From contig NZ_QUOK01000013.1 in the NCBI RefSeq assembly GCF_003390325.1, positions 62,001 to 126,000 on the forward strand: 64,000 bases of DNA, read 5' to 3'. The notes under the pieces are model-generated. The model saw nothing but the letters and a program-made list of their open reading frames with translations. It made no database searches and was not told the DNA's origin. Below are positions 1-64,000 of the stretch, piece by piece; position 1 is the stretch's first letter; each line of letters starts with the position of its first letter. Source of the stretch: Rhodohalobacter sp. SW132. GTDB taxonomy: Bacteria; Bacteroidota; Rhodothermia; Balneolales; Balneolaceae. The position numbers and the translations under genes are program-made.

Positions 1-1557
1 GGCGGAGACCCGGGCAGACAAATTTTTGCAGACGGACTTGTGGAAACCATAACAAGCCAGCTTTCCCATCTTGAACAGTTTCAAAGCGATTTATGGGTTG
101 TCCCGTCTGGTGAAATTCGAAGTAACAATATTTTAAGTGCAGGCGAAGCGTACCGAATGTTTGGTGTAAACTACGCTATTGCTGGCAGTATACAGCCGAT
201 TGCCAATCGGCTCAGGCTAACCATTTCCCTCATAGATTCGAAAAATCTGCGTCAGCTTAACTCCAAAATAATCGACGTTGATGTTTCCCAGGCACTTCAA
301 CTCCACAATGAGTCTGTTGAGCAGCTGCTGGCAATACTGAACCTTGAACTGAACTCCGAAGCCAAAGGTCTGATACGCGAAGGGAGTACTACAAACTCTG
401 TTGCATTTGAATACTACATAAAAGGCTTGGGATATCTGCACAGATACGAACAAAGGTCCGAAAGTATCAACATGGCCATCGATGCTTTTGAAGAGGCTCT
501 TGGGCTCGATCCTCAATTCGCTCTCGCGTCTGCGGGACTCGGTCAGGCCTACTGGTTCAAATATCTTGATACCCGGGATCGAACCTGGATTGACCGGGCT
601 AAATTCAATACGGTACAAGCATTTAAACTCAACAGCAGCCTGCTTCAGGCACGAATCACTCTCGGCCTGATCCATATCGGTACGGGAGAATATGATGATG
701 CCATTCAAAATTTTAACGATGCCCTTTTATCTGATCCCGCAAACGCAGAAGCGTACCGCGGACTTGCGGAGGCGTACGAATACAGCGGAAGAACTGAACA
801 AGCTGAACAGACATACAAACGCGCTATAAGCCTTAAACCTGATCACTGGGCAGGATATAATGCATTGGGTACATTTTATTACCGCATTAACCAATATGAA
901 AATGCGAAAGAACAATATCGCAGAGTGATAGAAATCACTCCTGAAAACTATCGCGGCTACATGAATCTCGGCAGTATGTACTACTTTACCGACATGCATG
1001 AGCAGGCCAAACAGATGTATGAAAAATCTCTGGAACTCGAAAAATCATACAGTGCAGCTTCAAATCTCGGCACTCTCTATTACATTGAAGGCCGGTACGC
1101 TGAAGCAGCAAACATGTATGAAACCGCTCTTGAATTAAATGATGGTAATTATTTTTTATGGGGCAACCTGGCCATTTCATACTACTATACACCCGATCAG
1201 TATGAGAAATCTATTCCGGCCTATGAACGAGCGATTGAGCTCGCATATGAACAATTGGAAGTGAACCCAAATGATGCTGAAGTCGTCATATCAATTGCAG
1301 GCTACTACGCACGGCTTGGTAATGGCGATTTATCCCGAAGATATATACTCGAAGCACTCGATCTGGCACCACAGAATACATATGTAATGTACCTCGGAGG
1401 ATCGGCTTATGAATCTTTAGGTATGAGACACGAAGCTCTTACCTGGATCAAAAAAGCCATCGAAGGCGGATACTCCATCTCGGAAATCCAAAATCAGCCG
1501 GAACTCAAAGAGCTTGTGGATGACGTGCATTTTCAGGATATCCTCGAAAATTTTTAA
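1..1557 (+). CDS. TPR-repeat protein, 3' part (likely C-terminal half of a Ser/Thr kinase- or cyclase-type TPR regulator)
   Basis: The reading frame is open to the first base, so the gene is cut by the window edge; a GTG at position 40 is only an internal codon. The first residues (GDPGRQIFADGLVETITSQL, then a YAIAGSIQ segment) match the TolB-like domain that sits between an N-terminal effector domain and TPRs in Ser/Thr kinase and adenylate-cyclase-like regulators. From about residue 120 of the visible part there are eight to nine consecutive TPR units with the usual A/G-Y-A spacing, followed by an IKKAIEGGY type end. TPR arrays bind protein partners. The effector domain lies outside the window, so kinase versus cyclase cannot be decided. 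Confidence 0.8.
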   Translation, partial: GGDPGRQIFADGLVETITSQLSHLEQFQSDLWVVPSGEIRSNNILSAGEAYRMFGVNYAIAGSIQPIANRLRLTISLIDSKNLRQLNSKIIDVDVSQALQLHNESVEQLLAILNLELNSEAKGLIREGSTTNSVAFEYYIKGLGYLHRYEQRSESINMAIDAFEEALGLDPQFALASAGLGQAYWFKYLDTRDRTWIDRAKFNTVQAFKLNSSLLQARITLGLIHIGTGEYDDAIQNFNDALLSDPANAEAYRGLAEAYEYSGRTEQAEQTYKRAISLKPDHWAGYNALGTFYYRINQYENAKEQYRRVIEITPENYRGYMNLGSMYYFTDMHEQAKQMYEKSLELEKSYSAASNLGTLYYIEGRYAEAANMYETALELNDGNYFLWGNLAISYYYTPDQYEKSIPAYERAIELAYEQLEVNPNDAEVVISIAGYYARLGNGDLSRRYILEALDLAPQNTYVMYLGGSAYESLGMRHEALTWIKKAIEGGYSISEIQNQPELKELVDDVHFQDILENF

Positions 1558-1616
1558 ATACAGAGGGCTTTTTAATTCATAATAAAGCCTGTAAATCAAC
1601 AAAACCAGGATCCCTA

Positions 1617-2036
1617 ATGAAAACATTATCAACGCTTAGTCAAATCTCAGCACTTCTGCTTTTTCTTCTATTTTTTATTTTCTCTGAATCCGTTTATTCA
1701 CAGGATAATGACAGACGACCGGTCCTCCATGAACTTGTTGTTAAAGTAGTAGGAGATGAATGGAGGGTTGTCTATATAAATGATGAAACGAAAAGCACGG
1801 TTACAGCGAAAAGAAACGACAGAATAAGCTGGTCAGCCGAAGGTTCTGATATTTCATTACAATTCGACGGACAACTTTTTGGGGGCAACAGCTATACAAT
1901 TGGTGATGGCAATTCTCTGATGAGACCGGTTGCACCGGGTGCAGCTCATGGCGAATATATTTATGCTGTATTTATCCACAGCGACCTTGTATTTGCCCGC
2001 GGTGAATCACCGCCAAGAATTATTGTAGAAAGATAG
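1617..2036 (+). CDS. secreted hypothetical protein, cupredoxin-like beta fold possible
   Basis: A 139-residue protein starting 59 bases after the TPR gene on the same strand, so possibly co-transcribed. Residues 1-29 form a signal peptide (KT-start, long Leu/Phe core, VYSQ cleavage region). The mature part is about 110 residues and beta-rich, with a KRNDRISWSAEGSDISLQF segment that recalls the loops of plastocyanin-like domains. The usual His/Cys/Met copper ligands are not visible, so copper binding is not supported. Function unknown. Confidence 0.7.
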   Translation: MKTLSTLSQISALLLFLLFFIFSESVYSQDNDRRPVLHELVVKVVGDEWRVVYINDETKSTVTAKRNDRISWSAEGSDISLQFDGQLFGGNSYTIGDGNSLMRPVAPGAAHGEYIYAVFIHSDLVFARGESPPRIIVER

Positions 2037-2485
2037 AATCGGCAACCGTTCAACTTCTTCTTTACAAAAGTAATTAAGAACATAGTTTTCCGAAAAAACC
2101 AGAGACCTTATTCTCAGCAGATGCAACGTGGCTGAGACGGAGATTTTATGTTTGGTATGGCCTCCAAGCTTCTTCCTCACCTAATGCCAAATGCAACTTC
2201 TCTAATACTGCACGTTAAGATTTGTATATACCATGCCAATTTATGATTCTCCATTTACATGAACATGAACATGAACATGAAACAATTTGATGGAAATCGG
2301 TTATATACAATAGGTTACATATTCAATACCATTCCTAATATTTCTGCTAACGTTTTCTGATGATAGTGCTTTCGAACTTCGAATATTTTCGCTGACAATT
2401 AATTAAATATCCTGTTAGTTGCATTTCTTTCTGATCTTGCTTTATTCGGTCAGCTAACATCTAATCGTATCACAAACCATTTCAT
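2037..2485. other. 449-bp intergenic region without a recognisable gene
   Basis: No coding frame with family-like sequence was seen. The stretch is AT-rich and contains the short tandem hexamer array at 2257-2282. It must hold the promoter of the downstream ABC1-kinase gene, but no clear TAnnTTTG element was found. Confidence 0.5.
2257..2282. repeat. short tandem repeat (ACATGA)x4
   Basis: Four consecutive copies of the hexamer ACATGA followed by a partial unit. It lies about 200 bases upstream of the ABC1-kinase start, in non-coding DNA. Such arrays can vary in copy number by slippage; any regulatory effect is speculative. Confidence 0.8.
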
Positions 2486-4147
2486 ATGCCTTCAACCACC
2501 GAAAAGATCAACCAATACCGGAAGCTGCTGAGTTTTGTGTTAAAATACAGAAACAGCGATCTGCTTGAAGAGACATCATCAAATGCTATGGGTGTTGCCG
2601 CAGACAATGTTGAAAAAGATGAGTATGATCAGACTCCGGATGAACTGGTTGAAGATCTCAAAAGTATGGGGCCGACGTACGTCAAGCTGGGGCAACTGCT
2701 TTCTACCCGACCTGACCTGCTACCGCAACGTTACCTCAATTCGCTTTCAGACCTCCAGGATGAAACGGACTCAATCGACTATGAGAAAGTGCAGGAAATT
2801 GTTGAGAGAGAACTTGGTACATCCATTTCAAAAGCATTTCATTCGTTCGATAAGAAACCTCTGGCAAGTGCATCCATCGGTCAGGTACACAGAGCAACGC
2901 TGCGATCCGGAGAGCGTGACGTGGTGGTAAAAGTTCAGAGGCCCGGAATACGAGCCCAGTTCATTAAAGATCTTGAAACGCTCGATGAAATCGCTAACTG
3001 GGCCGTTGAACACTCCGAAACCGCTCAGAAATTTGCCCTTGACGACCTGATTGAGGAGCTGCAAAGAATTCTGCTCAATGAGCTCGACTATACCAAAGAA
3101 GCGAATAATCTTTCGAGGATGCATGAGAATCTGAAATCGTTTAAGAATCTGACGGTTCCGCTGCCCGTATCAGATTATTCAACTTCAAAAATCCTGACGA
3201 TGGAATTTATCGAGGGGCAAAAAGTTGTAGACCTCTCACCCGTGAAACAGATCGAGATGAATGCTGAAAATCTTGCCGATGAGTTTGTGGAGGCCTATAT
3301 GCAGCAGGTTCTGGCCGATGGATTTGTACATGCCGATCCCCATCCCGGAAATGTGCACCTTACAAAAGATTATAAATTGGTTCTTCTCGATCTTGGGATG
3401 GTATTTCACATCTCCGCCCCGAACAGGGAACATTTACTTCGCTTTATGACTGCCCTGGGTGACGATAATGGCGATAAAGTAGCTGATATTTTGATCAAAA
3501 TGAGCACGCTTCAGGATGATGCTAATCTGCAGGCATTCAGGAAAAAAGTAACTCAGCTTGTGATGGAGAGTCAGCAGGCGGCTGCCAAAGAGATGAAAAC
3601 AGGCAGGATTTTAATACAGATGAATCAATCTGCGGCACATAATGGTATCCGGATTCCCACAGAGATCAACATCCTTGGGAAGATATTGCTGAATATGGAT
3701 CAGATCGTCAGCAAACTGGATCCCGAATTTGATACCCGACGGGCCATCCGCACCCATGTCTGGAAACAGATGGAGAAAAAAATGCGGGATGAAATCAAAC
3801 CCGAAAACTTTTTTTCTGTCCTGGTTGAAACCAAAAAACTGGCTGAAAACCTGCCGGAACGGCTCAATACAATCACCGAGAATCTTGCCAATAATGAGTT
3901 CAAGATAAATATTGACGGGGTAGATGAAAAACGGCTGACTGACGGGTTTCAAAAAGTTGCCAACCGGATTACCCTCGGGCTGATCATCGCTGCCACCATT
4001 ATCGGTGCGGCCATGCTAATGAATATTGAAACCGATTTCACGCTGTTCGGTTATCCCGGTTTTGCGATGCTTTTTTTCCTTGCAGCGGCAATCGGCGGAG
4101 GAACTCTCGTTTATTATATCGTTTTTAAGGATGAAAATGTAATGTAG
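2486..4147 (+). CDS. ABC1/UbiB (AarF) family atypical kinase
   Basis: A 553-residue member of the UbiB/ABC1/ADCK family, membrane-anchored atypical kinases/ATPases linked to quinone and isoprenoid lipid metabolism. The family-defining KxGQ motif is K67-Q70 (VKLGQLLSTRPDLLP). The Ala-rich nucleotide loop ASASIGQVHRA is at about 127-137, the ATP-binding lysine is K149 in VVVKVQRPG, the catalytic HADPHPGN is at 282-289, and the metal-binding DLG follows at about 303. Two hydrophobic segments at the C-terminus (about 497-517 and 525-547) give the expected membrane anchor. No ubi or men genes lie nearby. Family assignment is secure; the substrate is unknown. Confidence 0.93.
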   Translation: MPSTTEKINQYRKLLSFVLKYRNSDLLEETSSNAMGVAADNVEKDEYDQTPDELVEDLKSMGPTYVKLGQLLSTRPDLLPQRYLNSLSDLQDETDSIDYEKVQEIVERELGTSISKAFHSFDKKPLASASIGQVHRATLRSGERDVVVKVQRPGIRAQFIKDLETLDEIANWAVEHSETAQKFALDDLIEELQRILLNELDYTKEANNLSRMHENLKSFKNLTVPLPVSDYSTSKILTMEFIEGQKVVDLSPVKQIEMNAENLADEFVEAYMQQVLADGFVHADPHPGNVHLTKDYKLVLLDLGMVFHISAPNREHLLRFMTALGDDNGDKVADILIKMSTLQDDANLQAFRKKVTQLVMESQQAAAKEMKTGRILIQMNQSAAHNGIRIPTEINILGKILLNMDQIVSKLDPEFDTRRAIRTHVWKQMEKKMRDEIKPENFFSVLVETKKLAENLPERLNTITENLANNEFKINIDGVDEKRLTDGFQKVANRITLGLIIAATIIGAAMLMNIETDFTLFGYPGFAMLFFLAAAIGGGTLVYYIVFKDENVM

Positions 4148-4498
4148 TGGAGTTTTTACATTTGAGGCAGAGAGTTTAATAATTCCGGGAATTGTATTTA
4201 CCGCGAAAGCGCAAAGACGCCGGTTAGGTAAACGGGAGTTTCATGAAGTGTATTAATATCAGGGTACTAACATTGGTGAAACCTGCATGGTTTGATGAGA
4301 TTCTTACGGATGGATCTTTTTAGGGATGGCTGGTTAAATTATGTAGTTCAATTAAACCCCTCAATTTCCAAAGCCAATCCGCCGTATAAATGGAGATTTC
4401 CAGGTCTCCGGTTTTTTATTATCCTCCAAAATCCTTGGAACTGCACCCGGAAACTTGTATTCTTTCATTAATAAGTGTTATTAATCAATCAATTGATT
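4148..4498. other. intergenic region with degenerate repeat matching 10840-10960
   Basis: About 350 bases without a gene. It starts with a TTTACCGCGAAAGC... segment and carries at 4241-4262 a 22-base stretch that matches 10869-10890 at 20 of 22 positions; the surrounding 100 bases are more weakly alike. A weak hairpin (GGAGA/TCTCC at 4392-4409, then a run of six T) precedes the toxin-antitoxin pair. Confidence 0.5.
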
Positions 4499-4717
4499 AT
4501 GAAATCTTTACTCATAGAACTCAAACATCAGAAAGCCTACCATCTTATCAAGCAACTTGAAGCGTTGGACCTGATACGGGTTGTAGAAAATCAACCACCT
4601 GGCTCTCAGTCTCTTTCAAAACAATTTTCTGGTAAATTGTCTAAAGAGACTGCAAATAAAATGCTGAGTAAAGTCGAGAAAGAGAGAGACCAATGGGACA
4701 AACGACTTACCTATTAG
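4499..4717 (+). CDS. putative antitoxin partner of the PIN toxin
   Basis: A 72-residue protein whose last 25 bases overlap the PIN-domain toxin gene in another frame, the usual translational coupling of VapBC-like operons with antitoxin first. The ATG at 4499 is preferred; an in-frame GTG at 4475 would add eight residues. The N-terminal half (MKSLLIELKHQKAYHLIKQL) is helical, and the C-terminal half is Lys/Glu-rich, suiting a toxin-wrapping tail. I do not see a recognisable AbrB, RHH or Phd DNA-binding motif, so the subfamily is unassigned. Role is inferred from position. Confidence 0.65.
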   Translation: MKSLLIELKHQKAYHLIKQLEALDLIRVVENQPPGSQSLSKQFSGKLSKETANKMLSKVEKERDQWDKRLTY

Positions 4718-5082
4718 ATACAAACGCAGTTATAGATTTTCTTTCGGATCGGTTGCCGCATAACGGAACTGTTTTAATGGCTTCTGTGGTAGATCAAGTA
4801 CCGAATATATCAGTAATTACACAGATTGAACTACTTGGGTTCAACGCTCCATCCGGCGAAATGTCACTGCTCAATGAATTTGTAAATGCTTCAACGATTT
4901 ATCCGTTATCGGATTCAGTTGTAAATACATGCATTCAGCTTAGAAAAGAACAATCCATCAAGATTCCTGATGCAATTATCGCTTCCACAGCGATTGTCCA
5001 TAATCAGATTCTTGTCACACGTAACCTATCTGATTTTAAATTAGTAAAGAGACTTCAGATTTTTGATCCGCATACTGTTTAG
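4693..5082 (+). CDS. type II toxin-antitoxin system PIN-domain toxin (VapC-like ribonuclease)
   Basis: A 129-residue PIN domain of normal length for VapC toxins, metal-dependent endoribonucleases. The acidic active-site residues are in place: D9 in YLLDTNAVIDF, E46 in ITQIELLGF, D93 in IPDAIIAST and D114 in RNLSDF, the last within the typical LVTRN.DF strand. The ATG lies inside the end of the upstream antitoxin gene. Substrate RNA cannot be predicted. Confidence 0.9.
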   Translation: MGQTTYLLDTNAVIDFLSDRLPHNGTVLMASVVDQVPNISVITQIELLGFNAPSGEMSLLNEFVNASTIYPLSDSVVNTCIQLRKEQSIKIPDAIIASTAIVHNQILVTRNLSDFKLVKRLQIFDPHTV

Positions 5083-5216
5083 AATTTTGTCTTCTTTGAA
5101 ATGCATCCAGACAATAATCTAATCAAGTACGGAAAGATAAATTTGAAATATCCATCGACCTAATACAACTAATTTTGCTGATTGAAATCCCCCACCCATT
5201 CCAACACTTTGATGTA

Positions 5217-7541
5217 TCATTTTATCAGTGTCAATCTGCGTGTTTGGATGAACTCCCCGGCCTGAATGCGATAGAGATAAATTCCGCTGGATAGCGACGA
5301 ACCGTCAAACGTTACAGAATGCCGGCCGGCAGATCTCCTTCCATTTTCAAGCACCGCCACAAGCTGACCGGTAACCGAGTAGACTTCAAGCTGCACATTT
5401 GCTGCTTGTGGCAGGTCAAACCGGATTTGGGTGGTTGGGTTGAATGGATTTGGATAGTTCTGTTCGAGGGAAAACTCAACCGGAGTTTCTTCAAATTCCG
5501 CAGATACAGATACTTCTGTAGTCGAAAAACTCCACGTATCACTCCACTCTCCGAACTCATTTCCATCGGACGCCCGCACGCGCCAGTAATAATGTTCGCC
5601 GTTATCTAATTCAGATGCCAGCGTAAACTCTGTCTCTTCGATGTCATCCACATCTGTGACGAAAGAATCAGAATCACTAAAATCCTCATTGGCTGAAATT
5701 TGAATATGATACACCTCAGCAATGGATACTTCTTCCCACGTAAATACCGGGCTCAGTTCAACTTCTTCCGCACCGTTTCCGGGAGTAGTAAGAGCTACCT
5801 GCCCCGTCCCCCCGCGTATTGTAGTAAAATTCCAAGTGCTGCTCCAGGGGCCTTCCTCATCTGCGGTTTGCCCCCGAACTCGCCAATAATAGGTTGTTGA
5901 GTATTGCAGTGATTCTTCCGGCTGATACTGCTGCGATTCAATACCTGATGAATCTGTCAGAATAGATTCGAACGAATCATCCGTTGCAATCTGGATTTGA
6001 TAGGATTCAGCTACAGGGTCTGCTTCCCAGCCGAATTCCGGGTCAATATCTGCCCCATTTAAACCATCCTCCGGCGATAGAAGAATAACCGATTCCATTT
6101 CAGCCGGGTCCGGTTCTTCCCCAATCCGCCAAATTCCCTGATCACCCCAGTGGCCGATACGGGATGGAAACCAGGGTAAGTTCTCAACGATCGCCATGTA
6201 CTCAAAACCTGTAAGCTCCGGCGGCCCCACACGCACAGTGTTGGCAGAGGTTCCATCGGTGTAACTCAGTCGGGCACTCGAAGCAAACCACGCGCCTTCG
6301 TCGGTTGATTTCGGATCTATATTCATATGCCTGTAATCAATCGTAACTCCATCTACCATAATTTCTTCAAATGATGCTGCACCGGTTTCCACAGACCACC
6401 ACGTATATTTCACAGGGTGAATAAACAGCAATCGGCTGTCTCCTGCAGCCACCGGTACAAAGTTTGCCGCTTCATGACCTGTCCATCCATAATCAAACCG
6501 GTTGTCATCCCACAGAAGCTGGGCATTTGTGCTCCCTTCCGGAATCATATAGAGGCTATATCGGGTTGAATAATCGTTGCTTTCCTCATTCCACGGGCGG
6601 GATTTAAAATAGAGCCTCTCACCCACTACCGTTAGTCCGAGTGCGGAGTGCATCTCATCATTTTCAGGATTAAAAACTGCACTTACGTTTCCGTTTTGAT
6701 ACACATGAAGCGCCGGTCCTTCGCCATAATTCGCCTGGAAATAGAGCTTATTCCCATGTGGGGTTAGTTGATTTGGGCTGTGATTATCCTCACAACCCGC
6801 TCCTGAATTCCACACCGTGCTCACACTGCCTGACTGATCAATGCGGTTCAGTTTACAGCTCGTGGTATTCGGATCGAAAGCTGAGATATACAGATGATCT
6901 CCCAAAGCCCCTGTTCGCCTGATATTCACATTTGTTGATAGTTCAGCTCCGTCAACAACGGTTGCTCCCTCGCCCGACTCATTGAGCAGAAAAATCCCTC
7001 CGCCTTCACCATCTGGCAGATCAACAATCAATACGACCCGGTCGCCGAATGATGTAAGCCCGAGCAGGCTCTGGTAACCGGCCGTTTGACCATCAACAAC
7101 TTCACGGGTACCCTCATCGGTCCCATCCGTAGCGAGAACACTATAGTTACTCAATCCGTCGGCATCCGTATTCCAGGCCATGAAGTAGAATTCACCTTGA
7201 TGAAAAAGATAGCTCGAGTAATCATACCCAGAGTCTACACTCACCCGGTATTTATCATCAATTCCATAAATCCGTTTTGTGCCCTGCGCTGTTCCGTCGG
7301 TGATCCAAAGAGTATTATCCCACGTATCCGATGAAAAATAGCCGATTTGCCCGTTCACAGCGATGTAACCCGGATCGTCATCAAACATATCACCGGGAGC
7401 AAATTCATAAACATTCAGGGCTGAAATGCTGTCAGCCGGTGATGCCTGAATCGACTGTGAGAAAAACAGAAATGTGCATAAAAAAAGAGCTTTGTAGATG
7501 AATATACGTTGTAGATTCTTTTGTATCGTAGTTTTTAGCAT
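5217..7541 (-). CDS. T9SS-exported multidomain protein: ELWxxDGT-type repeats, two fibronectin III-like domains, type A sorting domain
   Basis: A 774-residue secreted protein. Residues 1-33 are a signal peptide. The N-terminal two-thirds (about 40-470) hold LW.TDGT..GT segments of the ELWxxDGT/beta-propeller kind found in surface proteins of this phylum. Two fibronectin III-like domains follow (about 480-577 and 580-675), each ending in YYWRVR...W...W.F.T. The last 80 residues begin [17 protein letters not shown] and end in a basic TLIK tail, the type A C-terminal signal recognised by the type IX secretion system. It is therefore exported across the outer membrane and either released or surface-anchored. 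Ligand or activity unknown; no catalytic domain was seen. Confidence 0.88.
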
Positions 7542-8008
7542 AGCAGATGATTTACTTTGAAAATAACTTGCAGAGACTTAGAAAAGGTGACCGCCAGCAA
7601 GAGTTTGGAGAATAACCTATTCTCATAGAATGCAATGGAATACCAGCATCAAGGACTAGTGTAGTTTTGGCTGCACTTTTTAAACCTTGTTCCTTTTTTT
7701 TATGTCTCACCCTATATAGCGTATGATTTTTATTACTATCGTCATAAATGCCAAAAAGTTAACTCAGTCTTTATCTAAATTTACTGTTGTTTTAGATTGA
7801 TGGGGCTAATACCGTGCCAATGGTGAGTTATTCACAGTCATCGGATGAGTCATACATGAATCATAAGGTCATCCGGTGGAATTCGATTTTTCGAAAAACT
7901 CATCCGATGACATAGCACTACAATCTTGATACAAAAGGAATCCGCATGGAATTATAGCGAGGAGAGAAGTAAATGCAATCTTTCAGAAAATAAACCAAAC
8001 TACTCAAG
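7542..8008. other. 467-bp intergenic region upstream of the T9SS protein gene
   Basis: This contains the 75-bp inverted-repeat element at 7837-7911 and otherwise AT-rich DNA. It should include the promoter of the minus-strand T9SS gene; none was recognised with confidence. Confidence 0.5.
7837..7911. repeat. GTCATCGGATGAG inverted-repeat element, copy 1 (75 bp)
   Basis: The element is bounded by a perfect 13-bp inverted repeat, GTCATCGGATGAG at 7837-7849 and CTCATCCGATGAC at 7899-7911. It is the same length as copy 2 (29286-29360); read in reverse complement, copy 2 also matches much of the interior (TCAT..ATGAATCATA near the left arm, TCGATTTTT near the right). The left flank (AATGGTGAGTTATTCA) also resembles the left flank of copy 4. 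No coding capacity. Confidence 0.85.
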
Positions 8009-8791
8009 TCAACCAGGCAATTCGAAAGTATAGAGTTTATCCTCCTCATCATTCACGAGATATAGCCTGTGATTTGATCGGTCAACCGCAATTCCCTCAA
8101 ATTTTTCACGATCCAGCCGATAGCCGCGTATCGGGTTCAGATGGATATTCGTAACCACAATTTTTTTCGATTCATCACTCACAAACCAAAATTCCTCGTC
8201 ATCATGCAGATAAAACAGGCCGGACAGGTCACTCATATCGTGGGGAGGATCGAAATCGATTGTTACCGAGCGGACAAGCTCAAATTCTGCATTTAATTCT
8301 ATAAACCGCCGGGGATTTTTTTCATTCAGAATATACACGTGGTCATTTTGCGGGTTCCAGGCAATACCTTCCAGTCCATCGTTCAGATTGGTGCTGTCCA
8401 CCGGCACATCCACTGATTGCAGAACTTCCCCATCTGTAGTGAGCTGAACAATCTGCCGCAAACGCTCTTCAACAATCCACAGGGTGCCGTCATTTGGATT
8501 CATTGTGATGCCTTCCATATCATCCCCGCGATAGCCGGTAATGATCTCCAGCATCTCTCCTTCAAAATTTATGCGGTAAATAAAATCACCGGAATCGTCG
8601 CTGACCGTCCACAGAAAATCGCCGCTAACGTCCAGTGTCAGCCCCGATGGATCACTAATCTCTAAGGAATGTATCGCAATCGGCTCCAGGTCAACCAGGC
8701 GGGCATCTGCAAGATCCTGCATAATATCAGAAGAGCAGCCTGATGAAAAAATGCAGAAAGTGATAAAAAGCAATGCTTGAGAGATATTCAT
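8009..8791 (-). CDS. SdiA-regulated-family beta-propeller lipoprotein
   Basis: A 260-residue predicted lipoprotein: the signal MNISQALLFITFCIFSSGC ends in a lipobox with C19. The rest is a beta-propeller of the SdiA-regulated (YjiK-like) family, with repeated DPSGLT, DMEGIT, GLEGIAW, DLSGLFY and KFEGIAVD blade motifs and SDDS/SDES loops. Members sit in the envelope and are thought to bind ligands or metals; no enzymatic residues can be assigned. Single-gene unit on the minus strand. Confidence 0.82.
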   Translation of the reverse strand: MNISQALLFITFCIFSSGCSSDIMQDLADARLVDLEPIAIHSLEISDPSGLTLDVSGDFLWTVSDDSGDFIYRINFEGEMLEIITGYRGDDMEGITMNPNDGTLWIVEERLRQIVQLTTDGEVLQSVDVPVDSTNLNDGLEGIAWNPQNDHVYILNEKNPRRFIELNAEFELVRSVTIDFDPPHDMSDLSGLFYLHDDEEFWFVSDESKKIVVTNIHLNPIRGYRLDREKFEGIAVDRSNHRLYLVNDEEDKLYTFELPG

Positions 8792-9011
8792 ATACAGTTT
8801 ATATCGGCAGTCCGGTTTAATCCTTAATTGATATTTAAATTTTAAAGTTTCATCAAGCAGATAGACCTAAATATAGGGTAAATGCATCAAATGGAAAGAT
8901 TTCATCCCCATACCAAAAAACTACTGAAACCTGGTTTTTTAACCGATCTGTTTATCACATTTCTTTGGAACGTTTTGTCTATTTTGTAAGATTAAATAAT
9001 TAAAGAGCCCC

Positions 9012-10796
9012 GTGCAGAAAGAAGAGGAACAAAAAAATATTAAGTCGCTCAAGACAACCCTGAGTGACATTTTTGCTTTTACAAAGCCCTACCGGTTTCG
9101 TTTTTATAGCGCTACTGTTTCCGTTCTCATTGCATCGGCGATCTGGCTTACCGTTCCGCTGGGCCTCAGGGAACTTCTGGATGCTGTTTTCGAAGCCGGC
9201 AACCGAGATCTGCTGAATCTGCTTGCCGTTGGGTTATTTGGACTGTTTATACTTCAGGCCCTCTTTTCCTTCATAGGTAACTATCACCTGGAATGGGTGG
9301 GCGAGCGGGTGATTACAGATCTTCGAAAAAAGTTATATCAGCACCTTCACAGGCTGGGGTTCAAATTTTATACAGAGCGCAGGCTGGGTGAAATCACGTC
9401 AAGGCTGACCAACGACGTGGGATCCATTCGCACTGCCCTGACAGACTCCCTGCCGCAAATGTTCACGATCACGTTCTCATTGATCGGTTCCGTGGCGTTG
9501 ATGGTTGTTCTCAACTGGAGGCTGAGTATCGTCATCTTTTTAACAGTACCGCTGATCACGATTGCCACCCGGTATTTTGGGCAGAAAATCCGGAGCCTTT
9601 CCAGGAGTATTCAGGATGATCTGGCTGAATCAACTGCAGTAGCAGAAGATGCACTCGGCGCGATCCGGCTTGTTAAAGCTTTTGTACGGGAAGATTATGA
9701 AGTAGCCCGTTATTCAAGTGCCATTGAACAACTCTTTGGAACGGCTCGCAAGAAGGTTGTACTGACCCAGCTTTTTTGGGCAGGTGTCGGAATCCTTTTT
9801 ATGAGTACGCTGGTGATTATTTTCTGGTATGGCGGCATAGAAGTTCTTGAAGGACGACTAACTGCCGGCGACCTGGTTGCTTTCATCATCTATGCTCTGA
9901 ACATTTCAAGATCGGTTACCCAGACATCCAGGTTATATGCTGCCATCAATACAGCCGCCGGCGCAACCGAGCGGATCTTTGAACTGCTGGATGAGATCCC
10001 TGAAATTGAGGATAGTCCCGGTGCAAAAGCTGTCGGACAGATTGAAGGCGCAATACGGGCTGAAAATCTCTGGTTCAGCTATGATGAAAAACAACCTGTT
10101 CTGAAAGAGATTTCATTCGAAGCCGAACCCGGACAGACAATTGCCCTTGTGGGTCCAAGCGGGGCCGGTAAAACAACACTGCTAAATCTTATACCCAGGT
10201 TTTACGATCCTCAACAAGGGTCTATAACTCTGGATGGCACCAATATCAAAGAATTTCAGCTTAAATCGCTCAGAGAAAAAATCTCACAGGTTCCACAGGA
10301 TGTGCATCTTTTTGGAACATCCGTAAAAGAGAATATCCGTTACGGAAATCTTACTGCAACGGATGATGAAATAATCGAAGCAGCCGTTGCAGCCAACGCC
10401 CACGACTTTATTACAGAAATGCCGGAGGGCTACAACTCCCTGATTGGTGAAAAAGGAGTAAAACTGAGCGGGGGTCAGCGCCAGCGTCTTGCCATTGCCC
10501 GTGCTATTTTAAAAAATCCCGCTATCCTTCTGCTCGATGAAGCCACCTCTTCCCTCGATTCGGAATCGGAAGCCCAGGTACAGGAAGCTCTCTACAGATT
10601 GATGAAACACCGGACAACCTTTGTGATTGCACACCGGTTATCGACTGTTCAAAAAGCGGATAAGATCCTGGTTATTGAAAATGGACGAATTGCCGAATCC
10701 GGAACACACCCCGAATTGATCGGCATGGAAGGTTTGTACAGCCATCTCTACGCTCTTCAGTTCAGGGATCTGGATGAACCAAAGGCGATAGGCTGA
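9012..10796 (+). CDS. ABC transporter, fused permease and ATP-binding protein (ABCB/MsbA-type exporter)
   Basis: A 594-residue half-transporter with the membrane domain first. Six membrane helices lie in about residues 25-310. The nucleotide-binding domain carries Walker A GPSGAGKTT (about 380-388), the Q-loop in SQVPQDVHLF, signature LSGGQRQR (about 487), Walker B ILLLDEATSSLD and the H-loop in IAHRLST. Such proteins homodimerise and export lipids, drugs or peptides; substrate unknown. The start is GTG at 9012; an upstream ATG in frame was not found. Monocistronic, followed by a hairpin at 10805-10838. Confidence 0.93.
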   Translation: MQKEEEQKNIKSLKTTLSDIFAFTKPYRFRFYSATVSVLIASAIWLTVPLGLRELLDAVFEAGNRDLLNLLAVGLFGLFILQALFSFIGNYHLEWVGERVITDLRKKLYQHLHRLGFKFYTERRLGEITSRLTNDVGSIRTALTDSLPQMFTITFSLIGSVALMVVLNWRLSIVIFLTVPLITIATRYFGQKIRSLSRSIQDDLAESTAVAEDALGAIRLVKAFVREDYEVARYSSAIEQLFGTARKKVVLTQLFWAGVGILFMSTLVIIFWYGGIEVLEGRLTAGDLVAFIIYALNISRSVTQTSRLYAAINTAAGATERIFELLDEIPEIEDSPGAKAVGQIEGAIRAENLWFSYDEKQPVLKEISFEAEPGQTIALVGPSGAGKTTLLNLIPRFYDPQQGSITLDGTNIKEFQLKSLREKISQVPQDVHLFGTSVKENIRYGNLTATDDEIIEAAVAANAHDFITEMPEGYNSLIGEKGVKLSGGQRQRLAIARAILKNPAILLLDEATSSLDSESEAQVQEALYRLMKHRTTFVIAHRLSTVQKADKILVIENGRIAESGTHPELIGMEGLYSHLYALQFRDLDEPKAIG

Positions 10797-10804
10797 TGGG
10801 TTTG

Positions 10805-10841
10805 ATTAATCCCGAAAGAATAAAAAAGTGGGATTAATTTT
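10805..10841 (+). terminator. candidate terminator after the ABC exporter
   Basis: ATTAATCCC at 10805-10813 pairs perfectly with GGGATTAAT at 10830-10838, followed by TTTTA. The 16-base loop is long, so efficiency is uncertain. Confidence 0.45.
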
Positions 10842-10960
10842 ACCACGAGGGCTCCAAGGCTCGAAGTATCACGAAGTGTATAAATATCAGATTTGAACCT
10901 TCCTGTTTTCGTGACTTCGTAGCCGGATCTCTTGAGGGTTTGATAACCTCAATTCTGCCC
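10840..10960. repeat. degenerate intergenic repeat related to 4194-4340
   Basis: TTTACCACGAGG... then 10869-10890 match 4241-4262 at 20 of 22 bases, and both regions carry a further CGGAT(G)GATCT-like motif downstream. Both copies lie 3' of plus-strand genes. Possibly decayed copies of one intergenic element. Confidence 0.45.
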
Positions 10961-11081
10961 TTTTCCTACAGGTTCCATAATTGAGACTGAAAATATGAGA
11001 TTTTCGCTATCCAAAACCCCCAACGGGATGGGTAAACCAAATTTCAGCAGAATTCCATAGATCAATTTTTAAGAAAGCGTG

Positions 11082-12209
11082 TTACCCTTCTGCAATACTA
11101 TACCGTAAAATAGCCGGAGAACCATCTTCCAGTTCACCGCTCAGGTAGAGTGAATCACCGTCATAGTTCTGGAGCCTGAAACCGTCTTCCAATTGAAGTT
11201 GTCCCAGCGGTTCTCCTTCAGATGTGATATGGTACCAGCTTTGACTGTTTGAACCCGGCACGATTCTCGCCAGCCAGATCGAGCCATCATTCGTAACTCT
11301 TAAACCTGAAAACGCGGGGAATGTCTCTCCAATTTTTGTACGAAGTTCCGATCGTAAATCACCAAATTGACTAAAGCTCTCATTGAGAGCATTGAGATCT
11401 TCATTTGTCACCCTCTGAACCGGATATCCGTCTAATTCAATCGACTTAAGAATCTCGCCACCGGTACTGTAATGATGCAAAGCGGCTGTTGCTGTCCATG
11501 CCTGAAGATAGGACCCATCGGTAAGCGAAGCAATTTCTGTACTTGCTACTTCGCCAATTCCCAGCCTCATCTGATTTCCCCCAGTATTAATTTCAATATA
11601 ATTTCCCTGTTGAAATTTTTTTTCTTTTGATTCGATAAAGTTTCCGTTTTTGTCCACGACTTTTACCGTAAGATATCCGTTTGGAAACTCATCATCCTGG
11701 TCGTACACACTATATATGATTGGGTATCCGGCTTCAGACGGCATCAGTGCCCTGAAAGGGTACGCTTCTTCAGCCTGGGGAAACGAGAGATCGTATGCGT
11801 GCCGCCAGGTATAGTCTGCTTCTTTTGAGTAGACGATGAGCGCTCTTCTGGTGAAATCACTCACATACAAACTGTCATTCTCGCCAAAAGTTATATTGGC
11901 TGGCTGCTGAAATTCACCTGGCCCGTTTCCTTCCCGTCCAAAACTGTTTCGATGTGTGCCATCCACATCGTATACATGAATTTCAAATGAGGAGAGATCC
12001 ATCACCAGCCGGTTCCCATCTGAATCGATATCAGTAAAAACCGGACGCCCCAGAATCAAACTTCCCTGGTCTGAAAGCACTTCAACACGCTCAAGTTCAT
12101 AGAGAGGAAGTTCAGTAAAACTACTGGTTTGATCTTCTTCGGCCGAACTGCACCCGAAGCCCAGAAGTGTAAAGCTCATGATGAGAATCAGAATATATTT
12201 ATTTGCCAT
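11082..12209 (-). CDS. 6-bladed beta-propeller lipoprotein
   Basis: A 375-residue lipoprotein when started at the ATG at 12209 (MANKYILILIMSFTLLGFGC, lipobox Cys20). An in-frame start at 12266 would put 19 non-signal residues before the signal peptide and is disfavoured. The body has NHL-like blade motifs such as DSDGNRLVMDLSSFEIHVYD, FGREGNGPGEFQQPANITFG and ENDSLYVSDFTRRALIVYS, typical of the 6-bladed propeller family common in Bacteroidota. Envelope location; function unknown. Confidence 0.82.
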   Translation of the reverse strand: MANKYILILIMSFTLLGFGCSSAEEDQTSSFTELPLYELERVEVLSDQGSLILGRPVFTDIDSDGNRLVMDLSSFEIHVYDVDGTHRNSFGREGNGPGEFQQPANITFGENDSLYVSDFTRRALIVYSKEADYTWRHAYDLSFPQAEEAYPFRALMPSEAGYPIIYSVYDQDDEFPNGYLTVKVVDKNGNFIESKEKKFQQGNYIEINTGGNQMRLGIGEVASTEIASLTDGSYLQAWTATAALHHYSTGGEILKSIELDGYPVQRVTNEDLNALNESFSQFGDLRSELRTKIGETFPAFSGLRVTNDGSIWLARIVPGSNSQSWYHITSEGEPLGQLQLEDGFRLQNYDGDSLYLSGELEDGSPAILRYSIAEG

Positions 12210-12334
12210 CTTTTCATTGATTATGTTAGGTTTACAAACCCGGCACGATGATGCAGCGTCACGCAAACCGGATACTTCCCTGGATTTTTTTGATTTTTTA
12301 CTATAACAATAATTGATAAAAGTTCATAACTCTT

Positions 12335-13111
12335 ATGGATCTGAAACTAACCGATCAGCGATTTATCGTCTGCGGAGCCAGCAGCGGCTTTGGACAAGCG
12401 ATTGCCAAACAACTTTTAATTGAAGGCGCCCATGTTGCCGTTGTTGCCCGCCGTGGGGATAAACTACGGGATACGTTTGGGCATTTTGAGGATCAAACCG
12501 AGATCATCGAAGGCAGCCTGATATACAGCGAAACCCTCGACAAGATCGAAACGGCTGCTAAAAGTGGCGCATTTCACGGAATCGTATTCAATGCGGGAGG
12601 CCCTCCCACCGGCACGCCGCTTCAAACCGATATGAAAGACTGGGATGCGGCCTGGCAGCTTGTGATGCGCTGGAAGATCGACCTGTCCCTGCGGCTGGCG
12701 CCACTACTCGTGGAAAAAGAGTATGGCCGAATGCTTTTCGTCGAAAGTAAATCGGTGAAGCAGCCGCTGCCGGCACTTACGCTCAGCAATGCATTTCGGG
12801 CGGGTGTAGTTGGCTTTGCCAAAACTCTATCCACTGAAGTGGCACCGAAAGGCGTGACGGTCAACATCATGGCTCCCGGGGCACACGATACACCAGCCAT
12901 TGAACGGGTGATCAAAAATAACAGCAGCAGTAAGGGAATTTCCAGCGAAAAAGCACGTGAACAGATGGAACAAAATATCCCGGTTCGCCGAATGGGAACG
13001 GCCGAGGAGTTCGCCTCCCTCGCCGCATGGCTCCTCTCCCCTCACAGCGGCTACGTCACGGGGCAGACGATCAGTCACGACGGCGGAGCGATTGCGGGAC
13101 TGTTCGGGTAA
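12335..13111 (+). CDS. SDR-family oxidoreductase with SNxxR in place of YxxxK
   Basis: A 258-residue short-chain dehydrogenase/reductase. The Rossmann nucleotide site GASSGFGQAIA is at about 14-24, and an NAGG motif is at about 89. Aligning the AGVVGFAKTL helix with normal SDRs places S in the position of the catalytic Tyr and R in that of the Lys (LTLSNAFRAG), and the preceding segment reads VESKSVKQ. This variant recurs in a subgroup of SDRs annotated as 3-oxoacyl-ACP reductase-like. The fold is secure; redox activity is doubtful. Confidence 0.88.
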   Translation: MDLKLTDQRFIVCGASSGFGQAIAKQLLIEGAHVAVVARRGDKLRDTFGHFEDQTEIIEGSLIYSETLDKIETAAKSGAFHGIVFNAGGPPTGTPLQTDMKDWDAAWQLVMRWKIDLSLRLAPLLVEKEYGRMLFVESKSVKQPLPALTLSNAFRAGVVGFAKTLSTEVAPKGVTVNIMAPGAHDTPAIERVIKNNSSSKGISSEKAREQMEQNIPVRRMGTAEEFASLAAWLLSPHSGYVTGQTISHDGGAIAGLFG

Positions 13112-13170
13112 CGAACACTTTCCTCGCGATTCAAGTAAAGAGATAAATAGTACGATTTTCCAGACAGGGA

Positions 13171-13202
13171 AACCCTCCAGGGGTTCTAAACCCTTGGAGG
13201 GT
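13171..13202. terminator. hairpin between convergent genes
   Basis: AACCCTCCAGGGGTT and AACCCTTGGAGGGTT-like arms form a stable hairpin around 13185-13189 between the convergent SDR gene and the lipoprotein gene at 13219. It has no strong T-run, so it is a plausible bidirectional terminator only. Confidence 0.5.
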
Positions 13203-13218
13203 TATTTAAAATATCCCC

Positions 13219-13809
13219 CTACCCATCCACAGGATTCGCAAGATCAAACTCAGCTTCAAATCGCAGTTCACCGCGCAAATAGAGACGGTAGTAATATTTG
13301 TCGTTCTCTAAATCAAACTCCTTGGCCCAGCGGTTGATCTCCCGCTGCGGACGATCCTCAATCGTGCGGTGGTCAGCCGGAAAGTACTGGAGAAAAGCTG
13401 ACCCTTCGTCATCAGCATAACCGCCATAAAAGTTTTGATCGTATTGAGTTCCGTCGGGATAGCGATGATCGTGGCTAAGATGCAGTCCGTGCTGGGTCAT
13501 CTTTACAATCCAGGTCCGTGAACTGTCCTCATTTACGATAAACGGAATGCGAACCTCATCCTCGCTGCAGGTTTCGAGAATCATCGTCAGGTCGGCACCA
13601 TCCAGTTCGTGATCTTCTCCAAGGTCAATGATAGTGGTCTGCCCTTTAAAGGTATCTCCACAGAACTCCTGATAATAATTCATAAATGTTATTTGATCTG
13701 ATGTGTTTGAACTACAGGATACGACCGCCACAACAGACAGCAAGAGTATGCCTATAGCACAAAAATTTCTGAATTTCTTATCAGCGAATTCTACAATTAG
13801 CATCTTCAT
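13219..13809 (-). CDS. hypothetical lipoprotein, paralogue of the gene at 14866
   Basis: A 196-residue predicted lipoprotein with a hydrophobic core and lipobox VVSC at about 29-32. The mature part contains FCGDTFKG, LETCSEDEVRIPF, DSSRTWIV, LSHDHRYPDGTQ and FYGGYAD. The same order of motifs (HCGNAYEG, RNCTDDLTHI, DHSRNLLI, LKHDHRNEDGTE, QYGGFAE) occurs in the neighbouring minus-strand lipoprotein, so the two are diverged paralogues. The conserved Cys pair may form a disulphide and the HDHR motif is the most conserved site. Function unknown. Confidence 0.8.
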   Translation of the reverse strand: MKMLIVEFADKKFRNFCAIGILLLSVVAVVSCSSNTSDQITFMNYYQEFCGDTFKGQTTIIDLGEDHELDGADLTMILETCSEDEVRIPFIVNEDSSRTWIVKMTQHGLHLSHDHRYPDGTQYDQNFYGGYADDEGSAFLQYFPADHRTIEDRPQREINRWAKEFDLENDKYYYRLYLRGELRFEAEFDLANPVDG

Positions 13810-14179
13810 ATAATTTCGTTTAATGGATATAGGCCCACTTTACTAAAAATTTTCATCGCTAAAACATAAGCAATCAAAATGAATATGATGTCAATTCATT
13901 CTCCTGCCCCTAAATCCCTTGAATAGCATCATTTCACGTTTGGCTGATTCCTGATAAGTCCATAAAAAAATGCTTTATCTGTTTCAAATTAATTCAAAAT
14001 TATCGTCATTTAAGAAAATGAAGAAGAGAAAGTTAGTTGTATTACAGAGGAATCAAGGGTCTGTATTTAATCTTGTTCAGAAGTAAAAACCTCTGGATAA
14101 ATGTCCCAGCACTTTTATATCAGCTATTTTCTGCTGATCTCTCTTCTTTCGAAAGATCAACTTTACCGGAGATAAACGG
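13810..14179. other. 370-bp intergenic region between divergent genes
   Basis: AT-rich spacer between the minus-strand lipoprotein gene and the plus-strand NTF2-like gene. It presumably holds both promoters; no clear element or repeat was recognised. Confidence 0.4.
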
Positions 14180-14638
14180 ATGGTTAAAAGCACCCTTTTA
14201 TTTATTTCATTACTGGTATTTACTACATCATTTTCCTATAAATCATCTCAAAATAATGAAGCACCAGCTGAAATTCACCAGACATGGGATCAATTTATTG
14301 AAAAGTGGGAAGCAAACGATGCGGCAGCCTGCGCCGCTTTTTATACAGAAAACGGGATGAATATTCCCCCGGGATTTGAAATAAGTCACGGAAGAAATGA
14401 AATTGAGTCGTTTTACCGTTCACTATTCGATGCAAATCATACGTCCACATACCACCACTCAATACTTGATCTTAATGTATTTGGAGATCAAGCGGTCGAA
14501 TATGGTGAGTTCACTGTAGAATGGGAGCCTATTGAGGGTGACAACTGGACCTTCCATGCTCGTTCGCTTACTCACTGGGTTAAAAACGAAAACGGTGAAT
14601 GGAAAATCGAGAAATTCATATTCAATACCTCTTCTTGA
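14180..14638 (+). CDS. secreted SnoaL/NTF2-like (DUF4440-type) protein
   Basis: A 152-residue protein with an N-terminal signal (about 1-20, FISLLVFTTSFSY) and an NTF2-like cone fold. Motifs include IHQTWDQFIEKWEANDAAACAAFYTENG, with the helix followed by a strand, ..HGRNEIESFYRSLF, and a C-terminal SLTHWVKNENGEWKI. This is the usual pattern of DUF4440/SnoaL proteins. Enzyme activity cannot be inferred. The gene is isolated between two minus-strand paralogous lipoproteins. Confidence 0.8.
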   Translation: MVKSTLLFISLLVFTTSFSYKSSQNNEAPAEIHQTWDQFIEKWEANDAAACAAFYTENGMNIPPGFEISHGRNEIESFYRSLFDANHTSTYHHSILDLNVFGDQAVEYGEFTVEWEPIEGDNWTFHARSLTHWVKNENGEWKIEKFIFNTSS

Positions 14639-14865
14639 TATTTATATTGAGCCTGTGTTCAATAAATCTAAAATAGATTCAGTTTTTGAATTTTTATGAC
14701 AGGATTATGTTTTATCATTTACATAATCTAAGGGGCAAAATGACATTTTACTTAATATCACTATTTAAGATTTTAGATGTCCCAATGTCGAACTCAGGAT
14801 CTATTCACTGCAAATTAAACAGTGGTGAATAGAATTTAACAACAGAGAACGGATGCGTGACAAGA

Positions 14866-15495
14866 TCAATACCCCCACGGTGCCGGCGGGGGTTCTACTG
14901 GCTCAGAAATGTCAAATTCCATCCGTATAGAATTCCCCTGAATAGGCCAGTGAACGCCATATGCGAGCGTCTGATCATCCATCAGGTCCACAAACCAAAA
15001 ATTATCAAACCTCTCAGGAAGAATTTCAGCCGTATGAGTATCCGCCCAGAAAATCTGACGTGTTGCAAGACCCGGCTGTTCGGCAAATCCGCCATACTGA
15101 GTAATTTCTTCTTCGGTACCATCTTCATTTCGATGATCGTGTTTTAATAAAAGGTTTCCATCCGTTTTGGTAATTAACAAGTTTCGTGAGTGGTCATCAT
15201 CAATGTGGAGTGAAATATGGGTCAGGTCATCCGTGCAATTTCGCACGTGAATCCTGATTTGATCAGCGTCAAACGTCTGATAGTACGGTGTGGCGTCGGC
15301 AAGTATTCCTTCATATGCATTGCCGCAGTGTTCCTGAATTCGATCCCAGAAAGCAAGTTGTTCATCAGAAAACTCCACCCGGGAAGAAAGAGCGTCTTCA
15401 ATCGTATCTTCCACATCCACTTCTGACTCTTCGGGATCACTGCACGCTGTGAACAGAAGAATCAGTACTGAAAAACATACCGTATAATATTTCAT
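14866..15495 (-). CDS. hypothetical lipoprotein, paralogue of the gene at 13219
   Basis: A 209-residue predicted lipoprotein: KYYTVCFSVLILLFTAC with lipobox Cys at about 18, then an acidic linker of about 20 residues. The mature domain shares the CG..YEG, CTDDL, DHSR, KHDHRNEDGT and YGGFAE motifs of the 13219 product, spaced alike. It ends in a proline-rich EPPPAPWGY tail. Function unknown; envelope location inferred from the lipobox. Confidence 0.8.
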   Translation of the reverse strand: MKYYTVCFSVLILLFTACSDPEESEVDVEDTIEDALSSRVEFSDEQLAFWDRIQEHCGNAYEGILADATPYYQTFDADQIRIHVRNCTDDLTHISLHIDDDHSRNLLITKTDGNLLLKHDHRNEDGTEEEITQYGGFAEQPGLATRQIFWADTHTAEILPERFDNFWFVDLMDDQTLAYGVHWPIQGNSIRMEFDISEPVEPPPAPWGY

Positions 15496-15617
15496 CTTAG
15501 ATTTTATTTAAAGTTGTACATCGAAATTAAACAACTGGAAATGCCGATGGAAAATAGTGATTCGATTCGAGGTTTTGAATGTTTTTTATATACAAACAAT
15601 TCATAAATGCGACAGCC

Positions 15618-17579
15618 TTAACTTTCTTTAATTGCGCCGGACCGATACGCTTTCATAAGCCGTTTCAGATCTTCAATTTCCCTCTTTAGTTTGTGGCCCG
15701 TATCGGTATCGGCAACGCGGATCCGTTTGGTATTTTTTTCAAGTATATTGGTTTGAGAATGAATGTCGATCTCTTCTTCAACTGCTTTTTCTTTGGATTC
15801 AAACGGTTCATGGGCCGCCAGAAGCAGTCCCCAGGAGTTGTAGATCAGCGTGTATCCCGCAATACCGGTTTTATCCTGGTATGCTTTAGCAAAGCCGCCG
15901 TCAATCACAATCAGCTTACCGTCCGCTTTCACGGGACTCTCCCCTTTTTTCACCTTCACCGGCACATGGCCATTTAATATATGCCCTTTCTCCGGATCGC
16001 AGCCAAACTCTTTTAGAATTTGCGATGCCACTTTTGAATCTGTTCTGAACTGGTAATAGGGATTCATATGTTCGTTGTGAGTCTCTTCAGCATCGATAAA
16101 ATAGCGTTCAAAAGTTGCCATCTTATCCTTTCCAAAAAGCGGTGACTGGGCGCCGGTCCACAAATACCACATCGTATCCATTCCGTACTGTTTCTTTTTG
16201 GGATCATCCTTCGCAAAATAACCTTGCCGGGCAAGCCGCTCCAGGCGATCCATAAACGCTTTGGGGCCGTGATCTTCGTTACCCAGCACAAAGTGCCGCA
16301 GTTCACCATCCTCTGTCATCGGGATACAGCCGTGATACAACAAATTGCCATTTTTCACCAGGTACATTGTTCCGTTTGAAAAAAGAAACCGCACATGCCG
16401 CTGCAGACGCTCACTGTTTTGAAAGGAAAGTTTTAACCGCTCCATGACCGCCTCTTCAGCATCCGAGAGTTTGTATGGATTCTGCGGATCGATCGTGGGA
16501 AAATTCATATCCTTCATCGGGTATTCCTTTCCGTCAACCGTTACCGTACCCTTCTCAAAATCGATCGCATCCAGCAGCAAACGATCCTCCATTTGAAACT
16601 GGGGACGCCGTTTGATGATCTGCCCTTCAAGCTTGAACTGTATGATAGATATCGCCTTTTGCATGCGCGCCATCAACAGCTGTTCCTGCTCGGTGAACCG
16701 TTCAGCCACCTCGCGCGGCAGAAACAGATCACACGGGTCATCACCATACACATCCGAGGCCATGCTGATCAGCGGCAGCATGCTGATTGCATATCCATTC
16801 TCAATCGTCTCCATATTGGCATATCGCAGTGAAACGCGGATCACGTTGGCAATACAGGCAGAACTTCCGGCAGCGGCGCCCATCCAGATGATGTCGTGAT
16901 TTCCCCACTGAAAATCGACCGCATGATAATCCATCAGTTCATCCATAATCACATGCGCACCCGGACCGCGATCGTATACATCCCCGATCACGTGCAGCCT
17001 GGAAATCATCAGCCGCTGGATCAGGTGCGCGAGAGCGGTGATGAACGCATCGGCCCGATCGGTTTCAATAATGGTGTTGATGATACTGCTGTAATATTCC
17101 TGGCGATTCCGCGTGCTCTCCTGCTCGTGCAAAAGCTCCTCAATCACATAATTAAAATCTTTAGGAAGAGCTTTCCGGACCTTGCTCCGGGTGTATTTGG
17201 AAGAGTAAATTCTGCACAGTTTTATCAGCTGAAACAGTGTTTTCCGATACCATTCCCCGGGATTATCCACTGATTTTAAAATCACAGGGAGTTTTTCTTC
17301 AGGATAGTAAATAAGTGTGGCAAGATTTCTCCGCTCTTGTTCTCCAAGCGTATACTCGAACACCTCCTCAATCCGTCGTTTAACCGAACCCGAACCGTTT
17401 CGAAGCACATGTGAGAATGCCTCATACTCCCCGTGGATATCCGAGATGAAATGCTCCGTGCCTTTTGGGAGCTCCATAATTGCGCTAAGATTAATTATTT
17501 CGGTAGATGCGCTCTGTATGGTAGGATATTGTTTGGACAGAAGCGTGAGATATCGCATTTCGGTTTCGGAATACGGCAT
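15618..17579 (-). CDS. fbp: fructose-1,6-bisphosphatase, class III
   Basis: About 653 residues from the ATG at 17579 (MPYSETEMRYLTLLSKQYP). An in-frame ATG at 17708 would add 43 low-complexity residues not expected in the family. Class III FBPases hydrolyse fructose 1,6-bisphosphate in gluconeogenesis and belong to the calcineurin-like metallophosphoesterases. The family landmarks are TEIINLSAIMELPKGTEHF, the metal site SDIHGEYEAF, VIGDVYDRGPGAH, FQWGNHDIIWMGAAAG, and LNGHVPVKVKKGESP near the C-terminus. The usual length is about 640-670. Single gene, divergent from the SRPBCC gene. Confidence 0.93.
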   Translation of the reverse strand: MPYSETEMRYLTLLSKQYPTIQSASTEIINLSAIMELPKGTEHFISDIHGEYEAFSHVLRNGSGSVKRRIEEVFEYTLGEQERRNLATLIYYPEEKLPVILKSVDNPGEWYRKTLFQLIKLCRIYSSKYTRSKVRKALPKDFNYVIEELLHEQESTRNRQEYYSSIINTIIETDRADAFITALAHLIQRLMISRLHVIGDVYDRGPGAHVIMDELMDYHAVDFQWGNHDIIWMGAAAGSSACIANVIRVSLRYANMETIENGYAISMLPLISMASDVYGDDPCDLFLPREVAERFTEQEQLLMARMQKAISIIQFKLEGQIIKRRPQFQMEDRLLLDAIDFEKGTVTVDGKEYPMKDMNFPTIDPQNPYKLSDAEEAVMERLKLSFQNSERLQRHVRFLFSNGTMYLVKNGNLLYHGCIPMTEDGELRHFVLGNEDHGPKAFMDRLERLARQGYFAKDDPKKKQYGMDTMWYLWTGAQSPLFGKDKMATFERYFIDAEETHNEHMNPYYQFRTDSKVASQILKEFGCDPEKGHILNGHVPVKVKKGESPVKADGKLIVIDGGFAKAYQDKTGIAGYTLIYNSWGLLLAAHEPFESKEKAVEEEIDIHSQTNILEKNTKRIRVADTDTGHKLKREIEDLKRLMKAYRSGAIKES

Positions 17580-17735
17580 ACAGATTGGGTTGATAAATTT
17601 AGGTTTTGGGCTCCGTGATGTTTCACTACCTAATATAGAGTTGCTTTGATAAGTATCAACAGAAATATTTTTTTGATCTGCTAACAATCCCTTCCCAATT
17701 TCGTACATCCGGTATCAACCCAAACCTTATCAGCA

Positions 17736-18191
17736 ATGAAAGAATTAAGAACAGAAATCGACATTCACGCACCGGTATCGGTCGTCTGGCAGGTATTAAC
17801 TGAATTTGATCAATACCCGGAGTGGAACCCTTTTATAACATCACTAACGGGTGAAATAGCACCCGGCGAACGGTTCAGGGTTACTCTTCAGCCACCCGGT
17901 TCCCGGGCTATGACGTTCCGCCCGGTCTGTACACACCTTTCCGAAAACAGACGATTTAGCTGGCGCGGAAACCTCATTTTTCCAGGACTTTTTGATGGTG
18001 AGCATATTTTTGAGATGACTGAAATTAAAAATGAAACCACCCGGTTTATTCAGAGAGAAAATTTCAGTGGAATTTTGCTGCCCATGTTGTGGAAACAGCT
18101 GAACACAAAAACAAAAGAAGGTTTTGAGCTGATGAACCAAAAATTAAAAGAGCGGTGCGAAGAACAGTTCATTTTCAAAAAAGCCCTCTGA
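17736..18191 (+). CDS. SRPBCC (START-like) domain protein
   Basis: A 151-residue SRPBCC/polyketide-cyclase-like protein, a helix-grip fold that encloses a hydrophobic ligand. The typical start is IDIHAPVSVVWQVLTEFDQYPEWNPFI, followed by TGEIAPGERFRV and FSWRG, and a C-terminal long helix (LWKQLNTKTKEGFELMNQKLKER). Ligand unknown. Cytoplasmic, with no signal peptide. Confidence 0.85.
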   Translation: MKELRTEIDIHAPVSVVWQVLTEFDQYPEWNPFITSLTGEIAPGERFRVTLQPPGSRAMTFRPVCTHLSENRRFSWRGNLIFPGLFDGEHIFEMTEIKNETTRFIQRENFSGILLPMLWKQLNTKTKEGFELMNQKLKERCEEQFIFKKAL

Positions 18192-18266
18192 TGCTTTTCT
18201 TGAGTTGAAGCATTCATGGTGATGCAGCAACTCACCATTCTTTTCAATTGATGGAAAACCTAACTA

Positions 18267-18821
18267 ATGCCAAAAAATCTCTACCTGATTGCGCTGATAC
18301 CGCCAGAGAATCTCAGGGAATCCGTACGTCAGTTAAAGCTGGAGATGAAGGAACAATACAACGCATCTCACGCCTTAAAAGCCCCCGCGCACATCACGCT
18401 TCAAATGCCTTTTCGGCGTGAAGAAGACGTCGAACTTCACCTGATTGAAACCCTGCAGAAATTCAGTTCAATAATCGAACCCTTTGAAGTGAAGATAAAT
18501 GGATTTGATGCATTTCCGCCACGTGTGATCTTTTTGAAAATTGTGAACCACGAGCCGATCGTGATACTCCACTCCAACCTGAACCGGCTGCTTGAAGACA
18601 AACTTGAATTTACTGAGCGCGAACTCAACCTGGAGATACATCCGCATCTGACCATCGCTACACGAGATCTCACAAAAAAAATGTTTCACAAAGCATGGCC
18701 GGAATTTCGGGAGCGGGATTTTGAGAGTTCATTCAGCGCAGATCGCCTCCACCTGCTTAAACACAGCGGTAAAGAGTGGGAATTTTTCAAAGAATTTGAT
18801 TTTGGAAAAAGTAAAAGGTGA
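18267..18821 (+). CDS. 2'-5' RNA ligase / 2H phosphoesterase family protein
   Basis: A 184-residue 2H-superfamily protein. Both signature repeats are visible: AHITLQMPF (about 34-42) and HPHLTIATRD (about 120-129), giving the two H-x-T/S active-site pairs of cyclic phosphodiesterases/ThpR-like proteins. Likely acts on 2',3'-cyclic or 2'-5' phosphodiester ends of RNA or nucleotides. It lies 75 bases downstream of the SRPBCC gene on the same strand. Confidence 0.85.
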   Translation: MPKNLYLIALIPPENLRESVRQLKLEMKEQYNASHALKAPAHITLQMPFRREEDVELHLIETLQKFSSIIEPFEVKINGFDAFPPRVIFLKIVNHEPIVILHSNLNRLLEDKLEFTERELNLEIHPHLTIATRDLTKKMFHKAWPEFRERDFESSFSADRLHLLKHSGKEWEFFKEFDFGKSKR

Positions 18822-18965
18822 AAAGTAAAAAACCTGACAGCGAGGCCCACAGCTTCCGGTGCTTTTCCAGACCCGACTCTTACTAAGAGATGTGACTCCT
18901 CTCAGCCTCTGGTATAAAGGGATTAGCAGATTGGTATTAGTTATTGGTTGTCAGGGATTGACAAA

Positions 18966-18991
18966 CCCTGCACCCTGCACCCTGCACCCTG
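18966..18991. repeat. short tandem repeat (CCCTGCA)x3.7
   Basis: Three full copies of the heptamer CCCTGCA plus CCCTG, in the spacer between the 2H phosphoesterase gene and the tRNA promoter. No function evident. Confidence 0.8.
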
Positions 18992-19008
18992 AAAAATTCA
19001 AAAAAAAG

Positions 19009-19041
19009 ATTGCTATATAATTAAAAATGTTGCTATTTTTG
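19009..19041 (+). promoter_or_regulatory. Bacteroidota-type promoter of tRNA-Leu
   Basis: The -7 element TATTTTTG at 19034-19041 fits TAnnTTTG exactly. An ATTG at 19009-19012 lies 21 bases upstream, in the -33 position. Transcription would begin around 19047, about 10 bases before the tRNA. Confidence 0.65.
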
Positions 19042-19057
19042 GAGTCTTGAAACAAAT

Positions 19058-19141
19058 GCCCGAGTGGCGGAATTGGTAGACGCGTGCGCTTCAGGTGCGT
19101 ATGTCCTCACGGACGTGGAGGTTCAAGTCCTCTCTCGGGTA
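19058..19141 (+). tRNA. tRNA-Leu(CAG)
   Basis: An 84-base class II tRNA with GTGGCGGAATTGGTAGACGC as its D region, a long variable arm (GTCCTCACGGAC) and GGTTCAAGTCC in the T arm. The anticodon stem TGCGC/GCGTA (19085-19089 with 19097-19101) encloses TTCAGGT, so the anticodon is CAG at 19092-19094. The acceptor stem GCCCGAG pairs with CTCGGGT, with a G-U at the first pair. The 3' CCA is not encoded. Confidence 0.95.
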
Positions 19142-19149
19142 CTCTCAAC

Positions 19150-19190
19150 AAGCCGTAAAGTATTATTTAACAATTCTTTACGGCTTTTTT
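19150..19190 (+). terminator. Rho-independent terminator of tRNA-Leu
   Basis: AGCCGTAAAG at 19151-19160 pairs perfectly with CTTTACGGCT at 19176-19185, followed by six T. A ten-base stem right after the tRNA is a convincing intrinsic terminator. Confidence 0.85.
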
Positions 19191-19806
19191 ATTTTCTATT
19201 GTGAAACATCCTTCTCTTTTCTCCCCTAAAAATTTGTTTGTAGTCTGAGAGTGAAACCCTGACAATTAAATATGCCTAATTACTCATATCATATCTTTTG
19301 AGGCTCGTTTTAGACTTCAATTTAATCTGTTGACACTTGCCAGCTCTACGTAGTAGTAAAAAAATCTCAGTTATTTGATTCGTGAATCGGTAGGTCTAAG
19401 CCTTTACTGAAATAAACTTTCAGATCATGCATTACATTTTTAAAAGTTTCTTGCTCCGTTAGTACCGTTCGCCGCAAGAATGCTTCACATTGTTTGGCTT
19501 TGCTCGAATCTTCAATAAAGGTATTTTTAATTCCCGAAGATTTTCTGTGCATATCTGCGTATTTCTGCGATAAACTCAGCGATAATCTGCGAAAAAGAAG
19601 GACAGATCGTATTCAAGGTTTTAATCTTCTTTCAAATTCATTTATCGTTTTGGACATTTGTGATTCTTCTTCATTCAAAAAGATAAATACTTTATTTAAT
19701 TATGACTTAGTTTCATCGTTTTATCTGCCGATAAAAAGCTACATCATAAGGCAAACCATATTGAACGATATCATCCGTGCTTGACTGCACGTGGAAAAGA
19801 GCAGGA
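19191..19806. other. 616-bp intergenic region, no convincing gene
   Basis: Low-complexity AT-rich DNA. A 61-codon frame on the minus strand (19367-19552) lacks recognisable family motifs. The stretch TCTGCGTATTTCTGCGATAA...TCTGCGA at about 19550-19590 is the sort of simple-sequence remnant often seen between genes in this phylum. The promoter of the kinase pair should lie in its right half. Confidence 0.45.
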
Positions 19807-21582
19807 ATGAATAACAGGCAAAGAATTTTATTGGTCGATGACAATGAGTCGATTCATGAAGATATCGAGGCAATCCTGTCGATCAATAAAAACAATTCTG
19901 ATATGGATTTGCGGATGATGGAGGATTCCCTTTTTGGCACTGCAGTGCTGACCGTGCCGGATGTACTTGCGGAAACCACATTTGATATTGATCATGCCTA
20001 CCAGGGCCAGGAAGCATTGCATATGATCGATGCTGCAAAGTCAGAAGGTGATCCCTACTCGGTTGTGTTCATGGACGTTAGAATGCCGCCCGGCATGGAT
20101 GGAATCGAAACCACCAAAAAAATATGGGCAGATCATCCATACACTGAAATCGTTATTTGTTCAGCTTACTCTGATTATTCCTGGGATCAGATCATTAATG
20201 TTCTGGGAAACACGGATAAGCTGCTCTTCATGAAGAAACCGTTTGATACGACTGCCCTCAAACAAGCCGCTCTTTCACTAACGACCAAATGGAATCTCAG
20301 GCAAGAATCACTTTCCTACACCGATAAACTTGAATTTGAGGTGCATGCCCGAACAAGGGAACTAAAAACATTAGTGAAAGAGCTCAGAAAAATGAAAGAG
20401 ACAGCTGAAAAAGCCACCGAAACCAAGAGTGCCTTCCTGGCTACAATGAGTCACGAAATTCGCACTCCAATGAATGGTGTAATGGGGATGAACTCTATGC
20501 TCTTAGAAACGGAGCTCGACCCCAAACAGCGAAAACTGACTGAAATGGTGAAAAAAAGTGCGGATTCGCTTCTCCGGATCGTAAACGACATCCTTGATTT
20601 CTCAAAAATTGAAGCTGGAAAACTGGATCTCGAATTTGTGCCTTTTGAACCCCGGGATATCATTTCTGAAGTGGTTCAAGTCATCTCCTTTAATTCAAAA
20701 GCGAAAGGAGTGAAAATTGATTACACAATTGATGAAAATGTACCGGAAACACTGGTGGGTGATCCAACCAGGGTCAAGCAGCTGCTCCTGAATTTTGGCA
20801 GTAATGCGGTAAAATTCACCGAAGAAGGCAGTGTTTCGATTGATGCAGATCTGATTGAACAGAATGAAAATGAATGTATTGTAAAATTTCACGTGAAAGA
20901 TACCGGCCTTGGTATCCCGGATGATAAACTGGAAGGTATTTTTTACCCTTTTAAACAGGCCGACACCTCCACTACAAGAAAATTCGGAGGTACAGGGCTC
21001 GGGTTGGCAATATGCAAGGAGCTTGCTGAATTGATGCAGGGTGCGGTTGGGGTAGAAAGTGTACCGGAACAAGGATCTACGTTTTGGTTTACGATTCCGC
21101 TAAAGAAGTTCACGAATGAAAAAACTCTGAATGGAAACCACGATACCGTTTTTACTTCAAAAACTGCAGCATATCCTTTAAAGGGGATGAAAATTTTGAC
21201 TGCAGAGGACGACAAAATGAGTCAGCTTGTTGTTCAAAAGTTTCTCGAAACGGAGGGAGTAACTGTAGATTTTGTCGAGACCGGAGCTGAAGCTCTTGAT
21301 GCATTTGAAGTAACTGAGTATGGTGCAATTCTTATGGATATTCAGATGCCCGACATGGGTGGTCATGAGGCTACGAAAGAAATTCGGAAGAGGGAAAAAA
21401 ATACAGGCAAACATGTTCCTATTATCATTTTAACGGCTTCCGCTATGGCTGAAGATCGTGAGGAATGTATTCGAACCGGAGCCGATGACTTTATTTCAAA
21501 ACCGGTTGATAAAACCCGATTAATGAGAACACTTTTAAAGTATTCAGATATTTCTAACAGAAGCATTGAAAATTATTGTTGA
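19807..21582 (+). CDS. hybrid sensor kinase without membrane segment: REC-HisKA-HATPase-REC
   Basis: 591 residues from the ATG at 19807 (an in-frame GTG at 19777 is upstream). REC1 (about 6-160) has DDNESIHED with a roughly 30-residue insertion before the second strand; the phospho-acceptor is D90 in VVFMDVRMPPGMDG and the conserved K is in FMKKPFD. A coiled linker (170-207) leads to the H-box FLATMSHEIRTPMNG (H216). The ATPase has the N-box (N333), G1 DTGLGIPDD, F YPF and G2 GGTGLGL. REC2 (about 460-585) has acceptor D511 in ILMDIQMPDMGG and K in ISKPVD. No sensor domain is present, so input probably arrives by phosphotransfer to REC1, likely from the adjacent kinase. Confidence 0.92.
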   Translation: MNNRQRILLVDDNESIHEDIEAILSINKNNSDMDLRMMEDSLFGTAVLTVPDVLAETTFDIDHAYQGQEALHMIDAAKSEGDPYSVVFMDVRMPPGMDGIETTKKIWADHPYTEIVICSAYSDYSWDQIINVLGNTDKLLFMKKPFDTTALKQAALSLTTKWNLRQESLSYTDKLEFEVHARTRELKTLVKELRKMKETAEKATETKSAFLATMSHEIRTPMNGVMGMNSMLLETELDPKQRKLTEMVKKSADSLLRIVNDILDFSKIEAGKLDLEFVPFEPRDIISEVVQVISFNSKAKGVKIDYTIDENVPETLVGDPTRVKQLLLNFGSNAVKFTEEGSVSIDADLIEQNENECIVKFHVKDTGLGIPDDKLEGIFYPFKQADTSTTRKFGGTGLGLAICKELAELMQGAVGVESVPEQGSTFWFTIPLKKFTNEKTLNGNHDTVFTSKTAAYPLKGMKILTAEDDKMSQLVVQKFLETEGVTVDFVETGAEALDAFEVTEYGAILMDIQMPDMGGHEATKEIRKREKNTGKHVPIIILTASAMAEDREECIRTGADDFISKPVDKTRLMRTLLKYSDISNRSIENYC

Positions 21583-21586
21583 AAAA

Positions 21587-22903
21587 ATGAAAAACAGATC
21601 CATTTTTTACATTGTACTATCGCTTATTTCGTGTTTATGTGCAGTCCTGATGATTTCATTACCATCCCTGGTTCCTGCCGGTACGTTTCAGGGTCATCCG
21701 CTTGCTGATGATGTCAGCTTTTCACAACACACGGATATCAATCCACATCTCACATCCGACGTGTATACCCTCCCCATAAACGCCTCCGGAAATACTTCGG
21801 ATTGGATAGAAAAGAGTTCCGGGGAAACCGAATTGGCAGCCGCCCCCTGGTGGTCGATCTGGTATTACGTTGTGCTTACTATAGTGGTAGGATGTTTTTT
21901 AATCTATGGATATATCGAATATGGAAAAAATGTTGTTTCTGTACGCCATGAGATTGATGAAATAAAAGAAGAGAATGAGAGACTCAATAAGGAGCTGGGC
22001 AAACGAATGAAGGAAATTGATTCGGTTATCGATCAGCTGAAGATTGCTGAAGATGAGCTTGTTAAAAAATCAGAGAAAGCCGGAATGGCTGAAATTGCTG
22101 CCGGGGTGCTCCACAACGTGGCTAATGTTCTGAGCAGTGTAAACAGCTCCAATTGCTACATTATGGATACCGCTAAAAACTCTAAGGTTGAAGGGCTGAT
22201 TAAAGCCAATCAACTGTTGAGGGAACATATTGATCATATTGATCAGTTTATTTTTCAAAACCCCAAAGGGAAAAAACTGTTGCAATATTACCTGAAACTG
22301 GAAGAACCGTTGAAAAAAGAACGGGAGAGTATTGTTACACAATCGGAACGGCTCGAAAAGAAAATTAACATTATCAATGATGTGATTACAGCCCAGCAAA
22401 ATCATGCTTCTTCACCTCAGGAAACTACCGAAACTTCTCTTACCGAAGTTGTAGAAGCTACGCTGTCATTGCAGGATGATTTGGTTGATCAGTATAAACT
22501 ATCCGTCACCAATGAATTAAATGCTGAAACCCCGGTTATTGCACAACGCTCCAAACTGATTCACGTTTTGGTAAACTTTATTAAAAATGCCGGTGAATCC
22601 ATGGAAGATAATCACCCTGAAAATAGACATCTGACGATTAAAAGCTGGGAGGATCCCTACAAAGTCTATTTGTCAGTATCAGATAACGGATCGGGAATTA
22701 AAGCAGAAAATCTGGATAAAATATTTTCCCATACATACACAACGAAGAAAAAGGTGCACGGTTTTGGCCTGCACAGCAGCGCCACGTACATGAAAGAAAT
22801 GGGCGGTAAAATTGAGGTTAACAGTGGCGGAATAGGAAAAGGCACGACGTTTACACTGGTCTTCCCAATTATCAGAGATAAGGAATTCTCCGGGCAGAAT
22901 TAA
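21587..22903 (+). CDS. membrane sensor histidine kinase with LHN-type H-box
   Basis: 438 residues from the ATG at 21587, four bases after the upstream kinase stop, so one operon. Two membrane helices (about 6-28 and 91-112) bracket a short 60-residue periplasmic segment. A coiled coil (118-165) leads to GMAEIAAGVLHNVANVLSSV, an H-box variant with H176 in LHN rather than SHE/K. The ATPase domain has an N-box HVLVNFIKNAGESM, G1 DNGSGIK, and KKVHGFGLHSSA in place of a canonical G2. In other bacteria such kinases neighbour REC proteins with the DDN.SIHED start, as here. Signal unknown. Confidence 0.9.
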   Translation: MKNRSIFYIVLSLISCLCAVLMISLPSLVPAGTFQGHPLADDVSFSQHTDINPHLTSDVYTLPINASGNTSDWIEKSSGETELAAAPWWSIWYYVVLTIVVGCFLIYGYIEYGKNVVSVRHEIDEIKEENERLNKELGKRMKEIDSVIDQLKIAEDELVKKSEKAGMAEIAAGVLHNVANVLSSVNSSNCYIMDTAKNSKVEGLIKANQLLREHIDHIDQFIFQNPKGKKLLQYYLKLEEPLKKERESIVTQSERLEKKINIINDVITAQQNHASSPQETTETSLTEVVEATLSLQDDLVDQYKLSVTNELNAETPVIAQRSKLIHVLVNFIKNAGESMEDNHPENRHLTIKSWEDPYKVYLSVSDNGSGIKAENLDKIFSHTYTTKKKVHGFGLHSSATYMKEMGGKIEVNSGGIGKGTTFTLVFPIIRDKEFSGQN

Positions 22904-22931
22904 ATGAGCTGCCGGTGTTAGTAAAAAAGAA

Positions 22932-22972
22932 GTTGACAAATGTTGAATATTCGATATTCAATAATTGTCAAC
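22932..22972. terminator. long palindrome between convergent genes (bidirectional terminator candidate)
   Basis: GTTGACAA (22932-22939) pairs with TTGTCAAC (22965-22972), and inside it TTGAATAT pairs with ATATTCAA, making a long interrupted hairpin. It sits exactly between the convergent kinase and methyltransferase genes and overlaps the last codons of the latter. Confidence 0.55.
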
Positions 22973-23633
22973 CTGTTCGTCCTTTTCTAAAAATCACAAC
23001 GTCTCTTTTGTAAATATCCAGTTCTGCACCCCACCGTTTTTTTAGCCAGTGAAAGGTGTCTTCGTGAAAAAATATCACGTGGGTATCGTCATTTTTGTAG
23101 TGCCACTTTTTAAATTTTTCCACACTTGTCCAGCGCCGGGTCATCACGCCCAGATATCCTCCCGGTTTAAGGCAGTTCCAGAGCCGGTTGAGTTCCATCC
23201 ATGGATCATACAGATGTTCAGCCGTTTCTGTAGTTGTAATGAAATCATAGGTTTCATCAAATACCGCCAGATCTTTCGCATAAAACGGATCGTAAATTTT
23301 CATGGAGTGACCCGCTGATTCAAACATCAGGTGGAGTGTTGGGCCCGGACCGGAGCCAAAGTCGAGTCCGGAACTCTTTTCAGGAAGTTTACCCACCAGC
23401 GGATTAAACATGCGGCTTAGAAATTTACGATAACCGGGATCACCGGGATTATTTTCATGCATTTCGTACCGTGAAAATTCCTCCTCGACACTCAGCCTTT
23501 GGGAAGGCGGTACAAAAATCAGCCTGCATTCACTGCAAAGGTAGTAATCCCGTACAACTTCCATCCGGGTCTCATCTTTATAAATTCTTTCGGTCTCTGC
23601 ATTACCGCACAGTACACACGACTCAATGTTCAT
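22968..23633 (-). CDS. class I SAM-dependent methyltransferase with N-terminal zinc ribbon
   Basis: A 221-residue protein. An N-terminal four-cysteine module (CVLCGNAE at about 6-9 and CSEC at about 33-36) suggests a zinc ribbon. The Rossmann methyltransferase core has LDFGSGPGPTLHLM (motif I, about 89), a YDFITTTETAEHL segment (motif IV) and LKPGGYLGVMTRR. Such proteins often modify small or lipid/sugar substrates; the target is unknown. Same strand as the downstream nei but separated from it by 60 bases. Confidence 0.85.
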   Translation of the reverse strand: MNIESCVLCGNAETERIYKDETRMEVVRDYYLCSECRLIFVPPSQRLSVEEEFSRYEMHENNPGDPGYRKFLSRMFNPLVGKLPEKSSGLDFGSGPGPTLHLMFESAGHSMKIYDPFYAKDLAVFDETYDFITTTETAEHLYDPWMELNRLWNCLKPGGYLGVMTRRWTSVEKFKKWHYKNDDTHVIFFHEDTFHWLKKRWGAELDIYKRDVVIFRKGRTG

Positions 23634-23693
23634 GCGCTGAAAATAGGGATTTGTTTTGATAGATTGCAGTAATGGATCGTTTTACCATAACTC

Positions 23694-24515
23694 TCAATTC
23701 ATCCCCTGGCACTCAGGGCAAACATAAATTCTTCGGCCTGATTTGTTCAATTTTACGATCTCCGCACCACAGATTCTGCACGATTCTTCATCTCTGTTAA
23801 ATAGATAGTGCCGGTAACTCCGCCGCTTCTCTCCGTTCTTTTTCGCAGCTTGAACCCAATTATCACTTGCCGTTATTCCGCCCGATTCATAGGCCCGGTG
23901 AGAAATTGTAATCGCAGATTTTGCAAACTGTTCAAGTTGTTCATCAGATAGTTTCCCGGGGGAATCAGATGGATCGATTCCCGAGTCGAACAGTATTTCT
24001 GTTCTTAGATAATTGCCTATCCCGCTCAAAAATGATTGATCCAGTAGCAGGGCCGCAAATGATCGCCTTTTGAACGCATCCATCCTGCACCTTTCAACGA
24101 TTTCATCTGCTGAAATCGGTTTAAGGATATCCGGACCAAGACCGCCCAGGTAAGTGTGCATTTTTATGGATTCATTATCCAACACTTCGATTTCGCTCGC
24201 GCTGTAAAGAAGTGCTGACTTCTGAGGCGTCTGGAGCTCAACCCTTAGCTTACGATTGGTATTTGGGTATTCTCCTGCAGATTTAATGAACCATTTACCA
24301 TAAAGCTGATTATGGCTGAACATATTCAAATCGATTGAAAAACCAATCACAAGTCCCTTTCCAAATGCTTCTACGGATCGAATCATCGAGCCTGAAAGCT
24401 TCTTTTCATACGGCTTCAGGTGTTCATGATAAAAAAAGATGTATCTGCATTCTTCTCCGCCGATAGCATTTCTGATCATATCGGCTTCACGATGAATCTC
24501 CGGGCCTTCAGGCAT
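23694..24515 (-). CDS. nei: endonuclease VIII / Fpg-Nei family DNA glycosylase
   Basis: A 273-residue base-excision repair glycosylase/AP lyase acting on oxidised pyrimidines. The Nei-type N-terminus MPEGPEIHREAD supplies the P2 nucleophile and catalytic E3. The helix-two-turn-helix region has LDQSFLSGIGNYLRTEILF, and the C-terminal zinc finger is CRICG...CPECQ with the conserved Arg-rich hairpin (KSGRRIY). The E-I-H following PEGP favours Nei over Fpg. Length normal. Confidence 0.92.
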   Translation of the reverse strand: MPEGPEIHREADMIRNAIGGEECRYIFFYHEHLKPYEKKLSGSMIRSVEAFGKGLVIGFSIDLNMFSHNQLYGKWFIKSAGEYPNTNRKLRVELQTPQKSALLYSASEIEVLDNESIKMHTYLGGLGPDILKPISADEIVERCRMDAFKRRSFAALLLDQSFLSGIGNYLRTEILFDSGIDPSDSPGKLSDEQLEQFAKSAITISHRAYESGGITASDNWVQAAKKNGEKRRSYRHYLFNRDEESCRICGAEIVKLNKSGRRIYVCPECQGMN

Positions 24516-24572
24516 AAAACAATATCCTATTAATGGGTTTGTGTGAATAACTGTTTTTGTGGCACATCAGTT

Positions 24573-25733
24573 TCAATATGACGGTATAATGCGGATCAGC
24601 TCCCCATTCTCATGATCTGTGAGCACATATAAATATCCAGACGGCCCCTGGCGTACATCCCTCACCCTGCGCCCCAGTGTGATGGATTCTTCGCCCGTTA
24701 CGGTTTCGCCATCCAGGATAATTCTCCGTACCTGTTCACCCACCAAGCCGCCGCTGAACAGATCTCCCTGCCAGTCGGGAAAACGGCTGTCGGTGTAAAA
24801 TGCGAGTCCGCTCGGAGCCTGTGCGGGAGTCCAAACCACTTTCGGGTCTTCCATGCCCGGCTTTGAGGTTTCATCAGAAATGCGTGTGTAGTGGTATTCC
24901 CGGCTATACGTCACTTCCGGCCATCCGTAATTAGCGCCCGGCTTAAGCAGATTCAGTTCATCGCCCCCGCGGGAACCGTGTTCATTCGCCCAAACTCTTC
25001 CGCTTTCAGGGTCGAGCGCGAGGCCCTGGATGTTTCGGTGCCCGGTTGTCCAGATTTCAGGCAGAGCGTTTTCATCCTCCAGAAATGGGCCATCCTCCGC
25101 CGGTTCGCCTTCATCCGTCAGTTTCAAAACTTTCCCGAGGTGCGTTTCAGGGTTCTGCGCCTGTTCCCGAATCCATCCGCCATCAAACCGCACATAATTC
25201 CCTCCATCAGCCAGTGACAACAGAAATTTATTTTCACTGACCCACAAAATTCTCGATCCAAAATGCTGATCGTCTGATTTATCATCACTTACCCGGAATA
25301 TCTCCCTGAAATTTTGAAGTTCGTATTCGTGAAGTTCCCCCATTCCCACAGTTGTGCGATTAGCATCCTCATCGCCGGTAGCATAGGTAAGATACACCCG
25401 CCGATTCACTTCGAAGTTGGGATGCAGGGATACATCCAGCAGCCCGCCCTGACCGCTCACATACATGTCGGGCAGTCCGGATATGGTTCTCGGCTGAAGC
25501 TGGCCTCTTTCCACAATCCGTAATCTTCCGGGTCTTTCTGTGATCAGCATATTGTTATCTCCCTCCGGAAGCCAGGCAACAGACCAGGGGTGTTCAAGTT
25601 CGCTAATCAAAACTTCGGCATCCCATCCTTCCGCTTCGGGCGCTTCACCAGATAACGGCACCGGCCCTTCCGGCATACTGCAAGCTGAGATGATCAATAG
25701 GACAAGGATTGAATACAGTAATCGTATCTTCAT
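24573..25733 (-). CDS. PQQ-dependent sugar dehydrogenase-type (GSDH) lipoprotein
   Basis: 386 residues from the ATG at 25733 (MKIRLLYSILVLLIISAC, lipobox). An ATG twelve bases further upstream gives four extra residues. It belongs to the soluble glucose/sorbosone dehydrogenase (Gdh/YliI-like) beta-propeller family: LEHPWSVAWLPEGD near the start, GGLLDVSLHPNFEVNRRVYL, GSRILWV, GHRNIQGLALDPESGRVWANEHG (PQQ/calcium site) and ANYGWPEVTY. Oxidises aldose sugars in the periplasm if PQQ is supplied; no pqq genes are in the window. Confidence 0.9.
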   Translation of the reverse strand: MKIRLLYSILVLLIISACSMPEGPVPLSGEAPEAEGWDAEVLISELEHPWSVAWLPEGDNNMLITERPGRLRIVERGQLQPRTISGLPDMYVSGQGGLLDVSLHPNFEVNRRVYLTYATGDEDANRTTVGMGELHEYELQNFREIFRVSDDKSDDQHFGSRILWVSENKFLLSLADGGNYVRFDGGWIREQAQNPETHLGKVLKLTDEGEPAEDGPFLEDENALPEIWTTGHRNIQGLALDPESGRVWANEHGSRGGDELNLLKPGANYGWPEVTYSREYHYTRISDETSKPGMEDPKVVWTPAQAPSGLAFYTDSRFPDWQGDLFSGGLVGEQVRRIILDGETVTGEESITLGRRVRDVRQGPSGYLYVLTDHENGELIRIIPSY

Positions 25734-25875
25734 ATGTAAGTACAAGATTTTTGGTTGCCTGATGGGAATAACAGCATACTCCCGAAATTCGTTTTATGAT
25801 ACAATACAGATTGGTGATTACCGAGTATCCCTGTATTTTCATCAGTATAAAATATATTGAATCTTAGATTGAATC

Positions 25876-26721
25876 ATGTCAACTCCCGGTACATTCCAAA
25901 AAACCACGGTAAAACTGAAACAGAAAGATGGCTACCTGCTTGAGTTCGATGGAGGTAAAACTATATTTATGCCATTTAATGACACAGACAAGGAATTTGA
26001 TCCCGGTGATTCCATTGAAGTATTTATCTACCAGGACAATACCGGTCTCGATACCGCCACTACATTTCAGCCCACCATCACACTGAATCAAATTGAACTC
26101 CTTGAAGTGAAGGAGGTAACCCAGCACGGAGCATTTATGGATTGGGGAATCAGTAAAGATCTGTTCATTCCATTTAGTGAGCAGAGCAACCGAATGATGG
26201 AAGGGCGCAAAAACCTGGTTTACCTGTACATCGACCGAAAATCAGAGCGGTTAACGGGAACAACAAAAATTGAGCGATATCTCACCGAAAAAACACTCAC
26301 GGTAAAGGAGAAAGAAAAAGTTGATTTAATTATCTGGAACAAAAGTGATCTTGGCCGAAATGTGATCATCAATCAAAAACATGAAGGGCTCATTTATGAA
26401 GATGATATTTTCCAGAACCTCCGGTACGGCGAGAAACACAAGGGATTCATCAAACAAATCCGTCCGGATAACAAAATTGATGTGACCCTGCGCCCGTTTG
26501 GCTATGAAAAGGTAGGCCCGAATGCCGATAAAATTTACGACATCCTTCTGCAGGGCGACGGATATTTGGATTTGCACGATAAAAGCAACCCCGACCATAT
26601 TCGGGCACGACTCGAAATGAGCAAGAAAACCTATAAAAAAGCGATTGGTCTGCTCTACAGAAAAGATTTAATCCGAATTGAAGATGACGGAATTTATCTT
26701 GTTGAGAGTGAAAACTCCTAA
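25876..26721 (+). CDS. cvfB: CvfB-family S1-like RNA-binding protein
   Basis: A 281-residue protein matching CvfB/YitL architecture: three tandem S1-like OB domains (about 5-65, 70-135 and 140-210) and a C-terminal winged helix (about 220-278). Landmarks are LLEVKEVTQHGAFMDWGISKDLFIPFSEQ, NQKHEGLIYEDDIF, KIDVTLRPFGYEKV and MSKKTYKKAIGLLYRKDLI. CvfB binds RNA and affects virulence-factor expression in Staphylococcus; its role here is unknown. Fourteen bases separate it from the downstream GNAT-nitrilase gene. Confidence 0.9.
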   Translation: MSTPGTFQKTTVKLKQKDGYLLEFDGGKTIFMPFNDTDKEFDPGDSIEVFIYQDNTGLDTATTFQPTITLNQIELLEVKEVTQHGAFMDWGISKDLFIPFSEQSNRMMEGRKNLVYLYIDRKSERLTGTTKIERYLTEKTLTVKEKEKVDLIIWNKSDLGRNVIINQKHEGLIYEDDIFQNLRYGEKHKGFIKQIRPDNKIDVTLRPFGYEKVGPNADKIYDILLQGDGYLDLHDKSNPDHIRARLEMSKKTYKKAIGLLYRKDLIRIEDDGIYLVESENS

Positions 26722-26735
26722 TTTAATACGCAGAT

Positions 26736-28277
26736 ATGACAACCTACGATAAAGTTGAGATCAAATATTTGACGCGTGATCAGTACCCTCAGCTTCGGGA
26801 TCTGATGCTCACCTGCTATCCCCGGGTTGAAGATCCGGCATGGGAGAAAAAGCATGTAGACACGCTGATCAATCGTTTCCCAAAAGGTCAGATCGTTGTG
26901 ATGGTTGATGGAGTGATGGCCGCTGCAGCCCTCTCCATTCTGATTGATTACAAACGGTTTGATGAGAAGCATACCTACATTGAAATGACCGCCAATGATA
27001 CATTCGAAACGCATACGCCCAATGGAGATACACTTTACGGCCTCGATGTGATGGTTCATCCCGATTATCGCGGTATGCGCCTGGGACGCAGAATGTATGA
27101 TTACAGAAAAGAGCTGTGCGAAGAACTGAACCTGCGCGGAATTGTACTGGGGGGACGCCTGCCGAATTTCCATAAGCATCATGAGGATATGACGGCAAAG
27201 GAATATATCCAAAAAGTGAGATCGAAAGAGATCTACGACCCGGTATTGAGTTTTCAGCTCTCCAACGATTTTCACGTCAAACGGCTTGCCAAGAACTATC
27301 TTCCCGAAGATGAGGCCTCACATGAGCATGCGGCGCTGCTGGAATGGACAAATGTTTACTATGAAAAACCTTCTGATTCATCCACATTCACTCCCGAAAA
27401 ATCTGTGGTACGAATGGGGCTTGTACAGTGGCAGATGCGCTCTTATAAAGGATTCGACGACCTTGTGGAACAGATTGAATATTTTGTAGACTGCGTATCG
27501 GGATACAATGCTGATTTTCTCCTCTTCCCCGAATATGTTAACGCACCTCTGATGGCGGAGTACAACAACCTGACAGAAGCGGCCGCCATCCGGAAACTTG
27601 CAGCTTACACAGACCGGCTGCGCGATACATTTGCGGAATTTGCAGTCAGCTATAACATTAATATCATCACCGGAAGTATGCCCGAAGTTCGGGAAGATGG
27701 CCTCTATAACGTCGGACATCTATGCAAACGCAACGGCGAGATTGAAAAATATGAAAAACTTCACGTCACCCCGGATGAGGTAAAAGCGTGGGGAATGAGC
27801 GGCGGAAATACTTTAAAAACGTATGAAACCGATGCCGGCCGGGTGGGAATTCTGATCTGCTACGACGTTGAGTTCCCTGAGCTTTCGCGGCTGCTCGCCC
27901 TGGATGGAATAGATATTCTGTTCGTGCCTTTCATGACCGACACACAAAACGGTTATTCCCGGGTGAGAAACTGTGCTATGGCCCGCGCAATTGAAAATGA
28001 GTGCTATGTGGCAGTTGCCGGCAGCGTAGGAAACCTGCCTAAAGTTCACAACATGGACATTCAGTACGGCCAGTCCGTAGTGTTTACGCCCTGCGATTTT
28101 GCGTTTCCAACAACGGGCATCAAAACGGAAGCAACCCCGAATACTGAAATGATGCTTATTGCAGATGTGGATCTCGGCCTTCTGAAAGAGCTCCACGAAC
28201 AGGGAAGCGTTCGCATTTTACGGGACCGCCGCACCGACCTGTATGAACTCAATCGGAAAGATTCTAATTCGAAATGA
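26736..28277 (+). CDS. bifunctional GNAT N-acetyltransferase / carbon-nitrogen hydrolase
   Basis: A 513-residue fusion. The N-terminal GNAT domain (about 1-170) has the acetyl-CoA site in LDVMVHPDYRGMRLGRRMYD. The C-terminal nitrilase-superfamily domain (about 225-505) carries the Glu-Lys-Cys triad: E in FLLFPEYVNAP, K in EKYEKLHVTPDE and C in VGILICYDVEFPE. The same fusion occurs in many Bacteroidota and proteobacteria, usually without a proven substrate. It is probably co-transcribed with cvfB. Confidence 0.92.
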   Translation: MTTYDKVEIKYLTRDQYPQLRDLMLTCYPRVEDPAWEKKHVDTLINRFPKGQIVVMVDGVMAAAALSILIDYKRFDEKHTYIEMTANDTFETHTPNGDTLYGLDVMVHPDYRGMRLGRRMYDYRKELCEELNLRGIVLGGRLPNFHKHHEDMTAKEYIQKVRSKEIYDPVLSFQLSNDFHVKRLAKNYLPEDEASHEHAALLEWTNVYYEKPSDSSTFTPEKSVVRMGLVQWQMRSYKGFDDLVEQIEYFVDCVSGYNADFLLFPEYVNAPLMAEYNNLTEAAAIRKLAAYTDRLRDTFAEFAVSYNINIITGSMPEVREDGLYNVGHLCKRNGEIEKYEKLHVTPDEVKAWGMSGGNTLKTYETDAGRVGILICYDVEFPELSRLLALDGIDILFVPFMTDTQNGYSRVRNCAMARAIENECYVAVAGSVGNLPKVHNMDIQYGQSVVFTPCDFAFPTTGIKTEATPNTEMMLIADVDLGLLKELHEQGSVRILRDRRTDLYELNRKDSNSK

Positions 28278-28882
28278 ACTACCTCGCTGCAAGCAGACGA
28301 GATATCAACTGTAAACCCATAACTTTTATGTTCGATATGGAGTTTATTCAGGAGTGTCCCCCGTTTAGAGGCTGTGAGAATTTACCCTCTCATTTGTAGA
28401 CATTTATTATTTGTTAAGGTATGAAAGCTTGTATTGAAGCTCCCCTCCCTATCAAGTCCCGTTAGGGCGCGATAGGAGCCTGTCCGACTCTCGGCGGAAG
28501 GGGACGGGGGTGGGTCAGAAAGTCTGGGAGCTGAGAAAATGGCAGAAATCTTACTATTTTTAAGTGCATTTTCTTTGGAAAACAATTCCCTCACAGCCTC
28601 TCGAAGGGGGGCAATGGGGGATGAAATTTTGTGCTTAATAACCAATACAGGGGTATTTCTAAATTCAGAAAGTCATCCCCCCTGCTCTCTCCGTTCGCTT
28701 TCCCCCTTCGAAGGGGGACATCTATGCTTTTCCGACCCAAAGGGTCGGGATACTAAACCAGTTATGAATAATAAAACACCTGTAAACTCCGAAAAAGAAT
28801 GTATACGAAACAAAATTACCGTGTTTCTGGTTAGACTATTGAGAAGTGAAACTGAAATGTTCAGAAATAATCACGGAGCGTT
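28278..28882. other. 605-bp non-coding region with an inverted-repeat element
   Basis: No gene-like frame. It contains the MITE-like structure at 28358-28610, several C-rich/G-rich runs and a CCCCCTTCGAAGGGGG perfect palindrome at about 28703-28718. The last 25 bases before 28883 include GGAG at a good distance from the ATG. Confidence 0.5.
28358..28610. repeat. MITE-like element with imperfect 21-bp terminal inverted repeats
   Basis: The left end at 28358-28378 (CCCCCGTTTAGAGGCTGTGAG) and the reverse complement of 28590-28610 match at 18 of 21 positions, with GAGGCTGTGAG exact. The inside has no open frame that looks like a protein. Boundaries and mobility are inferred. Confidence 0.5.
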
Positions 28883-29179
28883 ATGTCAATAATCAATCGG
28901 AAAGATCTGAAGTATGACTACAGCTGGTCAACTCAACCGGCATCAAAACCGAGAACGGAAGTGACCGGTAAGCGTGGCACGCCAAGTGAAATATTCCAGC
29001 GTGAGAAAGGTGAGAATGTACTCTCATTCATTAATGAATATGCCGACGCACACGATATTAAAGATAAAGAGGAAGCTTTAAGAATCGAGCGAATGCTATA
29101 TGAGAAGCTGCAAAATGAGCAGATGACCCGCAGGGAAATCAGAATTTGGCTTGACAGTCAGCTTGCCAAACATGCCTGA
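28883..29179 (+). CDS. small hypothetical protein, helical and charged
   Basis: A 98-residue protein with no signal or membrane segment. It has a polar N-terminal third (TQPASKPRTEVTGKRGTPS) and a helical remainder (EALRIERMLYEKLQNEQMTRREIRIWLDSQL). A GGAG ribosome-binding site lies four bases before the ATG, and a strong terminator follows 31 bases after the stop, which supports a real gene. Family not recognised. Confidence 0.7.
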   Translation: MSIINRKDLKYDYSWSTQPASKPRTEVTGKRGTPSEIFQREKGENVLSFINEYADAHDIKDKEEALRIERMLYEKLQNEQMTRREIRIWLDSQLAKHA

Positions 29180-29210
29180 TTTTTTGCCATCAATATCACT
29201 TTAAAATATA

Positions 29211-29246
29211 AAAACCTCAGTTTCACCATGAAACTGAGGTTTTTTT
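29211..29246 (+). terminator. Rho-independent terminator
   Basis: AAAACCTCAGTTT (29211-29223) pairs with AAACTGAGGTTTT (29231-29243) around a seven-base loop, ending in a run of T. It is strong and immediately follows the 98-residue protein gene. Confidence 0.9.
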
Positions 29247-29285
29247 ATGTTTTGAATTCACTAAACATCTGCAGGAACTCGTTTA

Positions 29286-29360
29286 GTCATCGGATGAGTT
29301 TACCAAAAAATCGAGGCATGCTTAATCAATGTATGATTCATTCATGACTCATCCGATGAC
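29286..29360. repeat. GTCATCGGATGAG inverted-repeat element, copy 2 (75 bp, inverted relative to copy 1)
   Basis: GTCATCGGATGAG at 29286-29298 and CTCATCCGATGAC at 29348-29360 are perfect 13-bp inverted repeats. The reverse complement aligns end to end with copy 1 without gaps, sharing TCAT..ATGAATCATA on one side and TCGATTTTT on the other. Confidence 0.85.
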
Positions 29361-29428
29361 TTGAAACTGATTATTTACCATTACTTAGTATCGTGTCATT
29401 GATGTAGGAACGGGTATATTTGGTGCAA

Positions 29429-29553
29429 ATCTTCACCGGATGAATTCGCTTCATCCGGTGAATTGTCCGACTTTTACATTATCCATCGCAAAAGCTGAAA
29501 GGGTAACATGTAGCCCTATCCACTCATCCGCTGACGTGAAGTCAGCGGATGAG
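29429..29553. repeat. composite palindromic repeat, copy 3, sharing a 41-bp identical core with copy 4
   Basis: Bases 29429-29469 are the exact reverse complement of 54382-54422. That core contains the nested palindrome TTCACCGGATGAA / TTCATCCGGTGAA. Continuing to 29541, the sequence still aligns with copy 4 (GTGGATA, GATAATGTAA segments). At 29523-29553 a 13-bp hairpin CTCATCCGCTGAC/GTCAGCGGATGAG with a five-base loop carries a variant of the terminal repeat. Confidence 0.85.
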
Positions 29554-29615
29554 GCTCTTTCCTTAACCCGACATATCATCATTTCATCGATAACAAGACA
29601 GTGTCTGATATCAGT

Positions 29616-30413
29616 TTAACTGCAGGAAGCCTCTGCGAAGGTTTCATCCCAGCACTCTCGTTCTCCGCCCGCCTGCTCAATATAGCCGGCACCTGAACTT
29701 CCATCCCAAAAGATTAAAACATCATCCATCGTATCTACCCCGCTATAGGTCAGCCAGTTATCTGTACCATCTCGCTGATAATCTACAATGAGCTGATACT
29801 CTTCTTCGGGTTCCATTATCGTTGAAGTGAAAGAGACCTGGTCATCGCCGGATACCGCCCAGTCGTATTGCAGAAACGGATCATCGGGATATTCCGGAGT
29901 ATAGTATCTCCACTGGCCACTCTGTCCATCTTCCGAAACTGTACCGGTGAGCAGCTTAAATTCATCCAGGGATTCTTCCATATCATCCCAGTAGCCCGAC
30001 ATGTAGAGTGTCCATAACACCTGACCAGCGGACTCTTCAGCGGTAGCCCGAATGGTTAGGGATTCACCGCCTTCAGTGAAGGAGAACGTCCAGTTAAATA
30101 CCCCATCCTCATATTCTGCCTGATTTTGCTGCAGAAAAGTGAAGTAGCTCATTCCGAACATCATGGACGTCTGTACATTCATTTGCGCAGACTGTGCATA
30201 ACTGGATGCCAGGTTGAAAGCCTCGTATTCCGATCCGGTAACATTTTCGCCTTCAAACAGCGAGTTATCAATTTCAACCGGCTGTGCTTGCGGAAAATCA
30301 GGTGCATCTTCCGGATCGGCGCCTGTAGGAGAATCATCGCTACAGCCCGTTATTAGAAATAATGCAGTACATATTGCAAAAAGAGTGAATAAATTGATTC
30401 GAGTACTAAACAT
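29616..30413 (-). CDS. hypothetical lipoprotein
   Basis: A 265-residue predicted lipoprotein: signal TLFAICTALFLITGC with lipobox Cys at about 24, then a DDSPTGADPEDAPD linker of the kind seen in Bacteroidota/Balneolota surface lipoproteins. The mature part is acidic and rich in Trp/Tyr beta-strands (VFNWTFSFTEGGESLTIRATAEES, QWRYYTPEYPDDPF), with two Cys near the C-terminus (ERECWDETFAEASCS). Family not recognised; a beta-sandwich or clam-shell binding fold is possible. Confidence 0.78.
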   Translation of the reverse strand: MFSTRINLFTLFAICTALFLITGCSDDSPTGADPEDAPDFPQAQPVEIDNSLFEGENVTGSEYEAFNLASSYAQSAQMNVQTSMMFGMSYFTFLQQNQAEYEDGVFNWTFSFTEGGESLTIRATAEESAGQVLWTLYMSGYWDDMEESLDEFKLLTGTVSEDGQSGQWRYYTPEYPDDPFLQYDWAVSGDDQVSFTSTIMEPEEEYQLIVDYQRDGTDNWLTYSGVDTMDDVLIFWDGSSGAGYIEQAGGERECWDETFAEASCS

Positions 30414-30517
30414 TTGTGATGATAGGGTTAGATTTCTGGTTTAATTCTTAGGATAGAACAAAGTACTGCCCCCCCATATTGATAGCGTAAAGCAAACCTT
30501 ATAGCTATCAAAAAAAA

Positions 30518-31147
30518 TTAAAACTTGTGCCGTTTATCTTTCAGAGCTTTGTAGAGCATCTCTCTTGCCCTGAAAATATGAGCCTTTACGGTTCCCAGCG
30601 GCAGATCAAGCTTATCAGAAATTTCCTGGTAGCTCAGCTCTTCGATGTGTCTCATTTCTATAACCTGACGGTATTTGTCAGGTAGATTTTCGATCGCTGT
30701 AGTTATGATTTTTTTTCTTTCACGCTTGATGATCGAACGGTCCGTTTCAGCATCCTCATCAGGCAGTTCAAACGAAAGCTCACCGTCTCGGGTTTTGATC
30801 GGTTTGTCAATAGATGTGGTCTGCAGTTTTTTCTTTCTCAGATAATCGATCGTATGATTGGTGGTAATACGATAAAGCCATGTAGAAAAAGCGTAACTGC
30901 TATTGTAAGATTCAAGATTATCAAACGCTTTTACAAACGCTTCCTGTACAAGATCTTCTACCTGTTCACTCTCTTTTACCATCCTTGATACATGATATTG
31001 CAACGGGCGCCGGTACTTTTCAGTCAGCTTCTGATACGCCTTCTGATCCCCGGAAAGAGCATTTCTGACGTAGGTTTCATCCTGAAGACTACTCTTCGAT
31101 GCATCATCTCGTTGTGAATGTTGATCTTTTTCAGAATCTATAGACAT
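30518..31147 (-). CDS. ECF-type RNA polymerase sigma factor
   Basis: A 209-residue RpoE-like sigma factor. Region 2 lies at about 28-100 (LTEKYRRPLQYHVSRMV, VEDLVQEAFVKAFDNLESY, FSTWLYRITTNHTIDYLRKKK) and region 4 at about 150-203 (LPDKYRQVIEMRHIEELSYQEISDKLDLPLGTVKAHIFRAREML). No anti-sigma gene is adjacent; the flanking genes are a lipoprotein and, divergently, a barrel protein. It probably directs a stress or envelope regulon; the regulon is unknown. Confidence 0.93.
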   Translation of the reverse strand: MSIDSEKDQHSQRDDASKSSLQDETYVRNALSGDQKAYQKLTEKYRRPLQYHVSRMVKESEQVEDLVQEAFVKAFDNLESYNSSYAFSTWLYRITTNHTIDYLRKKKLQTTSIDKPIKTRDGELSFELPDEDAETDRSIIKRERKKIITTAIENLPDKYRQVIEMRHIEELSYQEISDKLDLPLGTVKAHIFRAREMLYKALKDKRHKF

Positions 31148-31249
31148 TAAAAAAAAATTTCGTGATACTTATTACCGCTGCTATACGCAATAAGAGTAGA
31201 CAGCAAAAACTAAATTTATTAATAAACACCATAACATAAGAATACAACT

Positions 31250-31810
31250 ATGAAAAAACTACTTGCTATCCTATTTGTCACAGCTTTAATCTATAGCACA
31301 TCACCAATTATCAATACTGCAGAGGCACAAGTTCAGGAAGGCGACTTTAAAGCTGGAGTAGGACTCGTATTTGGTTCCGGAGTTGGTTTCGGCTTTGGGA
31401 GTCTCGATAATGATTTAGGTATCCGTGCTGACGGTTATTATGCATTTACTCCGGAAATAAGAGGTGGTGGTGATTTCACTTTCTATTTCCCGAAAAGTGA
31501 AGGCAATACTGATGTGACCGTTTGGGAACTGAACTTAAACGCACATTACCTCTTCTTAGATGAAGATGGATTGATCGTTTATGCTCTTGGTGGACTGAAC
31601 ATTACCGGATTCTCATTTGAATATTCAGATACCTTTATGGGCTCTACTACAACAGTATCTGACAGTGATTCTGAGTTTGGCCTCAACCTCGGTGGCGGCG
31701 TTGAATATGCTCTCGATTTTGCCGATCTCTTTGCTGAAGCAAAACTCGGCGGACTTGGCGGAAACGCAAACCAGTTTGTACTTGGCGCCGGACTCCGGTT
31801 CTCGTTCTAA
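31250..31810 (+). CDS. small outer-membrane beta-barrel protein
   Basis: A 186-residue protein with a signal peptide (1-26, ending AEAQ) and alternating hydrophobic strands rich in Gly and aromatic residues (FKAGVGLVFGSGVGFGFGSL, LGIRADGYYAF, GLIVYALGGLNITGFSFEY). It ends GAGLRFSF, and a terminal Phe is typical of BAM-inserted barrels. An eight-strand OmpX/OmpA-like barrel is likely. Divergent from the ECF sigma gene across about 100 bases, so that sigma factor could control it, though this is untested. Confidence 0.85.
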   Translation: MKKLLAILFVTALIYSTSPIINTAEAQVQEGDFKAGVGLVFGSGVGFGFGSLDNDLGIRADGYYAFTPEIRGGGDFTFYFPKSEGNTDVTVWELNLNAHYLFLDEDGLIVYALGGLNITGFSFEYSDTFMGSTTTVSDSDSEFGLNLGGGVEYALDFADLFAEAKLGGLGGNANQFVLGAGLRFSF

Positions 31811-31837
31811 ACCAGTAAAAACATATCAAGACAGATA

Positions 31838-31870
31838 AAGGCGCTCCAGAATTACTGAGCGCCTTTTTTT
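31838..31870 (+). terminator. Rho-independent terminator, shared between convergent genes
   Basis: AAAGGCGCTC (31838-31846) pairs with GAGCGCCTTT (31857-31866), followed by a long T-run. It follows the barrel gene and overlaps the stop of the convergent ppx/gppA gene; A-residues on the left arm would give T's on the other strand too. Confidence 0.85.
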
Positions 31871-32801
31871 ATTCCATAAATTTTGGATCCAGCAAAATCC
31901 CATGGCGAATTCCACCGGTTGATACCGTTATCTCTCCAACTGAAAAATAGTCCATTACCTTTGCCAGAATTATCAGCCCACCGGTAATCACATCTGCCCT
32001 GCCTGTTAAAAAAACCGGGTATTTTTTCTCTATCTTTTCTGTTTCCATCGTGCAAAACACCCCGATCATCTCTTTTACATATTCCAGAGGGAGTGTGTGG
32101 CCATTTATTCTATCAATATCATACTCCTGCAGATTCAGATGAATGCCAGCCATTGAGGTTACCGTTCCCGCTACACCTATCAGTTTTGTAATTTTTTGAG
32201 GATTTGGCTGCCAGGTTTCAAGCATTTTTCCTGCTGCTTCACTTGCGCGTTCAACCTCAGCTTTTGAGGGTGGGTTACTTTTCAAGAACCGCTCTGTGAA
32301 ACGAACACTCCCCATATCCAGTGATTTCCAATCATAAAGTGCCGTTCCTATACCTGATGCAAACTCCGTGCTGCCTCCGCCAATATCGAGAACGGTACAC
32401 GGAATACCTGATTCATCACCGGGCAATACTGCCAGCGCGCCGCTGTAGGTTGTACGAGCTTCATCGTCCCCTGAAAGAAGTACGGTTTCCCATCCCGTCT
32501 GCTTCCGAATCGCATCCATAAATTCTTTTCGGTTTGATGCATCCCGTACAGCACTAGTTGCCGTTACAATTACCTGTTCTGAAGTTTCGGGATAGTGATG
32601 TTCCAGTATTTGGCGATACTCTTCCAGGTTGGCAAGTACGCGTTCCTGAGCGGATAATGATAGATTTCCATTTAAATCTACTCCCTTGCCGAGCCGTGGA
32701 ATTCGCTGCTCTTCCCGAATAACCGTTACTTCACCGTTTTTCAACTCTGCGACCAGTAAAAGTACCGAATTTGTACCAATGTCTATGGAAGCCCTGATCA
32801 T
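31869..32801 (-). CDS. Ppx/GppA family exopolyphosphatase / guanosine pentaphosphatase
   Basis: 310 residues from the ATG at 32801 (MIRASIDIGTNSVLLLVAEL). A longer in-frame start (32837) would run 34 bases into prmA and is disfavoured. The ASKHA fold is shown by DIGTNSVLLLV (phosphate 1), TATSAVRDASNRKEF, LSGDDEARTTYSGAL and VLDIGGGSTEFASG (phosphate 2). It hydrolyses polyphosphate or pppGpp; the short length, without the C-terminal HD-like domain, is typical of the Bacteroidota type. Last gene of the tatA-gatA-SDR-M28-prmA-ppx strand block. Confidence 0.9.
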   Translation of the reverse strand: MIRASIDIGTNSVLLLVAELKNGEVTVIREEQRIPRLGKGVDLNGNLSLSAQERVLANLEEYRQILEHHYPETSEQVIVTATSAVRDASNRKEFMDAIRKQTGWETVLLSGDDEARTTYSGALAVLPGDESGIPCTVLDIGGGSTEFASGIGTALYDWKSLDMGSVRFTERFLKSNPPSKAEVERASEAAGKMLETWQPNPQKITKLIGVAGTVTSMAGIHLNLQEYDIDRINGHTLPLEYVKEMIGVFCTMETEKIEKKYPVFLTGRADVITGGLIILAKVMDYFSVGEITVSTGGIRHGILLDPKFME

Positions 32802-32803
32802 TG

Positions 32804-33643
32804 CTAATTCTCTTTCTCCACCTGAAGCATGATCCACTCCTCTTCTCTCTCAAGGTGTGTAACAGATACAGGATATTTCTCAAGCTCCTCGCGGATTCGG
32901 CTTTCATCCGAGTCCAGTAATCCCGAGAGTGAAAGTATACCGTCATCAGCAAGCAGATCAATCATCTGGTTCAAAAACTCAAGTATCACGTTTCGATTGA
33001 TATTGGCAAAGATAAGATCGAACGGTTTTTCATCTTCCACCTGCTCAAAACCTCCAAGCCGTATTTCAACGCGGGATTGTACCTGGTTGATCAGCACGTT
33101 TTCATCAGCATTCCGTTTGCACCACGGATCAAAATCGAATCCGATGGCATGTTTTGCACCTTTTTTGCAGGATGCAATGGCAAGAATACCGGTTCCTGTT
33201 CCCGCATCAAGAACTCTTTTATTGCTGCAATCAAGCCGGTCAATCTGTCGAAGCATCAACCGTGTGGTTGCGTGATAGCCTGTCCCAAACGACATTTTGG
33301 GATCTATTTCCAGCACGACTTTATCCTCCGGTGGTTCAGCTGTTGACCAGGTTGGCCGCACATAAAACGACCCGATAACCTGCGGCTGAATGCTCTCTTC
33401 CCAAGTGGCGTTCCAGTTCTCCTCTTCCAGATCACTCAACTCAACAAATGAAGCGTCCGGCAATGCGGCAATTAACTGCTCAATTTCTTCCCGGTGACTG
33501 TCATTAAACCGCGGTTTTTCTACATAAGCAATCAGCCGGTTCTTCTGTTGTTCAAATCCGTAGAAATCCATATCCATCAGCTCAGCGATGACATGCTCCT
33601 GGTAATGTTCTGATAATTCTATAATCAGCTTTAAATAATTCAT
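32804..33643 (-). CDS. prmA: ribosomal protein L11 methyltransferase
   Basis: A 279-residue SAM-dependent enzyme that trimethylates ribosomal protein L11. The N-terminal substrate-recognition domain (about 1-100) has the WNATWEESIQPQVIG segment, followed by the linker DPKMSFGTGYHATTRLML. The methyltransferase core has VLDAGTGTGILAIASCKKGA (motif I) and FDLIFANINRNVILEFL (motif IV, NxxN). The end is two bases from the ppx start, and its own start overlaps the M28 gene by four bases. Confidence 0.93.
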   Translation of the reverse strand: MNYLKLIIELSEHYQEHVIAELMDMDFYGFEQQKNRLIAYVEKPRFNDSHREEIEQLIAALPDASFVELSDLEEENWNATWEESIQPQVIGSFYVRPTWSTAEPPEDKVVLEIDPKMSFGTGYHATTRLMLRQIDRLDCSNKRVLDAGTGTGILAIASCKKGAKHAIGFDFDPWCKRNADENVLINQVQSRVEIRLGGFEQVEDEKPFDLIFANINRNVILEFLNQMIDLLADDGILSLSGLLDSDESRIREELEKYPVSVTHLEREEEWIMLQVEKEN

Positions 33644-34626
33644 GTCGGTATCCGGTTATAAATCAGTTCCAGTACTACATCACCAACAGCCTGCAACGTT
33701 TCCCGGTCGATGATTTCCATCGTATCGTTGTGGGTATGCCAGTAGGGAGGAAATTGAACACCGCCGCCATCTGCCGGTGTATGATGGATGATGTTAATCA
33801 TAGGAATGCCTGTGAGCTGCTGAACAATGATATGATCATCGGCAACATTTCCACCCCGCTGATCCACAAAAAAGTGCCCGTAACCAAGTTCATCCCCAAT
33901 TCTCCAGATTTCATTTACCAGGTTCGGGGCAAACCTCATGGAATATCCTTCTTTGGAAAAGATGGCGTTTTCACCTCCAACCATATCGAGCAAAATCCCA
34001 AACCGCGGACTATACCCCGGAACCGGCGGGTGATTTCCCCACTGTCTTGCCCCTAAAAAATAGTTATCGAGATCAGAAACTTCCCCGTAATCCTCACCAT
34101 CAAAAAAGACAATATCCACGCCGATCGGCGGTTCGTTTTCTGAAAAAATCCGGGCCATTTCAAGCAGCACCCCAACTCCGCTGCCGCCATCATCCGCTCC
34201 CAGTATCGGGCTTTCCGGATCAACGGGATCTTCTTCGGCCCGTGGTCTCGTATCCCAATGCGCGGCCAGCACAATTCTGTCTTCGTGATGCACTCCAAAA
34301 GACGCCAGGATGTTAAACATCGTCAGCTCCTCACCGTAGACCTCCTGCTGAAACTCCTGAACAAACACATTGCGGTCACCGGCTACTGCTGCAAGCTGAT
34401 CTCTGATATAATCTTTTGTCTGAACATGGGCACTTGAATTGGGAACCCGCGGCCCGAAATTCACCTGGTCTTCAATAAATTGATAGGCATTATCTGCGTT
34501 AAATTCAGGAACTGCCCGATCCTGCTGTTCAAATTCGAGTCCGGCTCCCTCCTCTCCGCACGACACAAAAAGCAGAACAATCAGTACAGAACTCAGAACT
34601 AATACCGGGGGGGAAATTTTCATCAT
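33640..34626 (-). CDS. M28-family metallopeptidase lipoprotein, glutaminyl-peptide cyclotransferase-like
   Basis: A 328-residue predicted lipoprotein (signal ending LLFVSC, Cys at about 22). The zinc-hydrolase core has LAAHWDTRPRAEEDP, ILGADDGGSGVGVLLEMARIF and IVFFDGEDYG. The HWDTRP motif with the ADDGGSG aspartate is characteristic of the QPCT-like subgroup of M28, which converts N-terminal Gln to pyroglutamate. A late IIHHTPADGG...YWHTHNDTME supplies the remaining zinc ligand. Located in the envelope; abuts the SDR gene upstream. Confidence 0.88.
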   Translation of the reverse strand: MMKISPPVLVLSSVLIVLLFVSCGEEGAGLEFEQQDRAVPEFNADNAYQFIEDQVNFGPRVPNSSAHVQTKDYIRDQLAAVAGDRNVFVQEFQQEVYGEELTMFNILASFGVHHEDRIVLAAHWDTRPRAEEDPVDPESPILGADDGGSGVGVLLEMARIFSENEPPIGVDIVFFDGEDYGEVSDLDNYFLGARQWGNHPPVPGYSPRFGILLDMVGGENAIFSKEGYSMRFAPNLVNEIWRIGDELGYGHFFVDQRGGNVADDHIIVQQLTGIPMINIIHHTPADGGGVQFPPYWHTHNDTMEIIDRETLQAVGDVVLELIYNRIPT

Positions 34627-35400
34627 TCAGGAGTTTCGATCGATCATAGTTGCAGAGGATTGCTGAACGGGGAAAACCACAACATCCATAATATTTACGT
34701 GATCCGGCCGGTTCGCTATAAATTGAACAATTTCAGCAATATCCAGCGCGGTTAATGGTTTCATGCCTTTGTAAACATCATCAGCGCGGTTATCATCACC
34801 CTTAAATCGCACATTGCTGAACTCTGTTTCTACAAGGCCGGGGGAAACCTCACTCACCCGGTTATTAGTTCCATGAAGATCTTTTTTCATAGATTGAGTT
34901 ATGGCATGAACCGCATGCTTAGTGGCACAGTAAACCACCCCGCCAGGGTAGGCTTCGTGTCCGGCAATCGACCCGATGTTGATGATATGACCGCTTCCGT
35001 GTTTTTTCATGGATGGAGTCATCAAGCGCGTAATATTGAGCAGGCCTTTGACATTGGTATCAATCATTCGGTCCCAGTCATCGAAATCGCCGGCATCAAC
35101 GGGATCAGTCCCGACGGCCAGTCCCGCGTTGTTGATGAGAATATCCACAGGATGAGAAATGGAATCGACGAAATCGCTGCAAGCCGTGCGATCCCGCACA
35201 TCAAAAACGGAAGTATCACACTGAACCTGAAAGTTGCTTTTCAGTTCTTTGGCAAAATCAGAAAGTCTCTCTTCCCTCCGTCCGGTTAATATCAGGTTAC
35301 ACCCCGCTTCGGCAAAAAGTTTGGCTGCAGATTTTCCAATTCCGGAAGTTGCCCCGGTAATCACTGCCCATTTGCCTTTTAACCGGTTGGATTCATTCAT
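34627..35400 (-). CDS. SDR-family NAD(P)-dependent oxidoreductase (YdfG-like)
   Basis: 257 residues from the ATG at 35400; an ATG at 35427 would overlap gatA. A classical SDR: TGATSGIGKSAA cofactor site, NNAG, GSIAGHEAYPGGVVYCATKHAVH with catalytic Ser, Tyr and Lys (YxxxK intact), then RVSEVSPGLVETEF. Resembles serine/3-hydroxy acid dehydrogenases of the YdfG group. Its stop abuts the M28 start. Contrast with the SDR at 12335, which lacks the YxxxK. Confidence 0.9.
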   Translation of the reverse strand: MNESNRLKGKWAVITGATSGIGKSAAKLFAEAGCNLILTGRREERLSDFAKELKSNFQVQCDTSVFDVRDRTACSDFVDSISHPVDILINNAGLAVGTDPVDAGDFDDWDRMIDTNVKGLLNITRLMTPSMKKHGSGHIINIGSIAGHEAYPGGVVYCATKHAVHAITQSMKKDLHGTNNRVSEVSPGLVETEFSNVRFKGDDNRADDVYKGMKPLTALDIAEIVQFIANRPDHVNIMDVVVFPVQQSSATMIDRNS

Positions 35401-35407
35401 ATTCTGG

Positions 35408-36934
35408 TTATCCGTGCAGCAATTCAACAGCCCGGCCGGCCCGCAAAATATTTTGTTCTTTAAAACTGTCGGCCATAAACTGGATTCCCACCGGCAGCCC
35501 GTTGGAATGTGTTCCGGCTGGTACGCTGATTCCGCAGATCCCGGAAAGATTCGCCGAAATCGTATAAATGTCGTTCAGATACATCTGAACAGGATCATCC
35601 TGATTTTCACCCAGTTTAAAAGCGGTGGTTGGTGCGGTGGGAGAAACGATCACATCAACTTTTTCAAACGCTTCCTGAAAATCTTGCTTGATGAGGCGCC
35701 GCACTCGTTGTGCCTTTCCAAAATAGGCGTCGTAATATCCCGCACTCAGAACATAGGTTCCGAGCAGAATTCGGCGTTTCACTTCGGTACCGAAACCCTC
35801 GGTTCTGGAGTTTTTATAGAGTCGGATAAGCGGAGAATCTGCTTTTGCAATCGATTCAAGCAGCTCTTCGTGCTCTTTGCCGGTGGCTACTTCAAGACGT
35901 TTTTCCAACGCAATCTGCTCTTTTTTCAGCTCTTCTTCCACCTGGTCAAAATCTGCGCGGTGGCCGTATCGAATTCCGTCATAGCGCGCAAGATTACTGG
36001 ATGCTTCCGCTGTCGCCAGGATGTAATAGGTCGCGATAGCGTATTCCGTATGCGGTAAATTGATTGGAACCAGTGAATGTCCTTCAGCTTCCAGACTTTT
36101 CAGATGATCTTCCACGACTGACCGGACTTCAGAATCAAGTCCATCTCCAAAATACTCATCCGGCACACCTATCGTTAATTTCTCAGTGTTCTCGAGCGCC
36201 TTGCTATACTCCTCTACCGGTTCATCGGCTGTGGATTGATCCATCGGATCACTTCCCGCAAGTTGTTCAAGCATCAGAGCTGCGTCCATAACACTATTTG
36301 TAAACGGCCCGATGCAATCAAAGGAAGATGCATAAGCCACGAGTCCATATCGCGATACCCGTCCATAGGTTGGCTTCAGCCCTACAACGCCGCAATACGA
36401 CGCAGGCTGACGAATGGATCCGCCCGTATCCGACCCGAGTGACATGCTGCTCATCCCTGCAGCTACAGCCGCTGCACTGCCGCCACTGGATCCGCCGGTT
36501 ACATGATCTGTGTTGTGTGGATTCCTTGCCGGTCCGTGAATAGAGTTTTCAGTAGATGATCCCATCGCGAATTCATCCATGTTGGCTCTGCCCAGGAAAA
36601 GTGCATCTTCTGCCGCGAGTTTATCAATCACAGTAGCATTATATACACTCTCAAAATTTCTGAGGATATTGCTTGAGCAGGTAGTTTTCTTCCCTTTTTC
36701 ACAGATCAGGTCCTTTACGGCCACAACAGAACCGGCCAGCTTGCCGGCACTTCCCTCTTTTATTTTCTCCTGAATTCTGCCGGCCTGTTCAAGAGCATCT
36801 TCTTTATCCAAAGATACGATCGCATTTACCGAACTGTTATTTGAATCAATCGATTCAATGTATTGTTCAACTATTTCCTGCAGGGTGGTTTTTCCTGCTG
36901 AAAGCTCATCCTGAGTCGTGAGCAAATTCTTCAT
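35408..36934 (-). CDS. gatA: glutamyl-tRNA(Gln)/aspartyl-tRNA(Asn) amidotransferase subunit A
   Basis: 508 residues with a full amidase signature. The catalytic triad is K74 (VVAVKDL), S149 (GGSSGGSAAA) and S173 (DTGGSIRQPAS), with the same spacing as in characterised GatA. GatA generates ammonia from Gln to amidate mischarged Glu-tRNA(Gln). gatB and gatC are not in the window, so they must be encoded elsewhere. Sits 15 bases downstream of tatA. Confidence 0.94.
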   Translation of the reverse strand: MKNLLTTQDELSAGKTTLQEIVEQYIESIDSNNSSVNAIVSLDKEDALEQAGRIQEKIKEGSAGKLAGSVVAVKDLICEKGKKTTCSSNILRNFESVYNATVIDKLAAEDALFLGRANMDEFAMGSSTENSIHGPARNPHNTDHVTGGSSGGSAAAVAAGMSSMSLGSDTGGSIRQPASYCGVVGLKPTYGRVSRYGLVAYASSFDCIGPFTNSVMDAALMLEQLAGSDPMDQSTADEPVEEYSKALENTEKLTIGVPDEYFGDGLDSEVRSVVEDHLKSLEAEGHSLVPINLPHTEYAIATYYILATAEASSNLARYDGIRYGHRADFDQVEEELKKEQIALEKRLEVATGKEHEELLESIAKADSPLIRLYKNSRTEGFGTEVKRRILLGTYVLSAGYYDAYFGKAQRVRRLIKQDFQEAFEKVDVIVSPTAPTTAFKLGENQDDPVQMYLNDIYTISANLSGICGISVPAGTHSNGLPVGIQFMADSFKEQNILRAGRAVELLHG

Positions 36935-36949
36935 GTAATAACCGTCGGT

Positions 36950-37195
36950 TTATTTATCTGAGTTAGATTCTGATTCAGTTTCCTTAGAAGGTCGCGCTGA
37001 GGCTGAATTTTTAATATCATCAGCACCTTTATCTATCTCCTTTTTGATATCATCCGAAGCCTTTCGAAACTCCTGGATACCCTGACCAATACCTCGGGCC
37101 AGCTCCGGAATTCGTTTAGCTCCGAACAGAAGGAGTATTATCATAACAATAATTACAATCTCAAAACCACCGGGCATACCCATAATTATCTGCAT
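36950..37195 (-). CDS. tatA: Sec-independent (twin-arginine) translocase subunit TatA/E
   Basis: 81 residues: one short membrane helix (about 11-24, EIVIIVMIILLLFG), the hinge FGAKRIPELARGIGQGIQEFRKA and a charged amphipathic tail ending in a low-complexity SARPSKETESESNSDK. This is the standard TatA architecture. It is the first gene of the minus-strand tatA-gatA-SDR-M28-prmA-ppx run. ATGs at residues 1 and 5 are both possible. Confidence 0.93.
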   Translation of the reverse strand: MQIIMGMPGGFEIVIIVMIILLLFGAKRIPELARGIGQGIQEFRKASDDIKKEIDKGADDIKNSASARPSKETESESNSDK

Positions 37196-37249
37196 TTATG
37201 TATTTTTTAATATTTAGTTCTGTTAAGATAAAAAATATTTCATAGACCT

Positions 37250-37282
37250 TTTGAACACCTGGCAAAAAAAAGTGTACCTTTG
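37250..37282 (+). promoter_or_regulatory. Bacteroidota-type promoter of the DUF2795 gene
   Basis: TTTG at 37250-37253 and TACCTTTG at 37275-37282 match the -33 and -7 consensus (TAnnTTTG) exactly, with a 21-base spacer. The transcript would start near 37289, leaving an 85-base leader before the ATG at 37374. Confidence 0.75.
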
Positions 37283-37373
37283 TGATCCTTTTTTATTTGC
37301 ATTTGTCATCAACAAACAGTTTATAACAGTCGAAATAAGTTTTACCATAAACCGTTAAAGAGATTAGAAAATT

Positions 37374-37628
37374 ATGATTTGGACAGTAGAATTGGCAGCC
37401 GTATTAGATGAAGCCCCATTCCCAGCCACTCGGGAAGAGTTAATTGAATGGGCTGAACGAACCGGATTGCCGCAACAGGCTATTGACAATCTATACGAAC
37501 TGGATGAAATCGCGGAAGGCGAGGATACGATCTACGAAGGCATAGAAGATATCTGGCCCGACTATATCCGTAAAGAAGACTTTTTCCATGGAGAAGAGGA
37601 TGAAGGCTTCGATTACGACGATGTTTAA
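37374..37628 (+). CDS. DUF2795-like small acidic protein
   Basis: 84 residues, cytoplasmic. The N-terminal half (AAVLDEAPFPATREELIEWAERTGLPQQAIDNLYEL) fits the DUF2795 pattern of a short helical domain; the second half is strongly acidic (GEDTIYEGIEDIW, HGEEDEGFDYDDV). Preceded by a consensus promoter, so probably well expressed. Function unknown. Confidence 0.8.
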   Translation: MIWTVELAAVLDEAPFPATREELIEWAERTGLPQQAIDNLYELDEIAEGEDTIYEGIEDIWPDYIRKEDFFHGEEDEGFDYDDV

Positions 37629-37700
37629 CCCCATTGTTTCATCTTCATCACAACTTACTTTTTAAATTCCCGGGCTTGAATTTTGTCCACATTGTTACAT

Positions 37701-40097
37701 ATGAGACATTTTTTTATAAGCTTGGGTCTTCCAGTTCTTCTATTTTTTGCATTTCAGATTACCCCCGATAATGTATCCGCTCAGAACACCAGTTCTTTGG
37801 ACCAGGATAATACGGAGAGCGAAAAAGTAGTTCGCGTGATCCGTTTTTCGGGCAACCGGGATGTGCGGAACGGCACACTGCGAACACTGGTGCGTACCGA
37901 TAATAACCGGGAATTCCTGGGAATTCCCCGTTTCACTCCCTGGTATTATCTGTGGCGCGTCTTCAGAGTGGGTGAATCTCCGGCTTATCTCGATCGGGAA
38001 ATGGTGGGCAATGATATTGAACGTATCGAAGTCTATTATGAAAATCTGGGGTATTTCGAAGCTTCTGTCGATACCTCTATAATCGAATACAGAGAAAACC
38101 GGGTCGAAGTATCATTTATTATTGATGAGGGGCCACGTTCCGAAATCAATACCGTATCCTACACCGGGTTGCCGGAGTTTGATAACCCCGACAGGATTCC
38201 GGGGTTTCTTGGCGACAGCGAGTTTGCAGGTGATTTTCTGAACGACTCCACTTTTGCAGTAAATGAACCCTATGAAGTGCAGAAACTGCGACGGGAACAG
38301 ACACGTATCGTCAATTTTTTAAAAAATCATGGATATGCTGCCGTTCAGCGGGACTCGGTGAGGGCGCTGGCAAAACCAGTTGACGACGATCCCAACGCCT
38401 ATGATATTTTATTTTCGATTCGCCCTGGTTCCTTTTATACATTTGGAGATGTACATATTACATTGAGCGGCCCCGAAGGCGAGGGGAACTTCGATCAGTC
38501 GGAAGAATTTAGCGGTGAACCCTACACAACTTCAGGCCATACGATTTATATAAGCAAAGAAAGTAGCGCGCAGACCCGGTTCAGCTTGCTAAATGAACAA
38601 ATTCGGTATACACCCGGAGAGATGTTTGATCAGTCAGCGTACCTTAGAAGCGTCAATTCATTTCAAAACCTTGGAATGCTCCTGACCAACCGCTTTGCTT
38701 TAAGTGAGGAAGGAAGTGCCCCCGATTACTCCCGGTCAGATATCCCCACCTACTTTGATCTGCAAACCATTCCTAAACACTCCATTCGGGCAGAATTTTT
38801 TGGGATGCGCCGTTACGGTTTTGGTACAGGTGTTGGGTTGAATTACAATAACAACAATCTGAGAGGCCGGGCGGATAATCTCACCCTGGGGATAAATACC
38901 AGTCTCGAATACGTGACATCCAATACGCTCAGTGAAATTTCTCCCATCGATGAAGAAACCGGCGAACGTTCACAGACGGGATCTACAATTTTTCAGAGCT
39001 ACGAGGTGAGGGCAGAATATACCGTTCCGCGCCTGAATTTTCCATTCCAGGTTTTTCGGGATCGTTCCTGGGTGCGCAGCGCACGTACCCGTTATGCACT
39101 ATCCTACAGCCAGAGCAACCAGCTCTTTTTTGATATAAACTCCGATATTCGTTTTAACACCCGGTACGAAATAACACATTCCGACAGGTTCACCAGTCTC
39201 TTTGACTTAATTGAGATGGATATTATTGATACAGATCCATCCTCACAATTTTTGCAAAACCTCGAAAACCAGTTTGGCGAGCAATCTATTGTTCTGGCAC
39301 GAATTAATGAAGATTTTCGGCCACAGTTTTCATCCATCATCCGCTACACGCTCAGAAACCGAAATACAAATCTGATCAAAAGAAATTTTGGTTATTCAAG
39401 CGAGTTTTCAGCCGCAATTGGCGGAAATGTGCCCTATCTGCTCGACCGATTTGTATTCAGTCCGGGTGAAATTAAGCAAACGCTGCCATCCCCTTTTGGC
39501 ATATCTTCAAATGCACTATCGTACAGTCGTTTTCTGAAGTTTTCAGCAGATTACAGACGTTATTTTGATCTGACCGACAATACCGTATTTGCACTGCGTG
39601 GTTTTGCTGGTTTTGCACAGCCAATTTTTGACAGTGAAAGCATACCGCTGAACCGACGCTTTTTTGCCGGTGGCAGCAACGATATTCGCGGATGGAACCC
39701 ATTCAGACTCGGGCCCGGCTCAATTAGTCCGGATGAAGTTCGGGTACCCGGTGGCGAGGTAAAACTGGCAGCCTATAAAGAATTACGCCAAATTTTTATG
39801 CGTGATGTCTTAAATGCACAATGGCATGTGGCATGGCACACCGATGCAGGAAATGTGTGGTATGGTCCGCGAAGCTCACTGCTGGATGATGATGGCAATG
39901 AACTCCTGAATGATGGCAGATTTTATATTGACCGCTTTTATAATCAAATTGCTGTAGGCTCAGGTTTTGGCCTGCGGTTAGACTGGGAATTCATTGTTGC
40001 CCGTTTCGACTTCACATTCAGAGTTCACGATCTCGACAGGGGATGGTTTGAGAACCGGAGAGGATATTTCAGTTTCGGTATTGGTCACTCATTTTAA
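37701..40097 (+). CDS. BamA/TamA-family outer-membrane assembly protein (POTRA + Omp85 barrel)
   Basis: 798 residues from the ATG at 37701; a TTG at 37683 is also in frame. A signal peptide (ending about 28, NVSAQ) is followed by POTRA-like domains (about 45-120, EKVVRVIRFSGNRDVRNGTLRTL, then IEVYYENLGYFEASVDTSI). The C-terminal barrel has the lid-loop motif RRFFAGGSNDIRGWNPFRLGPGS and ends YFSFGIGHSF with a terminal Phe. It could be a second Omp85 protein (TamA-like) rather than the essential BamA, since fewer POTRA units than five are visible. It may be co-transcribed with the next two genes (gaps of 11 and 8 bases). Confidence 0.88.
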   Translation: MRHFFISLGLPVLLFFAFQITPDNVSAQNTSSLDQDNTESEKVVRVIRFSGNRDVRNGTLRTLVRTDNNREFLGIPRFTPWYYLWRVFRVGESPAYLDREMVGNDIERIEVYYENLGYFEASVDTSIIEYRENRVEVSFIIDEGPRSEINTVSYTGLPEFDNPDRIPGFLGDSEFAGDFLNDSTFAVNEPYEVQKLRREQTRIVNFLKNHGYAAVQRDSVRALAKPVDDDPNAYDILFSIRPGSFYTFGDVHITLSGPEGEGNFDQSEEFSGEPYTTSGHTIYISKESSAQTRFSLLNEQIRYTPGEMFDQSAYLRSVNSFQNLGMLLTNRFALSEEGSAPDYSRSDIPTYFDLQTIPKHSIRAEFFGMRRYGFGTGVGLNYNNNNLRGRADNLTLGINTSLEYVTSNTLSEISPIDEETGERSQTGSTIFQSYEVRAEYTVPRLNFPFQVFRDRSWVRSARTRYALSYSQSNQLFFDINSDIRFNTRYEITHSDRFTSLFDLIEMDIIDTDPSSQFLQNLENQFGEQSIVLARINEDFRPQFSSIIRYTLRNRNTNLIKRNFGYSSEFSAAIGGNVPYLLDRFVFSPGEIKQTLPSPFGISSNALSYSRFLKFSADYRRYFDLTDNTVFALRGFAGFAQPIFDSESIPLNRRFFAGGSNDIRGWNPFRLGPGSISPDEVRVPGGEVKLAAYKELRQIFMRDVLNAQWHVAWHTDAGNVWYGPRSSLLDDDGNELLNDGRFYIDRFYNQIAVGSGFGLRLDWEFIVARFDFTFRVHDLDRGWFENRRGYFSFGIGHSF

Positions 40098-40108
40098 ATC
40101 AACAGTTT

Positions 40109-40678
40109 ATGTTTAATAAAAACCAGTTCAATAAACTAAAAAATCAGACACAAATGATCTTTCAGTCCACATTTCTGAAAGATCTTTCATCCACAGAAAG
40201 GTACGAGTTCTTGCAGCTCTGCCATCGCAGAAAATATAATAAAGGAGAATTCATCTACTATCAAAATGACCCCGGTACGGGAATGTATTTTATTGAGGAT
40301 GGATCCGTGGATTTAATCGTATCGAACAGCCAGGATGATACAAATACTGATTCTATCTCATTTAAACTCGAACCACCAGATAGTTTTGGCGCACTCTCTA
40401 TCGGGTACGATCTGCGCAGGCTTTCATCAGCGAAATGTCTGACTGACTGTACCCTGCTCGGCTTTTTCAATCCCGATTTTGAAACTTTAAAAAAACGAAA
40501 TCCAGGAATTGCGGTAAAATTTCTCGAAAAACTGAGCACCATCGCCATGCAGCAGCTTGAACGCACTGTTCGGGAACTGGAATCGGTTACAAGCACCCAA
40601 CATGTTTTTTCCATTCAGTTTGAAACATATTATGCGCGTTCCAGAAATGAAACTGAATCTAATCCTACTGAAGAATAA
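40109..40678 (+). CDS. cyclic-nucleotide-binding-domain protein without DNA-binding domain
   Basis: A 189-residue Crp/Fnr-like sensory domain: FQSTFLKDLSSTERYEFLQLC, YNKGEFIYYQNDPGTGMYFIEDGSVDLI, SFGALSI and LSSAKCLTDCTLLGF are the standard strands and phosphate-cassette region. A coiled helix (about 135-165) follows, but there is no winged helix-turn-helix and the protein ends with a polar tail. The canonical RxS of the cAMP pocket is replaced near RRLSSA, so ligand binding is uncertain. A signalling or adaptor role is an inference. Confidence 0.85.
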   Translation: MFNKNQFNKLKNQTQMIFQSTFLKDLSSTERYEFLQLCHRRKYNKGEFIYYQNDPGTGMYFIEDGSVDLIVSNSQDDTNTDSISFKLEPPDSFGALSIGYDLRRLSSAKCLTDCTLLGFFNPDFETLKKRNPGIAVKFLEKLSTIAMQQLERTVRELESVTSTQHVFSIQFETYYARSRNETESNPTEE

Positions 40679-40686
40679 CAGAATCT

Positions 40687-42093
40687 ATGGCTTTAAAAAA
40701 AGGAACGGTAACAGAACTCGACATCGAATCAACCGCTTTTAAAGGGAAAGGAATTGCCAAAGTCGACGGGCTGGCCGTTTTTGTGCCGGGAACGGCTCCG
40801 GGGGATAAAATCAAAGCGATGATCACCCGGAAAAAGAAAAGTTTCCGGGAAGCGAAAATTCTTGAAATCCTGGAACCATCCCCTTTAAGAATTGATCCGC
40901 TTTGTTCTCACGCAAATACCTGTGGCGGGTGTACCTGGCAGCATATCCCCTATGAGAAACAGATCGAATTCAAAGAGCAGCATGTTCGGGATCACATCAC
41001 CAGGATCGCCGGTCTGGACGAAAGTATCGTTCAGCCCATCATCGGGTGTGATCAGCCTTTTTACTACCGCAATAAAATGGAGTATAGTTTTGGCACACGC
41101 CGCTGGCTGACCGAAGCAGAAATAAACATAGATGAATATGTAGATGACAGCGCCTTTGCCGCAGGTATGCACGCACCGGGGCGATACGACAAAATTCTGA
41201 ATTTAAACGAATGCCACCTACAGGAGAAAGTTTCATTTCAGCTGCTGGATACGGTGAGAGGCTTCTGCATCGAAAATGGAATTGAAGCGTTCAACACACA
41301 TAAAAATGAAGGATATATGCGCCATCTGGTGGTCAGAACTTCCGGCCATACGGATGACCTGATGGTGAACCTGGTAACATATCGCGATGAACCGGACGTT
41401 GTGGAACGGCTCGCAGACTTGCTGTTAAAAAAATTTCCACAGATTACAACAATTGTCAATAACGTAAATGATCAGCCCAACCCAACAGCCGTGGGCCGAT
41501 TTGAACATGTAATTCACGGCCCCGGATATATTGTTGATCATATTGGCAGCCATTCGTTTAAAATCCACGCGAATGCTTTTTTCCAGACCAACACACTTCA
41601 AGCCGAAAAACTCTACTCCGTGGCGCGCGATTATGCGGGTTTAAACAACGGAGGTCATCTTTTTGATCTCTATTGCGGGGTCGGCACATTGTCTCTTTAT
41701 ATGGCGGATAAAGCAGATAAAGTAACCGGAATTGAAATTGTTGATGTGGCTGTAGAAAATGCACGATTCAATGCCAGCGAAAACGGCGTTAAGAATGCCG
41801 AGTTTGTCCTGGGAGATATGAAAGATACGTTTAATGATGACTTCCTTGAAAAGAACGGCCGGCCGGACTGCATCATCACCGATCCCCCCCGTTCCGGAAT
41901 GCACCCGGATGTGGTTGATCAACTTTGTAAACTGGATGTGGACCGAATGGTATACGTTAGCTGCAACCCGTCCACGATGGCGCGTGATTTAAAAACGATG
42001 AAAGAGTATTACAACGTGGAAAGCGTTCAGCCGGTGGATATGTTTCCACAAACCTACCACATTGAAGCTGTAACGAGACTGACAAAAAAATAG
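40687..42093 (+). CDS. rlmD: 23S rRNA (uracil-5-)-methyltransferase, RlmD/RumA type
   Basis: A 468-residue TrmA/RumA-family enzyme that methylates uracil in 23S rRNA. The N-terminal TRAM domain (about 1-60) is followed by an iron-sulphur site CSHANTCGGCTWQHI, then a SAM-binding core FDLYCGVGTLSLYMA (about 325) and ITDPPRSGMHPDVV, with the nucleophile in YVSCNPSTMARDL. The four-Cys cluster distinguishes RlmD/RlmC from plain TrmA; which uracil is modified is inferred from overall length and TRAM presence. Confidence 0.9.
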   Translation: MALKKGTVTELDIESTAFKGKGIAKVDGLAVFVPGTAPGDKIKAMITRKKKSFREAKILEILEPSPLRIDPLCSHANTCGGCTWQHIPYEKQIEFKEQHVRDHITRIAGLDESIVQPIIGCDQPFYYRNKMEYSFGTRRWLTEAEINIDEYVDDSAFAAGMHAPGRYDKILNLNECHLQEKVSFQLLDTVRGFCIENGIEAFNTHKNEGYMRHLVVRTSGHTDDLMVNLVTYRDEPDVVERLADLLLKKFPQITTIVNNVNDQPNPTAVGRFEHVIHGPGYIVDHIGSHSFKIHANAFFQTNTLQAEKLYSVARDYAGLNNGGHLFDLYCGVGTLSLYMADKADKVTGIEIVDVAVENARFNASENGVKNAEFVLGDMKDTFNDDFLEKNGRPDCIITDPPRSGMHPDVVDQLCKLDVDRMVYVSCNPSTMARDLKTMKEYYNVESVQPVDMFPQTYHIEAVTRLTKK

Positions 42094-42278
42094 AAGATTC
42101 TTCATTTTTGCGGATTTAGATTATTTAGTTCATATCGAAAATCACGCAACGCCCGGAACGGTTTATCGGTTTAAATAACCTCGTACCGAAGGATGATTCC
42201 CCGGGCACCGGCTTTGAGGACATACCCTCATCATAATTTGCATATACAACTGACATACTCAATTTCCACATTCACTAC

Positions 42279-43757
42279 ATGAGAAGAGCCATTGTTATAG
42301 GGGCGGGAATTGGCGGACTCGCCGGTGCGGCACTACTGGCATCAAAAGGTTTCCAAACGATTGTTTTTGAAAAGAACGCTTCGGCTGGTGGTAAAATGCA
42401 GCAGGTGGAGTCAAAAGGCTATCGGTTTGATACTGGCCCAAGCCTCTTCACAATGCCGTTTATCCTTGAAAATCTCTTTGAACAGTGCGGGAAAAATGTT
42501 CGGGATTATCTGCAATGGCAAGAGCTCTCCCCTCTTTGTAAATATTTCTATAAAGATGGCGTGGTGTTCAACAACTATTCTGATCGCCTCAAAACAGCAC
42601 GGGAGATTGAGCAGTTCGCCCCGGAAGATGCAGTTGCCTACAACTCATTTCTTAACTACTCTGAGGATCTCTACTCCCGTACAGCAGATGCATTTCTTTT
42701 CAACCCCCTGTACGATCTGTCTGATCTTAAATCGTTGAATTTTACTGATTTTTTAAAAATTGATGCCTTCTCCACGGTATCGGAGCGAATCGATCAAACG
42801 TTTTCATCGCCCTATCTGCGTCAGTTTTTTAAGCGATTTACAACTTACAACGGTTCATCACCCTTCCAGGCGCCGGCCACTCTCAATGTGATTCCACACG
42901 TTGAACTGAACCAGGGCGGATATTACGTCGATGGCGGGCTTTATTCCATCGCACGCGCACTGCAGAAACTATGTGAAGAGCTTGGCGTCACATTCCGATT
43001 CAATACACAGGTTGATTCTATTGCTGTAAAAAACAGGTCCATTCAGGGGATAAAAACATCGCAAGGCCAATTTGAAGCGTGTGATATTCTTTTTTCAAAC
43101 TCCGATGCGACAGATACTATCTGCAATCTGCTGCCGCAATCATCACTGCCTGTTCGCAAGCGGGAAAAGCAGTCGCGAATTGAGCCCTCTTGTTCCGGAT
43201 TTGTCCTGACGCTGGGCTGCAACCGTATCTGGGAACAATTGGTGCACCACAACATCTTTTTTTCCGGAAATTACAGGCAGGAGTTTACGGATATTTTTGA
43301 AAATCAGAAGATGCCGGATGATCCAACCATTTATGTTGCCAATACTTCATATACAGACACAGATCACGCCCCGCCCGGATCTTCAAACCTTTTCATCCTG
43401 GTAAATGCGCCATTTATGAATGGAAAGCAGGATTGGAGTCAAATCAAAAAAGAGTACCGGACGTTCATCATTGAAGAACTGGAAAAGCGGGGATTAGAAA
43501 ATCTGAGCGGTTCTATTGACTATTCAGAAGTAATAGGCCCTGACGATTTCTATGAAAAATATCGTTCAAATCGCGGAAGTATTTACGGAACATCCTCAAA
43601 CAGCCGGTTAGCAGCATTCCTTCGTCCGCGAAACAGCCTCAAAGAGATCGACAATCTCTATCTTGTGGGGGGCAGCACCCATCCCGGCGGAGGAATTCCG
43701 CTGGTTATCCAATCAGCCTTTAACGCCATTCAGCTTTTGGAGCGTTCAAAGCGCTGA
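42279..43757 (+). CDS. CrtI/CrtD-family carotenoid desaturase
   Basis: A 492-residue FAD-dependent desaturase. The N-terminal dinucleotide fold has AIVIGAGIGGLAGAALLASKG, FEKNASAGGKMQ follows, and RFDTGPSLFTMPFILENLF resembles 1-hydroxycarotenoid 3,4-desaturase (CrtD) of Bacteroidota more than phytoene desaturase proper. The C-terminal family signature is LVGGSTHPGGGIPLVIQSA. It makes coloured carotenoids in the membrane. No crtB, crtE or other crt genes are in the window, consistent with dispersed carotenoid loci. Confidence 0.88.
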   Translation: MRRAIVIGAGIGGLAGAALLASKGFQTIVFEKNASAGGKMQQVESKGYRFDTGPSLFTMPFILENLFEQCGKNVRDYLQWQELSPLCKYFYKDGVVFNNYSDRLKTAREIEQFAPEDAVAYNSFLNYSEDLYSRTADAFLFNPLYDLSDLKSLNFTDFLKIDAFSTVSERIDQTFSSPYLRQFFKRFTTYNGSSPFQAPATLNVIPHVELNQGGYYVDGGLYSIARALQKLCEELGVTFRFNTQVDSIAVKNRSIQGIKTSQGQFEACDILFSNSDATDTICNLLPQSSLPVRKREKQSRIEPSCSGFVLTLGCNRIWEQLVHHNIFFSGNYRQEFTDIFENQKMPDDPTIYVANTSYTDTDHAPPGSSNLFILVNAPFMNGKQDWSQIKKEYRTFIIEELEKRGLENLSGSIDYSEVIGPDDFYEKYRSNRGSIYGTSSNSRLAAFLRPRNSLKEIDNLYLVGGSTHPGGGIPLVIQSAFNAIQLLERSKR

Positions 43758-43837
43758 CCTCCGGAATTCTTATTGATAACACTCTGAGGTTAAAATCCAC
43801 GTTGTCATTCAACGTATCACCCGCTATCTTCTGACCC

Positions 43838-44110
43838 ATGGCTCCAAAAAAGATTTCAAATACCGAAAAAACGATTCTCAGAGAATTAATTTTCATAGAA
43901 TCATTCTCGCATCTGCTCGAAGAAACCGGCTACACATACGGAACTCTTCGTGATGAGTTGATCAATTTGATAAATCGCGGATATATTGATGTGTATTCAG
44001 AGGATGGCTCGCATTCGGTATCTCCGTTTTACGATTCTGACAATATCCAGCAATTTCAATTTCAGGCCACTAAATCGGGGCTTAAAACGATCCAGAACTA
44101 TGCAGTTTGA
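43838..44110 (+). CDS. small hypothetical protein, winged-helix-like
   Basis: 90 residues. The helix pattern KISNTEKTILRELIFIESFSHLLEETGYTYGTLRDELINLINRGYIDVY, followed by a beta wing, resembles a small winged helix for scanning or sensing, but no family was recognised. Its last 11 bases overlap the start of the biotinyl-carrier gene, so the two are translationally coupled. Confidence 0.65.
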   Translation: MAPKKISNTEKTILRELIFIESFSHLLEETGYTYGTLRDELINLINRGYIDVYSEDGSHSVSPFYDSDNIQQFQFQATKSGLKTIQNYAV

Positions 44111-44609
44111 AACAACTATCGGTGAATCCATTTTTGATGTGCTTCTGAACCTGAAAGAGTCAGAAGCTGAAATCAATGATCAGCAGATCGATTTTGAAAT
44201 TGTGGAACAGAATGAGCTGCAGATTATTTTCAGAACCGGTCACCAGTTACATACCATCAGCAATATTTCAGTTGATAACGGCACAATTGAGTGCACCGTC
44301 GACGGAAAGTGGATCACAGCCCAAATCAAAAATGAGCAACAGCTGCTATTGGAACGGCTTGGATTTAAAACCAACGCTGAAAAGTCGGTCGGCTCGCTGG
44401 AGGCACCGATGCCGGGTAAGATTCTCGAACTGCTGGTTGAAGAGGGTGCCGAGGTTGAGCTTGGAGACCCCGTGGCAATACTGGAAGCGATGAAAATGGA
44501 GAATGAGCTGAAGGCTCCCTGTGCAGGAACAATCGCAGAAATTTCTGTTACAACTGGTACAAACGTAGAAAAAAACCAACTTTTGATTGAAATAAAACCC
44601 CGTGGATAA
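44100..44609 (+). CDS. biotin/lipoyl attachment-domain protein (BCCP-like)
   Basis: 169 residues from the ATG at 44100. The C-terminal third is a biotinyl domain with SLEAPMPGKILELLVEEGAEVELGDPV and the biotin-accepting lysine in LEAMKMENEL, followed by the symmetry hairpin GTIAEISVTTGTNVEKN. The N-terminal part (about 1-95) resembles the beta-rich extension of acyl-CoA carboxylase biotin carrier subunits. Carboxylase and transcarboxylase partners are not nearby. Overlaps the upstream gene by 11 bases and murA by 8. Confidence 0.85.
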   Translation: MQFETTIGESIFDVLLNLKESEAEINDQQIDFEIVEQNELQIIFRTGHQLHTISNISVDNGTIECTVDGKWITAQIKNEQQLLLERLGFKTNAEKSVGSLEAPMPGKILELLVEEGAEVELGDPVAILEAMKMENELKAPCAGTIAEISVTTGTNVEKNQLLIEIKPRG

Positions 44610-45870
44610 ATTTATTATTGAAGGCCCTGCTCCGTTGCAGGGTAGTATTCCAATCAGCGGATCAAAAAATGCGGCACTTCCCCTGATGGCTGCGGCAATT
44701 TTAGGCGATTCCCCGAGCAGCATCTCCCTTGTTCCCAAACTCAAAGACATTTACACATTCAATAATGTGATTCGGGTAACCGGCACAGCGGTTGATTTCA
44801 ATGAGGATGAAAACAGACTGACAATCGACCCATCCAATCTTGGCTTCCCGGAAGCCCCATACGACCTGGTCCGGAAAATGCGGGCATCATTCTACATGCT
44901 TGGTGCGCTGATGGGCCGTACGGGTGATGCAAAAGTATCTCTGCCGGGCGGATGCGCGTGGGGGCCGAGGCCTGTTGACCTTCACCTAAAGGGAATGGAA
45001 GCGATGGGTGCTGAAATCACCCTCGAAAAAGGGTATGTCTTTGGTTCATTTCCGGGAGATTCAGTACCCGGTGGCGAATATACTCTCGAGCCGAGCAGTG
45101 TTGGTGCTACTGTAAATTTAATCCTTGCTGCCGTACGCCGTGCCGATAAATTTGTAATTCACAACGCAGCAAAAGAACCGGATGTGGTTCTGCTCTGTTC
45201 CATGCTTACAAAAATGGGGGCTAATATTGAGGGTGCCGGCACCGGAACCATCACAATCAAAAAAGCCGATGCCTTGAAAGGCGTTGAATTTTCAAACGAC
45301 CCGGACCGCATTGAAACCGGCACGTTTATGATTGCAGCAGCCATGCACCCGGATTCTGAGATTACTTTAACCGGCTGCAAACCGGAAGACCTCGGCTCGT
45401 TCCCAAAAACGCTCTCAAAAACCGGCGCTTCTGTACAAATTAATGGGTCGGAAATTAAAGTGAAAGCTCCGGATACCATCAAACCGGTTTCTGTCACAAC
45501 CAAAATCTACCCGGGTTTCCCCACCGACCTCCAGGCTCAGTGGGCTACCCTGATGACACAGGCTGATGGCGAAAGCACAGTTACCGAAACAATCTATTTC
45601 GACCGTTTCAGTTATGTTCCGGAGTTGAAGCGGCTGGGTGCGAGCATCTCACTTGAAAAAAATCGGGCTACGATCAATGGTGGCAAGAAACTCTCCGGCA
45701 CGTCGGTTATGAGTACAGACCTGAGGGCGAGTGTCAGCCTGGTGCTGGCTGCTATGGTCGCAAATGGCCAGTCTGAGGTATTGCGCATTTATCACCTCGA
45801 CAGAGGGTACGAAGACCTTGAGCAGAAACTTAGCGGTCTCGGCGCTTCCGTTACCCGTGCAGATGACTAA
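44602..45870 (+). CDS. murA: UDP-N-acetylglucosamine 1-carboxyvinyltransferase
   Basis: 422 residues; the first committed step of peptidoglycan synthesis, adding enolpyruvate to UDP-GlcNAc. The start is GTG at 44602 inside the end of the upstream gene. N-terminal ISGSKNAALPLMAAAIL binds substrate. The fosfomycin-target Cys is C118 in LPGGCAWGPRPVDLHL, and PGFPTDLQAQ and DLRASVSLVLAA are conserved. Having Cys rather than Asp at 118 predicts a fosfomycin-reactive enzyme by family knowledge. Length normal. Confidence 0.94.
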   Translation: MDKFIIEGPAPLQGSIPISGSKNAALPLMAAAILGDSPSSISLVPKLKDIYTFNNVIRVTGTAVDFNEDENRLTIDPSNLGFPEAPYDLVRKMRASFYMLGALMGRTGDAKVSLPGGCAWGPRPVDLHLKGMEAMGAEITLEKGYVFGSFPGDSVPGGEYTLEPSSVGATVNLILAAVRRADKFVIHNAAKEPDVVLLCSMLTKMGANIEGAGTGTITIKKADALKGVEFSNDPDRIETGTFMIAAAMHPDSEITLTGCKPEDLGSFPKTLSKTGASVQINGSEIKVKAPDTIKPVSVTTKIYPGFPTDLQAQWATLMTQADGESTVTETIYFDRFSYVPELKRLGASISLEKNRATINGGKKLSGTSVMSTDLRASVSLVLAAMVANGQSEVLRIYHLDRGYEDLEQKLSGLGASVTRADD

Positions 45871-46301
45871 TCATTTCACACTCGTGCATCTTTTAACCGT
45901 TTGATGTTGCATTGAAATCAGCAAATAGAGGAAATAAAAGATCAACGTTTAAATATTACTACAATTAGGTTATATTACCTTAATTGCATGATTCTTCAAT
46001 AAGTTTTACACTTTAGAATATAAGTCATTGTTTTACAGCACTTTAAGTTTACTATTTCAACCCTTGATTTACCTGCATGCAGCGGTCTGCCGCTCATCAG
46101 GCTCATCTGTTTGTAATCCAGGCATTTCTTCAGAATCATCAGTTTCCTTTTCAAGTAGAAATTATAACTACGTTACAGCTTCTCTGTTGACAGGAGAAAG
46201 TTTGATCGCACGCCACACTACAACAGCTGAGAGCGTGTGCCACCTTTGTTCGCCTGATTTGAAAGATTGCGAGAAGCTGCTGGCGAAACCTTTTTTAGCA
46301 C
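45871..46301. other. 431-bp non-coding leader region upstream of rng
   Basis: No convincing gene; a frame from 46028 would overlap rng by about 100 bases and encodes unrelated low-complexity sequence. The region ends with the rng start. A long untranslated leader is plausible, as ribonuclease E/G mRNAs are often autoregulated through their 5' leader, but no defined structure was recognised. Confidence 0.45.
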
Positions 46302-48044
46302 ATGAAAAACCAAATTATTATCCACTCATCGGGCAAACAAACCCGGGTAGCGCTTTTAGAGAACGGAGAATTAGCGCAAATATTTATAGAATCAGAAGAT
46401 AACCAGCGAACCGTAGGTGACATCTATCACGCCCGCGTTCACAAAGTAATGAGTGGAATTCGTGCCGCATTTATTGATGTGGGCATGGAAAAAGATGCAT
46501 TTCTTCACTTTTCTGATGCCGGCGACCACCTCGGTTCCTACATAAAAATGATGAACGGGGAGAACAGCATCCCCCGAAACGCCAGCAAAGAGCTCGAAAA
46601 ATTTGATAAGCTTTCCAACTATGATAAGCAGATGCTCGCCGGTAAGATGCTTCGCAGCGGCCAGAATCTGCTCGTTCAAATTGTAAAAGAACCGATCGGG
46701 TCGAAAGGGCCGCGAGTCTCTACAGATATTACCATAGCCGGACGTTTCCTGGTTTTGATTCCAATGGGCGAGTATATCGCTTTATCCAAAAAAATCAATA
46801 ACAATAAAGAACGCCGCCGCCTGAAAGGCATCGTGGGATCGATGCTCCCTGAAGGGTTTGGAGTGATTGTTCGAACAGTAGCGCAGGGTCAGACCAAGGA
46901 AGTCATCGAAGAAGATATGCGCGCTGTTCTGACGAAGTGGGATAAGATGCTCAATAAACTTGAGGAGTCCTCCCCTCCTACGCGTCTCTATAAAGATCTG
47001 GATATCACGGAAAGTCTGATTCGCGATCTTTTTGCAAAACATTACGACCGTGTTCTGATTGATGACACACAGCTTTACAAAGAGATTAAGAGCTTTGTGT
47101 CGCAGATTGCCCCGAAAATGCTGCCGAATGTAGAACTTTACAAAGGTCGCGATCATATTTTCGATAGTGTGGGAATCGGAAATGATGTGAACTCTATTTT
47201 TAGTCCGCGTGTGCGGATGCCATCCGGCGGATACCTGATTTTTGAGCAGACCGAAGCAATGTATGTTGTGGATGTAAACTCCGGGCCCTATGCAGCCAAG
47301 CAGAACCAGGAGGATAACTCCCTGAAAACCAATCTTGAAGCTGCCCGTGAAATCGCCAAACAACTACGCCTGAGAGATATTGGCGGCATTATTGTTGTTG
47401 ATTTTATTGATTTGAGAAGCGATAAAAACCGAAAGAAAATTTATGACGAGCTCAAAAAAGAGTTCAAAAAAGATCAGGCAAAAACCAATATCCTCGGGAT
47501 GAGTGATTTTGGCCTGGTCCAAATTACACGCCAGCGCATCCGGCCAAGTGTGGTGAATTCCGTATCCAAAGTTTGCCCTATGTGTGGCGGAACCGGCTCT
47601 GTTGTCAGCCAGGATACGATCGTTACAGACATCGAGAGCTGGATCAGCAAGCTGAAATACAGCACAAAATATCGTGCGGTCGAGATTTACATCAACCCGT
47701 TCCTCAACTCCTTCCTCACAAAAGGGCTGATGAACCAGCGCGTGAAATGGATGATGAAATATAAGATGAGAATTGTTCTGGTTCCCGATGAGAACATCTC
47801 ACTCAACGAATTTAAAGCTACACTTGCCGGTTCGGAACTCGACATCACCGATGCAGTACTAAGAGATGAACCGATTGATAAAATTCTGGAAGCTCATGAG
47901 GTAAAACTCGATGATATTAGCCAGGAAGAGAAGCGAAAAGAGAGCCTGGATTACTATTCCAAAGACGATAAAAACGGGAATGGTAAGGGCGGTGGAAACC
48001 GATCATCACGGCAAAAACGACCGCGACCCAGCCGGCAGAATTAA
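46302..48044 (+). CDS. rng: ribonuclease E/G family endoribonuclease
   Basis: 580 residues of RNase G-like length. The S1 domain (about 35-125) begins GDIYHARVHKVMSGIRAAFIDVG. The catalytic DNase I-like domain has the metal-binding aspartates in MYVVDVNSGPY (about 320) and GGIIVVDFIDLRSDKNR (about 365), then the zinc-link CPMCGGTGSV (about 427). The basic tail (GNGKGGGNRSSRQKRPRPSRQN) could contact RNA. It processes rRNA and starts mRNA decay. First gene of rng-hslV-hslU-ctp. Confidence 0.94.
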   Translation: MKNQIIIHSSGKQTRVALLENGELAQIFIESEDNQRTVGDIYHARVHKVMSGIRAAFIDVGMEKDAFLHFSDAGDHLGSYIKMMNGENSIPRNASKELEKFDKLSNYDKQMLAGKMLRSGQNLLVQIVKEPIGSKGPRVSTDITIAGRFLVLIPMGEYIALSKKINNNKERRRLKGIVGSMLPEGFGVIVRTVAQGQTKEVIEEDMRAVLTKWDKMLNKLEESSPPTRLYKDLDITESLIRDLFAKHYDRVLIDDTQLYKEIKSFVSQIAPKMLPNVELYKGRDHIFDSVGIGNDVNSIFSPRVRMPSGGYLIFEQTEAMYVVDVNSGPYAAKQNQEDNSLKTNLEAAREIAKQLRLRDIGGIIVVDFIDLRSDKNRKKIYDELKKEFKKDQAKTNILGMSDFGLVQITRQRIRPSVVNSVSKVCPMCGGTGSVVSQDTIVTDIESWISKLKYSTKYRAVEIYINPFLNSFLTKGLMNQRVKWMMKYKMRIVLVPDENISLNEFKATLAGSELDITDAVLRDEPIDKILEAHEVKLDDISQEEKRKESLDYYSKDDKNGNGKGGGNRSSRQKRPRPSRQN

Positions 48045-48080
48045 TTGAATATTTATAACCAGATTTAAGCATTTTTTATA

Positions 48081-48629
48081 ATGACTGACCTATCGAAACT
48101 ACACGCAACTACTGTGTTGGGTGTAGCACATAATGGAGAAGTTGCCATTGGCGGAGACGGCCAGGCAACTCTCGACAAAACAGTAATGAAATCAACTGTC
48201 CGAAAAGTTAGAAAACTGCAGGATGGTAAAATACTTGCAGGTTTTGCCGGTTCAACAGCCGATGCCTTTACACTCTTTGAACGGTTTGAAGAGAAACTCG
48301 GCAGTTACAATGGACAGCTGCAGCGAGCAGCTGTTGAACTCGCCAAGGAGTGGAGAAAGGATAAATATCTGCAAAAACTGGAGGCGCTCCTGGTTGTTAT
48401 GGATAAAGATACCTATCTGCTGATATCCGGCCAGGGCGATGTCATAGAACCGGATGACCAGATACTTGCTATTGGAAGCGGCGGATCTTTTGCACTTGCC
48501 GCTGCTCGTGCTTTGAAAAAAAATGCACCAAACCTCAGCGCCAAAGAAATTGTTGAGAAATCACTGAATATAGCTGCCGACATTTGCATCTATACGAATC
48601 ATAATCTGACCATTTTAGAACTCGAGTAG
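48081..48629 (+). CDS. hslV: ATP-dependent protease peptidase subunit HslV
   Basis: 182 residues. HslV is the proteasome-like N-terminal-threonine peptidase of the HslUV complex. After removal of MTDLSKLHA the mature chain would start at T10 (TTVLGV), with [20 protein letters not shown] conserved. Five bases separate it from hslU, so co-translation is likely. Confidence 0.95.
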
Positions 48630-48634
48630 TACCT

Positions 48635-50044
48635 ATGGAACTGATAACACAACAAGGTTTAACACCACGACAAATTGTAGCCGAACTCGATAAATATATT
48701 ATCGGGCAGAAAGAGGCTAAACGTTCGGTTTCTATTGCACTTCGAAACCGCTGGCGTCGTTTAAATTCCGAACCCGAAATCCGGGAGGAGATCATTCCAA
48801 ATAATATTCTGATGATCGGCCCAACCGGTGTCGGTAAAACGGAGATTGCGAGAAGGCTGGCTAAGCTTTCTGGCGCGCCATTTGTGAAAGTGGAAGCATC
48901 AAAATTTACCGAAGTGGGTTACGTAGGCCGCGATGTGGAATCTATGATCCGCGATCTTACAGATATTGCCGTAAACATGGTAAAACTGGAGATGCAGGAG
49001 CGCGTTAAAGAGAAAGCCAAAAAAATCGTAGAAGACAAAATTCTTGATATCCTGATCCCGCCTGTAAAAAACAGGAAATCACCCAGCAACTCAACGGCTG
49101 GTGAAGTTGGATTTAATCCCGATAAAGCCTCAGATGAAGAACTGAATGAACGAACCCGCGAACGGTTCCGGGAGAAGCTGAAAAATGGCGAACTGGAAGA
49201 CAGGAATATCGAAATTGAAGTAGCTTCCAAAAAAACACCCATGATGCAGGTATTTGGCCCGCAAGGCATGGAAGAGATGGGATTCAACCTGCAGGATATG
49301 CTTGGCAATATGGCCAAAGGCAATAAAAAATCGAAACGCACCATGCCAATCAGTGAAGCACGGGAAATTATGCTCGACCAGGAAGCTGAAAAACTGGTTG
49401 ATCACGAAGCTGCCGTGCAGGAAGCGCTGGAACGTGTTCAAAACCAGGGAATCGTTTTTATTGATGAAATTGATAAAGTAGCCGAAAGCTCCAGCAGCAG
49501 CGGGAAAAGCGGCGGCCCGGATGTAAGCCGACAGGGAGTTCAGCGAGATCTTCTTCCCATTGTGGAGGGCAGCACCGTCTCTACCAAACACGGAATCGTC
49601 AAAACCGACCACATTCTGTTCATCGGTTCAGGAGCTTTTCATGTATCGAAACCATCAGATCTGATCCCAGAACTCCAGGGGCGTTTCCCGATTCGTGTGG
49701 AACTCAGTTCTCTCACCGAAGAGGATTTCTACAAGATTCTAACGGTCCCTAAGAATGCATTAACCAAGCAGTACCAGGCGATGCTTAAAACGGAAGGAGT
49801 TACGGTTAATTTTGACGAAGAATCGATTCGTGAAATCGCCCATATTGCTGCTGAAGTAAATCAGCAAGTGGAAAATATCGGTGCACGCCGGCTTCACACC
49901 ATCCTTTCTTCACTGCTCGAAGAACTTCTGTTTGCCGTACCGGACGATATTGGCAGCGGTACGATCGACATCGATAAATCGTATGTCAACAAACAGCTTT
50001 CGGGACTTGTGAAAGACAAAGATTTGAGCCATTTTATTTTGTAA
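48635..50044 (+). CDS. hslU: ATP-dependent protease ATPase subunit HslU
   Basis: 469 residues, an AAA+ unfoldase with typical N-terminal [33 protein letters not shown], Walker [10 protein letters not shown] (about 68), a large I-domain (about 110-255), Walker B IVFIDEID, and sensor/arginine-finger motifs [12 protein letters not shown]. The C-terminal end DKDLSHFIL provides the docking tail for HslV. Partner hslV is directly upstream. Confidence 0.95.
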
Positions 50045-50142
50045 AATAAATTAACATGGAAACGTTTTTATCTCACGTTGGTTAATATACACAATGATCG
50101 ATCCCTCGGCACCGTTAGTTCCATGAATTCAAAATATCATTT

Positions 50143-52011
50143 ATGTCTCTGAAAAAATTTATTGCTCCACAGCTCATCATTCTACTTCTGTTATCCGGTA
50201 TATGGCTTGCAGGAGCGGATAACATAGTTATATCAAATGATACGGATCAAAAAAATCTGCACAAATACATGCAGGTTCAGAGACGGGTAATGGATAACTA
50301 TTTTGGCGAAACGCATCTCGACCGGCTCTTTGAGCGAAGTATTCTCGGGCTGGTATATGCCATGGAAGATTCTTCGCTTGCCCTCGAAAATACACCGATC
50401 GATACAACGTTTATGGATTTGGAAATCCGCAATCTTCGCGACTCATACAATCGTTTTGAAGACGCATATTTATATATCGCGAATAATTATCCTGATAAAA
50501 ACATGGATAAGCTCACCGAACGGGCAATCCGTGAAATGCTAAAAGAGCTTGATCCGCACTCCGTATACATCGAACCGGAAGACAGTGATCGCATTCAGGA
50601 GAGTTTTGCGGGTAAATTTCAGGGGATCGGTATCCAGTTTAACATCATCCAGGATACGATTACGGTTATTTCACCCATTTCGGGCGGCCCCAGCGATCAG
50701 CTTGGAATTATGTCGGGTGACAGAATTATTAAAATTGCTGATAGCAGCGCAATCGGTTTTAACAACGAAGACGTGATGAGAAGCCTTCGCGGTGAAAAAG
50801 GAACCGAAGTTAAAATTGAAGTTCTCCGGCCTCGCAGCAGCACGCCAATCACCTATCGCATCGTACGTGATGATATCCCCATAACGACCCTCGATACGTA
50901 CTACATGCTCGATGATAACACCGGGTACATTAAAATTAACCGGTTTGCCGCGACCACACACGAAGAGTTTCTGTCTGCCGTAAACGACCTGAACAGCAAA
51001 GGAATGGAAAAACTTGTGCTCGATATGCGCAATAACCCGGGAGGCTATCTCAGCCAGGCGATTGCAATTTCGGAGGAGTTTTTCCCAAGTGGTACGAGGC
51101 TGGTATCCACGGAAAGCCGGCATTCGCGATTCAACTCTGAAGTTGATTCAAGACGGGACGGTCTGCTGAAAGATATGCCTGTGATTGCTCTTGTAAATCA
51201 GGGGTCCGCATCGGCGAGTGAAATCGTTAGCGGGGCACTGCAGGATCACGACAGAGGACTTGTCGTGGGACGACGAACTTTTGGAAAAGGTCTGGTACAG
51301 CAGCAGTATGAGCTGGTGGATAACAGCAATATCCGTGTAACCATCTCAAGATATCTCACCCCTTCCGGACGATTGATTCAAAAACCGTTCGATAACGGTA
51401 ACGAAGATTATGCATACGAAATTTACCACCGCACAACCGATGCTTCGGTAGATGCGACTACGTTTAAGGATGACGTGCCCGATTCACTACGGTTTTCTAC
51501 GCGATCTGGGCGTACGGTCTTCGGTGGCGGCGGCATTGTACCCGATTATATAGTTCAGGAAGATACCACCATCTCCGGCGAAGTTTTCAATTTCCTGCTT
51601 GCCAACCGTATCGAATTTAACTTTGTACGCGACTACCTGGATGAACGCGGCGATGAGTTCCGCGCAGAATGGGAAGATGATTTTGAACGATACAGAACGG
51701 ATTTCGAATGGAGCCAGGATGATAAAGACCTGTTGCTTTCCATGATGAAAGAACATGGAATGGAATTCGATAACTCTCTCGATAGTCCAAATATTGAAGA
51801 TGAAAAACTCTATATCTCCGAGGCTAAATATGAGGAGCTTCTCTGGATAAATCTCGGAAGAATGAAAGCTGAAATGGCTCGTCAGGTATGGGGTAATGAA
51901 AAGTTCTATCCCATTACCAACGACTATTTTAACGAAACTCTCACCCAGGCAATGAAACTATGGGATGAAGTGGATAAAATTACTTCAGACTACGCAAGTT
52001 CCACGCCCTGA
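50143..52011 (+). CDS. C-terminal processing protease (S41)
   Basis: A 622-residue periplasmic CtpA/Prc-like peptidase. An N-terminal membrane anchor (about 7-24), a PDZ domain (about 150-235, GKFQGIGIQFN...VISPISGGPSDQLGIMSGDRIIKI) and the S41 core with the catalytic dyad S357 (SASASEI) and K382 (TFGKGLVQQQYE), 25 residues apart as in Prc. A further domain of about 150 residues at the C-terminus has unusual acidic, coiled sequence. It cleaves C-terminal tails of envelope proteins. Confidence 0.92.
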   Translation: MSLKKFIAPQLIILLLLSGIWLAGADNIVISNDTDQKNLHKYMQVQRRVMDNYFGETHLDRLFERSILGLVYAMEDSSLALENTPIDTTFMDLEIRNLRDSYNRFEDAYLYIANNYPDKNMDKLTERAIREMLKELDPHSVYIEPEDSDRIQESFAGKFQGIGIQFNIIQDTITVISPISGGPSDQLGIMSGDRIIKIADSSAIGFNNEDVMRSLRGEKGTEVKIEVLRPRSSTPITYRIVRDDIPITTLDTYYMLDDNTGYIKINRFAATTHEEFLSAVNDLNSKGMEKLVLDMRNNPGGYLSQAIAISEEFFPSGTRLVSTESRHSRFNSEVDSRRDGLLKDMPVIALVNQGSASASEIVSGALQDHDRGLVVGRRTFGKGLVQQQYELVDNSNIRVTISRYLTPSGRLIQKPFDNGNEDYAYEIYHRTTDASVDATTFKDDVPDSLRFSTRSGRTVFGGGGIVPDYIVQEDTTISGEVFNFLLANRIEFNFVRDYLDERGDEFRAEWEDDFERYRTDFEWSQDDKDLLLSMMKEHGMEFDNSLDSPNIEDEKLYISEAKYEELLWINLGRMKAEMARQVWGNEKFYPITNDYFNETLTQAMKLWDEVDKITSDYASSTP

Positions 52012-52026
52012 CAGGCTTCACAATCC

Positions 52027-52061
52027 GTTCCGGAATGCGGTATCAGATCTCATTCCGGAAC
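52027..52061. terminator. perfect 11-bp hairpin between convergent ctp and rsmE
   Basis: GTTCCGGAATG at 52027-52037 pairs with CATTCCGGAAC at 52051-52061 (13-base loop), overlapping the last codons of rsmE. It lacks a T-run, so it is a candidate bidirectional terminator or RNA stabiliser. Confidence 0.5.
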
Positions 52062-52759
52062 TCTGATTGATGTCCAAATCTTGAAGCCATAACCATGGCA
52101 GCAGTTTCGGCTCTCAGCCTGTATTCTCCCAGTTTAAGCCTGTATGCGTCTCTATCTGCCAGTTTAGCTTTTTCATTTTCCGACAACCCTCCTTCCGGTC
52201 CTACAACCAGTAATAAACGCTGCATCTCTTTTGAAATCACCGGGGAATCATCAGATCCATATTGGTCTGCGTGAATGATTTGAGTCGAATGATCTTCACC
52301 TGATAACAAGTCAGGAAGTGAATTCACAATCATTATCGCAGGAAGAAAAACCCGAAGCGACTGTTTCATAGCGCTTTGAACTGTTGCCTCTACCCTGTCC
52401 GACCGCACGTTAAATTTCTCAGAGTGATCTCCCCTGAACAACAAAATCTCAGATACACCCAGCTCCACCGCTTTCTCAACTGCAAACTCAAGCCGATCTC
52501 TTTTTTTGATCAGTCCAAGCGCCAGCGCAATCTCCGGATTCGGTCGATCAAACGTCTCTTTATCCTCTGTCTCAATGGTAACACTCCGTTTGTCACTCTT
52601 TTTGATTATGCCGGTGTAACGAGACCCGATACCGTCAGTCACCACAATCTTTTCTCCCGTTCCTTTATGCAGTACTTTTGATACGTGAGATGCCTCCTGG
52701 CCCGTTAACTCAATTCGGTTGCCGTTAATCTGATCAGGAGATGCGTAGAACTGATTCAT
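52043..52759 (-). CDS. rsmE: 16S rRNA (uracil-1498-N3)-methyltransferase
   Basis: A 238-residue SPOUT-class methyltransferase. Landmarks are the N-terminal PUA-like part (QEASHVSKVLHKGTGEKIVVTDG), then LGLIKKRDRLEFAVEKAVELGVSEILLFRGDHSE, the knot loop LLVVGPEGGLSENEKAKL, and LGEYRLRAETAAMVMASRFG. Methylates the 16S decoding region. Together with the two upstream genes it forms a compact minus-strand set. Confidence 0.93.
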   Translation of the reverse strand: MNQFYASPDQINGNRIELTGQEASHVSKVLHKGTGEKIVVTDGIGSRYTGIIKKSDKRSVTIETEDKETFDRPNPEIALALGLIKKRDRLEFAVEKAVELGVSEILLFRGDHSEKFNVRSDRVEATVQSAMKQSLRVFLPAIMIVNSLPDLLSGEDHSTQIIHADQYGSDDSPVISKEMQRLLLVVGPEGGLSENEKAKLADRDAYRLKLGEYRLRAETAAMVMASRFGHQSEFRNEI

Positions 52760-52770
52760 TGAATGTGTTT

Positions 52771-52983
52771 TTATTCTGCGGATGAAAACAGGGAGCCGGG
52801 ATCAAATTCCGTTTCACCTGTCTTTAGCATTCGCTCAAGATAAGGTTCACACAAACGGCAATTAACAGCGCAAATTTCCCGGTCACGGAGTTCTTCTACG
52901 GTTTTGATTGACAGACGCCGCGCATCTGCCAGAACCTCTTCAAACCGAATATTACTGCAAATACACCGGTTGACCTTTCCCAT
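52771..52983 (-). CDS. Bfd-like [2Fe-2S]-binding protein
   Basis: 70 residues from the ATG at 52983, directly after the dcd stop; an in-frame ATG at 53013 (with a GGA upstream) would overlap dcd by 29 bases. The Cys pattern CIC...about 28 residues...CAVNCRLC with FEEVLADARRLSIKTVEELRD between the pairs fits the Bfd/NirB-like [2Fe-2S] fold. It may bind a small iron-sulphur cluster for electron transfer or as a regulator; the partner is unknown. Confidence 0.75.
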   Translation of the reverse strand: MGKVNRCICSNIRFEEVLADARRLSIKTVEELRDREICAVNCRLCEPYLERMLKTGETEFDPGSLFSSAE

Positions 52984-52984
52984 T

Positions 52985-54187
52985 TTATGAGGGTTGCTTG
53001 AAATGTTTTCCAAGTTTCAAGCCCTGCCCCTGGTAATTGCTTTTGATCGACGATCCATATACAAAATCGGGATTTTCCATGTTCGGCTCGAACCGCATAC
53101 TGCAAAAGGTCTGACCATCCTCAATCAGGAACGGAACGTCGTGTGAGCGAACTTCCAGTACCGCCCGGGCTCCCTTATCAGAAACCGCTCCGCCAAATCC
53201 GCTGTCAAAAAATCCGGCATAGTGCGTCCGGAGTTCTCCGGAACCAGTATCATAAGCGATCATTTCGGCAGCCAGGTGTTTTGGTATCCGGCAGCGTTCA
53301 CGGGAGGCGAAAATATAGAACGCCTCCGGCTCAAGGATCAGGTGATCTTCATTAGTTGCATAAATCGGCTCCCAGAAATCTGAAATTTCGTAATGGTTGA
53401 TTTGGTCGAGGTCAATCAGGTCGCGATGTTTTTTTGCTTTGTAGCCAAGTATATCATCCGATTCAGCCTGAAGGTTCACGCTCATAAAAAGTCCGTTATT
53501 CACTTTCACCTTATCCATCGGAAGAGGCGACCCATCAGAATGAAAAAGAAGCGGATCAGCACCATGCACGCGAAGAAGCTCCTCATCAGATAAAACCTGC
53601 AGACCGTGACGCAGCCGAAGCTGATTCAACCGATTTCCGGTACGCACCCGGATCGGAAACGACTTGGGAACCACCTCAAGATAGAGTTTTCCTTTGTAAC
53701 CAGGCTCAATCTCCTCAAATCGGTGGGAATAATCGGTAATCACACGCGTAAAAATATCAAGCCGGCCTGTGGTACTTTTTGGATTCGCTTTAGCAGAAAG
53801 GTTTTCGTTAGAAATGAGGCGAGCCACCTCTTTCTCCGAATTGTTGTCGGGAACTTTATCATTGGTGAAGTGGCTCTGCGGCAGATTCAGAGATTCGAGA
53901 AGCGGAATGATATAGACACAATTTGGTTCGAGAACCGCACCATCTTCAATAGAAAATGAGTATTGCAGCAGTTTTTCGATTTTCTGATTAACCGATTCGT
54001 TTTCGGGAAGAAAACTGCTCCGAACCCTGTAGGCCCGCTCTCCCAACCGTAAATCGATAGAATTTGGCTGAAACTGATTCTCTTCAATCGGGTGGTCTTT
54101 TGAACCGGAAATAAATCCAGCCCCTACAAGTTCTTTCAGTTTTTGAACCGGTAAAATGCCCTTCGTCCGCAGTACAATATCCTGCAT
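52985..54187 (-). CDS. dcd: two-domain 2'-deoxycytidine 5'-triphosphate deaminase
   Basis: A 400-residue protein of the double-length DCD family. The first half (about 1-215) has NQFQPNSIDLRLGERAYRVRSSF; the second (about 225-395) has the trimeric dUTPase-like core with AEMIAYDTGSGELRTHYAGFFDSGFGG and a glycine-rich loop. Standard Dcd proteins are about 190 residues; this long form is common in alphaproteobacteria and some Bacteroidota. It makes dUTP for thymidylate synthesis. The C-terminal domain carries the conserved Ser/Arg/Glu region. Confidence 0.87.
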   Translation of the reverse strand: MQDIVLRTKGILPVQKLKELVGAGFISGSKDHPIEENQFQPNSIDLRLGERAYRVRSSFLPENESVNQKIEKLLQYSFSIEDGAVLEPNCVYIIPLLESLNLPQSHFTNDKVPDNNSEKEVARLISNENLSAKANPKSTTGRLDIFTRVITDYSHRFEEIEPGYKGKLYLEVVPKSFPIRVRTGNRLNQLRLRHGLQVLSDEELLRVHGADPLLFHSDGSPLPMDKVKVNNGLFMSVNLQAESDDILGYKAKKHRDLIDLDQINHYEISDFWEPIYATNEDHLILEPEAFYIFASRERCRIPKHLAAEMIAYDTGSGELRTHYAGFFDSGFGGAVSDKGARAVLEVRSHDVPFLIEDGQTFCSMRFEPNMENPDFVYGSSIKSNYQGQGLKLGKHFKQPS

Positions 54188-54314
54188 TTGCCTCTGTATT
54201 CAATTGGTTAAGAATGAGTTCAGAAGGTACATATTTTTGAATTGAGATTTTAACCGGATCAACAAGAAAAGTAATCCACAAGCTGGCACCCAAATGGTGA
54301 GTAATTCAAAGTCA

Positions 54315-54436
54315 GTCATCGGATTTGTGGATAAAGCAAAAGGTCATCTTGTATTGGTATTTACTGGAATAATGTAATAAACGGACAATTCACCGGATGA
54401 AGCGAATTCATCCGGTGAAGATCCTCATCCGATGAC
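54315..54436. repeat. GTCATCGGAT...ATGAC inverted-repeat element, copy 4 (122 bp)
   Basis: The left end GTCATCGGAT (54315-54324) is the inverted copy of the right end within CTCATCCGATGAC (54424-54436). Inside, the 41 bases 54382-54422 are identical to the reverse complement of 29429-29469 and hold the nested TTCACCGGATGAA / TTCATCCGGTGAA palindrome. The left flank resembles that of copy 1. Confidence 0.85.
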
Positions 54437-54442
54437 ACGAGA

Positions 54443-56014
54443 TCAATCTGAACTTCTGCCGAGGTTTTCCAGAAATTTACGGCTGGATTCGCGTATCTCT
54501 TCTTTCTGTTCTTCCGATTTTTTGTTGTCGAACATATTTACCATAAAATTTACGCGCCCGCTCTCATTAAACGTATCGCGCTGTTTATCCACAAAATTCC
54601 AGTAGAGATAGTTGAACGGACAGGCTTTTTCCCCGGTCTTTTTAGTTACACTGTACTCGCAGTTTTTGCAGTAGTCGCTCATTTTGTTGATGTAGTTCCC
54701 GCTCGAAACATACGGTTTTGATGCGAGCACACCACCATCTGCAAACGTGCTCATTCCGAGAACATTCGGCAGTTCCACCCATTCGTAGGCATCGATGTAA
54801 GCAAACCAAAACCACCGGTTGAGCTCACGCGGATCGGTTTCCGTGAGATTACTGAAATTGCTGAGAATCATCAGCCGCTGAATGTGGTGCGAATACCCAT
54901 CCGAAATTACGGGCCGGATACTTTCCGCCATGCAGCGCATTTTTGTATCACCGGTCCAGTACATATCGGGAAGCTTGTTTTCAAATCCAAAATGATTGGC
55001 ATCGCGAACATCCGGCATCATCGCCTCGTAGTAGATCCGGATAAACTCTCGCCAGCCCAGAATCTGCCGGATAAACCCTTCAACTGAGTTCAGGCGGGCA
55101 TCACCCTTATCGTAAGCCTCCAGCGCTTTTTCGCACACCTCCTGCGGAGTCAGCAGTCCATTATTCAAGTAGAGCGACAACTGGGAATGAAAAAGTTTAT
55201 GATTGCCGGTTTTCAGAGCGTCCTCGTACGGTCCAAACTCATCAAGCCGGTTTTCAATAAAATCCTCCAGAAGTTCCAGAGCCTGTACACGCGTCACTGC
55301 ATACGGAAAATGATCGAGCTCCCCGAAGTGATCCGGAAAATATTCCTGAACCATATTGATTACCTCTTCTGTGATCTCATCCGGTTCAAACGTTGGAATA
55401 TCCGGAACGGGATGATTTTTCGGAAGAGACTCACGGTTCTGATCATCATAATTCCACTCCCCTCCCTCGGGATTGTCTCCATTCATCAGGTAGCCCGTTT
55501 TTTTTCTCATCTCGCGATAGAAATACTCCATGCGATATCCCGAATCAATTTTATGTTTCCACTCATCCGGATCCGCAAAAAAGAAGTTGTTGGGAATTTC
55601 AGTTACACTATCACCAAACGATTTCTGATGATTTCTAAGGCGCTCCCGGCTGTCCCATTCCGATGGAGTCATGAACCAGAGTTTGGTTTTGCCGGGGTTG
55701 ATCAGCTCTTTCAGCCCATCATCAAAATGAGCACTCGTCGAATGATATAAGACCGGGAAACCATCTTCTTTACACTCCAGTGCAAAATGGCGCATGGAAC
55801 TGAGAACAAACGCTGCTTTCATTTTATGATGCGGAATCTCCTCACCCTTTTTCCGGCTTTCCATAAAAATCAGCAGTGGTTTTTCCTTCCTGATCCATTC
55901 CGGCCATACCTTAAGATTTAGCTGATCATGCAGGATAAAAACTGCTTTAGAGTGATTATCAAGGTCTTTTCTTTCAATATTTGTGTCAATCTGTTGTAGA
56001 AATTTTCGTGCCAT
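54443..56014 (-). CDS. phrB: (6-4)-type FeS-containing photolyase / cryptochrome-family protein
   Basis: A 523-residue FeS-BCP photolyase (deoxyribodipyrimidine photolyase-related, PhrB-like). The N-terminal Rossmann part (about 20-150) has VFILHDQLNL and MKAAFVLSSMRHFALECKEDGFPVLYHST. The C-terminal FAD domain has LGWREFIRIYYE and LTETDPRELNRWFWFAYIDAYEWVELPNVLGMSTFADGG. The four iron-sulphur cysteines appear in MRCMAES, then YCKNC...KACPFN. Repairs UV (6-4) photoproducts using light. It lies upstream of the dcd block with the repeat element between them. Confidence 0.92.
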   Translation of the reverse strand: MARKFLQQIDTNIERKDLDNHSKAVFILHDQLNLKVWPEWIRKEKPLLIFMESRKKGEEIPHHKMKAAFVLSSMRHFALECKEDGFPVLYHSTSAHFDDGLKELINPGKTKLWFMTPSEWDSRERLRNHQKSFGDSVTEIPNNFFFADPDEWKHKIDSGYRMEYFYREMRKKTGYLMNGDNPEGGEWNYDDQNRESLPKNHPVPDIPTFEPDEITEEVINMVQEYFPDHFGELDHFPYAVTRVQALELLEDFIENRLDEFGPYEDALKTGNHKLFHSQLSLYLNNGLLTPQEVCEKALEAYDKGDARLNSVEGFIRQILGWREFIRIYYEAMMPDVRDANHFGFENKLPDMYWTGDTKMRCMAESIRPVISDGYSHHIQRLMILSNFSNLTETDPRELNRWFWFAYIDAYEWVELPNVLGMSTFADGGVLASKPYVSSGNYINKMSDYCKNCEYSVTKKTGEKACPFNYLYWNFVDKQRDTFNESGRVNFMVNMFDNKKSEEQKEEIRESSRKFLENLGRSSD

Positions 56015-56124
56015 CGACCCTGAAGTATTTGATTTTAATGCTGTTTCTCACTCAACCTGACTTCTTTCCATACACGTTCCTGAAGTGCGATTTTTTTTAA
56101 AAGTTATTTGACTTTTTCATTTTT

Positions 56125-56140
56125 TACTAAGTTATTAGTA
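56125..56140 (+). promoter_or_regulatory. candidate BlaI-type operator upstream of the repressor gene
   Basis: TACTAAGTTATTAGTA is a palindrome with six-base arms (TACTAA/TTAGTA) and a four-base centre, 28 bases before the ATG of the BlaI-like gene. BlaI/MecI family dimers bind comparable short palindromes in their own promoter, so autorepression is likely. Not tested. Confidence 0.55.
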
Positions 56141-56168
56141 TTACAAACTTAAAACAACTAATTGCTCT

Positions 56169-56546
56169 ATGAAAAAATCATTAACACCACTTGGCGAAAC
56201 AGAGATGGAAGTTTTGCACCATGTTTGGAAACTTGGGGAAGCTTCTGTTGCTGATGTACGCGAACGAGTATTGGAGAACAGGAAAGTCGCCTACACTACC
56301 ATAATGACCGTTATGAAGAACCTGGCAGACAAAGGGTTTTTGAAATATCGAAAAGAAGGAATCAGCTACATCTACAGTGCAGCGATTGAGGCGGAAGATG
56401 TTCAATACAATCTTGTAGATGGAATTGTGGATAAAGTATTCCACGGTTCAGCAAAAGATCTTGTGCAAACACTCGTGAAAAGTGAGCAGCTTACCGACGA
56501 GGAAAGGAATGAAATCAAAAATATGATTAACTCCATGGAGGATTGA
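56169..56546 (+). CDS. BlaI/MecI/CopY-family transcriptional repressor
   Basis: 125 residues. The winged helix PLGETEMEVLHHVWKLGEASVADVRERVLENRKVAYTTIMTVMKNLADKGFLKYRKEG is diagnostic for Penicillinase_R repressors. The C-terminal helices (VQTLVKSEQLTDEERNEIKNMI) form the dimer and cleavage region. It is released from DNA when a partner M56 protease acts; that gene starts one base after this stop. Confidence 0.94.
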   Translation: MKKSLTPLGETEMEVLHHVWKLGEASVADVRERVLENRKVAYTTIMTVMKNLADKGFLKYRKEGISYIYSAAIEAEDVQYNLVDGIVDKVFHGSAKDLVQTLVKSEQLTDEERNEIKNMINSMED

Positions 56547-56547
56547 T

Positions 56548-58254
56548 ATGGAGCTTTGGTTACAGCAGTTTACCGAAATCAGCCGAGCCTTCTTCTACTT
56601 TGCCTGGTTGCCGCTGGTTATCTGGACGCTGCTTGCGGGCACGATCCTGGTCGCATTACGCTCGGCCGGCAAGCTGCACGCCCAATACCACTACCACATC
56701 CGACTGGCACTGATTGCGGGTCTGCCGCTTGGTCTGCTCTCTACCTGGGGAGTAGATCAGGTGTCTGCCCTGCTTACAGCAGCTGGTGCTGAGGCAGCAT
56801 CACTTAAAGTAATTGCTGTTATGGCTCCAATAGAGACGGGAATTTCCACGCAGTCATCAACGATATTCCCTACACTTACTGATCTGTTCTTCTTAACGAC
56901 CGCTGTAATACTACTTTTAGGAATAGTATGGATGATGACTATTCGTCTGAAACAATATTTTCAGCTGCATTTACTGAAAAAACAGCTTCCGATGGATCGT
57001 CTCACAGATTACTCTTTCCTCTCAAAAGCTAATCAGGATCTGACCGGGCAAATGCGGCGGGAGATCCGAATCGGTTTTCTGAAACAAGACATCATACCGG
57101 TTACCTTTGGTGTAAAAGATCCGGTAATTCTGGTTCCTGAGTCTTTGAAGCAAACACCGGAAAAACTTGACCTTGCCATCCGGCATGAACTCACACATAT
57201 TCAGAATCGCGACTTTGTTACTCACCTGCTAACCACAGCAATACAATCTCTTTTCTGGTTTCATCCTCTTGTTCACCTCATTTCCCGGGAACTTGTGGAT
57301 TACCGTGAAATGCGCTGCGACAGCATAATTATTGGCGATAGCAACATCTCAAAAAAACAATACGCTTCACTCCTATTTGAGCTGCTGCCAATGCCCAATC
57401 TTAACCGTCAAATTTCCGTAAACATGGCACAACAATCATCTAATCTGAAAGAAAGAATTGAACGAATAACCCGGCAGAACAGAAGCCAGGTACTCCCAAA
57501 AAGATCAAGCCTCACCATTCTTGCAACATTGCTTGTAACACTCACCCTCGTAATGGCTTGTACTGATCTGCAGACACAGGCTGTTTTTGATGAAGAGGAG
57601 CTTGACCTGATGACCGACATTGATCGGTCCGGCGAGCGTGGTTATCACCAGGTTATCATTTACCTGGGTGATGAGGGGCAGTCAGACAGGCATGAAAATG
57701 CAATCAATCAGCTCAACCAGCTGAAACCGGAGCACATTAAGGAAATTGAGATCCTGAAAGGATCGGCTGCCACTGAAGCTTTTGGTGACCGTGCAGAACA
57801 CGGTGTTATTCTTGTAAAAACCAACCAGGATGCACAATCCTATAACAGGACTCTGCAAACCCTTGGTATGGAACCGGACCTCTCCGTTCTTAATGAAATA
57901 CAAAACAGTGATGCCCCCGATGATTTCTTTGTTGTTGTGGAAGAGATGCCGGAACTGATCGGAGGACTTGCTTCCATTCAGCAGGATATCCGCTATCCTG
58001 AAATGGCACGCCGGGCAGGAATTGAGGGACGTGTTTACATACAGTTCATTGTAAATGAAGAGGGGGATGTTGAAAACCCTCAGGTTATTCGTGGAATTGG
58101 CGGAGGCGCGGATGAAGAAGCACTTCGAGCTGTGCAACACGCTAAATTCAAACCTGGAATTCAGCGGGGACGACCGGTTCGGGTACAATACTCGCTGCCT
58201 GTAGTTTTCAGACTTCAGCAGAATGAAAACAGTGAGGATGAAACCTCAGAATAA
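56548..58254 (+). CDS. M56-family metallopeptidase sensor with SusC/plug-like motif and TonB C-terminal domain
   Basis: A 568-residue membrane protein with three to four N-terminal helices (about 14-36, 50-70, 108-128) and another after the peptidase (about 325-343). The zinc motif HELTH is at 213-217 (LAIRHELTHIQN), followed by the M56 helix with RELVDYREMRCDS. The C-terminal part has EILKGSAATEAFGDRAEHGVILVKT, resembling the TonB-receptor plug turn (ILKG.AA...G..A..GV), then a TonB domain (about 465-560, PEMARRAGIEGRVYIQFIVNEEGDVENPQV). BlaR1-type proteins cut BlaI upon sensing; here the output or input may go through a TonB-like C-terminus. Confidence 0.9.
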   Translation: MELWLQQFTEISRAFFYFAWLPLVIWTLLAGTILVALRSAGKLHAQYHYHIRLALIAGLPLGLLSTWGVDQVSALLTAAGAEAASLKVIAVMAPIETGISTQSSTIFPTLTDLFFLTTAVILLLGIVWMMTIRLKQYFQLHLLKKQLPMDRLTDYSFLSKANQDLTGQMRREIRIGFLKQDIIPVTFGVKDPVILVPESLKQTPEKLDLAIRHELTHIQNRDFVTHLLTTAIQSLFWFHPLVHLISRELVDYREMRCDSIIIGDSNISKKQYASLLFELLPMPNLNRQISVNMAQQSSNLKERIERITRQNRSQVLPKRSSLTILATLLVTLTLVMACTDLQTQAVFDEEELDLMTDIDRSGERGYHQVIIYLGDEGQSDRHENAINQLNQLKPEHIKEIEILKGSAATEAFGDRAEHGVILVKTNQDAQSYNRTLQTLGMEPDLSVLNEIQNSDAPDDFFVVVEEMPELIGGLASIQQDIRYPEMARRAGIEGRVYIQFIVNEEGDVENPQVIRGIGGGADEEALRAVQHAKFKPGIQRGRPVRVQYSLPVVFRLQQNENSEDETSE

Positions 58255-58297
58255 TTTACTGGTGAATGTTTGAAGAGATCCTTCTCATCTTTTTTCA

Positions 58298-58328
58298 AAA
58301 GCGGAATCTGTCGATTCCGCTTTTTTTA
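58298..58328 (+). terminator. Rho-independent terminator after the M56 gene
   Basis: AGCGGAATC (58300-58308) pairs with GATTCCGCT (58313-58321) around a four-base loop, followed by seven T. A strong terminator for the BlaI-M56 operon. Confidence 0.88.
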
Positions 58329-58513
58329 TTTCACTACGTTTAGATATTAAATAATGTAAATTCAAACCGTTTATACCCTAAACTGACTATAGTAAGGTTT
58401 GGTTTTAAACCCTCAGATGATTTTATTGGTTCTTTAAAAAATAAATTGAAACCCGTTGGTTATATATCCGTAACAGGGCTAAACCGGTTTAAATTTGACA
58501 AGAAGGACCCCAT

Positions 58514-58696
58514 ATGGCAGCTAAGCTTAGAAAATCACGCACCAATAAAATGCTTGCCGGCGTTTGCGGTGGTATCGCCGAATATATCGGCTGGGATGCT
58601 ACTATTGTGCGTATCATCTATCTCGTATTGATATTCTCGTCTTTTGGAACCATGGTACTGTTCTATTTTATTCTCGCATTAATTATGCCCGATTAA
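58514..58696 (+). CDS. PspC domain small membrane protein
   Basis: 60 residues: KLRKSRTNKMLAGVCGGIAEYIGWDATIVRIIYLVLI, a textbook PspC domain with its GVCGGIAEY motif, followed by a transmembrane helix (about 32-58) ending IMPD. PspC proteins sit in the inner membrane and can help control the phage-shock/envelope stress response; no pspA is nearby. AAGGACC precedes the ATG. Confidence 0.92.
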   Translation: MAAKLRKSRTNKMLAGVCGGIAEYIGWDATIVRIIYLVLIFSSFGTMVLFYFILALIMPD

Positions 58697-58761
58697 ATTT
58701 TCTCCCTCTTTTCTGCTATTATATAATTGGTTTTTCATCTTTCGATTAAACAAATTTTCAG

Positions 58762-59610
58762 ATGAAAGTATTGGTTGCAGGAGATATCACAAGAGGTGAA
58801 CAGTGGGAAACGTATCTCAGAAGCCGACTTTCTGTTTCTGAAGTAATTGTGGCTTCTGAATTTCGGGGAGAAACTGTGGATGCGGTTATCCTGCTCGATC
58901 AGTCTCATGATCAACTGGAGATACTTCTTGAAATCGTAAAAAAAGTACTCCCCGTTTTTCTCGTATCATCCCTTCACACCGATAGAAATATGCTGCAGAA
59001 AGTATACCACGCTTCGGAAGAAGCCGGTGTTCCGGTTCAGTTTTCACACTGGAGCAGTTACTCGTCCATGAGCCGCTGGATACGAAAACACCTCAACTCC
59101 GCTCCCCGATTCATTGAAATTCAAAAACATGACCGAAATCGTTCGGTTCCAGACAGAGATGACTTCCGGCGTATTTGGAGAGATGAACTTGCCGTGATTA
59201 CATCCTGGCAAAAAAGTACAGTACAACAAATCACCGCTCACCCCATTCAGCTGACAAAACAACGAATCGGGATTCACTGCACGATCCGGTTTGATAACGG
59301 TGCTGTTGGAGTTTTGAACTACCACAGTGTATCACCAGCGGACAGCCACCAACGCACCTTTCAAAACCGGGATACGCTTATTCACTGCGATATTCTATCG
59401 CAAAAATCAACCCGGTATACTCCGATTGAAAACAGCACGGTACTGAATTCCGATCATCGCACCTTTGATCCTCACGATAGTGCTGAAAACTCAGTCGATT
59501 CGTTTATACGTTCGATTAAGAGCGATAAACCGGGTGCCTTTTCAATAGCTGATGCACTACAGGCCGCACGGGTTGCTGACCGGGTTGAAGAGTTACTGAA
59601 ACGCGTATAA
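58762..59610 (+). CDS. Gfo/Idh/MocA-like protein with degenerate N-terminal domain
   Basis: 282 residues, cytoplasmic. The C-terminal part reads RIGIHCTIRFDNGAVGVLNYHS and FIRSIKSDKPGAFSIADALQAARVADRVEELLK, the pattern of Gfo/Idh/MocA oxidoreductases. The N-terminal region lacks the GxGxxG and EKP motifs of NAD(P)-binding members and instead has MKVLVAGDITRGEQWETYL with ILLDQSHDQLEIL. A dinucleotide-free relative or a substrate-binding helper is possible. Function unknown. Confidence 0.6.
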   Translation: MKVLVAGDITRGEQWETYLRSRLSVSEVIVASEFRGETVDAVILLDQSHDQLEILLEIVKKVLPVFLVSSLHTDRNMLQKVYHASEEAGVPVQFSHWSSYSSMSRWIRKHLNSAPRFIEIQKHDRNRSVPDRDDFRRIWRDELAVITSWQKSTVQQITAHPIQLTKQRIGIHCTIRFDNGAVGVLNYHSVSPADSHQRTFQNRDTLIHCDILSQKSTRYTPIENSTVLNSDHRTFDPHDSAENSVDSFIRSIKSDKPGAFSIADALQAARVADRVEELLKRV

Positions 59611-59640
59611 ACAGCCGCTGTATTGGAATATCGATCTAAA

Positions 59641-60363
59641 TCAAGAGTAGATTTTCTGCATCAGTTTCCGTTTTGCTACCGGCAGTATCGTCTGTTTAAA
59701 GGAAAAGTCCAGATCTGTTTGAAACGAAAATGTAGCCGGATTAGGCAGTTCTCTCTCTTCGCGAATCAGGTCCAGTTTAACGGTATTTGGAGAAATTTCA
59801 ACGACGTTTTTTTGGAGTGATTTCAGAAAAGTGGTTTTTAATGAACGATATCGGTCTTCAGCACTTTTAAAAATCGAGACTTCAAACCGAAAAAGATTGA
59901 GTTTCCGATGCTGATTATCGGGCAGAAAAAAGTACCCCTCCTCCATGTAGCTGGGTACAATCCCCACATGCTCTACCGAAAGTTTTTCGGATACAAATTC
60001 ATGTATGGCCACCCCTTCGTGGATCGTTTTTTCTATATGAGGGAGCGCCCAATTTATCAGTTCTTCAACGTTTTGAAGGTCCGTTCCATCCACAAACACC
60101 ACCTCGTGTTCGATAGCACTGTTCACCCAGTCGATTTTACTGATCCGTTTTGGGAACTTATTCCGAAGATCGCTCAGCCGTGAAATCACATCTTTAAGAG
60201 TACGGTGCAACCCCACCAGCTCACTCAGGTGCGGATATACTTTGTAATACTGGAATTCCGATGAGATTTTTTTCAGCTCTGCCAGTATCGTATACTGGCG
60301 CTTTTCGAGATCGTCCTGTACTTTGGTGAAAAGGTTAAGGTTCAGTTTAGTTGATAAGTTCAT
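59641..60363 (-). CDS. hypothetical protein of 240 residues
   Basis: No signal or membrane segment; N-terminal coiled-helix (FTKVQDDLEKRQYTILAELKKISSEFQYY) and a mixed C-terminal region with several beta strands (LFRFEVSIFKS, TVKLDLIREERELPNPATFSF). The ATG at 60363 has a strong AGGAGG ribosome-binding site five bases upstream, unusual among the genes here, and is a good start. Family not recognised. Convergent to the Gfo/Idh-like gene. Confidence 0.65.
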   Translation of the reverse strand: MNLSTKLNLNLFTKVQDDLEKRQYTILAELKKISSEFQYYKVYPHLSELVGLHRTLKDVISRLSDLRNKFPKRISKIDWVNSAIEHEVVFVDGTDLQNVEELINWALPHIEKTIHEGVAIHEFVSEKLSVEHVGIVPSYMEEGYFFLPDNQHRKLNLFRFEVSIFKSAEDRYRSLKTTFLKSLQKNVVEISPNTVKLDLIREERELPNPATFSFQTDLDFSFKQTILPVAKRKLMQKIYS

Positions 60364-60589
60364 ACGGTCCTCCTGCGATGATCTGTGGTAATAGCTTATA
60401 AACGCTATTTAAATGAAAGCATTTTGTCAAGTACTATTGTTATTTCAGCTTCTAATTTTTTATCGGGTCTGCACGTCAATTTCTTAATAGAAGGTATATC
60501 CTCTCTAAACTTCAGTTATCAGACAATCTGATAACTTTTTTACATCTTCCCCGTATAGAGAATTCTGAAATTCAATTAACCCGCTTGCA

Positions 60590-62365
60590 ATGAAACGAAT
60601 CACTACCTTACTGGCACTGATACTTCTGATAGCTTCCGCACCTGCAGCCGGTTCCAATTATGATATACCTGAAGTCAGTGTGAATATTCAGATTCATGAA
60701 AACGGTACTGCAACCATCAGCGAGCACCTTACCTACCGGTTTGACGGGTCTTTTAGCTGGGCGGAGGCGAACATTGCAAAAGAGGGCTTTTCCGAAATCA
60801 GAAATATTCGCGTATCTGAAGGTAATTGGTCTTATCTGAATGAAAACACAGAAGAGCCGGGTACATTTTCTGTATCTGACCGAAATAACAGTGTGGATAT
60901 ACGTTGGCACTACAGCGCGCAGGACACATCCCGCACGTTCACCATAACCTATGAGCTTACTGATGTCCTGACTATTGGTCCCGATCATTCACAATTTTAC
61001 TGGCATTTTCTCGGCAGCGGCAGAGATAAAGCCACCGAAAATTTTACGGCAACTATTCAGTTACCCGGTTCACCGGACAACTCAGAAATTCATACCTGGG
61101 GACGAGTATCTGAAGATCGCTTTTCGATTTCGATTGATGATGGAACCGTGCTCGCTGAAGGCAATCAGCTATCCAGAAACGAAACCGCCGCTGTCCGAAT
61201 ACTGTTTCCTACCGCGGTTCTGGATACTGAATCCGTCTCCGTTACCGATTCAGACTTTACACTTGCCGGTGTAGCGGCCGAAGAGGAAGATCGAATCCGT
61301 CAGGCTGCAGAGAGAGCTGAACGGGACGCATTTTACGCTTCAATTACACTTGAAGTAACGATTATTATCAGTCTTCTCAGCATTTTTATATTCGTTTTAC
61401 TGTATAAAAAGTACAGCACACGATTCAAAACAAAAACGATATCCGACCGGGAATCACTGATCATACCGGATCAAACTCCACCGGCACTTTCAGGAAAACT
61501 GATTAACCATCATATGATAACAGGCCACCACTTTGTATCCACAGTTTTTGACCTTGCCCGCCGCGGCTGGTTCGTGATTGAAGAGCAAAAACCTGAAGAT
61601 AAAAGGGAAAATGGGTGGTTTTCATTTGAAGACAATTCAAAAAGTAAATTCATTATTTCGGATAGCGACGAAACACCCTCTGACGATCTTAATCTGTACG
61701 AAAAAGAGACTGTGAGATTTGTAAAAAAACAGATTTCAGAAGGTGTATCAGAGTTTAGTAAACTTCTTTCTGAGGGAGGATATAAAACATCTCAATGGTT
61801 TTCCGGCTGGCAAAAATCTGTGAAAAAAGAGTTCGATAAGTTGAAATGGGTTGATAAGGAGAGCTATAAAGCAGTGGGCTTTAATGTTGCGGGGCAGCTG
61901 GTTCTGATCGGTGCCTCCATTTATATACTTGTTATGGGGACTGAGATCGCGATGATTGCGCTGGGTATTACCTTTTTGATGTGCGTTTTCTCATTTGCAA
62001 TGGTTCGCCGAACCGAATCGGGTGAAAAAGCGTATCGAAGATGGAAAGCGTATGCAAAGGGATTGAAAAACGCAGATAAGCGAACCGTCCGTATGGAGAT
62101 GATGGATCGCCACTTTATCTACGCTACAGCTTTTCAGCTAAGTGAGAAAGAGATAGAAACTCTGATCGGTTCAACTGACCAATCCGCCTCTTTTATATTC
62201 CCCTGGATAATTCTCACACAGGGATCCATTCATACTCCTGCTTCCGTGGCCAGTTCAGTCTCTACCCTTGCTGCGTCCGGTACGAATTCATTTTCGGGAA
62301 TTAGCGGCGGCGGCGGTGCTGTTGCAGGTTCGGCCGGTGGGGGAACGTCTGCGAGTGCCGGCTGA
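60590..62365 (+). CDS. DUF2207-domain membrane protein
   Basis: A 591-residue protein: signal peptide (1-22), then an extracytoplasmic DUF2207 domain (about 25-240; SVNIQIHENGTATISEHLTYRFDGSF, RDKATENFTATIQLPG), a membrane helix (about 255-277), a large cytoplasmic-side segment and two further helices (about 428-468), and a Gly/Ala/Ser-rich tail (GGGGAVAGSAGGGTSASAG). This is the usual DUF2207 architecture. Function unknown; possibly an envelope-linked transporter or signalling component. Confidence 0.85.
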   Translation: MKRITTLLALILLIASAPAAGSNYDIPEVSVNIQIHENGTATISEHLTYRFDGSFSWAEANIAKEGFSEIRNIRVSEGNWSYLNENTEEPGTFSVSDRNNSVDIRWHYSAQDTSRTFTITYELTDVLTIGPDHSQFYWHFLGSGRDKATENFTATIQLPGSPDNSEIHTWGRVSEDRFSISIDDGTVLAEGNQLSRNETAAVRILFPTAVLDTESVSVTDSDFTLAGVAAEEEDRIRQAAERAERDAFYASITLEVTIIISLLSIFIFVLLYKKYSTRFKTKTISDRESLIIPDQTPPALSGKLINHHMITGHHFVSTVFDLARRGWFVIEEQKPEDKRENGWFSFEDNSKSKFIISDSDETPSDDLNLYEKETVRFVKKQISEGVSEFSKLLSEGGYKTSQWFSGWQKSVKKEFDKLKWVDKESYKAVGFNVAGQLVLIGASIYILVMGTEIAMIALGITFLMCVFSFAMVRRTESGEKAYRRWKAYAKGLKNADKRTVRMEMMDRHFIYATAFQLSEKEIETLIGSTDQSASFIFPWIILTQGSIHTPASVASSVSTLAASGTNSFSGISGGGGAVAGSAGGGTSASAG

Positions 62366-62413
62366 TTTTTTGTATGAACTTGAGTTCTATTAATATTGTC
62401 TTATTTAAATTTT

Positions 62414-62574
62414 AAAAAGTGGCAGATACTGTCCAAAAGAGCGTCATCCCGTACTTGATACGGGATCTACTATCCCTAATACAAACAGGAGATACCGGAT
62501 CAAAGTCCGGTATGACAGTACTGATGATAATATTCCTTGTTTTACGCTCTTTTGGACAGTATCAGCCACTTTTT
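62414..62574. repeat. 161-bp MITE-like element with 31-bp terminal inverted repeats
   Basis: 62414-62444 and the reverse complement of 62544-62574 match at 30 of 31 positions. Inside are two hairpins, CGTCATCCCGTA..TACGGGAT at the left and GATACCGGATC..GTCCGGTATGAC at the right, of a kind widespread in bacterial intergenic repeats. No protein is encoded. It lies right after the DUF2207 gene. Confidence 0.85.
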
Positions 62575-62611
62575 TACTCAGTTTTTAAAATCGAGCTAAG
62601 GTTATGATGTT

Positions 62612-63283
62612 TTAGTTGAAAAGATCCCGGATTGCATCACGGAGCTGCTCTCCGCCGCTTTCAATTGCGGCCCTCAAAGCGCGCTCTCCTACTTCTTCAG
62701 CGATATCGCGAACAATATCTTCAACAGCCTGTCGTCCGCCTCCCCTGCCGAGATCGTTTAATTCTATCTCTGCAATTTCAACTTCAGCAGAACGCTCACC
62801 GCCTACTTCCGTGTAAAGATCAACCCGACCGTTTTTTAAGAGAAAATGTTCGATAATCATTTCTGAATCTGACGTCTCGAACGATTCTTTACTGCCGATA
62901 TGATTGAGTATCTGTTGTATATTATTATCAGGAAGCTTTTGTTCAACATAAATAAAGGGGGATTCAACGCTCAGTTCATGAATCACAACTTCATCCGAAA
63001 AGAGAGACCATACGTCGAGTTCTACATGAAGATCATCTACCTCGAACGCATAATCCTGAGCATATCCATCGGGGTTCGCAACACGAAAACCGTGAATCGA
63101 GCCTTTTCCTGAAAATGGGGATATCGATACGCGATCAACCGTTACCGCTGTCCCGGTCAGTTCGCTGCCAATCTCTTCAATATTTGATTTAATGATCGAA
63201 TCGATCGTGAATGTCAAAATCAGAAACAGCATAATCAGAACTGCTGCCAGACCAATCAAACCATATTTTATAATTTTGCCCAT
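62612..63283 (-). CDS. AsmA-like / DUF748-type inner-membrane-anchored protein
   Basis: 223 residues: an N-terminal membrane helix (about 7-27, YGLIGLAAVLIMLFLILTF) and a long periplasmic part with TGTAVTVDRVSISPFSGKGSIHGFRVANPDGY, DDLHVELDVWSLFSDEVVIHELSVESPFIYVEQ, repeats typical of AsmA/TamB-like or DUF748 proteins that help lipid or outer-membrane protein assembly. The C-terminal 45 residues are charged and helical. Complete; shorter than full AsmA. Confidence 0.75.
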   Translation of the reverse strand: MGKIIKYGLIGLAAVLIMLFLILTFTIDSIIKSNIEEIGSELTGTAVTVDRVSISPFSGKGSIHGFRVANPDGYAQDYAFEVDDLHVELDVWSLFSDEVVIHELSVESPFIYVEQKLPDNNIQQILNHIGSKESFETSDSEMIIEHFLLKNGRVDLYTEVGGERSAEVEIAEIELNDLGRGGGRQAVEDIVRDIAEEVGERALRAAIESGGEQLRDAIRDLFN

Positions 63284-63799
63284 ATGTTGTTGATTTTTGT
63301 TGATTTTTGCTCCATCTCATTCGTTTCAATTCAAGCCATAACAGGAAGTTCCAATAGAGTTTCAGAACCCTGCAATGAAATTGGTTTGCATATACAAATA
63401 GTGAATTTAAAAGCCTATTTTAAAATTAAATTAAAGTTCAATGGTTAGTTGAACAAAAAAAAAGACACATTAAAAAAAACTTTGATTAACCGTTTATTTA
63501 TAAACCCTTCACGTACTATAATACCTTTTTTGATGATTAAAGGCTTGATATTACCCTTGATAGATGCCTGTATCACAAAAACATTATTCTTTAAGAAAAA
63601 AGAAAAAAAAGTTTTCAGGATAAGACAGGAATCGTTTCCACACCAACTTAATAAAGGTAAAATCAAATTTAAGTTAACTATTTTTAATCACATACGTTGT
63701 AATAGCGATGTTTAGAACGACCATATTATTTATTTATTTAAATAATTTAGGTACCTTTATATTTGTTACTCACTATTCCTAAACCAACACTTATTCTCT
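63284..63799. other. 516-bp AT-rich intergenic region
   Basis: No gene: the frames present are lysine- or phenylalanine-rich by base composition alone. It is clearly richer in A and T than the rest of the window, especially 63400-63770. It holds the promoter of the right-edge gene (63734-63765). Confidence 0.5.
63734..63765 (+). promoter_or_regulatory. candidate promoter of the isoamylase-N gene
   Basis: TATATTTG at 63758-63765 matches TAnnTTTG. TTTA at 63734-63737 is a weak -33 at a 20-base spacing. The ATG follows 34 bases later. Confidence 0.4.
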
Positions 63800-64000
63800 A
63801 TGCTCGAAAGAACATTCACACCAAAGCGAACCGTCTGCAAAGTAACATTTTCCGTACCTTCAGAATGGGCGGGATCTGAAGTAAGCCTTGTAGGAGATTT
63901 CAACGACTGGGATCAATCCGCCGATAAACTCAAAAAGAAGAAAGACAAGTGGGAGATCACAAAACGACTGAAGCCCGAAAATGAATACAGATTTAAATAT
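63800..64000 (+). CDS. isoamylase-N-terminal (glycogen-binding fold) protein, 5' part
   Basis: The window holds only the first 67 codons from the ATG at 63800; the gene runs off the right edge. The start MLERTFTPKRTVCKVTFSVP and then VSLVGDFNDWDQSADKLKKKKDKWEITKRL is the early-set/CBM48-like fold (VGDFNDW) of glycogen-branching-enzyme N-domains and of small stand-alone isoamylase-early-set proteins. Because the downstream part is missing, a short carbohydrate-binding protein cannot be told from a full enzyme. Confidence 0.8.
   Translation, partial: MLERTFTPKRTVCKVTFSVPSEWAGSEVSLVGDFNDWDQSADKLKKKKDKWEITKRLKPENEYRFKY

Follow-up and report, generated by a model that had tools for sequence, protein, structure and literature searches.

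A 75-bp palindrome of Rhodohalobacter sp. SW132 as a likely REP-like element carried inside MITEs

Correia/NEMIS, RUP and Nezha are examples of bacterial MITEs. These names were taken in part from PMC3733652, which also describes the TIRtrons/TIRYTs, where a RAYT-like gene lies between inverted repeats unrelated to GTAG REPs and the inverted repeats also occur as dispersed families, dimers and clusters. The TnpAREP subclass 2.6 (RAYT group 5) is found mostly in Bacteroidetes. Its gene is flanked by 'atypical secondary structures' with copies elsewhere in the genome, and its protein carries the motifs NH[LIV]H, WQ, YIH[QN]NP and SS, with a HuH-Y distance of about 82 (PMC6006769). The mechanisms disseminating REP-like palindromes are still poorly understood (PMC8266576).

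Here we compared with these systems a palindrome family present in a 64-kb stretch of the Rhodohalobacter sp. SW132 genome (the window, meaning the whole stretch analysed). As in subclass 2.6, palindromes without GT[AG]G flank a RAYT gene (in a relative, see below) and have copies elsewhere; unlike there, they are 75-80 bp long with long loops, are identical across distant lineages and lie inside MITEs. The family shares with the TIRtrons/TIRYTs both the gene placed between such repeats and the dispersed, dimeric and clustered copies. Theirs are described around the gene, whereas here outer MITE repeats and target duplications enclose the palindrome, a comparison made by description and not by sequence. 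Like REPINs/BIMEs, the palindromes are intergenic, occur in pairs and clusters, are linked to a RAYT and would be mobilised in trans, but the core is 75 bp against the 20-40 bp of REPs, no 5' tetranucleotide guide was seen and the interior is long and asymmetric. Many dispersed intergenic copies are also typical of canonical REPs (GTAG/CGTC). Unlike their 20-40-bp stem-loop, the core here measures 75-80 bp (or 55-63 bp) with a loop of 31-49 nt; an unpaired GTAG/GTGG or CGTC tag was absent from the element ends, where the copies of this genome keep only an adjacent A (-1). With bacterial MITEs the units share a length of 100-250 bp, lack of coding capacity, outer inverted repeats, short target duplications and intergenic position, and differ in that one inner palindrome is common to two MITE families whose ends are unrelated, and also occurs outside them, next to a RAYT gene.

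The original prediction had placed a 75-bp element with perfect 13-bp inverted repeats at 7837-7911, and its sequence and coordinates were exact. The second copy, predicted with the same ends and length, lies at 29286-29360. With the flanking A/T the arms of both copies reach 14-15 bp. The features of the window are as follows.

7807..7939, + strand: probable full unit of copy 1; boundaries uncertain, drawn from the sequence and the consensus extent
7837..7911, + strand: core of copy 1, 75-bp palindrome with arms GTCATCGGATGAG / CTCATCCGATGAC
29286..29360, - strand: core of copy 2, 75 bp, canonical orientation on the - strand
29361..29385, - strand: canonical left flank of copy 2, adjoining the next unit; from sequence and consensus
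29386..29605, + strand: second-subfamily unit; same outer repeat as family 1 (at 29386, TAGTATCGTGTCAT), intact relatives L272 and L275
54315..54436, + strand: apparently chimeric copy, family-1 arms around a second-subfamily hairpin (54389-54419)

The outer repeats of copy 1 have decayed (TAATACCGTGCCAA at 7807-7820 and TTGATACAAAAGGA at 7926-7939; 8/12 positions each). Two longer relatives had also been proposed, at 29429-29553 and 54315-54436, and both exist. The first, however, represents another subfamily of the outer element: it is part of a unit of ~211 bp that carries the family-1 outer repeats and two short hairpins (29432-29462 and 29523-29553). The right end of this unit is decayed and approximate. 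A hairpin of this subfamily is also present as dispersed copies. The second, whose left arm has 2 mismatches to family 1, looks like a chimera of family 1 and the second subfamily. At 62414-62574 the window also holds a 161-bp stretch with 31-bp inverted repeats at its ends (97% complementary), which is probably another MITE-like element.

A genome-wide REP/MITE-like family had been expected, and it was found. In the 5.08-Mb genome the exact two-armed pattern gave 13 matches and its reversed control gave 0, so chance does not account for it. A search with the 75-nt consensus yielded ~32 copies at E<1e-6, and a covariance model ~40 separate places at E<1e-3; the family comprises about 35-40 copies in this Balneolaceae genome. 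These copies form one family since their interior is shared and asymmetric; flanks are shared as well, and the length is near-fixed over tens of copies. The statement that all copies are intergenic nearly holds: 30 of the 31 distinct genome copies tested had no ORF overlap, and one overlapped an ORF at its 3' end. Convergent gene pairs were favoured (12/29 copies versus 32/187, p=0.005, in a simple ORF-based annotation). Both strands fold far better than shuffled sequences, consistent with the stable stems predicted. The Rfam search returned no match except a tRNA. A two-site dimer-binding repeat is ruled against by the variable arm spacing (55-63 and 75-80 bp).

Outside this genome, exact arms were found only in Balneolaceae and in Salinivirgaceae/Bacteroidales MAGs. 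The Balneolaceae carriers were GSL.Bin13 (which matches the same-genus genome G003), bin.57, GEM2.Bin41, GEM2.Bin42 and Rhodohalobacter sulfatireducens. Carrier genomes held 1 to 17 exact copies, and since the scan demanded exact arms, this range of lineages is a lower bound. Between lineages the arms are identical and the interiors wholly different, with element lengths of 55-63 or 75-80 bp. A phage or plasmid origin was rejected, because the exact pattern was absent from viral contigs and a plasmid search with copy 1 gave no match.

The 13-bp repeats had been taken as the bounds of the element. Our results did not agree with this: the palindrome is itself enclosed by outer repeats and target duplications, and its ends are therefore not those of the mobile unit. 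In the SW132 genome homology reaches ~140 bp, of which the 75-bp palindrome is only the core, and the outer inverted repeats TAGTGTNNTGTCAA are decayed. GEM2.Bin42 has this outer repeat in intact form, and other relatives also carry it. A query derived from GEM2.Bin42 was enriched around the SW132 copies at about -34 (p=2e-7) and at +15 to +31 (p=3e-5), and pairwise homology of these copies stops at the same positions. CTAG stands at both ends of the Balneolaceae outer-repeat elements and is ambiguous as a target duplication.

In Salinivirgaceae the core lies inside ~129-bp elements with a different outer repeat, CCTNANATCCGCA. Nine copies at unrelated sites share homology for 14 bp to the left and about 36 bp to the right of the palindrome, where it stops abruptly; CCTAATATCCGCA and TGCGGATTTRWGG form the unit ends. 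In 7/9 copies with sharp outer ends, target duplications of 5-6 bp were found, with boundaries judged by eye (TATTA, GAATA, TTTCTA, GAGAC, ATCTT with one end base changed, TATTA and TTCCA), and exact ones at several further members of this outer family. Target-site duplications thus appeared in the Salinivirgaceae relatives only, and no clear ones in the SW132 copies. Other members of the Salinivirgaceae outer family enclose different inner palindromes, e.g. AGTCACGGTGTGAGT and AGTCGCTGTGCGACT. The units are non-coding, shorter than 300 bp and bounded by terminal inverted repeats in Salinivirgaceae and several Balneolaceae (decayed in SW132), as is characteristic of MITEs. In Salinivirgaceae the palindrome has spread as the interior of MITEs, and this is probable for SW132 too. 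No autonomous element bounded by the outer repeats was seen in the 1.6 Mb of sequence examined. The intergenic DNA could not be aligned for empty sites because neighbour genes are 27-61% identical in the relatives searched and mostly missing from the closest genomes. Palindromes of the GATCTGACAGCG type were also observed in two settings, next to a RAYT in the form of a 76-bp element and within a MITE of the TAGTGT type (L117:1291-1366 and L286), a possible second case of such nesting.

In the Balneolaceae MAG bin.57, a RAYT gene (L034:747-1358) is flanked by a pair of element copies on each side, and the spacer within the pair is the same upstream and downstream; its 3.9-Mb genome holds 12 exact copies in all, including these four. 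The protein matches the NCBIfam RAYT profile with a score below the curated cut-off, and PDB 4er8 by sequence profile (E 1e-4); 4er8 was also the best hit in the fold comparison (E 1e-6). It resembles TnpAREP subclass 2.6 in sequence, with YIHQNP, SS and a HuH-Y distance of 81, close to 82, and departs from it in having NHFH instead of NH[LIV]H and FQ without the W (PMC6006769). A related arm core was present in the flanks of 11 of about 19 loci of the bin.57 clade versus one of about 50 more distant RAYT loci; the motif was picked after viewing the clade, so that only this contrast counts. The RAYT tree clusters the arm-core label and leaves a single origin unsettled. Exactly these palindromes stand beside a RAYT in one genome only, bin.57, and there the copies, like those of R. 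sulfatireducens, have essentially neither outer repeat. The RAYT link comes from this one genome and the clade-wide core similarity, which suggest that the RAYT may recognise the palindrome.

The window contains no cognate RAYT gene, as had been predicted, and the best match to the bin.57 RAYT in the SW132 genome reached only 36% identity; mobility, if any, would therefore be in trans. The RAYTs that this genome does have are of other types, and several are accompanied by palindromes of their own; none is a cognate for the 75-bp element. Palindromes of the copy-1 family do not flank these loci. The Y1/RAYT genes of the genome were rejected as drivers, since those found have other palindromes or none.

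We favour, as the fairly likely explanation, that a RAYT lineage resembling subclass 2.6 has the 75-bp palindrome as its REP-like element, and that this palindrome lies inside a ~140-bp MITE and is orphaned here. The 14-15-bp arms would pair in single-stranded DNA, and a cognate RAYT (HUH/Y1 enzyme) would recognise the hairpin, which it could cleave, rejoin or move. The palindrome sits between the outer inverted repeats (TAGTGTNNTGTCAA, or CCTNANATCCGCA in Salinivirgaceae). A second transposase, probably of the DDE type as judged from the target duplications, would act on these repeats and scatter the composite units into intergenic, preferentially convergent sites, so that MITEs would have given the palindrome most of its spread. 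The SW132 copies are probably decaying remnants because no cognate of either enzyme was found in this genome, and they are presumably inactive at present. Besides the bin.57 locus, the outer repeats and the Salinivirgaceae target duplications, this reading is favoured by the identity of the arms between lineages, their lower divergence and compensated changes (both detailed below) and the excess of convergent gene pairs. Against it speak the single genome with these palindromes beside a RAYT and the missing outer repeats there, the deviating motifs of that RAYT, the lack of a GTAG-type guide and of an autonomous partner in the sequence examined, and, in the SW132 copies, the lack of clear target duplications and of compensation.

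More tentatively, and with some doubt, the repeat may be served by two enzymes: two MITE families of the DDE type, unrelated to each other, would each have independently captured one RAYT-recognised palindrome that is identical in Balneolaceae and Salinivirgaceae. If true, other transposons would amplify and spread the sequences targeted by a REP transposase of the HUH type. Two aspects are new here: a single palindrome is nested in two outer families, and it is conserved base for base between distant groups; otherwise the repeat is of a known kind. Palindromes inside MITEs with target duplications offer a concrete and testable spreading route for REP-like palindromes.

An alternative is that these are ordinary MITEs only, in which the inner palindrome, either a long imperfect hairpin or a subterminal repeat for binding, belongs to DDE-type elements and its proximity to the bin.57 RAYT is incidental. 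The outer repeats and target duplications do show that a larger unit transposed, and the SW132 genome is without a cognate RAYT. Nevertheless we consider this unlikely, as the inner palindrome is enclosed by either of two unrelated outer repeats, and bin.57 and R. sulfatireducens have it with neither of them; paired copies with a conserved spacer stand on both sides of the bin.57 RAYT gene, and other RAYTs of the clade also adjoin related cores.

Another explanation is a resident regulatory element, a hairpin that acts at the ends of genes, by protecting mRNA 3' ends, by terminating transcription or as a protein-binding site TCATCSGATGA, with mobility secondary. The SW132 copies diverge from the consensus by 6.5% in the arms versus 19.9% in the interiors, about three times more, and most copies in this sample were found without requiring perfect arms. 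This difference, the enrichment between convergent genes and the stable folding of both strands would fit such a role. However, constraint on source copies would equally give identical arms, and arm mutations in resident copies are uncompensated: no compensated arm changes occurred within the SW132 genome. RNAalifold on these copies showed no covariation, and covariation is therefore claimed only between subfamilies and lineages. There, compensated changes were found at arm position 2 (G-C to T-A or A-T), position 8 (G-C to T-A) and position 11 (T-A to C-G, in G031 and G039), with further ones at positions 6, 7 and 10 in Salinivirgaceae variants; rows with a span of 55-69 that paired arms of neighbouring elements were left out of this tally. 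The 45-49-nt loop without a T-run is also unlike an intrinsic terminator, and Rfam offered nothing for such an element. A resident regulatory element is quite improbable. Unrelated hairpins alike by chance, for which the intergenic position and nothing else speaks, have a negligible probability, being already refuted by the shared asymmetric interiors, together with the common flanks and near-fixed length of tens of copies and the empty reversed control.

Under the favoured reading of a RAYT-type palindrome carried by MITEs, pairing seems, from these sequence patterns, to be selected in the spreading lineages and not necessarily in each resident copy, since the arm changes are compensated between subfamilies and lineages and uncompensated within the SW132 genome. 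The natural arm variants with compensated changes provide material for mapping recognition by a subclass-2.6-like RAYT.

Palindromes built in the same way, 55-93 bp long and of different sequence, accompany other RAYTs in the genomes studied (L232, L136, L145, L117 and L107). L232 (SW132, C3:169000-174000) is a REPtron of another type, in which a RAYT near 2153-2698 has tandem 55-56-bp palindromes with arms AGAAATACCATGTCT, five upstream and four downstream, at a period of about 125 bp. At L204:8211-8607 (SW132, C2:328211-328607), a tandem array of four palindromes of 78-80 bp lies between ordinary genes, with no transposase; the arms TTCATCGGATGAG / CTCATCCGATGAA are compensated and the period is about 105 bp. 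In L092 (SW132, C3:41160-44501), long direct repeats AATCCCGGAGGGATTTAACGTGAATAGCC flank an IS200-like Y1 transposase gene and apparently represent a further repeat family associated with a transposase; a copy of the 75-bp family 670 bp from this gene was rejected as a link, being a single decayed copy near a gene with its own repeats. In R. sulfatireducens (L258:1464-3060), a short palindromic element occurs as two identical copies, also nearly identical in their flanks, which form direct repeats about 1.5 kb apart and enclose a 164-aa ORF.
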